Shown: piece by piece, positions 1-36,258 of the stretch
Layout: each line of letters starts with the position of its first letter
Numbering within the stretch: position 1 is the first letter of the stretch
From: a virus
Virus record (IMG/VR): IMGVR_UViG_3300020060_000018
Location: 1 to 36,258 of that record
DNA: 36,258 nt
Reading direction: 5' to 3' (one strand)
Made by a program: the position numbers and the translations under genes
Notes under the pieces: generated by a model
The model's database searches: none
What the model was told of the DNA's origin: nothing
The model's input: the letters and a program-made list of their open reading frames with translations, nothing else

Positions 1-888
1 CTCATCGGTCTCTCTACAGTCGCTCAGGTGCAGCGCCAAGGCGGCACAGCAGCATATATCGACACCGAGAAGGGTTTCCAGCAGGGCTGGGCAGAGCAAC
101 TTGGCATCAACATGTCTGAACTGATCCTGATCCAGCCGAAGGTTGCAGAGGTCGCACTCGACCAGATGGAAGTGCTCGTCCACAACGACGTAGATTATGT
201 TTGTTTCGACTCCATTGCTACCATGCTTCCTAACTCTGAGCGTGAACTACAACTGTCCGGCAAGGCCAACAACCAGCCAGCACGTATCGCCGCTCTGATG
301 GCTCTGTCTCTCCGCAAGCTTAACGCGGCCAACTCCAAGACAGCCATCTTGTGGGTAACTCAGATGCGCGATAACATCGGTGCCATGCCGATGCAGGCTA
401 AGACCATCAAGACTGGCGGCAAGTCAATCGAGTACTATGTATCACAATCTTTCGCTCTCAAGAAGGTCGGGTCCGTCAAGATGGATGTTCGATACTTCGA
501 CGGCGAGAAGAAGGATGTAATCGCCAAGAAGCAGGTAGGACAGAAGTTCCGTGCTGAGCTACTCAAGGCTCGCAATAAGAGCCCGTTTGACATTCAGCAC
601 CTCATCTTCGACTATGCTTCCGGCAAGGTTGATCAGGCTACTTATCTCATGGCACAGGGCCTTGAGCTTGGTCTAGTCGATACTTCCGGCTCCTGGTGGA
701 CTTACACTGATGTAGATACAGAAACGGGAGAGGTAATTGGGGAGCACAAGGCTAACTCCAAGGACAACTTCCATGACCTTCTTGAGACTACTCCAGAGGC
801 GTATAATTCTATTATGGACAAGGTTTGTGCCAAGTACGGACTCGACAAGGAGTCTTACGCTTACTACGCCCCGAAGGAACTTGTATGA
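1..888 (+). CDS. RecA/UvsX-like recombinase, 5'-truncated by window edge
   Basis: Strand-exchange ATPase for phage recombination and repair. The reading frame is open from base 1, so the gene begins outside the window and its Walker A segment is missing; the GTG at 28 lies inside the RecA fold and is not a credible start. Visible features are a RecA-like strand (AAYIDTEKGF), a Walker B-type segment (VDYVCFDSIATMLP, about residues 56-69 counted from the GTG at 28) and a RecA-like core C-terminal region ending in GLVDTSGSWWTY. It overlaps the next gene by ATGA. RadA/KaiC-type ATPases are the alternative, but the order of motifs fits RecA best. Confidence 0.9.
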   Translation, partial: LIGLSTVAQVQRQGGTAAYIDTEKGFQQGWAEQLGINMSELILIQPKVAEVALDQMEVLVHNDVDYVCFDSIATMLPNSERELQLSGKANNQPARIAALMALSLRKLNAANSKTAILWVTQMRDNIGAMPMQAKTIKTGGKSIEYYVSQSFALKKVGSVKMDVRYFDGEKKDVIAKKQVGQKFRAELLKARNKSPFDIQHLIFDYASGKVDQATYLMAQGLELGLVDTSGSWWTYTDVDTETGEVIGEHKANSKDNFHDLLETTPEAYNSIMDKVCAKYGLDKESYAYYAPKELV

Positions 889-1031
889 CCAAGGACAAGA
901 AGAAGTCCAGCAAGAAAGATAAGAAGAAGGAGCCGGAGTACGTTCGCAACTCTGGTCCGGATTGGCTGGCAGATCGTGTGCCGGTCGAGAAGGAACAGCC
1001 AGAGTTAGAGTTCAAGGGCTTCAAGTGGTAA
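885..1031 (+). CDS. Small lysine-rich protein
   Basis: 48-residue protein whose ATG overlaps the recombinase stop codon (ATGA), so translation is probably coupled. The first 16 residues are mostly Lys with Ser and Asp (MTKDKKKSSKKDKKK), followed by a short acidic/aromatic tail. The charge could suit contact with nucleic acid or with the recombinase, but no family is recognised. The call rests on the tight overlaps on both sides and absence of any competing gene. Confidence 0.6.
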   Translation: MTKDKKKSSKKDKKKEPEYVRNSGPDWLADRVPVEKEQPELEFKGFKW

Positions 1032-1345
1032 GCGGAGTCCCTTGGAAAACTGTGACGCCTTCCGTACGTGGCGGCCAGACTGAGAAGATCGTGGCTAAAC
1101 GTATGGGGGCTCGGCTACATGCAGCTTCCGGCTCAAAGGTCGAGAAGGATGACTTCTCTACTGAAGACGCCGTAATCGAGTTCAAGAACCCGAACAAGAC
1201 GCACACTATCCAGGGCTCCAAGCTGGCAGACCAGTTCGTCCGTGCAGCCAAGCAAGGCAAGTCAGCTATGTACACAATCTACTTTGAAGATTTCGATATC
1301 ACACTGGAAGGGACGATTACCCGTGGCCTCCCGAAAAGAGATTGA
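1025..1345 (+). CDS. Small PD-(D/E)XK nuclease, Holliday-junction-resolvase-like
   Basis: 106-residue protein starting at a GTG that overlaps the preceding gene by 7 bases; an upstream in-frame ATG at 962 would overlap far more. The layout matches compact archaeal-Hjc/VRR-type nucleases: Glu20 in an N-terminal helix, a GSKVEKDDF segment with Asp42/43, then IEFK giving Glu52-x-Lys54, followed by a helix with LADQFVRAAKQGK and a final strand. Its place next to a RecA-like recombinase supports a role in recombination or branched-DNA processing. The fold is inferred from motif order only; substrate is unknown. Confidence 0.6.
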   Translation: MVSGVPWKTVTPSVRGGQTEKIVAKRMGARLHAASGSKVEKDDFSTEDAVIEFKNPNKTHTIQGSKLADQFVRAAKQGKSAMYTIYFEDFDITLEGTITRGLPKRD

Positions 1346-1778
1346 TTACGAGAATATCAAGACGTGGACTGAGAAGTTCCACTCGAACAACACGTTCAAG
1401 CAATACCACGATGTAGACTTCCCAGTCGAATTCTTTGATGAGGAAGACATCCTACCAATCGGTTTCCCCGAAGATTGGCTAACAGAAGATATGTATAAGC
1501 CTACACTTATACATGGCACCCGAGATGACGAGTCTCACAAAGTAACCAGGAACAGGAGCGCTATGGCCAGAAAGCACGAGTACGACCCCAACGTTCCAAA
1601 ACTGGACAAGAAGGGTGTCTTGACGTGGGGAGCAGTTCGTGTTAGCCTCGTAGGTACTGACAACGAAGGCAATCAGATCCTGAGCATCCGCAAGGGGGCA
1701 GGAGAGCCAATCTATATGCGTTTCAGTCTGACACAGACTGAACTACGTAGAGGAGGGAAGAAGGCACAGTGGAAGTAA
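1323..1778 (+). CDS. Hypothetical protein, possibly two fused parts
   Basis: 151 residues from GTG 1323, overlapping the nuclease gene by 23 bases. The N-terminal half is acidic and aromatic (VEFFDEEDILPIGFPEDW). The C-terminal half from MARKHEYD (ATG at 1563) looks like a compact beta-rich domain. That internal ATG is preceded by an AGGAG-like sequence a few bases upstream, so a 71-residue protein may be made as well or instead. No family recognised. Confidence 0.55.
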   Translation: MASRKEIDYENIKTWTEKFHSNNTFKQYHDVDFPVEFFDEEDILPIGFPEDWLTEDMYKPTLIHGTRDDESHKVTRNRSAMARKHEYDPNVPKLDKKGVLTWGAVRVSLVGTDNEGNQILSIRKGAGEPIYMRFSLTQTELRRGGKKAQWK

Positions 1779-1981
1779 GACACATACTCAGAATCTGTCC
1801 TGGTTGCGGCCAGGACAGTAGCATGGATGTAGACGCAGAGCACTATTTTCAGTGGACCATCAATGAGGTCCTTCTCCAAGACGCCTTCCCAGAGCTAGAT
1901 GCGGACGAGCGAGAACAACTTCTTACCGGCTTCCACAAGCTGTGCCTAGAAAGTATGCTCGCGGACCCTGAAAAGCATTGA
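1769..1981 (+). CDS. Small acidic protein with one CxxC
   Basis: 70 residues from GTG 1769, with AGGAGGG about 10 bases upstream and a 10-base overlap with the preceding gene. The N-terminus contains CPGCGQD, a single CxxC knuckle, and the rest is acidic and predicted helical. Only two further ligands could come from His or the later Cys, so metal binding is uncertain. Function not recognised. Confidence 0.6.
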   Translation: MEVRHILRICPGCGQDSSMDVDAEHYFQWTINEVLLQDAFPELDADEREQLLTGFHKLCLESMLADPEKH

Positions 1982-1991
1982 CAGGCACCAA

Positions 1992-2029
1992 CTGACCCTG
2001 TAGCGTTGGAAACAACGAGCAGGGTTCAG
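1992..2029 (+). other. Intergenic RNA hairpin
   Basis: CTGACCCTG (1992-2000) pairs with CAGGGTTCAG (2020-2029) with one bulged T, enclosing a second small stem CGTT (2004-2007)/AACG (2014-2017) around GGAAAC. It is not followed by a T run, so it is a poor intrinsic terminator. It lies just upstream of the ribosome binding site at 2040-2045 and could be an mRNA-stabilising or processing element. A TTGACA at 1978-1983 lies immediately upstream but lacks a good -10. Confidence 0.5.
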
Positions 2030-2049
2030 TCATTTACGGAGGGAGAGAC

Positions 2050-2244
2050 ATGCAGATCATTGGAGATGTAATCGGTCCGGACAAGATCTATCTTTACGGC
2101 AAGATGAATGATAACCTACTTGACCTGGGAGAGGTTGAGCGCATGGAGGATGGCTTCTGGTATTTCGCCGAGCCGTACTCTGAGCTTCCCTCGATGGCCA
2201 TCTGGGCTGTTGCCGGATACCTGTACAAGATTAACCACAGTTAA
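2050..2244 (+). CDS. Small hypothetical protein
   Basis: 64 residues with a strong ribosome binding site (GGAGGGAGAGAC before the ATG). The sequence alternates hydrophobic and aromatic residues (MQIIGDVIGPDKIYLYG; FWYFAEPY), suggesting a small beta fold. No motif recognised. It is followed closely by the RNA ligase gene, which has its own SD, and may be in the same transcript. Confidence 0.65.
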   Translation: MQIIGDVIGPDKIYLYGKMNDNLLDLGEVERMEDGFWYFAEPYSELPSMAIWAVAGYLYKINHS

Positions 2245-2257
2245 GGAGAAGAGAGAC

Positions 2258-3553
2258 ATGAAGCTAGAAGCGCCAGAGAATGCTAACTACGCGGCTACGG
2301 TCGTGGAATTGAAGACCATCGTTGAACTAGATGGCTGCGACAACGTAAACGGTGCCAAGTTTTCGGGATATCAAGCTATCCTGAGTAAGGATCATCAGCC
2401 AGGAGAGCTTGGGGTATACTTCTCTGCCGAGACCCAGTTGTCAGAAGAGTTTGCTTCATTCAACAACCAGTACCGGGACGAGAATCTTAACAAGGACAAG
2501 ACCAAGAGCGGCTACCTTGAGAACAATCGCCGCGTCAAAGCGCTGAAGTTCCGTGGTCACGAGTCCAATGCTCTCTGGTTTCCGATCGAGTCTCTGAGCT
2601 ACATCAAGGGATACAAGGAGCTACAGCCCGGCGACACATTTGACAAGCTTGGCACTCATGAGATCTGCAAGAAGTACACCCTTCCCGTGAAGCAGAGCCA
2701 GAACAACTTGGCCAAGAACAAGGTCAAGTCTTTCTCTCGCGTTGACAAGCAGTTTTTCCCTCTCCATTTCGATACTGACCAGTATTTTAGGAACTCGCAC
2801 ACTGTGCCTGCTGACCGTGAGGTTGTCGTCACACAGAAGATCCACGGGACCTCAGTCCGCATCGCAAACACCCTGGTCGCCCGCGAGCTTAACTGGAAGG
2901 AGAAACTGGCCAAGCGGTTCGGCGTGCCTGTCAAGGAGACCGAGTACGATCTAATCTTCGGCTCACGTCGAGTTACCAAAGACATCAACAACCCGAACCA
3001 GCAGCACTTCTACGCCGCTGACGAGGCAGGTTACGATCTCTGGACTCAGGTCGGCAAGGAGGTAGGTGACGTTCTCCCACAGGGCTATATTTTGTACGGC
3101 GAGATCATCGGTTGGACCAAGGACGGCGGGGCCATTCAGTCCGGCTACACTTACTGCCTGCCTCAGGGTACCCACGAGCTTTACGTCTACCGCATCGCTC
3201 AGATCAACCCTCAGGGGCGCTCTGTTGACCTATCCTGGGATCAGGTAGTCGAGTTCTGCGAGGACAATAACTTGAAGTCTGTGCCCGAGCTTTGGCGTGG
3301 ACCTCACTTCGAGTTCAAGGCAGAGACTTGGCTGGATGTGCGTTACCACGACGGCCTTGGCTTGGAGAACGCCCTTCCTCTTGAGAAGAGCACGAAGAAG
3401 AACCCGATCGTTGACGAAGGCGTTTGCATCCGCGTCGAGGGTCTGGTACCGTACGTGCTGAAGGCAAAGAGCCCAGTCTTTTATGAGTACGAGACTAAGC
3501 AGCTTGATACAGGCGAAGCAGACCTAGAGTCAGCCGAAGCAGAGGAGGTTTAA
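2258..3553 (+). CDS. RNA ligase, Rnl5/DraRnl-like architecture
   Basis: 431-residue ATP-dependent RNA ligase. Start ATG 2258 has AAGGAGAAGAGA upstream; a longer frame to 2108 overlaps the preceding gene and is rejected. The nucleotidyltransferase motifs are visible: motif I TQKIHGTSV with the adenylated Lys194, LYGEIIGW (motif III region), EGVCIRVEG (motif IV) and LKAKSP (motif V). About 180 residues precede motif I, and they include an RVKALKFRG...LWFPI segment typical of the N-terminal OB-like domain of DraRnl-type ligases. It abuts the end-healing kinase-phosphatase, forming an RNA repair pair like T4 Pnkp/Rnl1 in logic, which would restore tRNAs cut by host anticodon nucleases. Exact ligase subfamily is inferred. 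Confidence 0.9.
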   Translation: MKLEAPENANYAATVVELKTIVELDGCDNVNGAKFSGYQAILSKDHQPGELGVYFSAETQLSEEFASFNNQYRDENLNKDKTKSGYLENNRRVKALKFRGHESNALWFPIESLSYIKGYKELQPGDTFDKLGTHEICKKYTLPVKQSQNNLAKNKVKSFSRVDKQFFPLHFDTDQYFRNSHTVPADREVVVTQKIHGTSVRIANTLVARELNWKEKLAKRFGVPVKETEYDLIFGSRRVTKDINNPNQQHFYAADEAGYDLWTQVGKEVGDVLPQGYILYGEIIGWTKDGGAIQSGYTYCLPQGTHELYVYRIAQINPQGRSVDLSWDQVVEFCEDNNLKSVPELWRGPHFEFKAETWLDVRYHDGLGLENALPLEKSTKKNPIVDEGVCIRVEGLVPYVLKAKSPVFYEYETKQLDTGEADLESAEAEEV

Positions 3554-4473
3554 TGGTTAAGTTGATCCTGACTAGGGGTTATTCCGGCAGCGGCAAGACC
3601 TCGTACGCCAAGGACTGGCTGTCGTATGACTCAGAGAACCGACTGCGTACTAATCGTGACGATCTCCGAGAGTCACTGTTCAATCAACAAGGTGTACTGT
3701 CACAGGACAAGGAAGGTATCGTCACGTCTGTCCAACGCAGTGTCGCCAAGAAGGCTCTCCAGCAGGGCAAGGATGTTGTCTGTGATGATACCAACCTTGT
3801 CCGCAAGTACGCCGTGGAGTGGGCTAACCTGGCTCAGGAGGTTGGCGCAGAGTTCGAGGTCGTTGACTTCAAGACTCCTCTCGAAGAATGCCTACGTCGC
3901 AACCTTGAGCGTGCTAGCATCTATGAAGGTCGTTTCGTGCCAGAGGATGCCATTCGTAAGCAGGCTGCTCGGTTCCCATTCAAGCAGTGGGGTACTATCG
4001 TGGCTAAGGAAGGCGTCAGTACCTTCGAGGTAGTTCCGTACGAGCGCGCTGGCATGATGCCTGTCTACCTGGTGGATGTTGATGGTACTGTCGCACAAAT
4101 GGGCGACCGGAGAGGGCCGTTTGATTGGGACAAAGTAGGTCTGGACACACCACGAATGGATGTGATTCGCGTTGTCAATGAACTGTCTAACAATGCAGAG
4201 ATTATCTTCCTTTCTGGTCGTGACGGTAGCTGCTACGCCGAAACACTCGAATGGTTGTCCAATTATACTTTCCTCCTTGACGCACCTATAGAGCTGTACA
4301 TGCGGACAGAAGGTGACATGCGTCCTGACTATGTGGTAAAGTATGAACTCTTCAACCAGCATGCTCGTCATCACAATATCAGAGGCGTTTTTGACGATCG
4401 GCCGATGATGAATCGCCTGTGGAGGAAACTAGGTATTACGACATTTGATGTTGGTGATGGAGTGGAGTTTTAG
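3553..4473 (+). CDS. Polynucleotide 5'-kinase/3'-phosphatase (PseT-like)
   Basis: 306 residues; the ATG overlaps the ligase TAA by one base and follows GAGGAGG. The N-terminal kinase has the P-loop GYSGSGKT (residues 9-16, Lys15). The C-terminal HAD phosphatase has DVDGT (Asp175, Asp177), FLSGRDG and GVFDDRP. This is the domain order of T4 PNKP, and it would turn 2',3'-cyclic phosphate and 5'-OH RNA ends into ligatable ends for the adjacent ligase. The last 18 residues (LWRKLG...GDGVEF) are matched by an orphan copy at 5427-5483 downstream of an inserted endonuclease gene, so the present 3' end may be a replacement brought in with that insertion. Confidence 0.93.
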   Translation: MVKLILTRGYSGSGKTSYAKDWLSYDSENRLRTNRDDLRESLFNQQGVLSQDKEGIVTSVQRSVAKKALQQGKDVVCDDTNLVRKYAVEWANLAQEVGAEFEVVDFKTPLEECLRRNLERASIYEGRFVPEDAIRKQAARFPFKQWGTIVAKEGVSTFEVVPYERAGMMPVYLVDVDGTVAQMGDRRGPFDWDKVGLDTPRMDVIRVVNELSNNAEIIFLSGRDGSCYAETLEWLSNYTFLLDAPIELYMRTEGDMRPDYVVKYELFNQHARHHNIRGVFDDRPMMNRLWRKLGITTFDVGDGVEF

Positions 4474-4475
4474 AC

Positions 4476-4495
4476 GATAGTTGTGATAAACTATC
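4476..4495 (+). repeat. Stem-loop before inserted endonuclease gene
   Basis: GATAGTT (4476-4482) and AACTATC (4489-4495) form a perfect 7-bp inverted repeat with a 6-nt loop. It occupies almost the whole gap between the PNK stop and the endonuclease ATG at 4500. There is no recognisable SD before that ATG, so this hairpin may limit its translation, as hairpins do in some phage homing endonuclease genes. Confidence 0.6.
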
Positions 4496-4499
4496 TTAC

Positions 4500-5183
4500 A
4501 TGACATATAACAGATTAAGTGAAGAAACTATCCAAGAAATTTATCGGCTAAACGAAAAAGGTCTGAGTAATCGCGCCATTGCCCGAGAACTTGATGGAGT
4601 AGACAGATATAGAGTTGCTTATTGGCTCAAACAAAAAGGTAGAGAGTGCGCCAGGTATAGAGGAGGCCCGCCAAAACCTTATAATGAAACAAGTTCGTAT
4701 TGTGGTAAATGTAATAAGATTATACCTAACGATAAGTTTCCTTGGGTAATCAATAGTATTGACGGTCGCAAATTATCTTATTGCATGCAGTGTAGATATC
4801 AACAATCCAGGCAAAATTTAAATAGTACTCCTGTAAAGTTCTGGACGGCTAAAAGCAATGCGATTAGAAGCCGCGCTAAACGAGATGGTATTGACTTTGA
4901 TTTACCGTTAGAACTACTGATTAATTTGTGGGAAAAACAGAATCATAAATGTTTTTATACGGATATCACACTCGTTCCTACGATTGGTAATGGCAAAAGA
5001 CCAGATTCACCCTCTGTTGATAGAGTCAACTCATCTCTCGGGTATCTTAGTGGCAATGTAGTAATTTGTGCATCAAGGATTAACAGTATTAAGTACGATA
5101 TGACGATGACCGAAATGAAAGAATGGACGCCGGATTGGTATCAAAGATTGGTTAACGCAGGATTTGTTGAGGAGGTATTATGA
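4500..5183 (+). CDS. HNH-type (probable homing) endonuclease with HTH and zinc-finger
   Basis: 227 residues. Residues 1-45 resemble a resolvase-type helix-turn-helix (LSEETIQEIYRLNEKGLSNR...). Cys68/Cys71 and Cys95/Cys98 form a likely zinc site. Residues 150-200 hold an HNH-like core: CFYTD, SVDRVNSSLGY, GNVVICASRINSIK. The gene is clearly richer in A and T than its neighbours, lacks an obvious SD, and sits at the 3' end of the PNK gene, all marks of a mobile endonuclease. Its target is probably the PNK 3' region of relatives lacking the insertion (inference). The ATG start at 4500 is the first available codon after the hairpin. Confidence 0.85.
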   Translation: MTYNRLSEETIQEIYRLNEKGLSNRAIARELDGVDRYRVAYWLKQKGRECARYRGGPPKPYNETSSYCGKCNKIIPNDKFPWVINSIDGRKLSYCMQCRYQQSRQNLNSTPVKFWTAKSNAIRSRAKRDGIDFDLPLELLINLWEKQNHKCFYTDITLVPTIGNGKRPDSPSVDRVNSSLGYLSGNVVICASRINSIKYDMTMTEMKEWTPDWYQRLVNAGFVEEVL

Positions 5184-5419
5184 AGTATACACAAGATGAA
5201 TTTGGTCTGTATCATGTAGAAATGGGTCCGGAGGCCGATCGAACCAGATTTCCTGCCGACCATCTTATGGTAATCTACGACGATTACGATAACCCTATTC
5301 AGGTGAAGGTCCACTCAGTAGTTGACCACTTAGTTGGTGGAGGATTCACTGTTAGATGTACTACTTATTTAGACAAAGACGAACGTGAGGTTTCAGACAG
5401 CGTAAATTGGGACAAATAA
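5180..5419 (+). CDS. Small hypothetical protein in the inserted segment
   Basis: 79 residues, ATG overlapping the endonuclease stop (TTATGA) with GGAGG upstream. It is acidic and beta-rich in appearance (ADHLMVIYDDYDNPIQVKVHSV). Like the endonuclease it is fairly A+T-rich, and it lies between the PNK stop and the orphan PNK tail, so it probably travelled with the endonuclease or was trapped between the two ends. No family recognised. Confidence 0.65.
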   Translation: MKYTQDEFGLYHVEMGPEADRTRFPADHLMVIYDDYDNPIQVKVHSVVDHLVGGGFTVRCTTYLDKDEREVSDSVNWDK

Positions 5420-5420
5420 G

Positions 5421-5483
5421 GTCAAGCTTTGGTTGAAGCTTGGACTAACCGTGTTCAATGTAGGAGATGGCACTGTATTCTGA
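5421..5483 (+). pseudogene. Orphan copy of the PNK C-terminus
   Basis: In the frame of 5421-5483 the DNA encodes VKLWLKLGLTVFNVGDGTVF and then a stop. Residues LW.KLG.T.F.VGDG..F match the last 18 residues of the PNK gene (4417-4473), about 12 of 18 identical, and both end at a stop at the same place. A stop codon at 5403-5405 closes the frame upstream and there is no start codon. At DNA level the two copies differ at many third positions, so this is not a recent duplication. It is best read as the original PNK 3' end left behind after an insertion carrying a foreign 3' end. Confidence 0.8.
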
Positions 5484-5516
5484 TTGACATGCACAACTAA
5501 AGAGAAGGGTGATAAC

Positions 5517-6368
5517 TTGTATAAATCAATGAAGCAACTTGTATTGAACGCTGATAATCCAGACCTCATCATCACACCGATGCTTAACCAGTATATGCTG
5601 GAGCATGGTGAGTTTATTGAGCCTTGGGCTCTCACGCGCGTTTTCGAGGAGCTAGAGAAGCCTGGCCGTAACAGGTCAGGCTCTTTCTCCGCGTCTGCTG
5701 CTGGTTCCTGCCTCCGCAAGCAGGAGCTAGGGTTTATCGGCGCGCCAGAGAAGTCAGTGCTCCCTGGCTACCAACTCAGCATCTTTACTCTCGGCACCTG
5801 GACGCACCGTATGTTGCAAGCCATTATGCTCAGTGCTAAGATCCTAGAAGACATCGAGATTCCGCTGGCATGGCCAAAGTACCAGGGGAAGGGCTCTGCG
5901 GACGGTAGAGGACATGTCTGGTGGGACCACGCTAAGTACCAAGGGCGAGAGTTTATCTTTGAAGGCAAGACAGTTTCTGCCCGTACCTGGGACAAGATGA
6001 CAGTAGAGATGAAAGCCGAGCATAGAAAACAGATCATCCGATACTGTCTCGTGTCCGGCATCCATCTCGCATCCTACTTCATGTTTGACAAAGGAAACAT
6101 CTCTGGTGGTGCTGGCTGGTATGAAATGGTTTTCGAGCCAACCAAGGAGGAGTTGGAAGAGTCCGAGGCCGAGCTTATCGAACTTAACCAAGCTGTAGCC
6201 GACAGAGAGTTACATGATTTACTGCCAGGATGTAAACTGAAGATAGGTACGGACTGGACGTACTGCGGATTCGGCAAGGGTTCTGGCCTCTGTCCAAAGG
6301 TCAAGTCGTGGGAAGATGCAGAAAGGAAGACTCTTGAATCAAAAGCTACGGCTAACGAAGCCGATTAA
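5517..6368 (+). CDS. Cas4/RecB-like PD-(D/E)XK exonuclease with four cysteines
   Basis: 283 residues from TTG 5517, chosen because AGAAGGG lies 7-8 bases upstream; ATG 5529 is too far from it. Nuclease residues are Asp129 (SADG) and Glu149-x-Lys151 (FEGKT). One cysteine near the N-terminus (Cys65, GSCLRKQ) and three near the C-terminus (Cys239, Cys250, Cys259) reproduce the one-plus-three spacing of iron-sulfur-containing Cas4/AddB nucleases. It probably resects DNA ends for the RecA-like recombinase. No CRISPR array or other cas gene is present, so the role is phage recombination, not adaptation. Confidence 0.8.
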   Translation: MYKSMKQLVLNADNPDLIITPMLNQYMLEHGEFIEPWALTRVFEELEKPGRNRSGSFSASAAGSCLRKQELGFIGAPEKSVLPGYQLSIFTLGTWTHRMLQAIMLSAKILEDIEIPLAWPKYQGKGSADGRGHVWWDHAKYQGREFIFEGKTVSARTWDKMTVEMKAEHRKQIIRYCLVSGIHLASYFMFDKGNISGGAGWYEMVFEPTKEELEESEAELIELNQAVADRELHDLLPGCKLKIGTDWTYCGFGKGSGLCPKVKSWEDAERKTLESKATANEAD

Positions 6369-6741
6369 GTCTCTCCGCCCTGTCAAGCTGCCCGCTGGGT
6401 TGCCGACACCGGAAGAGATCCACACAGAGCTACAGCAGATGTTCGACGTGCTGATTGGCCGCTCTCCTGCACCTCTGAACAGAGACACACTCGACTTGAT
6501 GGAGATTGCAGACGCATTCTACATGCGCGCCACAGAGTTGACGTTTATCATCCACGCTCTGGAGCGGGAAGGAAAAGTCAAGCGGGGCGAGGTGTACTAC
6601 AAGGTACGTACTGGTGAGCTTGAGGACTTTCGTGACGCGTGTAAGCGCGCAGTAGAATTAGGCTCACGCCGCTTGACTGCTATGCAGTTGGAGCAAAACC
6701 AGATCACGCGGGGTCTCAGTTCCGAAGGACATGAAAAGTGA
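6316..6741 (+). CDS. Hypothetical helical protein
   Basis: 141 residues from ATG 6316, overlapping the nuclease gene by 53 bases. TTG 6334, which has AAAGGA about 6 bases upstream, is an equally good start and would give 135 residues. The central part (about residues 55-105) is helical and looks like a winged-helix-type segment (IADAFYMRATELTFIIHALE followed by KVKRGEVYYK). A DNA-binding role is possible but unsupported by a clear motif. Confidence 0.65.
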   Translation: MQKGRLLNQKLRLTKPIKSLRPVKLPAGLPTPEEIHTELQQMFDVLIGRSPAPLNRDTLDLMEIADAFYMRATELTFIIHALEREGKVKRGEVYYKVRTGELEDFRDACKRAVELGSRRLTAMQLEQNQITRGLSSEGHEK

Positions 6742-7046
6742 AAACGCAACTGCTTCCACTCATGATTGGCCTAGCTTTCGCCACAGTTGCCGTAGTCATG
6801 TACAGCCTTGACTGGGGGCTACCTTTCACGGTACTCTGTGTCCCGGTGTTAGTTATGTACGTCATCAAACTACAGACTGATATCGCGAATCTGAACGAGA
6901 ATTTAGCACTGACTCAGCAACATCTGATCGCCATTGCCAGCGCCACTAAAAAGGACTTCGAGTCGCTCGATGAGAGTCTGTCAGAGGATTTCCACGAAAT
7001 GGCAAAACTGATTGCGAACGAACGGTACGGCGACGATAACGATTGA
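6738..7046 (+). CDS. Small membrane protein with coiled-coil tail
   Basis: 102 residues from GTG 6738 overlapping the previous stop (GTGA), with GAAGGA upstream. Two hydrophobic helices (about residues 5-22 and 27-44) are followed by a helical segment rich in Leu, Glu and Asn (IANLNENLALTQQH) likely to form a coiled coil. The tail is acidic. A small inner-membrane protein among replication genes could anchor or modify host functions; no family recognised. Confidence 0.7.
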   Translation: MKTQLLPLMIGLAFATVAVVMYSLDWGLPFTVLCVPVLVMYVIKLQTDIANLNENLALTQQHLIAIASATKKDFESLDESLSEDFHEMAKLIANERYGDDND

Positions 7047-7050
7047 TAGC

Positions 7051-7080
7051 TTGACAAAACAAACAGCGCTGGTAGATAAT
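7051..7080 (+). promoter_or_regulatory. Promoter of the helicase gene
   Basis: TTGACA (7051-7056) and GATAAT (7075-7080) are separated by 18 bases, close to a vegetative consensus. It is the best promoter seen on the + strand and lies in a gap between genes, 37 bases before the helicase start. Confidence 0.75.
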
Positions 7081-7095
7081 ACACAAGATAGCGCT
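7065..7095 (+). promoter_or_regulatory. Two AGCGCT palindromes flanking the -10, possible operator
   Basis: The 6-bp palindrome AGCGCT occurs at 7065-7070 and again at 7090-7095, centres 25 bases apart, one within the spacer and one just past the expected transcription start. Such a pair could bind a dimeric repressor across the promoter, or pair as a loop. The small HTH protein encoded at 10219-10422 would be a candidate binder, but that is conjecture. Confidence 0.4.
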
Positions 7096-7117
7096 TACAA
7101 CCTAAGGAGGGTATACA

Positions 7118-8407
7118 TTGGCTACGAATGCAGAACAATTGCTTATCTCAGCGATTCTGCGAAACGGTAATCTTGACGTTGCTTACAAAGGCGGCATCAG
7201 CACTACGATGTTCCGCGTGTACAAGGAAGAGTTTGCATGGATCGAAGACCATTATCTAAAGCGTTCGAAGGTACCTGAGAAGGCGGCATTCATTGCCAAG
7301 TTCGGTCGCGGGTCTGACGGGTTCCGTATCAAGGAAGCGGATGACACCGAACACTTTACTCACGAGGTAAGAGAGTCACACAAGCTACACTCAGTAGCGG
7401 ATGCAGTGACAAAGATCCTGCAGCAGGTAGACGAGAGTGACGGGGACTCAGCCTTGAACATGATGTTCGCGGCCAGTATCGAGATCTCACAGCAGCTTGG
7501 ACTATCCAACGACGGAGATATTATCCGTGACAACAAGGACATCGTTCAAGAATTGGCAATGCGTCGTGAGCGTTTCCAGAAGTACGGCGCCTCTGGTATC
7601 CCCAGCGGCTTCGAGACCTTCGATGAGCGCACAGGTGGGTTCGCACCAGGGGAGCTTTGGATTCCTGCTGCACGTCCAGGGCAGGGCAAGTCCTACCTCC
7701 TGCAGAAGATTGCTCTGACTGCGGCTATGAGCGGCTACAAGGTCACCTACAATGCTCTTGAGCAGCCACGTCTAAACGTCATGACTCGTATTCTTCCTTT
7801 CATCACTAACAAGAAGAATGGTGTCAATGCATTCAACACTCGTGCGCTGATTCAGGGCCGCGACTATGATCCGGTAGAACTACAGGACTTCCTTGACGAC
7901 ATGAAGTCAAACATCAAGGGAAACCTGCACGTAGCAGACGGTACCAAGGGACGTATCTCAGTCGCCAAGATTGCGGCACAGATCGAGCGCAACAAGCCTG
8001 ACGTGGTATTCGTAGACCATATCTCCCTCATGGAGAGAAACACACATGACCATCAGGGCCTAGCAGAGGTCGCAGACGGTCTGGTCATGCTGGCCAACCA
8101 GTACAGTATCCCCATCATCGCTGCTTCTCAGCTAAACCGTCAGGGTGCTGGACGCTCGGTGGGCCTCGATACTCTGGCAGAGTCTGACAAGATTGGTCAG
8201 AATGCATCCGGCGTAATCATGATGGAACGTCACTCCAAGAAGGTTATCAAGTACCGTGTCGAAAAGTATCGTAACGGTGAAGGTGACTTCTCTTGGTGGG
8301 CGCTGTTTAACCCTGCCATTGGAGTGTATAAAGAAATTGGCTTTGAAGAGGCAAAGAAGCAGATCCAACGTGACGAAGAGCAAGAAAATGACTCAGACAC
8401 AGAATAA
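7118..8407 (+). CDS. Replicative DNA helicase, DnaB-like
   Basis: 429 residues starting at TTG 7118, fixed by a very strong AAGGAGGG (7104-7111) 6 bases before it. The N-terminal helical domain is followed by the RecA-fold motor: ARPGQGKS (Walker A, Lys191), an EQPRLNVMTRI segment, VVFVDHISLM (Walker B), and ASQLNR (motif like the DnaB sensor). It would unwind the fork with the primase encoded just downstream. The acidic C-terminal tail overlaps the start of an inserted HNH gene, and the tail may have been replaced by that event. Confidence 0.93.
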   Translation: MATNAEQLLISAILRNGNLDVAYKGGISTTMFRVYKEEFAWIEDHYLKRSKVPEKAAFIAKFGRGSDGFRIKEADDTEHFTHEVRESHKLHSVADAVTKILQQVDESDGDSALNMMFAASIEISQQLGLSNDGDIIRDNKDIVQELAMRRERFQKYGASGIPSGFETFDERTGGFAPGELWIPAARPGQGKSYLLQKIALTAAMSGYKVTYNALEQPRLNVMTRILPFITNKKNGVNAFNTRALIQGRDYDPVELQDFLDDMKSNIKGNLHVADGTKGRISVAKIAAQIERNKPDVVFVDHISLMERNTHDHQGLAEVADGLVMLANQYSIPIIAASQLNRQGAGRSVGLDTLAESDKIGQNASGVIMMERHSKKVIKYRVEKYRNGEGDFSWWALFNPAIGVYKEIGFEEAKKQIQRDEEQENDSDTE

Positions 8408-8897
8408 ATATCCAGCCTTGACTTTCAATGGTCGTTTGCCTGATGCGTTTTGGTCAAAGGTGGACAAGACAGACCAATGTTGGGTGTGGCTTGGAGCGAT
8501 TAGCTCCAGTGGTTACGGCATGATTCGTATTGATAGAAAATACCATCTCGTTCACAGGCTATCCTATGCAAACCACGCCAAAGGTGTTCCTGAAGGTATG
8601 GTAGTGGATCATATGTGCCACAATAAAATATGTGTGAATCCACAACATTTGCGCTTAACCACTCACGGGCAAAATCACGAAAACTATAAAGGTTTACCTA
8701 ATCACAACAAGAGCGGAGTACGTGGAGTTTACTGGGACAATACTACTCAATCTTGGCGAGTAATTGTACAACACGATGGCAAGAAGCACACCAAGCGAGG
8801 CTTCGCTGACATTGCAAGCGCAGAGCAGTACTCAGTACAGTTACGTAATCAATTGCATACGCACAATGATGCAGACAGAACAGGAGAACGAAAATAA
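8388..8897 (+). CDS. HNH endonuclease with AP2-like DNA-binding domain
   Basis: 169 residues from ATG 8388, overlapping the helicase stop by 20 bases; longer frames run into the helicase body. The HNH core reads VHRLSYANH...VDHMCHNKICVNPQHLRLTT (about residues 57-102). The C-terminal part SGVRGVYWD...WRVIV..DGKKHTKRGF is an AP2-type three-stranded domain common in phage homing endonucleases. It is a freestanding mobile endonuclease wedged between helicase and the next gene, with A+T-richer codons than the helicase. Confidence 0.9.
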   Translation: MTQTQNKYPALTFNGRLPDAFWSKVDKTDQCWVWLGAISSSGYGMIRIDRKYHLVHRLSYANHAKGVPEGMVVDHMCHNKICVNPQHLRLTTHGQNHENYKGLPNHNKSGVRGVYWDNTTQSWRVIVQHDGKKHTKRGFADIASAEQYSVQLRNQLHTHNDADRTGERK

Positions 8898-8904
8898 TGA
8901 CTAA
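8869..8904 (+). pseudogene. Possible orphan tail of the helicase gene
   Basis: In the frame of 8869-8904 the DNA reads MQTEQENENND then a stop, resembling the acidic helicase tail (IQRDEEQEND...). Both the helicase end and this segment are joined to an ATGACT start codon of the next gene. This mirrors the orphan PNK tail at 5421-5483, but the match is short and low in complexity, so it could be chance. Confidence 0.35.
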
Positions 8905-9196
8905 TGATACTCCACAGCAGTACTTTTCAATTCCACGAGTCTATGAGGCTTGGCGCATCACTCTGGATAATATTAGCCAGGTAGCTGCCTGGTGCACCGG
9001 ACGCGTCCAGGGACATACCGTGGTCTTCTCTAAGATCCGCCATCGTGGCGTTCTTCTTACTCCTGGAAGCAAGGATAACAAGCACTACGCACAGGTTGGG
9101 GATTATGTCCTCAAAGTATCGACCGGCTTTGTTCGCTTGTCAGAAGAAGAGTTCGATCGCAATTACCGCCTTGGAAGCCAGCGTATCAAGGTCTGA
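8897..9196 (+). CDS. Conserved phage protein of the GDWV/GDYV type
   Basis: 99 residues; ATG 8897 with CAGGAGAACG upstream. The pattern of an N-terminal aromatic strand, a WCTG turn, then GDYVLKVSTGFVRLSEEEFDRNY matches a small protein common in phages of Gram-positive bacteria (GDWIV...GEFYP...FEATYE pattern). Function of that family is not known. It lies between helicase and primase. Confidence 0.7.
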   Translation: MTNDTPQQYFSIPRVYEAWRITLDNISQVAAWCTGRVQGHTVVFSKIRHRGVLLTPGSKDNKHYAQVGDYVLKVSTGFVRLSEEEFDRNYRLGSQRIKV

Positions 9197-9197
9197 T

Positions 9198-10205
9198 ATG
9201 GAACTCTATGAGCCTTGGGCTCGACAGAACCTCGAAATTGTCAAGGAGGGGTCGATCGAGTGGCGTGTCCGCTGTCCTAGCCCCGCCCATGACGATATCG
9301 ATCCTTCTGCCGACTTCAACGTCCGAAAAGGCGTAGGGCTCTGTCGTAGTTGTCAGTACGTTATCCGTGCGAACACTGGTGAGATCAACGATCTAACTAT
9401 GCAAGTAAAGCTTCTCAAAGCCAAGGCTCAGGAACTGATGAACCCGGTCGAAGAAGTAGTGCTCAAGCGTCCAGAGGCAACTCTAAACCGATACAGCAGT
9501 GGTCTTGATTACTGGACTGATCCGATTGACGCCAACCCCAAGGGCAGAGGTCTCACCCAAGAGACGGTAGATCTGTTCCAGCTTGGATACGACGCAATGG
9601 CAGATGCAGCAACCATTCCTGAACGACGATGGAATGGCGACCTGATTGGTGTCACTCGCCGGTTCATGGGTGATGAACACAAGAAGAATCGCTACAAGTA
9701 TCCCAAAGGATTCACGGCAGCCAACAACCTGTTCGCCTCTTGGTTATACGAAGATTACGACATGTCCACTGTAGCGGTTACAGAGGGAGCTATCGATGCA
9801 ATGAAGATCTGGCAGGTTGGTCAGCCAGCAGTTTGCACCTATGGCTCGTCTATCAGTCCAAAGCACTTGTCCATCATGAAACGTATCGGTGTCAAAAAGG
9901 TAATCTTCTACGGCGACGGTGACAGAGAAGGCGTGAACGTTAAGCATCGCGCCTTGGGCTGGTGGTTACAGATAGATGGTTCATATAAATACAAGCCTGA
10001 AACCGATATGAGTAGGGAGTTTAGGTTCTATCACGTGCCTAATCACTACGCTTACAAGGACGCTGGAGAGATGCCGACAGAGGTAATTCAGCAGTGTCTT
10101 GACGATGTAGAAACCTATAGGTTCCGCCCTAAAACTAAAATTTACCAAGAAGATTCACCAAGGCGGCACCTAAGTAAGATCCAAAGTAAGCTCAGTAAGA
10201 TATAA
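9198..10205 (+). CDS. DNA primase, zinc-finger plus Toprim
   Basis: 335 residues; ATG 9198 sits one base after the preceding stop, and the longer frame to 9045 overlaps it. The N-terminal zinc site is Cys26, His31, Cys49, Cys52 (CPSPAH...CRSC). The Toprim signature appears as VTEGAIDAMK and GDGDREG. It would make primers for the phage fork together with the DnaB-like helicase. Shorter than bacterial DnaG because the helicase-interacting C-terminal domain is not evident; the tail is basic (RRHLSKIQSKLSKI). Confidence 0.9.
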   Translation: MELYEPWARQNLEIVKEGSIEWRVRCPSPAHDDIDPSADFNVRKGVGLCRSCQYVIRANTGEINDLTMQVKLLKAKAQELMNPVEEVVLKRPEATLNRYSSGLDYWTDPIDANPKGRGLTQETVDLFQLGYDAMADAATIPERRWNGDLIGVTRRFMGDEHKKNRYKYPKGFTAANNLFASWLYEDYDMSTVAVTEGAIDAMKIWQVGQPAVCTYGSSISPKHLSIMKRIGVKKVIFYGDGDREGVNVKHRALGWWLQIDGSYKYKPETDMSREFRFYHVPNHYAYKDAGEMPTEVIQQCLDDVETYRFRPKTKIYQEDSPRRHLSKIQSKLSKI

Positions 10206-10218
10206 TGAGAGGATGACT

Positions 10219-10422
10219 ATGAATGTAAACGTAGATCAGGTAGCTGGAGACAAGTTGACCCAGTACCTCACAGAGATGGACAAGAACGACGCAGCAGCAG
10301 TTGAGGCCGAGTTGGTTTATCCAACCCTGCAGCACACAAAGCTGGCCGAAATCCTCTCCAACCACGGCTTCCCGATCTCGGAGAAGTCTGTGCGGAGAGC
10401 CCGAAAGAATTGGGAGATTTAA
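10219..10422 (+). CDS. Small helix-turn-helix protein
   Basis: 67 residues from ATG 10219, chosen over ATG 10213 because AGAGG (10208-10212) is 6 bases before it. The C-terminal part reads TKLAEILSNHGFPISEKSVR followed by RARK, a plausible helix-turn-helix with a basic recognition helix. The N-terminal half is acidic. Its stop overlaps the exonuclease start by one base. It could be a local regulator or a DNA-binding partner of the primase. Confidence 0.7.
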   Translation: MNVNVDQVAGDKLTQYLTEMDKNDAAAVEAELVYPTLQHTKLAEILSNHGFPISEKSVRRARKNWEI

Positions 10423-11216
10423 TGAGTATTGCAACTGACATCGAGCTTGCCAAGATTACCAAGCCGGTACGTATCCTGACCATCGATATCGAGACTGCAC
10501 CGCACACAGTGTACGCCTTCGGTCTGTTCAAGCAGAACATCAGCTTGAGCCAGATCAAGGAGCCAGGTCGCGTGCTCTGTTTCGTAGCTAAGTGGCTTGG
10601 TGAAGATAAGATTATCTTCAAGTCTGAGTACCACGATAGCCAGGAAGAGATGGTTCAGGCGGCATGGGATCTTCTGAACGAGGCTGACGTAGTGATTCAC
10701 TACAACGGCAACAACTTCGATATTCCTTGGCTCAACGGTCAGTTCTATCTCAACAAGCTTGGCCCAACTTCACCCTTCAAGAACATCGACCTTCTACACA
10801 TCGTACGCAAGTTCCGCTTCGCTTCCAGTAAGTTGGACTGGGCTCTACAGGTCTCCGGTCTTGGCAACAAGGTCAAGCACGCTGGCTTCGAAATGTGGGC
10901 TGACATCATGGGTGACGACGAGGAGCGCAAGGCTGCAGCTTGGAAGGAAATGCGCAAGTACAACATTGGTGACGTGACCAAGACTGAGGACCTGTACATC
11001 AATGTACGTCCATGGATTCACAACCATCCTCACACCGGCTTCGTAGCCGACAAGGATACCCTCTTGTGCAACAAGTGTAACTCTGCTAACCTTACTCAGA
11101 CAGGCACCTGGCGAGCAGTCGTCAACGAGTACGCTCTGTTCCGTTGTGAGTGTGGCGGCTACGTTCGTTCCAACAAGACCGTTGGTCGCGCAGGCAACAC
11201 GGCTGGTGTCAAGTGA
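10422..11216 (+). CDS. DnaQ-like (DEDDy) 3'-5' exonuclease with zinc ribbon
   Basis: 264 residues. The RNase H-fold exonuclease residues are Asp22 and Glu24 (TIDIETA), Asp100 (NGNNFDIPWL), and Tyr180-x3-Asp184 (YNIGDVTKTEDLY), the DEDDy pattern. A C-terminal zinc ribbon (Cys216, Cys219, Cys242, Cys244) is fused on. No polymerase domain is present, so it may proofread in trans, process DNA ends, or degrade host DNA. It overlaps the previous gene by one base (TAATG). Confidence 0.85.
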   Translation: MSIATDIELAKITKPVRILTIDIETAPHTVYAFGLFKQNISLSQIKEPGRVLCFVAKWLGEDKIIFKSEYHDSQEEMVQAAWDLLNEADVVIHYNGNNFDIPWLNGQFYLNKLGPTSPFKNIDLLHIVRKFRFASSKLDWALQVSGLGNKVKHAGFEMWADIMGDDEERKAAAWKEMRKYNIGDVTKTEDLYINVRPWIHNHPHTGFVADKDTLLCNKCNSANLTQTGTWRAVVNEYALFRCECGGYVRSNKTVGRAGNTAGVK

Positions 11217-11260
11217 ACTTTAGCTCACGCGATTACGAAGGAAGAGAGGCTATTCAAGTT

Positions 11261-11443
11261 ATGGACGTTAAGACGATTGCTGAAAATGTCATCCGTGAAT
11301 TCCTTATCAACCAGTTCCACGACATGGATATCACTGGTGTTATGGATGACGATGTAGACTCCCAGATTCTATCTGATGAAGACTACGAGAAGGTTAAGGA
11401 CGCAATTGAGTCCGCCAAGGTTTCAGTGGCGGTACAATTGTGA
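11261..11443 (+). CDS. Small acidic hypothetical protein
   Basis: 60 residues from ATG 11261 with a GAGAGG 11 bases upstream; a GTG at 11213 overlapping the exonuclease stop would add 16 residues. It is rich in Asp and Glu (MDITGVMDDDVDSQILSDED) and predicted helical at the end. Its stop overlaps the next GTG start (GTGA). No family recognised. Confidence 0.55.
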   Translation: MDVKTIAENVIREFLINQFHDMDITGVMDDDVDSQILSDEDYEKVKDAIESAKVSVAVQL

Positions 11444-11772
11444 CCATTGAACGTATCACATCTGATACCGGAGGTGAGAAAGATCGAAAACTTGCAGAGA
11501 TTGCCTCTATCGATCCTATCGCCCTTCTACACCTTGCAGAGGTATCAGGCGCTGGCGCTCGTAAGTACAGCGCCTACAACTTCCTCAAGGGCTACGACTG
11601 GTCGCTAAGCATGAACGCTCTACAGCGTCACGCCTTGTTGTTCTGGTCTGGCGAGGATAGAGATCCTGAGTCAGGTCAACTGCACGCTACACACGCTGCA
11701 TGGCATGGGTTGACTCTGACCTCGTTCCTGTTACGCGGCATTGGTAACGACGACAGGCCAGCTAAGCCATAG
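11440..11772 (+). CDS. dATP/dGTP diphosphohydrolase-like protein (DUF5664 type)
   Basis: 110 residues from GTG 11440, overlapping the previous stop. The signature GARKYSAYNFLKGYDW, then ALQRHALLFWSGEDRDPESG and HATHAAWHGLTLTSFL, matches the phage family annotated as dATP/dGTP diphosphohydrolase N-terminal domain. The His/Glu/Asp-rich helices fit a metal-dependent all-alpha pyrophosphohydrolase. It could adjust nucleotide pools together with the reductase cluster on the other strand. It is the last gene of the right-reading arm. Confidence 0.7.
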   Translation: MTIERITSDTGGEKDRKLAEIASIDPIALLHLAEVSGAGARKYSAYNFLKGYDWSLSMNALQRHALLFWSGEDRDPESGQLHATHAAWHGLTLTSFLLRGIGNDDRPAKP

Positions 11773-11783
11773 CTGAATAAACA

Positions 11784-11833
11784 CAGAATCCCTCTGGTCT
11801 CGTATGAGATTATCCAGAGGGATTCTGCTTTTT
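11784..11833 (+). terminator. Intrinsic terminator between the converging arms
   Basis: CAGAATCCCTCTGG (11784-11797) pairs perfectly with CCAGAGGGATTCTG (11814-11827); inside it TCTC/GAGA can add four pairs around GTAT. TTTTT (11829-11833) follows. It ends + strand transcription. The same hairpin on the other strand could stop the left-reading transcripts, though the T run there is poor. Confidence 0.92.
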
Positions 11834-11859
11834 AGCAGGGGAGAGGGGCTGCTAAACTA

Positions 11860-12339
11860 TCAACCAACGGCAGGAGCTACTACAACTTCTCCGCCAGCTA
11901 CTACAACAGTGGTGTCGCCAGGAGCGTTGATAGCTTCCTTGACCTCTGCGGAAACAGGCACTACCTTGTTGGTTAGTGGATCAACAGCGTCAGATGAAGC
12001 AGCGTTAGGAGTAACGCCAACTAGACCTAGACCAGCAAGTAGAGCTAGAGCGATGGTTAGAAGTTCAGCCTGAGATACTCCAGTACCATCAACTAGTGCA
12101 GCACCGATAGATGCAACAACAGCTACCAGGCCGCCAACGATCATCTTGCCGTACTTGCGTACTGACTCAGGTACGTTGGGGATTGCCCAGACGCCGACAA
12201 GACCGGCGAGGAACGCGCCTACGATGATTGTCCACTCGAAACCAGTGACAGAGCCATCAGTTAGAGCGGTAACTGCTGCAGTGAGGCCAGCAGCGACGGC
12301 TCCTGCGAATGCCTTTGCGTAGAGACCGATATTTTCCAT
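11860..12339 (-). CDS. Holin with an internally duplicated membrane module
   Basis: 159 residues; last gene of the left-reading arm, directly after the lysin. Four hydrophobic helices fall in two similar halves: about residues 7-59 (YAKAF...ALTDG...FLAGL...IPN) and 63-116 (YGKMI...ALVDG...LLAGL...TPN). Each half ends in a Pro-Asn after the second helix. A Gly/Val-rich C-terminal tail follows. Membrane topology and position by the endolysin point to a holin; the doubled layout suggests tandem duplication of a two-helix actinophage-type holin. Confidence 0.75.
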   Translation of the reverse strand: MENIGLYAKAFAGAVAAGLTAAVTALTDGSVTGFEWTIIVGAFLAGLVGVWAIPNVPESVRKYGKMIVGGLVAVVASIGAALVDGTGVSQAELLTIALALLAGLGLVGVTPNAASSDAVDPLTNKVVPVSAEVKEAINAPGDTTVVVAGGEVVVAPAVG

Positions 12340-12343
12340 TTTA

Positions 12344-13444
12344 TTACGCCTTCTTTAGGTATTCTAGTTTGAGATAATTGCCTGATGTGTCCTTGGCCCA
12401 ACCATCAGATGTGGAAACAACCAGGACGTACGCACCCCTCTTCTTCTTGGCGACGATTGCGCCGTCAGGAGAATTACGGACGTTTAGTTCAGCAGTGTTG
12501 ACCACGTAGGTCACGTACTTCAGTAGGTACTGACGAGCGAAGTATGTCTTGGCTGCGTCAACAACCCAAACACGTCCACCCTCAGTCACCTCGTAGCCGA
12601 CTAGCTTCTGTCCGCTCTTGGCAACGCCAACAATGTTCTTGTTGGAAGTTGTGCTACCACTTGAGCGAACATTAAGGGTGCCAGTGTTGACAAGATACTT
12701 GTTGATGACCTTAGGTGCAGGAGGAGCAGGAGCTACGTACTTCTTAAGGTCATTTGCCTTGTAGAAATAGGTTGCGCCTTCTACCCACCACACCGTGCCA
12801 ACGAGGTGCATTGCCTTGACGGCAACCTTGTAACCCTTGGCAACAGGAGCGCGAACCTTGCCTGCTGTGTCGTAGTAGGCGGTGGAAGCGTCCTTGGTCT
12901 CCAAGCTGTCGCCAACCTTGAACGGAGCTACTGGCTCGGTCTGAAGAGGTACACCGCATAGAACATCAGCGATGCCCTTTAGTACCTTGGCGTCCTGGGT
13001 GTAAGCACGATGCACTGAGATGTGTAGGTGCCAGAGGTGAGAGTCATCAAAGCTGATAGAGCGCTGCTCGGTGATGTTGTAGGCAGTAACATCCTTGCCG
13101 TCACGAGTGCCACCAAACTCACGAACCTTCATGTAGACGCGAGGGTCCTTGGCCTTAGCTGCAGCGTAGATACGCTTAGTGGCCAGGAACAACTGTGCGT
13201 CACTACCGAAGAGCAGGTCGAACGCTGATGCTGCCTTGGCGTCACCCTGCTTATCCAGATCGTGCTCGATTGAATAGGCGCCGTTAGCACCGAAGCGACG
13301 GATTAGGTCCTCACGGCTGTGGTGATAACCTTCTCCAGAAGCAGAGCCTTCGGTGATATAGAACTCGTTGGCTTTGAATGTGCTGAAAGCGGCGACGAAG
13401 CGTGGCTTCAGAGCTTTCATCTCGGCTGTTGCGTAGTATGACAT
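12344..13444 (-). CDS. Endolysin: M15-like peptidase with SH3-type repeats
   Basis: 366 residues. The N-terminal domain (about 1-160) has the zinc pattern of M15/VanY-like peptidases: His61 (SIEHDLDKQG), Asp76 (AFD) and His139-x-His141 (LWHLH). A Pro/Ala linker (APAPPAP) lies near residue 243. SH3-like segments appear at about 170-235, 245-310 and 315-366, with NTGTLNVRSS and NTAELNVRNS starting two of them. It probably cleaves the peptide part of host peptidoglycan while the SH3 repeats bind the wall. Its ATG overlaps the preceding lysin stop by one base. Confidence 0.85.
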   Translation of the reverse strand: MSYYATAEMKALKPRFVAAFSTFKANEFYITEGSASGEGYHHSREDLIRRFGANGAYSIEHDLDKQGDAKAASAFDLLFGSDAQLFLATKRIYAAAKAKDPRVYMKVREFGGTRDGKDVTAYNITEQRSISFDDSHLWHLHISVHRAYTQDAKVLKGIADVLCGVPLQTEPVAPFKVGDSLETKDASTAYYDTAGKVRAPVAKGYKVAVKAMHLVGTVWWVEGATYFYKANDLKKYVAPAPPAPKVINKYLVNTGTLNVRSSGSTTSNKNIVGVAKSGQKLVGYEVTEGGRVWVVDAAKTYFARQYLLKYVTYVVNTAELNVRNSPDGAIVAKKKRGAYVLVVSTSDGWAKDTSGNYLKLEYLKKA

Positions 13445-14145
13445 TACTTCACGGCCTTTACGAAGAACGTATCCTTGGTAGAGCCGTTACGCTGAACAAG
13501 TGCGTACCAATACTTGGTACCCTTGCCCCACTGGATGCCGTCTTCTTCAGCAACAGCAGTAATCTTGATCTGGTAACCCTTGTCAACAGTGCGACCAGAG
13601 TCCGTTGAGGATTCGGTACCAGGAGCAGTGCGAGCCTTTAGACCATTAGCTGTAGTAACTACGACGCGTGCGCCAACCTTGTAGGTGTTACGTGAACCTG
13701 GACCAGTGGTGCCCTTGCTGACAGATCCACTGCCACCGCCAGAGCTTCCACCAGTAGACACTCCGTCTAGAGGTAGATTAGGCTGCTTGGGGTAATTGCG
13801 TGACCAACCAAGGTAGGTGCAGTTCCAGCCGCTAGTGATGTCCTTGATCTTTACCTTGTCGATGATGCCAGGACGCTTGAAGTCGTTGGAGTAGACATAA
13901 CCGTTGCCAGCAGATAGAGCAACGTGACCGGCAGAAGTTGGACCCTTCCACCAGCAGATAGCGCCGGGAGGTGGTGTACCTTTGGTGGTCTTCTTTACGA
14001 GCTTCGAGCCTGCGTAAGCGGTAGCGATGCCAGAGGTTGGGTAACCCCAGCACTGTCTTACGAATGCAAGACAGAGGCGGCGCCAGCCGGAACGGCCGAC
14101 CTGGCTCTTTGCGTAGGCGAGTGCGCCATTAAGTGTGCGTGCCAT
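13444..14145 (-). CDS. Second lysin: papain-fold (NlpC/P60 or CHAP) peptidase with SH3 domain
   Basis: 233 residues from ATG 14145. A longer frame to 14214 exists, but it would overlap the short acidic gene at 14147-14293, so the start directly after that stop is preferred. Catalytic candidates are Cys25 (RRLCLAFVRQCWG) and His74 (SAGHVALSAGNGYVYSND). After a Gly/Ser linker (GGSSGGGSGS) the C-terminal part (about 155-233) is SH3-like (VTTANGLKARTAPG). Two lysins in tandem of different chemistry suggest cooperative wall cutting. Confidence 0.8.
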   Translation of the reverse strand: MARTLNGALAYAKSQVGRSGWRRLCLAFVRQCWGYPTSGIATAYAGSKLVKKTTKGTPPPGAICWWKGPTSAGHVALSAGNGYVYSNDFKRPGIIDKVKIKDITSGWNCTYLGWSRNYPKQPNLPLDGVSTGGSSGGGSGSVSKGTTGPGSRNTYKVGARVVVTTANGLKARTAPGTESSTDSGRTVDKGYQIKITAVAEEDGIQWGKGTKYWYALVQRNGSTKDTFFVKAVK

Positions 14146-14146
14146 A

Positions 14147-14293
14147 TCAGCCATCAGCCTTCGCTGGGTCAGGAGCATCTTCTGCTGCGTCTGGGTCATC
14201 TTCGGGATCGTCAAGTTCTACGTCTGTAACGTCAGGCTCGACTTCGCGCCCATCATCCTGAACTTCTTCTGTTTCGAAGTTTTCTACTGGCAT
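14147..14293 (-). CDS. Short, very acidic protein
   Basis: 48 residues, easily missed by length cut-offs. ATG 14293 has GAGGAG (14299-14304) 5 bases upstream and an extended -10 promoter just above it. Around 40 percent of residues are Asp or Glu (VELDDPEDDPDAAEDAPDP); no Cys and few hydrophobics. The stop lies one base before the second lysin ATG, so the two are likely translated together. Such acidic proteins can mimic DNA or bind basic partners, but no function is assigned. Confidence 0.75.
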   Translation of the reverse strand: MPVENFETEEVQDDGREVEPDVTDVELDDPEDDPDAAEDAPDPAKADG

Positions 14294-14298
14294 TGTTT

Positions 14299-14340
14299 CT
14301 CCTCTATACCATATCTATTTTAGCATATCCAAACGAGGAG
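14299..14340 (-). repeat. SD/anti-SD inverted repeat around a promoter
   Basis: On the - strand the order is CTCCTC (14340-14335), promoter core, GAGGAG (14304-14299), the latter being the ribosome binding site of the acidic gene. The 6-bp arms could pair only in transcripts that start upstream of the local promoter. Confidence 0.5.
14317..14325 (-). promoter_or_regulatory. Extended -10 promoter, TGCTAAAAT
   Basis: On the - strand TGC-TAAAAT is followed by AGATAT. Expected start is about 15-20 bases before the SD of the acidic gene at 14293, so it should serve the lysis genes. No convincing -35. Confidence 0.6.
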
Positions 14341-14348
14341 ATTAAATG

Positions 14349-14693
14349 TTACTTATCCGTATCCTTATCACGATTCTTCATCAGAGATTCGATTTGTTCA
14401 CGCTGAATGCGCTCACGAGTCTCAGAGTCCAGGAGGCGCTTTTCAACTTCATTCTTGCTCTCAATGATATCGTCGAGATACTTCATCAGGGTAGTATTCT
14501 GCATCTGGTATTCAAGGTTGATTGGCATACCAATAGCGACAGCAGGCTGTGAGGTTACCTCGGTCTTATCCTTGTCCTTTAGCTTAGGACGATTGTTGAT
14601 GATTGCCACAACAATAGGCGTGATAATAAGTCCTACGGCGCCAACGATCGATAGGACGACAGTAATAATTTCTTTTGCAGTCTGCCAGTTCAT
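14349..14693 (-). CDS. Membrane-anchored coiled-coil protein
   Basis: 114 residues. One hydrophobic helix (about residues 6-31) is followed by a basic stretch (NRPKLKDKDK) and a long charged helix (about 66-110, ESKNEVEKRLLDSETRERI) likely to be a coiled coil. The layout resembles some phage holin-like or superinfection-exclusion proteins and is near the lysis genes. No family recognised. Confidence 0.65.
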   Translation of the reverse strand: MNWQTAKEIITVVLSIVGAVGLIITPIVVAIINNRPKLKDKDKTEVTSQPAVAIGMPINLEYQMQNTTLMKYLDDIIESKNEVEKRLLDSETRERIQREQIESLMKNRDKDTDK

Positions 14694-14695
14694 TC

Positions 14696-15217
14696 TTACG
14701 CCCCAGTAGAAATGTCACTCTGAATCTCTTGGTCAACTACTCGTGTCATCTTCCAAAGTTCTTTACCAATCTGAATGACGCGAAACAGTGACCCCATAAC
14801 GAATGACAGGGCGAATAGTTGAGTGGTGGCCACAAAAGTGAAACCTTTGAGGAATTCTAAGCCAGAAATTACGTAGTTGTCAGACTCGAAGCCTTGTTTC
14901 TGCAAGCTGACGAAATAAAGCAGGTTTACCAGGCCGATGCCGATAACTGCAAAAAGCTCCACCCGCAGGATGGAGTTGGGACGACGGAAGTATCGTGATG
15001 TATACGCACTGATAAATCCCAGCATACCAGTAATGACGAAGCCAAAGGCCCACACTGCGTACACAATGTTGCGTCCGCCAACAATAGATTCCACGCCACG
15101 TGCAGATGCCACATCAGTCAGGAACAGGACGCCTTGGATCGCAGAGGCGAGATATACTACAAGTGCCAACGCATGGGTTGGCGATGTGATGGTAAATACT
15201 TCACTCTTCTTGGCCAT
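14696..15217 (-). CDS. Four-helix membrane protein A
   Basis: 173 residues from ATG 15217 (MAKKSEVF); the longer frame to 15295 overlaps the preceding gene too far. Hydrophobic helices lie at about 14-35, 51-72, 86-105 and 121-143, with a charged C-terminal tail. Not recognised as a holin. It is one of two similar-sized membrane proteins in a row, whose stop and start regions overlap by 17 bases. Confidence 0.65.
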   Translation of the reverse strand: MAKKSEVFTITSPTHALALVVYLASAIQGVLFLTDVASARGVESIVGGRNIVYAVWAFGFVITGMLGFISAYTSRYFRRPNSILRVELFAVIGIGLVNLLYFVSLQKQGFESDNYVISGLEFLKGFTFVATTQLFALSFVMGSLFRVIQIGKELWKMTRVVDQEIQSDISTGA

Positions 15218-15698
15218 TATGTCTGGTACTACTTTCCTTCGTTCCGCGTTCAATAATTGCCTCAATGTCCGGTGCGATTGAAGCAAACATACCAATTAAA
15301 CACATAAATCCAAGTGTTGCCGCAAACACTGTCATTAAACCCGTAGCGTTACCTTCGAACGCGGATGGCACTGTGACCACTGCAAACAAAAAGAACGTCA
15401 ACCCAAGGATAACACATAGCACAGTCGAGCTATTCGGGTTAACTATTGATGTAGTGACCAGAGCCACACCGATTACTGTGAAGATTAATCCCCAAGCAAC
15501 TGGTGGTAAAAATCCTATCAGGTAAACGAGAGCACTGCTGGCAGCGAAGCGATCAGGGAGAGTGATGAACAATACCCCAATCACTCCGCTTGCCGCACCT
15601 AGAATACCGGTAAGCCATTGAGGATACTTCGTTTGGGCCAGCTTTAGATACCAGAAATTGATTTTTCTGAATTTGCTCAAGATATCGCTGGCCAACAT
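15201..15698 (-). CDS. Four-helix membrane protein B
   Basis: 165 residues from ATG 15698 (MLASDILSKF); an in-frame extension to 15827 lies wholly inside the coiled-coil gene and is rejected. Hydrophobic helices at about 29-46, 57-83, 91-110 and 120-142. Begins with a basic amphipathic segment. Its start is one base away from the upstream stop. Function unknown; may act with membrane protein A. Confidence 0.65.
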   Translation of the reverse strand: MLASDILSKFRKINFWYLKLAQTKYPQWLTGILGAASGVIGVLFITLPDRFAASSALVYLIGFLPPVAWGLIFTVIGVALVTTSIVNPNSSTVLCVILGLTFFLFAVVTVPSAFEGNATGLMTVFAATLGFMCLIGMFASIAPDIEAIIERGTKESSTRHNGQEE

Positions 15699-15699
15699 A

Positions 15700-15981
15700 T
15701 TACGAGGTTTCCTCTTCTGTTTCCTTCTCTTCTTCCACAGTCTCTTCTGGAACTTCTTCGGCCTCTGGCTTAGAAAGTTCCTGTGCCTTCTCGAATAGCT
15801 TTTCAATACGCATTTCGATACCAGCAAGAGTCTGTCGGAATGTTACAACAGTCTTTTCGTCTCCAAGTAGCTCAGCTTCTTCGAGGTAGACGCAGTTCTT
15901 GAAATGCTCTGCTTCCAACTCATAAACGCGGCTGAGGTACGTATTGAGAACGTCCTGCTTTGTTAGATATTTGTACTGCAT
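15700..15981 (-). CDS. Acidic coiled-coil protein
   Basis: 93 residues from ATG 15981, with CAAGGGAGA upstream on the - strand. The first 70 residues form charged helices (YLSRVYELEAEHFKN; GIEMRIEKLFEKAQEL), then a Glu-rich tail (EEVPEETVEEEKETEEE). First gene of the small membrane-protein cluster, behind its own extended -10 promoter. No family recognised. Confidence 0.65.
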   Translation of the reverse strand: MQYKYLTKQDVLNTYLSRVYELEAEHFKNCVYLEEAELLGDEKTVVTFRQTLAGIEMRIEKLFEKAQELSKPEAEEVPEETVEEEKETEEETS

Positions 15982-16006
15982 AGTTCTCCCTTGTATTTAC
16001 CTGTTA

Positions 16007-16015
16007 ATTATATCA
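16007..16015 (-). promoter_or_regulatory. Extended -10 promoter, TGATATAAT
   Basis: On the - strand TGA-TATAAT is a perfect extended -10, about 25 bases before the coiled-coil gene start at 15981. A small hairpin GGGCA/TGCCC (16018-16030) lies immediately upstream, between it and the nrdF stop. No good -35. Confidence 0.65.
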
Positions 16016-16043
16016 TTGGGCACCTTGCCCACGAAGTTCGATC

Positions 16044-16988
16044 TTAGAAGTCGAAATCGCTTTCCTCAATCTCCTCCACCTTGGCCATTCCATAGGCTCC
16101 GGTTGTTGAAAAGAAATCATGAGTAATATTCGACAAGCTAAGGCCATTCATGATAGCTGGGTTGACATCTTCAGAAGGAAAGAGCGGGTCATATCCTAAA
16201 TTCATGAGAGCCCTGTTTCCGTTATAGCGGAGGAACTTCTTTACGTCCTCAGTCAGCCCGTGCTCGTCATAGAGATCCTGTGTATATAGAACTTCGTTCT
16301 CATACAGATCCTCAAGCAGATCGTACGTAAATTCTTTCAGGTCCTGCTGCTCAGTCTCAGATAGCTTCTCCACACCTTTCTGGAACTTATAACCAATGGC
16401 AGCACCGTGGACCGCCTCATCACGGATAATGGCCTTGATGAGGTCGGCAGTATTGATGAGCTTACCTTGTGACTGCCAGTGGAGCGGGAGGTAGAACCCA
16501 GAGTAAAAAAGGAACGACTCAAGCAGAACAGAAGCAGCCTTTTTCTTCAGCGGGTCGTCACCTTCATAGTACTGAGCACAGATGTTAGCCTTGTATTGTA
16601 GCTGCTCGTTGTCTTCCGACCACTTGAACGCCTGATTGATTTCTGGAGTCGAACACAAGGTCATGAAGATGTTGCTGTAGCTTTTGGCGTGAATTTGCTC
16701 CATGAAAACGATATTGGATAGCCAAGCCTCTTCGATGTCAGTCACTGCATCTTTCAGTAGCGAGACGGCGCCAGTGGTACCTTGAAGGGTGTCCAGGACA
16801 GTGAGCCCAGCAAACACATGCATGGTGAGCTTCTTCTCTGCGTCGCTCAGTGTACTCCACGACTTCAGGTCATTAGCCAGTGTAAACCGCTCCGGAATCC
16901 AGAACTGGCTCACAAGCTGGTCGAACACCTGTACATCGTATGGATCTTCTGGCTTGTTCCAGTTGACACCTTTAATCACACTGCGCAT
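16044..16988 (-). CDS. nrdF: Ribonucleotide reductase class Ib, small subunit
   Basis: 314 residues from ATG 16988, with AGGAGTG upstream; the longer frame to 17072 lies inside nrdE. The R2 diiron pattern is visible: TVLDTLQG (Asp), [20 protein letters not shown] (Glu, His and the likely radical Tyr), [11 protein letters not shown], and RDEAVHG (second Glu/His pair). The protein generates the radical used by the large subunit, probably through a Mn or Fe centre loaded with help from NrdI. It overlaps nrdE by 13 bases, so the two are coupled. Confidence 0.95.
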
Positions 16989-19075
16989 GAAACACACTCC
17001 TGATCCTCTAGTCCGTCCATTACGTTCATCTTCAGGCGAACGTAGTAGAGGGTCTTGAGACCATTCTGCCACGCATAAATTTGCGCCTTGTTAATCTCTC
17101 GCGTTGTCGCGTCCTGATCGAAGAACAAGGTGCAAGACATGCCTTGATCCACGTGCACCTGGGCAGCAGCATATGTATCAATGATAGCCTTCCAACCCAA
17201 CTCATATCCATCTTTATAGAGGTCTACATTTTCATTGGTCATATTTGGTGCTGGCCAGTAGACCTGACCCATGGTGCCTTCCTTGCGAGTCTCAACCTTG
17301 GCTGTGACGGGCAGAATGGAGGCAGTGGAGTCATTGATATAGGAGATTGAGCCAGTTGGAGCTACAGCCTGAAGGTTCTGGTTATAGAGACCAAACTTCT
17401 GCACATGACGCTTTAGATTATTCCACGATTCGGCGTCCGGAGCGGAGGTGAACATAGAGTCAATCTTCTCGTTGCCTTCCTTCGCGGGTGCCTCTGTATA
17501 CCGATCAAAGAATTCACCGCTGGCGTACTTGGAATCCTTGAAGCCCTCAAAAGTCTCCTTACGCTTACGAGCGATATCCATGGATGCTGTCAGAGCGTGA
17601 AAGGTAATCGTCTCGAAATACTTGTCAACGAAGTAAAGCGCCTCGTCAGAGCCATATTCGATGCCATGCTTGGCCAGGAAGCCGTGGAGATTCATTGCTC
17701 CGAGCCCGACTGCATGGGACTTGCTGTTGCCATGTTCGATGGTGGGAACAGAAGATACGTCAGAACGGTCAGATACCTCTGTCAGTGCACGAATGGCAGT
17801 CTTCACAGTGGTATTAATATTGCCGCCCTCCATCACCTTATCAACGTTCAAGGAGCCAAGGTTACAGGAGATATCCTTGCCGAGAGTTGAGTAGCTTTGG
17901 TTATCCTCAACAACAGAGGCGGTCTGTACCTGAAGAATCTCGCTACAAAGGTTGCTCATCTTAATCTTACCGGCAATGGGATTGGAACGGTTGACAGTAT
18001 CTTCGAACATAACGTATGGGTAACCAGACTCAACCTGAGTCTCAGCAATACGCGAGAACAGAGTGCGGGCTCGAATCTTACTCTTGTGGATAGCGCTATC
18101 GTTCACCAGTTCGCGATAAACCTCAGTGATATTCACATCAGCGAAATCCTTGCCATACTTCTTTACTACATCGTATGGACTAAAGAGGTACATGTCCTCA
18201 TTGTTTTTGACAAGCTCGAAGAAGATGTCAGGGATTACCACACCGAGAGACAGTTTGTTGATACGGATAGCATCATCTGCATTCTCACGGCGAGAGTCAA
18301 GGAAGACCTCGATGTCCTTGTGGAAGATATTCAGGTACACAGCAGCAGAACCGTCACGCTGGCCAAGCTGGTTGGCATACTTGATGCAATCTTCCAGGAT
18401 CTTCATGACTGGCACAACGCCACTGGCCTGACCTTCGATGCCTTTGATGGGGTCACCGGTTGAGCGAAGGTTGGTGAGGTTCAGAGCGACACCAGCACCA
18501 CGCTTGGAAAGCTGCAAAAGACTGTTCACTGCTCTACCGATTGAGTTCATATCGTCGGCAACCTCAATCAGGTCGCAGGAGACGAGTTCGCCGCGCTGCT
18601 TACGTCCTGCGTTAAGGAAAGTTGGCGTAGCGGGCTGGAAACGACCCGTGATGATCTCCTCTACGAGATCCTTGGCGAATTGCTTGTCTCCGTCTGCGAG
18701 ATAGAGAGCGGTGACTACGATTCGATCCTCGTAGCGCTCAAGGTATCGCTTACCATCCCATGTCTTCAATGCATACTGGCGGTAATATTTGTAAGCGCCA
18801 ACGAAAGTGCGGAACCTGTACTTGTGAGCGTACGCTTGCTTGAACAGAGACTTGATGAAACTAAATTCATATTTATCCAAGAACTCTGTCTCGTAATAAC
18901 CTTCAGACTTCAAATAGTCAAGCTTCTCAGCCAGATCGTGAAAGAAGACCATGTGCGTATTCACGTGTTCAAGGAAGTAAGCTCGTGCCGCTGCCTTATC
19001 CTTGTCGAACTGGATTTCTCGGTTCGGGCCATAGAGGTTTAGCTCACTATTGAGCCCGATGTACGTATCAGACAT
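16976..19075 (-). CDS. nrdE: Ribonucleotide reductase class Ib, large subunit
   Basis: 699 residues, usual length for NrdE. No N-terminal ATP-cone is evident, which agrees with class Ib. Signatures include [19 protein letters not shown] (redox Cys), NLCSEI (Asn-x-Cys-x-Glu at the active site), and a C-terminal ECVSCAV with the two shuttle cysteines reduced by NrdH. It converts NDPs to dNDPs for phage DNA synthesis. Its start overlaps the MazG-like gene by 8 bases. Confidence 0.96.
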
Positions 19076-19445
19076 TGTTTCCTAGGATTGCTGCGATATC
19101 TGGTGCTTGCCAATTGTCTGGCTTCTTTACCTTGCCGTTTGGATGGTATAGAGGTTTACCGTCAACCAGCTTAGCCATGTTAGAAGAGTGGACTTCCTCC
19201 AGAACCTCATCCAGTGGGATACCATGAACTACGGCGGTGCCAGCAGCAATGTAGATGATGTCCGCGAGTGCATCAGCGATCTCGATAATGTCGTCATTGG
19301 CTACGGCATCACGTAATTCCGTAACTTCCTCATCAAGCAGATCCTGGCGGAGCTTGGCCAGTTCAGGTCCAACAAGTGTAGGGCTGTCAGCCATGTCAAG
19401 GCCAAACGCGGAGTGAAACTCACGCAGCATTTCTAATGGTGTCAT
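19068..19445 (-). CDS. MazG-like nucleotide pyrophosphohydrolase
   Basis: 125 residues. The all-alpha NTP-pyrophosphatase pattern appears as LLDEEVTEL (residues 36-44) and [12 protein letters not shown] (55-66), giving the ExxE and ExxD metal ligands, followed by a [21 protein letters not shown] segment seen in phage HisE/MazG relatives. It lies inside the reductase operon, between nrdI and nrdE, pointing to control of nucleotide pools or removal of a nucleotide such as dUTP or ppGpp (inference). Confidence 0.85.
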
Positions 19446-19797
19446 TCATAAACCTCTCTAATAGATATAAAGTTGTCTGTACATCGTTATGGGTACCAGC
19501 CAACTCTACCGTGTTGAGCAGGGGCACTTCAAGCTTCTGAGCTAACAGATACCCGGCAGCACAGTAGTCTGGACCGAAGTTCATGTTCCCGGTGCCGATG
19601 ACAGCCACGATGTTGTGCCGTGGGCCAGTGTTCAGTGCGCGAACTACAGGCGCTGGCACGGCAGCCTTCCCGTAAGTTGGTGTGATAAGAACCGAATGGT
19701 CTGGAATACCGTCCTCAATACGGACGGCGTCCAGACCTAGTTTCGAGACGAATCTTTCGGTGTTACGGGTGTAGTTCGAGTAGAATACTACATTCAC
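19420..19797 (-). CDS. nrdI: NrdI flavodoxin-like protein
   Basis: 125 residues. The flavodoxin-type FMN loops are visible: FYSNYTRNTERFV near the start, TPTYGKAAVPAPV, and GTGNMNFGPDYCAAG, the NrdI hallmark. It supplies oxidant to assemble the Mn-tyrosyl radical of NrdF. Overlaps the neighbouring genes on both sides (4 bases with nrdH, 26 with the MazG-like gene). Confidence 0.93.
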   Translation of the reverse strand: MNVVFYSNYTRNTERFVSKLGLDAVRIEDGIPDHSVLITPTYGKAAVPAPVVRALNTGPRHNIVAVIGTGNMNFGPDYCAAGYLLAQKLEVPLLNTVELAGTHNDVQTTLYLLERFMNDTIRNAA

Positions 19798-20021
19798 TCC
19801 TTGAGAGCGTTGAGTCGATCAGGCTGAAAGCCCTGGAAGTGGGTGCCATCCGGAGCGATGACGACGGGTACTGTCTGGTACCCAAGCGCTGTGATGGTTT
19901 CGTGACCAGAAGGGTCTTGACTAACGTCTACAAAGCTGTATTCAATGTTAATTTTGTCGAGATGTCTCTTGGTGGATCTACATGGCATGCACTGTGCGGT
20001 GCCGTATACTTTGACTGGCAT
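19794..20021 (-). CDS. nrdH: NrdH glutaredoxin-like protein
   Basis: 75 residues, usual NrdH length. Active site is CMPC (residues 11-14) after VYGTAQ; most bacterial NrdH proteins have CVQC or CMQC. The cis-Pro loop is TVPVV and the C-terminal GFQPDRL matches the family. It reduces the NrdE C-terminal cysteines. First gene of the reductase operon, with AGAAGGAG (20038-20031) as SD. Confidence 0.93.
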   Translation of the reverse strand: MPVKVYGTAQCMPCRSTKRHLDKINIEYSFVDVSQDPSGHETITALGYQTVPVVIAPDGTHFQGFQPDRLNALKE

Positions 20022-20030
20022 AAAAGGCCA

Positions 20031-20082
20031 CTCCTTCTGAAGTTTTGATAGGTTCGGAGTATCTATCTTACCTCAGAAGGAG
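20031..20082 (-). repeat. 10-bp SD/anti-SD inverted repeat around the nrd promoter
   Basis: On the - strand TCAGAAGGAG (20040-20031) contains the nrdH ribosome binding site, and its exact complement CTCCTTCTGA lies at 20082-20073, upstream of the putative promoter at 20065-20070. The loop is 32 bases. A transcript that reads in from the tail genes would carry both arms; one started at the local promoter would carry only the SD. Confidence 0.65.
20057..20076 (-). promoter_or_regulatory. Putative nrd operon promoter, TAAGATAGATA core
   Basis: On the - strand GGTAAGATAGATACTC shares its core with the sites at 14317, 22126 and 26177. The -10 TAAGAT (20065-20070) is about 45 bases before the nrdH ATG. 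The TG of the extended -10 is absent here and no -35 is clear. Confidence 0.5.
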
Positions 20083-20119
20083 CCTCATTGAAAGCTTGCC
20101 TAATCAGAGAGTTTTGGGG

Positions 20120-22093
20120 TTATGAGGTCAGTGCTCCTGGCTTCATGAACAGCGCTGTGATCTCGATTCGGTCACCAGTCTTGATCTGCAGACCAGGAGC
20201 AGCGCTCTGTAGAACGACGGCCCCGTTAGTGTTGATACGGAGAGAACAACCTAGTGTTTCGTCGCCGTCAATGGTGCCGCCAACGCTGTTGTGCTGCTTG
20301 TAAGGCTTCCAGATACCTTGTAGCGAACAGATCTGGTTCACTGAATCCACAAAGTTTCCCTTTGAGCTTGCAGTGATTGTACTACCAGTGCGCTCGATGA
20401 GCAAGGTTACCTGATACAGATTACCCTTGCGGATGCCCTCCTGGAATTCAGAAGATACCCCGGACCAGCCGTTGCCGATAGTTGCCATGACAGATCCACC
20501 AACTTGAGTAGTATCGATATCGGCACTGGCTAGTGTAGCCCAGGCGTTGGTATCGTATGCGTACTTCAGTGTGTTGGTATTGGTGTCCATCCAAATATCA
20601 TTGTTGATAGGTGCGCGAGGAGCGATATCTGACCATTCGCCCCAGGCAGTGCCGCCACCCATGTATAGTAGGTTGGTGCGCATCTGAATCAGAGGATCGT
20701 TGATAACAACCTTGTTGTTGACGCGGAAGTCGCCATCAGCAGTGAAGGCGCCCACTTCGGTACCACCCAGGTGGAACTGCAAGATTGGATCTTCAGCGTT
20801 GGCGATTTCAGAAACCAGTGCGATGCCACCAGCGTTGTTGGCTTCAGAGCCGGTTTCAGAACCCAGCTTCATTGTCAGTGCTACGCGACGAGAGACGTTC
20901 GTACTGGTCTTATTGGAGTGGCGGAAGATAACCTGATCGTTGTACGTACCAGTGGCAGTTCCAGTGAGGAACTCAACGACCGGCTGAGCGCCATCAACAG
21001 TACCACGAGTAGCGCCACCAAAAGCTGCTGCTGCTGCAGTAACCTGGTTTAAGATGACTGCTGTACCAGAGGCGGTTACGTGGAACTGGTTTGCGCCAGC
21101 ACCGTTCGTTACCTCGAAGATGTTTCCAGTCTGTGATCCGTGTCCTACGATACGAGCGGTAGGAACGTTAGAGGCTACATTGTTACCGACAACGAACTGA
21201 GGAGTCGTGCTGGAGAGAAGACCAGTAGCATTACCAAATCCTGCGCCAACATTTACACGAAGGTCAGTGGCAAAGTCACCAGCAGAAGAGAAGCGAGCGT
21301 AGCGGGTGTTCGCCATTGTCTTGGTGAACTCGATAGCATTGTTCACCTGAGAGTCGCGTGTACCAACTGTCAGAGAAGTCTGAGTTGAGTTCAACGCGCG
21401 GACTGAAGTTGTGCCGAGAGTGGCCGAAGTAGCAGCAGTGATAACTGGTGTGGTGAGTGTGCCGCTGACATTTAGTGTCGCTGTTGACCATGTGCCAGTA
21501 CCAACTACAGTACCACTTGTATCAACACTGAAGACAGGAGAAACAGTTGCACCCTGGTGAACGGAGAAGGCTGCGACGCCAGGAGTGGCGTAACCTCTAA
21601 CCTCCATCGCGCTCTGGCCAGACTGAACGGCGTTGACAACTGCGGCAATTCCACCACTTTGTGTGGTGCCGAAGATGCTGTTGCCGACATAGAACTTCTT
21701 GTCAGCGCCTAGACGGACCAGGTTGTTGCCAGCATTGTCCTTGAACTGAAGAATATCAGTGACGATAGATACGCCACCTTTGACGGTTAGTGAAGGGTTG
21801 GTAGTAACTTCGTTCTCTACTACAAGGTCAGTGGCGAACTTGTTTGCTGCGCCCCAGACAGTGCCATTGTCATAGAATAGCTTGCCATTGTTAGAGGTGG
21901 TAAGGTCACCTTTCACTACATAGAAGCGGCCTTCAATACCGGCTGCAGGACGAGCGGTAAGCGTGCCCTGTGCGTACATAGCGGCATTCTCTTCGATTAG
22001 CTCTGAGTCAGAGTCGAAGTCTGTACGCGCAACTGGGTCCGAGCCAGCGGACCAGCGAGTAATACCAAAACGCGGGGTCTTAGTTAGTGTCAT
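20120..22093 (-). CDS. Tail fibre or distal tail protein
   Basis: 657 residues; ATG 22093 with AAAGG upstream. The N-terminus (MTLTKTPRFGITRW) resembles short tail-attachment segments, followed by a NGKLFYDNGTVW motif typical of phage surface proteins. The long middle is repetitive, rich in Thr, Ser, Ala, Val and Asn (FKDNAGNNLVRLGADKKFYV; TVDGAQPVVEFL), as in beta-helical fibres. The C-terminus (about 540-657) looks like a compact binding domain. Last structural gene before the reductase cluster; probably host recognition. Confidence 0.75.
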   Translation of the reverse strand: MTLTKTPRFGITRWSAGSDPVARTDFDSDSELIEENAAMYAQGTLTARPAAGIEGRFYVVKGDLTTSNNGKLFYDNGTVWGAANKFATDLVVENEVTTNPSLTVKGGVSIVTDILQFKDNAGNNLVRLGADKKFYVGNSIFGTTQSGGIAAVVNAVQSGQSAMEVRGYATPGVAAFSVHQGATVSPVFSVDTSGTVVGTGTWSTATLNVSGTLTTPVITAATSATLGTTSVRALNSTQTSLTVGTRDSQVNNAIEFTKTMANTRYARFSSAGDFATDLRVNVGAGFGNATGLLSSTTPQFVVGNNVASNVPTARIVGHGSQTGNIFEVTNGAGANQFHVTASGTAVILNQVTAAAAAFGGATRGTVDGAQPVVEFLTGTATGTYNDQVIFRHSNKTSTNVSRRVALTMKLGSETGSEANNAGGIALVSEIANAEDPILQFHLGGTEVGAFTADGDFRVNNKVVINDPLIQMRTNLLYMGGGTAWGEWSDIAPRAPINNDIWMDTNTNTLKYAYDTNAWATLASADIDTTQVGGSVMATIGNGWSGVSSEFQEGIRKGNLYQVTLLIERTGSTITASSKGNFVDSVNQICSLQGIWKPYKQHNSVGGTIDGDETLGCSLRINTNGAVVLQSAAPGLQIKTGDRIEITALFMKPGALTS

Positions 22094-22125
22094 TTTACAC
22101 CTTTACAGGGCAGGTTATCATATCT

Positions 22126-22134
22126 ATTTTATCA
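22126..22134 (-). promoter_or_regulatory. Extended -10 promoter, TGATAAAAT
   Basis: On the - strand TGA-TAAAAT followed by AGATATG, about 33 bases before the fibre gene ATG at 22093. The element sits at the very end of the upstream gene. No -35 seen at the usual spacing. Confidence 0.6.
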
Positions 22135-24561
22135 CGGAACCTCGACGCCAGACTCCTCAATGGTGCGCCATGTGTTACCATCCAGCAAGGACCATGTTGG
22201 GTAGACACTTTCGATAGTATCCCATGTAGTTACTAGAGTTGCGTAGTGAATCTTGTAACCAGCAGGCTTTGCACCAAGCTGAGCCACTAGTTGAGCAGGA
22301 TCAGCACTGATCGGAGTCCACGCTGTCTCTGGATCAATGCGTAGGCCAAGCTCTGCCAGGAACAACTGAACCTGTGACTGGTCTACCGTTGGAGAAATAT
22401 CATTCTCGAAGTCGTAGTAGAAAGTGAAGCTGATCTGAGTGGTATCATCTGGTGGAGTCAGAGTCCAGAGATTGAACTGCTTCCAGGTGCCATCGATAAT
22501 GCCAGCTTCGATAACTTCGTTCTGAGAGATAAGAACACCGGCTACATCGCGGTATGTCACAGCAATGTTTAGAGGAAGCTCATATCCGGCAGTACGTGCC
22601 TTGAACATGATCTGGTGTGGGGACTCAACCGTGTCCTTCACGGTAGGAGTGCCGAACGCAAAGGACATTGCGTCACCCATGACGGAAGGAGATCCACCGA
22701 CCGTTGCAGGACGCGCTGTCAGCAGGGCCAGGTCAATCTCGTAAGGAGAAGTAGCCATACTCAGGTTGTACGCACGACCAGAGAACACATCCGGGTCTGA
22801 GACAAGCTTGGCAGACATTTTTGCTGTCTCAACTGCAGATGTATTGGTGCCGCCAGTGTATGAAGTCTTGTACGGTGTGATCTTAGGTGTGCTCAGACCG
22901 TCGAAGTAACTGTACACGAAGCGTGTGAACTCTTCGATCAGAACGCCATCTACGCCGAAATACACGCCAGTTGCAGTGTTCGTGTTCCTTGTAACTACGC
23001 CAGCCGCACAAACGCCGGAAGTGGCAGGAAGTGCAGTTGTGACCTGTAGCCTTTGCCATCCTACCTGGCTAGCTGGGGCAGAATAAACGGTGTTGCTTGA
23101 ATTGTCTTGCAGGATAATAGAAATATTAGACGCGAGGGCTTCAGAAGAGTGCACGTACACGTGAGCAGAAACAGTCACCACGTTGCCGATAACTACTTGA
23201 GAGGTAGAAGCGTTTGCAGTACCGGTCCAGATATAGCCAACAGGGTCAGCGTACGGGGTCGCCCCATCGAAATACGGGCGCAACTCGCTTGTCTCTTCAA
23301 TAAGCAGGCTGTCCCACCAGATAGGTTCCGCGACATTTGGAGAGCCATTGTACAGCTTAATCTGGGCTCGCGTTGTACCTACTGGAACAGTAAACGTAGT
23401 TGACAATCGGTAAACACCAGGAGCGTTCGGCGCCTGATCACTAGTGATGAAGAGAGGGGTTGGAGCGCTGTTGCCGAGGTGGACAGCAATCTTGCGCGCG
23501 TGGTCATGCAGTGAACCTGTTTGTGCTGCAGACAGGCGAACAGTAGCAGAAACAGTGTACGTGTGGCCGACAGTCAAACCGTTAAGAGTCGTCTCGGCAG
23601 TCCAGACATTCATAGCAGAAATGTTATTACCAGCACTAGGTGTAATTCTCATGCTGGTAGTGCCGCTATCGAACCAAGCAGTGGAGGTTGCGAGGGCGCC
23701 AGCACCGTACACTGCTTTGCCGGTGGTCGTAGTCATAGAAGGGTCAGTGTAGAGGTTAGTTCTCTGGACTACAGGGTCACTTGCTGTGCTGGTGAAGCCG
23801 GTCAGGGCACCGCTCTGGGCAGTGGCTACTACAGGTGTAACCTTGAGAGACCAGCTACTGTTTTGAACAGGGTTTGGACGAGTGGGAGGGGCGATATCGG
23901 CGTTAGCTGTTCGAGCGAGTACTGCAGCGCCGCTAGCTGTCCAGCCTGTGGTGTTTGCCTCGAAGCTCGGGTTGGCGCACTTGTTGAATCGGTATACAAA
24001 TCCCGCGTTGCTCAGTGCACCGATGTTAGAGGCGATAGCTGTTGACTCGGGGAAAAGGTTACGAAGAGTCTCAGAAGACTTGGTTACAAGTAGAAGATCC
24101 CAAGGACCACCAGTTCCACGACCTGCAGCAGTAGAATGTCCGTAGACGCGTGCGTATCGATCTCCGGTGAGGTATGTCTTAGCTGCCGCTTCGATGGCTT
24201 CTGGGGTTCCAGAGCGGTAACCAACAGACGCGTTAACTAGCTGCTGTCGTTGAGCTTCGTAGCCCAGCTTGCTGTTTAAACGCACGCCATAGATCTGCGC
24301 AAGCCAAGGAAAGTAGCGAGGGTCAGCCTTGGTAGGATCTACCAGAGCGGAGGTGTTACTTGGATCGTCTGGGTCGCCACCATCTTCTGGCGGAATATAA
24401 TCGAAGGACTGGATCGTCTTGTCGATAGTATCGATCAAGGGGGTCATGCTCGCAATGAGCTTCTTCATATGATAATTAGCAACTGGATCGACACGACGGA
24501 AATGCTCAGGAAGATTCTCATAGACATCTTCCGCCATGTCGTCGTAAATTGGTTCGCTCAT
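22132..24561 (-). CDS. P2 gpI-like baseplate protein with binding modules
   Basis: 809 residues. Residues 1-180 match tail protein I: DVYENLPEHFRRVD, PRYFPWLAQIYGV, QRQQLVNASVGYRSGTPEAI. From about 193 there are lectin-like modules: one starts at CANPSFEANTTGW, and another complete one runs about 266-455, from RTNLYTDPSM to LLIEETSELRPYFDG and YIWTGTANAS. The second half of the first seems to resume at NVVTVSAHVYVHS and ends at VLIEEFTRFVYSYFDG (539-555). A third beta-rich region (about 575-745) and a C-terminal segment follow. It follows the J-like gene as in P2-type baseplates and probably binds host surface sugars. Confidence 0.8.
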   Translation of the reverse strand: MSEPIYDDMAEDVYENLPEHFRRVDPVANYHMKKLIASMTPLIDTIDKTIQSFDYIPPEDGGDPDDPSNTSALVDPTKADPRYFPWLAQIYGVRLNSKLGYEAQRQQLVNASVGYRSGTPEAIEAAAKTYLTGDRYARVYGHSTAAGRGTGGPWDLLLVTKSSETLRNLFPESTAIASNIGALSNAGFVYRFNKCANPSFEANTTGWTASGAAVLARTANADIAPPTRPNPVQNSSWSLKVTPVVATAQSGALTGFTSTASDPVVQRTNLYTDPSMTTTTGKAVYGAGALATSTAWFDSGTTSMRITPSAGNNISAMNVWTAETTLNGLTVGHTYTVSATVRLSAAQTGSLHDHARKIAVHLGNSAPTPLFITSDQAPNAPGVYRLSTTFTVPVGTTRAQIKLYNGSPNVAEPIWWDSLLIEETSELRPYFDGATPYADPVGYIWTGTANASTSQVVIGNVVTVSAHVYVHSSEALASNISIILQDNSSNTVYSAPASQVGWQRLQVTTALPATSGVCAAGVVTRNTNTATGVYFGVDGVLIEEFTRFVYSYFDGLSTPKITPYKTSYTGGTNTSAVETAKMSAKLVSDPDVFSGRAYNLSMATSPYEIDLALLTARPATVGGSPSVMGDAMSFAFGTPTVKDTVESPHQIMFKARTAGYELPLNIAVTYRDVAGVLISQNEVIEAGIIDGTWKQFNLWTLTPPDDTTQISFTFYYDFENDISPTVDQSQVQLFLAELGLRIDPETAWTPISADPAQLVAQLGAKPAGYKIHYATLVTTWDTIESVYPTWSLLDGNTWRTIEESGVEVP

Positions 24562-24574
24562 GTTGTTATATTCT

Positions 24575-25708
24575 TTATAGTGCGGTGATAACTACGTCAC
24601 CTGATGTAACAAGGTTGGCAGCACCGGTTAGTGTGATGTTAGCGGCAGGAGTTACTAGTGTATCTACAAAGTCTACACCAGGAACGTTCGTAATCAGAGA
24701 GATCAGATCGTTTCTGCGGACGACGCCACCCCAGTCCCATGTCATTGGGCTCAGGAAGTCCTGAACGGCCTGCTCGACAGCGATGATGGTGGTACCTACG
24801 TCTGCAGTAGGTTCAAGTACAACTGTTGCTTCCACATCGACCTCGGTCAACGTCGGTTCAGCAATTCGTACAATCAGACCGGCGTGAGTGGCAGGAGTAA
24901 TCTTGCCGAGTAGATCAGCCTTGTCGTCTGTCGAAACCTGCTCGTTATTTCCGTAGACATAGAGTGAGACATATCCAAGCTGTGCGCCAGGAGTGCCAGG
25001 GGATACTGCGTCGAAGTTGTCCACAACGAAGGCACGCTCAATGTAAGTCTGCTCAAGAGCAATTGCTGTGAAGTGGTGAGGAAGAACAAGTGTCTCAGTT
25101 AGACGCTGCAGACGCTGGAAGCCACGGGTGTACCAGTCAATATCTTCTTCTGGCGGTGAGCCGTCCCACACAGCAATATCAGTGTAAGCAGAGTCAACGT
25201 AAATGATGGAGTCAAGAACAGCCATAGCAGTGTTGGCAGGGATACCGTTAGCGTCTGACATGTAAACGCCACGTGCTGTGGCAGCTACGACGCCAGTGCT
25301 CTGTCCGGCCTCGATTACTAGCTCTACATCAGTAGAAAAGACGATAGGGTCCATACCTAGCGCCTCTAGGTCAAGAGAGACGGCTGTGTTGGCAGGGATA
25401 GTAAGCCCATCAGTCATATTGATGTTAAACCGGATATTTGTCTTAGGTTCGCTACCTGGATCGCGCTCAATGCCGTACCATGCCATGATAACTTCAGACA
25501 TAGCGGCTGGAAGACGGTTGTTAGCGAAGATTAGTTCCGAAACTGGCTGAGCGATAGCTTCAAGAAGAAGTACCTCAATGTTACCTTCACGAGGGCTCCA
25601 CTCAGGGATATTCTCGCGCAGGTTGATGAGAGAAGCGTCGAAGATGTCTTGGGCGTCCTGGTCGAATAGCTGCAGGTCAACGAACGAACTTAGATCTGGG
25701 TTAGGCAT
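24575..25708 (-). CDS. Baseplate J-like protein
   Basis: 377 residues. Typical J-like features: an N-terminal EWSPREGNIEVLLLEAIAQP helix region, NNRLPAAMSEVIMAWYGIER, IPANTAVSLDLEALG, then PGAQLGYVSLYVYG and TEVDVEATVVLEP in the C-terminal domain. It forms the baseplate wedge or ring together with the gp25-like and I-like proteins encoded on either side. Confidence 0.88.
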   Translation of the reverse strand: MPNPDLSSFVDLQLFDQDAQDIFDASLINLRENIPEWSPREGNIEVLLLEAIAQPVSELIFANNRLPAAMSEVIMAWYGIERDPGSEPKTNIRFNINMTDGLTIPANTAVSLDLEALGMDPIVFSTDVELVIEAGQSTGVVAATARGVYMSDANGIPANTAMAVLDSIIYVDSAYTDIAVWDGSPPEEDIDWYTRGFQRLQRLTETLVLPHHFTAIALEQTYIERAFVVDNFDAVSPGTPGAQLGYVSLYVYGNNEQVSTDDKADLLGKITPATHAGLIVRIAEPTLTEVDVEATVVLEPTADVGTTIIAVEQAVQDFLSPMTWDWGGVVRRNDLISLITNVPGVDFVDTLVTPAANITLTGAANLVTSGDVVITAL

Positions 25709-25716
25709 GGCTTTCC

Positions 25717-26118
25717 TTAGTCGGTCGCGTCGTTGTAGTCATATACTTCTTGGCTGAGGTAGTCATCTTCGTCCTGAAGATCCTCATCGCCAATGAAGTT
25801 GTCGGTACCGGTTGGGAAACCGAATCCATAGCTGTCTGGAGTTTCGCCAATAGGTAGTTCATTCCATTCAATATCAACAGTAAGACGACCCTCGGACGGT
25901 ACGTGAGAGGTAACCTTGTTGACAATGACGGGAGGACCGTATGTGGAAACCTTGTCCTGGAGTTCGACCTCATTGAAGCGGTTGAAGGTAGGGTCAGCAA
26001 TACCATAGGTAGGTACAAGTGTACGCTCGCCAGGATCGGTCTTGACGAGCATGACAAGTTCTTGCGGGTAGTAGTCTGGACCATCTTCAATAGTCACAAA
26101 CTTCCCGTCAGTGCCCAC
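25717..26118 (-). CDS. gp25-like baseplate wedge protein, start uncertain
   Basis: 133 residues if it starts at GTG 26118. That start has no SD and lies within a CCCACT-ACG-AGTGGG hairpin. The protein-like frame runs on upstream for nine more sensible residues (KLAYPLRVG), and gp25 relatives usually have such a strand before the GTDGKFVT region. There is no in-frame ATG, GTG or TTG before the stop at 26167-26169. An ATG at 26142-26144 sits in the neighbouring frame; one extra A in GGTAAAC would give MVKLAYPLRVG. LVKTDPGERTLVPTYG is the family's core motif. Confidence 0.75.
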   Translation of the reverse strand: MGTDGKFVTIEDGPDYYPQELVMLVKTDPGERTLVPTYGIADPTFNRFNEVELQDKVSTYGPPVIVNKVTSHVPSEGRLTVDIEWNELPIGETPDSYGFGFPTGTDNFIGDEDLQDEDDYLSQEVYDYNDATD

Positions 26119-26176
26119 TCGTAGTGGGTAAGCAAGTTTACCATGGCGTTTTCTTCTTAGTGTTGATTACGTATCT

Positions 26177-26185
26177 ATTCTACCA
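26177..26185 (-). promoter_or_regulatory. Extended -10 promoter, TGGTAGAAT
   Basis: On the - strand TGG-TAGAAT followed by AGATACG, same core as three other sites. It would start RNA near 26170, about 26 bases before the ATG at 26144. Confidence 0.55.
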
Positions 26186-26189
26186 GTTT

Positions 26190-27329
26190 TTACTTCAGCC
26201 TAATTACTTTAATACTTGTATGAGTGTCATACACTCGATACACGGTAGAGTCTGATAAGGCTCTACCTTTGAAAATTTTGTTTCCAGTAGTAGCGGAATC
26301 GTAGAAAAAAACTTGAGAGATAGTCTCACGGTTGCTGGCCGTAGCTGCTGCTGAACCACCGGGGCGCGAAATAGCTCTAGCTGTCTGATCACTTCCGTTA
26401 ATATTAACTGTTCCTTCAAAAAAAGCAGTGGGCGTGGCAGAGCCAGTTAGTTCAACACACATGGTCAAAAACGCTACATATTCACCGCCTGTTACTGTCG
26501 GTACAGTGACAGTAAGTCCGGTAATATCTGCCAATGATGTGCCGGTTGTTAACCAGTTGCTCGGAAGAGTGATAGACCATTTCTTAGTCGCAGCCTGCCA
26601 AGCTTCCCATGCATCAAGACGCGTGTCCAGAGATACATCTGCAGCTTCTAGATTAGTAGCTCTAGTTTCCAAGTTCGTCGCACGAGTTCCAAGTGTGCCA
26701 ATGCTTGTAGTGTGAGAGCCGATAGTAGATGTATGAGAGATGATAGTTCCCTCAGCGGCAGTCATTCTGGGCTCAAGAGCGTCCAGGCGGCTATCGAGTG
26801 TAGTCAGAGCCGTATCGAGAGTACCCCAGACACCAGCAGGACCAAATGTATCCACGCTAGTAATGACGCGACGCCAAGGCGACCAAGTGACGCCGCTGTA
26901 TCCACGACTGTAAAAGTTACCAGTGCCAGTACCAGGGGAATAGACAGCGTAGGTCTGAATCAACCAGGTGGCAGTATCTCCACGATAGACACGAAGAATT
27001 CCAGCCTTCGCTTCTGGCGCATTGACAAGTGACGCAGCAGTGGTGTTGGAGAAGGCGATGTACGAAGCCTGAGCCATGAGAGTGTTAAGGTCAGTGCCGT
27101 TGGCCAGCGAGATGTACAGAGGGCCAAAAGTAGAGTCGATTCGACCCACTACGTAAAATTCGTCTGCTGAACCACTGATCTTAGAAAGAGCTAGCTTGTC
27201 TCCTGCTACGAAATTGTCATCAGGGTTAACCTTGACAACACAGTAAAAGCCTACAGCAACTTCAGGTATCTCAACGCGGATCTTACCATCTTCTTCGGCA
27301 ACGCCGTGCATAGTACCTAGATGAATCAT
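26190..27329 (-). CDS. Baseplate spike-type protein with pyocin-knob and coiled coil
   Basis: 379 residues; ATG 27329 with GAGGTTGAT upstream. Residues 1-80 form a small beta domain (IHLGTMHGVAEEDGKIRVEI) that could be an OB fold as in gpV-type spikes. About residues 110-155 match the pyocin-knob pattern (YRGDTATWLIQTY...GVTWSPWRRV). A heptad-like coiled coil (165-245) contains small repeats (GTLGTRATNLETRATNLEA). The C-terminal part (about 245-379) resembles a trimeric jelly-roll tip. Likely a trimeric spike or short fibre. Confidence 0.7.
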   Translation of the reverse strand: MIHLGTMHGVAEEDGKIRVEIPEVAVGFYCVVKVNPDDNFVAGDKLALSKISGSADEFYVVGRIDSTFGPLYISLANGTDLNTLMAQASYIAFSNTTAASLVNAPEAKAGILRVYRGDTATWLIQTYAVYSPGTGTGNFYSRGYSGVTWSPWRRVITSVDTFGPAGVWGTLDTALTTLDSRLDALEPRMTAAEGTIISHTSTIGSHTTSIGTLGTRATNLETRATNLEAADVSLDTRLDAWEAWQAATKKWSITLPSNWLTTGTSLADITGLTVTVPTVTGGEYVAFLTMCVELTGSATPTAFFEGTVNINGSDQTARAISRPGGSAAATASNRETISQVFFYDSATTGNKIFKGRALSDSTVYRVYDTHTSIKVIRLK

Positions 27330-27336
27330 ATCAACC

Positions 27337-29148
27337 TCACAAGTACTTCGCTGCGTCGGTGCCGTACTTCAACTTCGGAGATAGCCATGCCTGCTGCCAG
27401 TCACCAGTGTCTCGCTTCATGGTGCGAACACCGTACGCTGTACCAACGGCCTCAATGGTGCCACCACCGTTGCCGAGAGAAAGACCAATGTGACGGTTGC
27501 CGTACTTGATAACTGTTCGGATCAGGATGGCCCCGCGAACATTCAAGCCTTGTGCAACGCTAATCTGCTTGCCGCCATTTCTCTTGAACCAATCAATCTT
27601 CGGCAGAATCAAGTCAGGAATCTTGATACCAACCCGCCAGAAGCACCAGTTAATCAGAGAAGAACAGTCAAACTCGCGCTCTGACACGTTGTGAGAATAA
27701 CGAGTGGCGCCGAGCTTGTATCTGCCGCCCTGACGAGATAGAGCGTAAGTGACGATGTTATTTGCAGTCGCTTGTCCATTGGCTGCAACCAGGCCAGTGC
27801 CGCTGCCAGATGTTCCAGCGACCTTCTTGCGAAGAGTTGGGATTGGGTCCTTTGAGTCAGAACCGTAGCGCCATGGAGAGACACGGTATTCAAGGTGAAG
27901 GTGGTTACCGAAAGCTCGACCAGTCTGTCCTACTTCACCAAGCTTGGTACCTACAGTGACCTTTTGTCCACCATGTACACTAATTTTACTGAGGTGGCAG
28001 AAACCATACTTATTCTTGCCGACCTTGAGAAGAACGTGGTTGCCGTAAGCGCTACCCCAGCCACCGATCTCGATAGAGCCATCATAAACAGCGTAGACAG
28101 GTGTGCCAGCAGGAGCAGCAAAGTCAGTACCAGTGTGATATCCAGCAGCCCACGAGCCACGAACACCGAATGAGCCGGTAGCCTTGTACTGGCTGGGCAA
28201 AGGCCATCCACCTGTGTAACCGCCACGAGCACCAGTAGAAAGGTCCAAGCCAGGACCACCAGCAGCGGAAAGGTCCACTGGTGGCTGTGCAACAGGATCA
28301 ATAGGGGTGCCAGCTTCAACAGACATGGTTTCAGTGACACCGGCTAGGTCGTAGCTGATGCTCTTGATCATATAGTTGCCAGTGAAGGTAGGAACACCAT
28401 TCATCTTCAGCGCAATGCCGGTTGCAGCGTCCTTCGTTCTGTCTAGTGGCATAGACAAAGAAATGGTAGTCTCTTTTGAGTCCAGAGACTTAGAACAGGC
28501 TGGGATAGTGAGTGCATAAAGGGACGTAGAGCCGGTTTTCCAGTTCACGATGAACGGGCTCTTCTCAGTGCGCCCTACGAACCATGTTGGCTTGCCAAAA
28601 TAGACAGTATCGTTCAGTTCGAAGACAATGTAGCCAAGTTCACGCGCCAGACGCTGAAAAGTAGTCCAACTCGAAGGCTCTTCGTCTTCTTGGTAGGTCT
28701 TGTCCTTCTCCTGAACATCACGGGCAACCTGCGAGCGGCCTGGGCTGTCTTGAACGGCGAACTTAGCGCCGACTGCCTGGCATTCTGCCTTCACGAATTC
28801 ACTTGGGGAGGCTCCAGACATGACCTTGGCCCCACGACGCTGCTTTAGCTCGTAGACCTTCTTCGGGCGACACTTAATCTGGATACCTTCATTGCCACTA
28901 ACCTCTTTGGTGGAAACAGTAGAAACAATGAAGTTCAGCTTCTGGTAGCGAACAGGAGTCTTGGGGTTGAAGATACCGGATTTGAGGATCTTGAAGCCAG
29001 GATCAACCAAATCAATGGTAATCTGGCTTACCTGGTCAGTGGTAAGCTCAATACTGGCCTTGGTGACGTTATCTTGGATATTGGTCTTAAGCTTGGTGCC
29101 CATAACCAGCAAGTCATCAAGTGCAACGCTGTTAGCGGTTAGACTCAT
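27337..29148 (-). CDS. Tail hub protein with M23 and NlpC/P60 peptidase domains
   Basis: 603 residues. Residues 1-280 resemble phage tail hub proteins (gpD/gp27 type; IELTTDQVSQITIDLVDPG, QIKCRPKKVYELKQ). A Gly/Pro linker leads to an M23 endopeptidase with zinc and catalytic residues His338 and Asp342 (GYHTGTD), His385 (FCHLS) and His416-x-His418 (NHLHLEY). A second catalytic domain, NlpC/P60, carries Cys495 (EFDCSSLIN) and His553 (NRHIGLSLG). The tail tip can thus cut peptidoglycan during DNA entry by two chemistries. ATG 29148 has AAAAGG upstream. Confidence 0.9.
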   Translation of the reverse strand: MSLTANSVALDDLLVMGTKLKTNIQDNVTKASIELTTDQVSQITIDLVDPGFKILKSGIFNPKTPVRYQKLNFIVSTVSTKEVSGNEGIQIKCRPKKVYELKQRRGAKVMSGASPSEFVKAECQAVGAKFAVQDSPGRSQVARDVQEKDKTYQEDEEPSSWTTFQRLARELGYIVFELNDTVYFGKPTWFVGRTEKSPFIVNWKTGSTSLYALTIPACSKSLDSKETTISLSMPLDRTKDAATGIALKMNGVPTFTGNYMIKSISYDLAGVTETMSVEAGTPIDPVAQPPVDLSAAGGPGLDLSTGARGGYTGGWPLPSQYKATGSFGVRGSWAAGYHTGTDFAAPAGTPVYAVYDGSIEIGGWGSAYGNHVLLKVGKNKYGFCHLSKISVHGGQKVTVGTKLGEVGQTGRAFGNHLHLEYRVSPWRYGSDSKDPIPTLRKKVAGTSGSGTGLVAANGQATANNIVTYALSRQGGRYKLGATRYSHNVSEREFDCSSLINWCFWRVGIKIPDLILPKIDWFKRNGGKQISVAQGLNVRGAILIRTVIKYGNRHIGLSLGNGGGTIEAVGTAYGVRTMKRDTGDWQQAWLSPKLKYGTDAAKYL

Positions 29149-29178
29149 AGTTATGCCTTTTGGTGATAGTGATACTCA

Positions 29179-29187
29179 AGTATATCA
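29179..29187 (-). promoter_or_regulatory. Extended -10 promoter, TGATATACT
   Basis: On the - strand TGA-TATACT lies about 31 bases before the hub ATG at 29148, in the short gap after the LysM gene. It lacks the AGATA extension and a clear -35. Confidence 0.5.
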
Positions 29188-29898
29188 GTATTTAATCTTC
29201 TTGCCGACTGGAATCTTCCTTACGTCTTTAATTCCATTTTTGTCAGCAAGTTCGCGCCAGCGAGAAGAATCTCCATACCACTTGATGGCGAGCTTGTAAA
29301 GAGTATCGCCCTTCTTGAAGATGTAGTATCTCGGAGCCTTGGAAGTTCGGCTGGCCTGAGAAATAGTAGTGCTCTTCTTCTTAGAAGTGGTGCTGCTGCT
29401 CTTGGCCGTAGTGACACCACCGGTAACAGGACCAGTTGCAGCCTTGATATCGCTGACGACGGTAAACTCAAGGCTTACCTCAGCGCGCGTGACATAGCTG
29501 GCAGACGGGTGACGCATGGTTGAAGTGACACTGTAGTCTGTCATGCGCCAAGAGAAGTTGTCGAAACCGCCACCGTAGATAATCTTGACCGGCACACCAG
29601 AGTCAGCCATCTGACGAAGACGGTCCAGGTGGACGCGAATATCGGCATACGGGTCTTTCTTGGCGATGGTCATCTTGAAACTCATCTTGCGCAGCTTATT
29701 TGACTCATGTAGAAGCATAGGAGTACGACCAGCACGAGCTACCTCGGACCAGTTACGGCCGAAGCCACTATACTCTACTTCTGTTGGTGCGAACAGTGCG
29801 CCAAACTCAATCTTGCCATCGCTGGTAGTGATGAGCATGCGGTACTTAGGCGCGGCTGCCTCATAGTTTGGAGGCATGGTCAATGATGTAGTAGCCAT
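29185..29898 (-). CDS. LysM baseplate/tail protein (gp53-like)
   Basis: 237 residues. The N-terminal domain (about 1-150) fits small tail proteins that join tape measure and hub (KIEFGALFAPTEVEYSGFGRNW). A Ser/Thr/Lys-rich linker (TTAKSSSTTSKKKSTT) leads to a LysM domain at about 190-237 (YYIFKKGDTLYKLAIKWYGD...KIPVGKKI). In contractile tails such LysM proteins sit at the hub and may contact peptidoglycan or other hub parts. Overlaps the tape measure stop. Confidence 0.85.
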   Translation of the reverse strand: MATTSLTMPPNYEAAAPKYRMLITTSDGKIEFGALFAPTEVEYSGFGRNWSEVARAGRTPMLLHESNKLRKMSFKMTIAKKDPYADIRVHLDRLRQMADSGVPVKIIYGGGFDNFSWRMTDYSVTSTMRHPSASYVTRAEVSLEFTVVSDIKAATGPVTGGVTTAKSSSTTSKKKSTTISQASRTSKAPRYYIFKKGDTLYKLAIKWYGDSSRWRELADKNGIKDVRKIPVGKKIKY

Positions 29899-32882
29899 TA
29901 CTTGCGCTCCCTCTTATCCTTCTCGATCTCGCGCACGGCGTTAACCACGGCCTGAGTTACATCTACATTGCTTGATGGGTTGTTGACTTCTACCTTAACA
30001 TTGATTGGACGCTGATCAGTCGCATTCTGCTTAGACTGTGCTGCAGCGACGCGGGCGGCATTATCAGAACCAAGTCCTCCGCCGTTGAGAGCCTTGACAG
30101 CCCAGTCAGGTGCGTTGCCTGTGCTACCACCGTACAGAGCACTGTTAGGTAGAATACCTAGGTCGTGGCCAGGACGGATTAGCTGTGGTCCGTTCAGACC
30201 AACCATGCCAATTCCGCCAGTACGTGATACTGCGAGTTCTGGTCCAAGCTCTCCTACGAATGATGGAGTTCCAGCACCGACAAGACCGCCAGCGAAGTTC
30301 ATGGGAATAACTGTTGGACCGCCACTTGTGCTGCCTGATCCTGAGAAGTCTTGCGCGCCAATTTGAGTGTTGACATTTTGCAAGCTATTTATGATTGCCA
30401 AGATATTGCCATTGAATGTGCCGACACTTGATGTAAACGCATCAACCCCTGGCGCCAACAGATCAAACACTGCCTTCATCTTGGGGAACTTAGCATACAT
30501 CTGGTCAGCAGTAAGACCAGACTCATCCTTGATGTCGCGCAAAGCTTGTACAGCAGCAGGTAGGTTGCCACCGTTGGCCAAATCTGCCAATGCCTGGTCA
30601 GCACTTGCGAACTTCTCGTTAAGTTGCGTATCGCCAATCTTGAAACCAAGGCTACTAGCAAAACTATCTCGTGCCTTTTGTAGATCGGTGACCCAGCCTA
30701 GTCCAACAGACTTGAACAAGTCATCGCGGCTCTGCTGAGCCTGAAGACTGTTACCTAGAGTACCGGCGCCAGGTGCAGCACCGAACAATAGACCGTTAAT
30801 CAAGTCAGAAGATCCAAACTTGAAGTCCTTGTTCAGCTTCGAGTCGTTGTTGTAAACTCCGCCACCAAGAATTGAATTGGCGTTTTGTTCCGGAGTGTTT
30901 ACACCTTCCCAATTAGTTAGAGCCTTGTTCAACATCTGTGTCAATACAAGAGGGATAGCTACACCGGCTGCAACGGTCGCTGCAGTAGCGAGTGCGCCAG
31001 CGCCAAGTGCTCCACCACCAGCGGCTGCTGCACCTCCACCACCTAGGCGACCGATACCACCGATAATGGCACCTGGGGCACCAGGAGCAACGATACCGAC
31101 AACAAGGGCCGCTACTAGAGCCTGCTGTAGCGCACCTGGAAGGGTGGACCATACATCAACAATCTTACTCAAAGCTGTTGCGATCGCCAACGCAATGTCG
31201 CCAAGCATCTTGAGGCCGCCACCAGCGGCAAACTTCTCGATTGCGCCGAAGAAGACGATCCATGCATCAAGGAAGGTAGTGTCAGCGTTCTTGAAGATAT
31301 TGACCAAGCCGTCAATCAGGCCACCATCGCCAGAAAGCTTGTCCATGAACTTGACGAAGTTATCAGATTGTGCAATCGCGAACAGACCGCCTGCAAGCTT
31401 ACCTGCAAGGTCAATGATAGCTCGCATTGGTTCGCGCATATCTTCGAAGTAGCTGGTAATGGACGCCTGTCCGCCAACGCTCTCGGTCCAGTCACGGAAT
31501 CCAGAAGCTAAGTCAGTAATCCAGGTACCAAGGAAGCTGGTCAGTGGGTCAGCCAACTTAACGATGTTATAGATACCAGTGCCGAAATCACCAAGTACGC
31601 CTAGGACCTGCTTCAGGCGCTCATATGATCCAGTGAAGAAGCCCTCAAGACCACCGGAATTACCAGCAGCCGCACCGTTAAGACCAGAAATGAATTTCAT
31701 GAAATCTTCGGACATGGCGGTCAACATTGGTCCAGCAGCAGAACCGATACGTAGGAACAATTGAAGAAGCTGAGTGCCAGAGACAGCCCACTTTGAGATA
31801 ATGTTCTCGTTATTGCTGAAGATGTTATTCATCACTCCAGCGCCATCCTTGGTGGAGAACCACCCGATGGTCTCCTTGCCTGCGGCATTCAAGTCTGCGG
31901 CAATTGTACCCAGGTGCTTATGGAGTGCTGGGAGATAGTTGACGACGAGGTTGCGGATCTCGAATCCGAGACCGTCCATAAATGTTTCTTGTACGTACCG
32001 GCGCAAGGTGTTCATTGGACCCTTGGAGTCAATGATAGCCTGTACGAACGCTTGCGTATTTGGACCAAGCAGCGCCATAGCTTTGGCGTCTCCACCGATC
32101 GCCTTACTCAAGCCACCAAAGGCCATGCCGATGACGGCGCCAGCAGAACCAAGAGCCAGAAGACCAGCAGGAAGAGCGCCTAGAATACCAACAAGAGGAG
32201 CAAGACCATTGGCTGCTGCAAGACCTGCTGCGCCAAGAGCGTTTAGACCTGTAGCAAGGAGTGGGATACCTTCAATGGCGGTTCCGATGAGCACGCCCAT
32301 AAGACCAATGCGGCCAGCACCACGACCCAAAATTCTGCGACCACCTCCACCACCGCCAAAGCCACTACGACCCCTACCGCCACCACCAGTGATACGAGAA
32401 ATGCGCTTCTGGTACTTCTTGGTCAGGCGTTCCTGGTTCTTCCATCCTTTTTCAGCAATGGAGGCCAGGGACTTTTCGGTTCGGGTCGCGCGGAGGATTT
32501 CACGCTTGGCCATGGCATTGGAAGTGCGATCGAAGTTGGTTGCAGCGCTTCCACGACGAGTAAGACCTCGGATATAAGTATCCTGAGTCTTTGTCAGTCT
32601 CTTTTCAAGAGTTTCGTGGGTTTTTAGAAGATTGTTGAAGTCTTTATGGACGCGGTTAACGCGGCCCATGGTGCCAGTGCGGCTCTCATTAAGCTGATTG
32701 GCGCGTGCAGTCTGAGCATTATTAGTGCCCTGTGCCTTGGTGTTTTCTTTAAGGGTATTAGTGTGTTGCCCGGTCTTCTTATCAAGACGATCGAGTGCGC
32801 GAGACACATTGTCAATATCTCGACGTGACTCGCCTGCACCCGTAACTTGCAGATGGATAAATACTTCCTCTGATTTGGCCAT
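29898..32882 (-). CDS. Tape measure protein
   Basis: 994 residues, the longest gene here. An N-terminal charged coiled-coil (about 1-165) is followed by a Gly/Arg-rich linker (RGRSGFGGGGGG), a strongly hydrophobic block (about 190-260, GLAAANGLAPLVGILGALPA), a central helical region and a second Ala/Gly-rich hydrophobic block near 590-650. At about 1.5 angstroms per residue the tail would be near 150 nm. ATG 32882 follows the frameshifted chaperone and has an AAGG upstream. Confidence 0.92.
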   Translation of the reverse strand: MAKSEEVFIHLQVTGAGESRRDIDNVSRALDRLDKKTGQHTNTLKENTKAQGTNNAQTARANQLNESRTGTMGRVNRVHKDFNNLLKTHETLEKRLTKTQDTYIRGLTRRGSAATNFDRTSNAMAKREILRATRTEKSLASIAEKGWKNQERLTKKYQKRISRITGGGGRGRSGFGGGGGGRRILGRGAGRIGLMGVLIGTAIEGIPLLATGLNALGAAGLAAANGLAPLVGILGALPAGLLALGSAGAVIGMAFGGLSKAIGGDAKAMALLGPNTQAFVQAIIDSKGPMNTLRRYVQETFMDGLGFEIRNLVVNYLPALHKHLGTIAADLNAAGKETIGWFSTKDGAGVMNNIFSNNENIISKWAVSGTQLLQLFLRIGSAAGPMLTAMSEDFMKFISGLNGAAAGNSGGLEGFFTGSYERLKQVLGVLGDFGTGIYNIVKLADPLTSFLGTWITDLASGFRDWTESVGGQASITSYFEDMREPMRAIIDLAGKLAGGLFAIAQSDNFVKFMDKLSGDGGLIDGLVNIFKNADTTFLDAWIVFFGAIEKFAAGGGLKMLGDIALAIATALSKIVDVWSTLPGALQQALVAALVVGIVAPGAPGAIIGGIGRLGGGGAAAAGGGALGAGALATAATVAAGVAIPLVLTQMLNKALTNWEGVNTPEQNANSILGGGVYNNDSKLNKDFKFGSSDLINGLLFGAAPGAGTLGNSLQAQQSRDDLFKSVGLGWVTDLQKARDSFASSLGFKIGDTQLNEKFASADQALADLANGGNLPAAVQALRDIKDESGLTADQMYAKFPKMKAVFDLLAPGVDAFTSSVGTFNGNILAIINSLQNVNTQIGAQDFSGSGSTSGGPTVIPMNFAGGLVGAGTPSFVGELGPELAVSRTGGIGMVGLNGPQLIRPGHDLGILPNSALYGGSTGNAPDWAVKALNGGGLGSDNAARVAAAQSKQNATDQRPINVKVEVNNPSSNVDVTQAVVNAVREIEKDKRERK

Positions 32883-32907
32883 CCGCCTTGCGCCTTCCGA
32901 TTACTTC

Positions 32908-33623
32908 TTACTTCTTTTCCATCGCTTCTTTTTGAAGCGCGTTCCAATAATTAGCAGCTTGTGTTTTGAGCTTGAAGTCGAAATAATCCGACTTCAAGAC
33001 ATCCACTGGATCTAATCCGAATGTTCCCGCGATGTATGCTGCCATACGTACTCGGTCATCGTCATAGATCCTACTGCTCAGTCCAAAGGGTCTTCTGGGT
33101 CGTCTCCGTCACGGAAACCACTGGTATCGTCCTGTGCGTAACCGGCAGCGACAAGAATGTCGGCGGAAACTGACAAGATGTAAGGGTCGCGTGCGTAGAA
33201 AGACTTGATTGCAGCGCGGGCATCCATTGCACCGAACTGGTCCTGGAAGCCGTCGTCCTTGAAGGTTACGCGCTCGTCCTGCTTGTTGAACACATCTTCA
33301 CCCTTGTAGACAAGTGCAATGCATGTCTCTTGGATAACTGTCTGGTGGAAGAATAGAGTATTTAGCTCTGAGGTGGGGTCGTTTGGCTTCTTGCGTGAAG
33401 CTTTCTGCCAGCGGTGTAGCTTCTCAAGAGGGATATCTACGTCGAACTTGACGGCGAAACCAGCGCGGCCCTTGACGGGGAGAGTTACGTCCTTGGGAAG
33501 GTCAATAGGCTTGGTGAGATCTGCACGCATGTTGTCGTAAACGGAAGGGAGACCGGTTTCGGTCTTGTGCTTAGGCGCAGCATCTGGGTCAACGAAATCT
33601 TCGCTGAAAAAAGTATCTGACAT
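32908..33623 (-). CDS. Tail assembly chaperone, long form by -1 frameshift
   Basis: The slippery heptamer C CCT TTG (33090-33084 on the - strand) lies three codons before the short-form stop. A -1 slip there rereads base 33084 and continues as GLSSRIYDDDRVRMAAYIAG through 58 more codons to TAA at 32908, giving 238 residues. The extension has no SD-linked start of its own and fills the gap before the tape measure gene. This is the conserved G/GT arrangement of long-tailed phages. Confidence 0.88.
33078..33623 (-). CDS. Tail assembly chaperone, short form
   Basis: 181 residues from ATG 33623 (MSDTFFSEDF), with AAGGAAC upstream. An in-frame extension to 33701 would run through a terminator hairpin and is rejected. 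It is acidic at both ends with a helical core (PLEKLHRWQKASRKK). Position between tail tube and tape measure, plus the frameshift site at its end, identify it as the G-type chaperone that coats the tape measure during tail assembly. Confidence 0.88.
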   Translation of the reverse strand: MSDTFFSEDFVDPDAAPKHKTETGLPSVYDNMRADLTKPIDLPKDVTLPVKGRAGFAVKFDVDIPLEKLHRWQKASRKKPNDPTSELNTLFFHQTVIQETCIALVYKGEDVFNKQDERVTFKDDGFQDQFGAMDARAAIKSFYARDPYILSVSADILVAAGYAQDDTSGFRDGDDPEDPLD

Positions 33624-33650
33624 TGTGTTGTTCCTTGGTGTTTGTGGTGT

Positions 33651-33681
33651 AGAAAAGGTAGCGGCCGAATCAACCGCTACC
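33651..33681 (-). terminator. Hairpin and T run in the chaperone leader
   Basis: On the - strand GGTAGCGG (33681-33674) pairs with CCGCTACC (33664-33657) around a 9-base loop, followed by TTTTCT. It lies between the promoter at 33701-33729 and the chaperone ATG. It probably ends most tail-tube transcripts, giving a step-down in expression after the abundant tube protein. Confidence 0.75.
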
Positions 33682-33700
33682 CTCTCGGATGTTCTATTCA

Positions 33701-33729
33701 ATTTTATCGTATAATACGAACCAAGACAA
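33701..33729 (-). promoter_or_regulatory. Promoter, TTGTCT-17-TAAAAT
   Basis: On the - strand TTGTCT (33729-33724), a 17-base spacer and TAAAAT (33706-33701). It is the only left-arm promoter with a recognisable -35. The terminator-like hairpin lies just downstream, so transcripts from it may be attenuated. Confidence 0.6.
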
Positions 33730-33762
33730 AGATTTAGTAAAGCTAAACTTATTAGGTTAGGC

Positions 33763-34176
33763 TTACTTCACCGTGCTCACGGCGAACTCTAGCTCGAACA
33801 TAGCTGCGTCTCCACCGGAAGCGTCGCTGTCTGGCTCAGATAGACGTACGAGTACGGCTTCTGAGTAGACGTTGGGCTTGCCTGCAGAAGTGCCATCTTC
33901 GTCGGTTGGCTGGTGAGAGATAGTGGTTGTCCACTCTCCCACACGCTCGCGAAGCTTGGCGATGATAGCGTAGTCGCGATCTCGGTTGTAAGCGCGTGAA
34001 ACGGTAACGTTTGAACGCTGTGCTGGTGAAGCGAGCATTTCAGGTAGACGACGGCCACCATCCCAGTAAGGAGTAACATCTGCTGATGTCTCTCCACCGG
34101 TCTTGGTTGGCCAGTAACCTGTAATGCCGGAGACGTATGTACGGAACATACGCTGCGTAGAGTGCTTAGCTGGCAT
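33763..34176 (-). CDS. Tail tube protein
   Basis: 137 residues from ATG 34176, with AGAGGAAG upstream. It lies directly after the sheath gene, as the tube does in contractile-tail phages. The sequence is beta-rich (SNVTVSRAYNRDRDYAII; AAMFELEFAVSTVK), matching a gp19-like fold. It forms the hexameric rings of the inner tube. A terminator-like hairpin follows, in line with high expression. Confidence 0.85.
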   Translation of the reverse strand: MPAKHSTQRMFRTYVSGITGYWPTKTGGETSADVTPYWDGGRRLPEMLASPAQRSNVTVSRAYNRDRDYAIIAKLRERVGEWTTTISHQPTDEDGTSAGKPNVYSEAVLVRLSEPDSDASGGDAAMFELEFAVSTVK

Positions 34177-34214
34177 CTTCTTGAATCTTCCTCTTGGTTT
34201 TCTTGATTATTCGA

Positions 34215-35666
34215 TCAGAGCGCGCCGAGTGGGTTTACCTTGGTGATGCTTAGGTTGATCCAAGCAGCAGTTGGGGAAACACGCAAGGAGATCTCTACGT
34301 TGATTCGGTTCTGTGTGAGGCTAGATACAGGGTTGATATCGTCGCCAGCGTTTACGATGTAACCTGGGTCAACTTCGTTGCCTTCATCGTCATACTTAGC
34401 AAATAGACCGTTGCGGTCTGCGATTGGCTGTAGCATGCCACCTAGCTCAGCAACAATGAGAGACTGTAGCTGGTTGCGTGAGTCGATTGGCTCAAACATG
34501 TACTGTTCGATACGCTGTGAAGCGTCTAGAACGATACGGTTGATTAGATCGGCATCCTTGAGGTAAGCCCAGCTATCGAAGTTATTGCTCAGTGAACGCC
34601 ATCCGTATAGACGGATAGTGTTATTGATGCGGCGAACGACTGATACCTTTGAGTCGTCTAGCTTGTTGGCGTCTGTGCCAGAGAAGTTCTGGTAGACATC
34701 TAGCACGTAGTTAGCGGTAGCAATCTGACCGGCTGGTGCGCGCCATGGGCCGTCGAGACGGTGTGCGCGTGAACGAGCGGCGGCTACGTAGCCTTCTGGG
34801 CCAATAGCCTTGGTTGCTGCACCATCAGTTGGCACAACGATCCACGGGGCGAACAGACCGGCGTACTGTGAGTTCAGTGAAGACGCTGCGGAAATGAGGC
34901 TGTTTACAGTCTCGTCCTTGGCGCCAGCTAGAAGAGCAATACGGTTGTTGTTCTGTGCGTGAGTAATCAGTGCATTGCGGACTGTGGAGTTATCCTGTCC
35001 GGGTACTGCTACTGCGCCGTCTCCGTCTTCCTTGGGGAACTTATCCAAGGCAGTGACGTAGTTGGCTGCGACGATTGCGTTGCGGTCATCAGTACCTGCA
35101 GTGAGTGTTGCGGCTGCGGCTACTGCTGGGTTGTTGTCAGGAGCAGAAGTGGTGCTACCTAGGTTGGTAACTACAACGTAGTTAGAACCCTGTGTACGGG
35201 TGGCGGCATCTGTTGGTGTTGAAAGGTTATTGAAATCCTCTACAACATCAGCACCTAGACGGACAATGAGGCGGAAGGTACCAGTATTGGAACCTGCAGC
35301 TACCTCAACTGAAAGATTGCTTGACCATGCACCTGCGTTAGCTGCATCTACCTTTAGAGATGGTAGAGGAGAAACACTGGCGCGGTCGGCAAGAGTTAGA
35401 GTACCTTTTGCGGCAGCATCGCCAACTACGCGAATTACGCGGGCCTGTTCACCACCCTCGCTGAAGAATGTGGCTAGGTGATCGTAGCCGTCAGAATAAG
35501 CTACGCGTCCGCCGTAAACCTGCTTGAGGTCAGCGACACCACGAATGACGGTAGGGGTTACGGGACCACGCTCGAACACACCTACCATGAAAAACTGCCC
35601 ACTGGCAGCAGAGAGTGGCGTGGTAGGGCCACTTCGTGCTGAGGTTGTAACTACTACACCTGGCAT
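34215..35666 (-). CDS. Contractile tail sheath protein
   Basis: 483 residues; ATG 35666 with TAGGAG upstream. The N-terminus MPGVVVTTSARSGPTTP and FFMVGVFERGPVTPTVIRG, the central VAAARSRAHRLDGPWRAPAG and the C-terminal RISV-like strands (NRINVEISLRVSPTAAWINLSI) are typical of phage sheath proteins. It marks the phage as myovirus-like. The C-terminal region after INNTIRLYGWRSLS is the conserved core. Confidence 0.94.
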   Translation of the reverse strand: MPGVVVTTSARSGPTTPLSAASGQFFMVGVFERGPVTPTVIRGVADLKQVYGGRVAYSDGYDHLATFFSEGGEQARVIRVVGDAAAKGTLTLADRASVSPLPSLKVDAANAGAWSSNLSVEVAAGSNTGTFRLIVRLGADVVEDFNNLSTPTDAATRTQGSNYVVVTNLGSTTSAPDNNPAVAAAATLTAGTDDRNAIVAANYVTALDKFPKEDGDGAVAVPGQDNSTVRNALITHAQNNNRIALLAGAKDETVNSLISAASSLNSQYAGLFAPWIVVPTDGAATKAIGPEGYVAAARSRAHRLDGPWRAPAGQIATANYVLDVYQNFSGTDANKLDDSKVSVVRRINNTIRLYGWRSLSNNFDSWAYLKDADLINRIVLDASQRIEQYMFEPIDSRNQLQSLIVAELGGMLQPIADRNGLFAKYDDEGNEVDPGYIVNAGDDINPVSSLTQNRINVEISLRVSPTAAWINLSITKVNPLGAL

Positions 35667-35679
35667 TCGAAACTCCTAA

Positions 35680-35907
35680 TTACTTCTTTACAGATCTGGT
35701 ATTACGCTTGGGAGTTTGTTCCTCGGCGCTATCTTCTTTTGCTTCGTTTACAGGAGGAGCAGCAACCTCAACGAGGTAGCCACGATTTACTAAGTCCCGA
35801 ATTCGCTCGGTTGTAGTATCAACGTCGAACCATTCTCCACCGCCAACGAAACGGCCGTAACCGTCGATGACAATTGGACTGTTTGTCCCGTTAAAGAATT
35901 TCGGCAT
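35680..35907 (-). CDS. Small virion-associated protein
   Basis: 75 residues from ATG 35907 (MPKFFNGTNS), with TAGGAG upstream; the longer frame to 35940 contains the promoter. The N-terminal half is beta-rich with GYGRFVGGGEWFDV, resembling small proteins coded near head-tail junction genes. The C-terminal tail is acidic then basic (SAEEQTPKRNTRSVKK). Its place before the sheath gene suggests a head-tail or sheath-linked role; not recognised. Confidence 0.65.
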   Translation of the reverse strand: MPKFFNGTNSPIVIDGYGRFVGGGEWFDVDTTTERIRDLVNRGYLVEVAAPPVNEAKEDSAEEQTPKRNTRSVKK

Positions 35908-35930
35908 TATACTCCTAGATTTCCATTTAT

Positions 35931-35939
35931 ATTGTACCA
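35931..35939 (-). promoter_or_regulatory. Extended -10 promoter, TGGTACAAT
   Basis: On the - strand TGG-TACAAT lies about 24 bases before the ATG at 35907. It would drive the small protein and the sheath and tube genes. A TTGACA occurs at 35981-35976 but too far upstream to pair with it. Confidence 0.55.
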
Positions 35940-35964
35940 TTCAAAAGAACGTCGATACAAAATA

Positions 35965-36258
35965 TCACACCATTTTGTCAATATCTTGGTTATACTCGTT
36001 GAAGTATCCAACAATCGGTACCGCCGTGCTCTCTACGCGAGAAACGTTAATAGTGATGAGCCCTGTGTTGACCCAGCGCGGGTTGGTTGGACCTTGCAGT
36101 TTCATCGGTTCTGGCGTAGCTTTGCGCATGTTCTCTAAGTCTACCATCATTGGTGTCTCAGTGTTAGCTGTTCCGAGAGAAGGCGAGTTAACGATTGCAG
36201 CAACAAGGGCGTTGATAAGATCGTCACGCTGGCGAATGGTTGATTCTCGGTGCGGCTT
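35965..36258 (-). CDS. Virion protein, 5'-truncated by window edge
   Basis: The frame is open to the right edge, so 97 residues of the C-terminal end are visible and the start is outside. Sequence begins KPHRESTIRQRDDLINALVA and runs to VGYFNEYNQDIDKMV. The location just upstream of the sheath and the size suggest a tail terminator or head-tail connector protein, but the visible part does not settle it. Confidence 0.6.
   Translation of the reverse strand, partial: KPHRESTIRQRDDLINALVAAIVNSPSLGTANTETPMMVDLENMRKATPEPMKLQGPTNPRWVNTGLITINVSRVESTAVPIVGYFNEYNQDIDKMV

Follow-up and report, generated by a model that had tools for sequence, protein, structure and literature searches.

A freestanding endonuclease cassette that appears to replace the end of the PNK gene it enters in phages

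Why should a phage genome carry the end of its gene for polynucleotide kinase (PNK), an RNA-repair enzyme, twice, the second copy lying behind an endonuclease gene? The question is raised by a sequence of 36,258 nucleotides from an uncultured phage (IMG/VR record IMGVR_UViG_3300020060_000018), which was analysed over its whole length and is here called the window. The original prediction was that the last 18 residues of the PNK (4417-4473) are echoed at 5427-5483, that about 12 of the 18 agree while most third codon positions differ, and that the echo has no start codon. The echo exists but is slightly longer than thought: the orphan is KLWLKLGLTVFNVGDGTVF and a stop at 5424-5483 (codons 5424-5480, TGA 5481-5483), and reads (NKV)KLWLKLGLTVFNVGDGTVF-TGA, where the bracketed residues precede the alignable part. 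Pairwise alignment over the 19 codons, with the stops aligned, gives 12 identical residues of 19. The type of divergence was predicted correctly, since the copies differ mostly at third codon positions and use a different codon at 10 of the 12 shared residues, the same codon being retained only for W and D. The lack of a start codon was also borne out, no ATG, GTG or TTG in the window sequence being able to open the full match. The orphan is placed 3' of the stop of a 79-aa ORF (5419) and 5' of a Cas4-like exonuclease gene (Table 1).

The BLOSUM62 score of the orphan against the PNK end is 70; the highest score among 30 codon-shuffled windows was 37. In a generic tblastn scan of C-termini against the window, the PNK/orphan pair (E=3.7e-6) was the best non-self match of true genes among the matches listed, and these included no other convincing C-terminal echo. 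Chance is excluded as the origin of the likeness. A relic without a start codon cannot hold its protein sequence under third-position change, so both ends must have diverged as working PNK ends in separate genomes, and have come to lie together only recently. Very probably, the window carries a homing cassette from a donor phage, consisting of a diverged PNK 3' end, a freestanding HNH-type endonuclease and a small passenger ORF, and the orphan would be the displaced native end.

Table 1. Features of the PNK locus (window coordinates unless a compared locus, L plus number, is named)
Feature	Position	Strand	Evidence or remark
PNK gene	3553-4473	+	Complete ORF; ends ...NRLWRKLGITTFDVGDGVEF then TAG
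PNK kinase-domain half, putatively native	3553..4074	+	Phage-like codon usage to ~4075; Pfam AAA_33; nearest relatives L064/L065/L012/L011
PNK phosphatase-domain half, putatively imported with the endonuclease	4075..4473	+	Codon-usage changepoint; nearest relative L087; HAD_PNKP
Replacement PNK 3' end (RLWRKLGITTFDVGDGVEF, TAG stop)	4414..4473	+	After divergent target motif DDR-PMMNRLW; endonuclease-like codon usage
Small inverted repeat (GATAGTT...AAACTATC)	4476..4495	+	Just 5' of the endonuclease start codon
Freestanding HNH-type endonuclease	4500..5183	+	GcrA-like HTH, Cys4 zinc site, PacI/Cas9-HNH-like nuclease domain
79-aa ORF, passenger in insert	5180..5419	+	Overlaps endonuclease stop
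Right insert junction	5420..5423	+	Sequence comparison: ~1 codon from the equivalent Hannaconda and Persimmon/WhereRU junctions
Orphan native PNK 3' end, putative untranslated relic	5424..5483	+	C-terminus match; counterparts in endonuclease-free sisters
Cas4-like exonuclease gene	5517..6368	+	phrog_1706/1990; right flank, outside insert
Strong hairpins that overlap the endonuclease start codon or lie immediately 5' of it	L017 2447-2494 (and L026 equivalent); L032 1951-1993; L059 846-890; L038 2829-2880		

Between the PNK end and the orphan lie the HNH-type endonuclease gene and then the 79-aa ORF, the two-gene A+T-rich insert of the original prediction. Their GC contents are 0.38 and 0.42, against 0.48-0.53 in the other examined window genes that translate as intact ORFs. 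The 79-aa ORF matched no Pfam family, had a best PHROG match of E=0.065 and had no nucleotide match in phages; an equivalent was not seen in the PNK-linked relatives examined. Elsewhere in the window, a second HNH gene (8448-8897; HNH_3 and AP2, phrog_3593) lies directly 3' of a DnaB-like helicase gene, and no C-terminal echo of the helicase was detected.

The endonuclease matches the profiles of phrog_3322 (E~1e-24) and phrog_1035 (E~1e-20), and also phrog_3118. In its AF2 model (pLDDT 82), the N-terminal HTH resembles the DNA-binding domain of GcrA (TM 0.80 over 41 residues), and there is a Cys4 site. Foldseek matches of the C-terminal domain include PacI and Cas9 HNH domains, weakly (E 0.006-0.02), and PacI was also found by profile search, at E=0.034 only. 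Profiles and model together indicate a nuclease with an HNH-type fold and a DNA-binding domain, as expected of a freestanding phage homing endonuclease. The family shares with F-CphI/Endo VII that it belongs to the phage homing endonucleases and that the PHROGs it matches are labelled endonuclease VII. However, the F-CphI/EndoVII (DHHRN) family is defined by a conserved DHDH flanked by CX2-4C and CX2C (PMC6083498), and that assignment was rejected because DHDH is absent: the aligned position holds SVDR or SVDK in all five PNK-linked members, and model and profile lean to the PacI/Cas9-type HNH fold. In Persimmon and WhereRU the start of the endonuclease gene lies within a very stable hairpin (-30 kcal/mol in Persimmon, z -8.5), and Targaryen, L059 and L038 have significant hairpins 5' of it. 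That of the window is weak; its inverted repeat folds at -7.5 kcal/mol (z -1.25), which alone is not significant. Such hairpins could hold back translation of the endonuclease.

The four best relatives of the endonuclease in isolated phages, Hannaconda gp117, SpeedDemon gp1160, Persimmon gp199 and WhereRU gp197, all lie directly 3' of a PNK gene, in phages of Mycobacterium, Gordonia and Streptomyces. The best relatives in viral contigs also adjoin PNK, behind it in L038-L040, L042 and L043 and in front of it in L037. By its gene neighbourhoods, then, this endonuclease lineage is PNK-linked; in the L037/L145 contig it stands directly upstream of the PNK gene, not downstream. A second PNK C-terminus was found in only 4 of 114 PNK loci, those of the window, Hannaconda, Persimmon and WhereRU, all of which carry the PNK-linked endonuclease. 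At one site, close relatives differ in the presence of the endonuclease (Hannaconda and MiaZeal, Persimmon and Braelyn, SpeedDemon and Bantam). In the endonuclease-free sisters (MiaZeal and LittleE; Braelyn, Paradiddles and Evy), PNK ends as the orphan does and not as the fused copy. As judged from these sisters, the native gene end in Hannaconda and in Persimmon/WhereRU is the orphan, and PNK is fused to an imported one.

The borders of the imported material can be followed in these pairs. The Hannaconda PNK gene equals that of MiaZeal/LittleE (96-100% per segment) to nt ~430; from there it resembles Bobby (up to 98%), except that the final ~65 nt agree with neither MiaZeal nor Bobby. Beyond the endonuclease the sequence returns to the PNK end of MiaZeal and what follows it there, with near identity from the codons CAG GTT GTG GAC onwards. 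An in-frame ATG before the Hannaconda orphan overlaps the endonuclease stop (L015 3145-3210), so that a 22-aa peptide could be made there. Persimmon and WhereRU share 655 nt at 100% identity, made up of the last 73 nt of PNK, a 51-nt spacer and 531 nt of the endonuclease gene; outside this tract identity is 83.3% in the PNK bodies, 90.6% in the orphan and 51.5% downstream. An identical tract inside diverged flanks means that the mobile unit is the recoded end plus the endonuclease, with sharp borders, the switch point in PNK lying ~73 nt before the stop. The Persimmon orphan is identical to the native PNK end of Braelyn from GTTGACATGTGG to the stop. An uninterrupted donor of the Persimmon replacement end was not found, the best candidates (Sushi23 and others) reaching 82.6%. 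In SpeedDemon, compared with Bantam, the last ~60 nt of PNK are replaced and the native end is deleted, which is why there is no orphan; in the L038 group the endonuclease is behind PNK and an orphan was not detectable. An orphan is therefore not obligatory.

The central claims of the original prediction, that the invader brought a recoded 3' end from a diverged phage and that this end kept the gene whole, are upheld by the sister phages of Hannaconda and Persimmon/WhereRU, which identify the fused end as the imported one, and by the window PNK being complete and in frame. It had proposed looking at endonuclease-free relatives and for a recombination breakpoint. The pairs above supply both, and in the window a codon-usage shift near 4075 marks the likely switch. 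No sister with the fused-type PNK end came to light, nor was the orphan found to be part of an unrelated conserved gene, the two outcomes named as speaking against the idea. A search of the collections with DNA, exonuclease, RNA ligase and endonuclease gave no endonuclease-free sister of the window phage itself, nor a relative close enough for a direct breakpoint. Consequently, that the orphan is native there is argued from the analogous cases and from codon usage, the PNK end being endonuclease- or insert-like and the orphan phage-like (one-sided permutation p=0.009, 19 codons).

How much of the window PNK came with the endonuclease can be estimated from the gene itself. A codon-usage likelihood test of phage genes against insert genes puts a changepoint where the phosphatase motif DVDGT begins, at nt ~4075 (t=4.64, permutation p<0.0005, 0/2000); the highest control, dnaB, reaches t=3.58, which makes the test alone a moderate one. 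A changepoint in GC3 only was not significant (p=0.07). The N-terminal half of the protein is closest to L064 and the C-terminal half to L087, which is only rank 87 for the N-terminal half, and the concordance of nearest relatives between the two halves is the lowest among 97 PNKs. The window PNK would thus be a hybrid of a native 5' part and an imported 3' part. Given the shift at 4075 and the discordant halves, the imported tract is probably ~400 nt, similar to that of Hannaconda. Of the predicted recoded tract at 4417-4473, the recoded end is retained but its limit to those positions probably is not.

The right junctions of Hannaconda, Persimmon/WhereRU and the window lie no more than ~1 codon apart, in the codons (xQVVxxW) that follow the phosphatase motif DDR. 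Over 97 distinct PNKs, this stretch is strongly conserved (Q in 82/97, V in 92/97 and V in 82/97). Three of the five endonuclease-linked PNK ends depart from DDRxQVVxxW, with PMMNRLW in the window, KQVCEMW in Hannaconda and DSVVALW in SpeedDemon, which would fit a replacement end without the target. In Persimmon/WhereRU the protein motif QVVDMW is unchanged and most of its codons are changed, so any immunity there would have to rest on synonymous changes. It is plausible that the changed QVVxxW codons in the window removed the cleavage site.

Other origins for the two ends can be weighed against this evidence. A local duplication of the PNK 3' end, with the endonuclease entering later between copies that then drifted, would account for an insert flanked by two tandem copies, and no donor of the 4414-4473 version is known. 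It is strongly opposed by the synonymous divergence of a startless orphan: 10 of the 12 conserved residues differ synonymously from PNK, which implies protein-level selection on both copies. Moreover, in Persimmon, WhereRU and Hannaconda the orphan is the sister's native end and the fused copy is foreign, so that duplication in place is highly improbable. The roles of the ends might instead be exchanged, the PNK end being native and the endonuclease having arrived with a downstream flank that held another phage's PNK end. Similarity alone fits either copy, since the best PNK C-terminus matches of both overlap. Even so, this arrangement is very unlikely, given the endonuclease-like codon usage of the PNK end and the phage-like usage of the orphan (p=0.009), the different nearest relatives of the 3' and 5' halves of PNK, and the native orphan in every case with sister phages.

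HNH endonucleases often ride in introns, and the order and open frame of the orphan would suit a second exon of a degenerate self-splicing intron or intein. But a complete in-frame PNK C-terminus and stop already stand 5' of the insert, so splicing would duplicate the end, not restore it. There was no Rfam intron match in window 4300-5700 at E<=1 or in five related loci at the gathering threshold, and no group I or group II intron RNA structure was found; the explanation was rejected and is scarcely credible. The orphan might have a function, for instance as a short peptide or a regulatory site, instead of being a relic, but this is unlikely. Its undecayed state and the 22-aa peptide allowed by the in-frame ATG in Hannaconda would suit such a function. 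However, the window orphan has no start codon, SpeedDemon manages without an orphan, and the absence of decay is accounted for if the insertion is recent or the orphan serves as a homology arm.

We return, then, to the homing cassette. Sequence comparison shows the orphan and its counterparts in phages with sisters, as well as the mobile unit, the shared codons of insertion and the hybrid PNK; the cleavage, immunity and homology-arm role described here are our proposal for how they arose. The endonuclease would cut a PNK gene that lacks the endonuclease, in the codons (xQVVxxW) following DDR, and the break would be repaired from the donor phage, so that the cassette is copied in. On the left side, homologous repair would fuse the donor PNK 3' part (probably ~400 nt, from DVDGT) in frame to the resident gene, and PNK would thereby stay whole. 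On the right side, the join would be made at the cut, so that the resident's last ~19 codons are pushed behind the insert as the orphan. Because the replacement end lacks the target (PMMNRLW, not xQVVxxW) and the orphan holds only half of one, the new allele should be immune. In a further round of homing the orphan may provide the homology arm on the right. Because the two PNK ends have diverged, recombination between them as direct repeats, and with it loss of the insert, should be suppressed.

A similar gene-end structure is found at other genes within the broad endonuclease family (phrog_3322). In L058/L059 and L055/L167, a small CCGNxCRHCPY-like gene is followed by the endonuclease and then by an orphan C-terminus; the endonuclease of L167 is frameshifted, and its orphan matches the intact gene end of the uninterrupted sister L057. 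The mirror image occurs in Streptomyces phage Targaryen (L032 1660-2550), where the first ~22 thyX codons, identical to those of Evy, are stranded upstream of the HNH insert. The working Targaryen thyX starts inside the 3' end of the endonuclease, with a recoded start in which almost all amino acids are preserved, and is identical to the uninterrupted gene of Evy right after the insertion point. Belfort thyX (L036 1640-2560) has this mirror arrangement too, and in L168 (2139-2960) a 30-aa N-terminal orphan (MTKEQIETSLDAMLENPKAKTFLNHLVRAF and a stop) lies upstream of the HNH gene, the gene downstream beginning with a diverged copy of it. A weak echo in L160 (E 1.8e-4), rich in K/E and placed ~385 nt after the endonuclease, was discounted as low-complexity sequence. 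Thus, the predicted insertion of an endonuclease at a gene end is supported by the orphan PNK ends, but it is not a single accident; it is an instance of a mobile cassette that recurs.

Integrases that replace 3' gene ends, as in e14/icd and tRNA islands, bring an incoming copy that restores the gene while the native end is displaced. Here, in contrast, there is no integrase or att site, but an endonuclease and homologous repair. Mobile ORF elements of fungal mitochondria include the Glomus atp6, atp9, cox2 and nad3 gene hybrids (PMC3630166) and an Allomyces macrogynus atp6 case that the same source credits to Paquin et al. 1994. In these, as here, a gene has an endonuclease ORF in its 3' part and, in frame, a foreign C-terminus in place of the resident one, and the displaced native C-terminus is found downstream, matching element-free relatives and diverging mostly synonymously. 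The window shows the endonuclease ORF at the gene-end region and the in-frame foreign end that keeps PNK complete; a displaced end identical or nearly so to element-free relatives is seen in Hannaconda, Persimmon/WhereRU and Targaryen thyX, the window having no sister in the collections. Unlike the LAGLIDADG type of Glomus atp6, the endonuclease here is of HNH type, in a phage, with PNK as target, and related phage endonucleases also act at gene starts (thyX, L168).

Amongst phage systems, the T4 freestanding homing endonucleases (Seg/Mob) resemble the cassette in standing next to a conserved gene, in presence/absence variation and in co-conversion of flanks (PMC2988022). The insertions set out in that review lie between genes or split a gene into two polypeptides (mobE in Aeh1 nrdA, mobA in gene 60), and duplicated gene ends did not turn up in it when it was searched by term; in the present cassette, the gene is whole by virtue of an imported end and the native end is displaced. 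In T4-like phages an unrelated endonuclease is also seen at the PNK end: in phage VR7, the gene of a MobE-like nuclease (L144 2494-3219), encoded on the opposite strand, shares the final 87 nt of pseT (PNK). In Cluster J mycobacteriophages, of which Hannaconda is a later relative, an HNH insertion gave Omega lysin A a new 3' end, for which a distantly related donor was suggested (PMC3706429). That insertion differs in having lost 35 bp of the target, and a displaced native end or a recurring cassette was not described. The ShiLan element, a hidden HNH in a phage methylase gene (PMC11855218), is likewise a non-intron, non-intein HNH inside a phage gene, but it is read through in frame, whereas the window cassette swaps the gene end. 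In the open-access literature we found no description of a displaced native end in phages, so its absence is not proven.

It thus seems largely right to see here a gene-end-replacing homing cassette, an architecture known from fungal mitochondria that now appears in phages and recurs across several phage genera and gene ends. We lean slightly towards a general phage class of such cassettes, which would home into conserved coding sequence without an intron or intein. A recoded, target-free part of the gene, from the cut site to the nearest 3' or 5' end, would travel with the endonuclease; the native end would be left as a half-site relic and homology arm, and the recoding would be kept by selection for immunity and against excision. 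Entry of endonucleases into conserved genes is usually discussed in terms of introns, inteins and intergenic insertion; these cassettes suggest that a freestanding selfish endonuclease can enter a conserved part of a useful gene and leave the gene whole. Isolated phages with sisters are available in which homing, immunity and co-conversion can be followed: the Streptomyces phages Persimmon/WhereRU with Braelyn, the Mycobacterium phage Hannaconda with MiaZeal, and Targaryen with Evy for thyX. Gene-end-replacing cassettes may also explain some of the gene-end mosaicism and the unannotated gene fragments of phage genomes.
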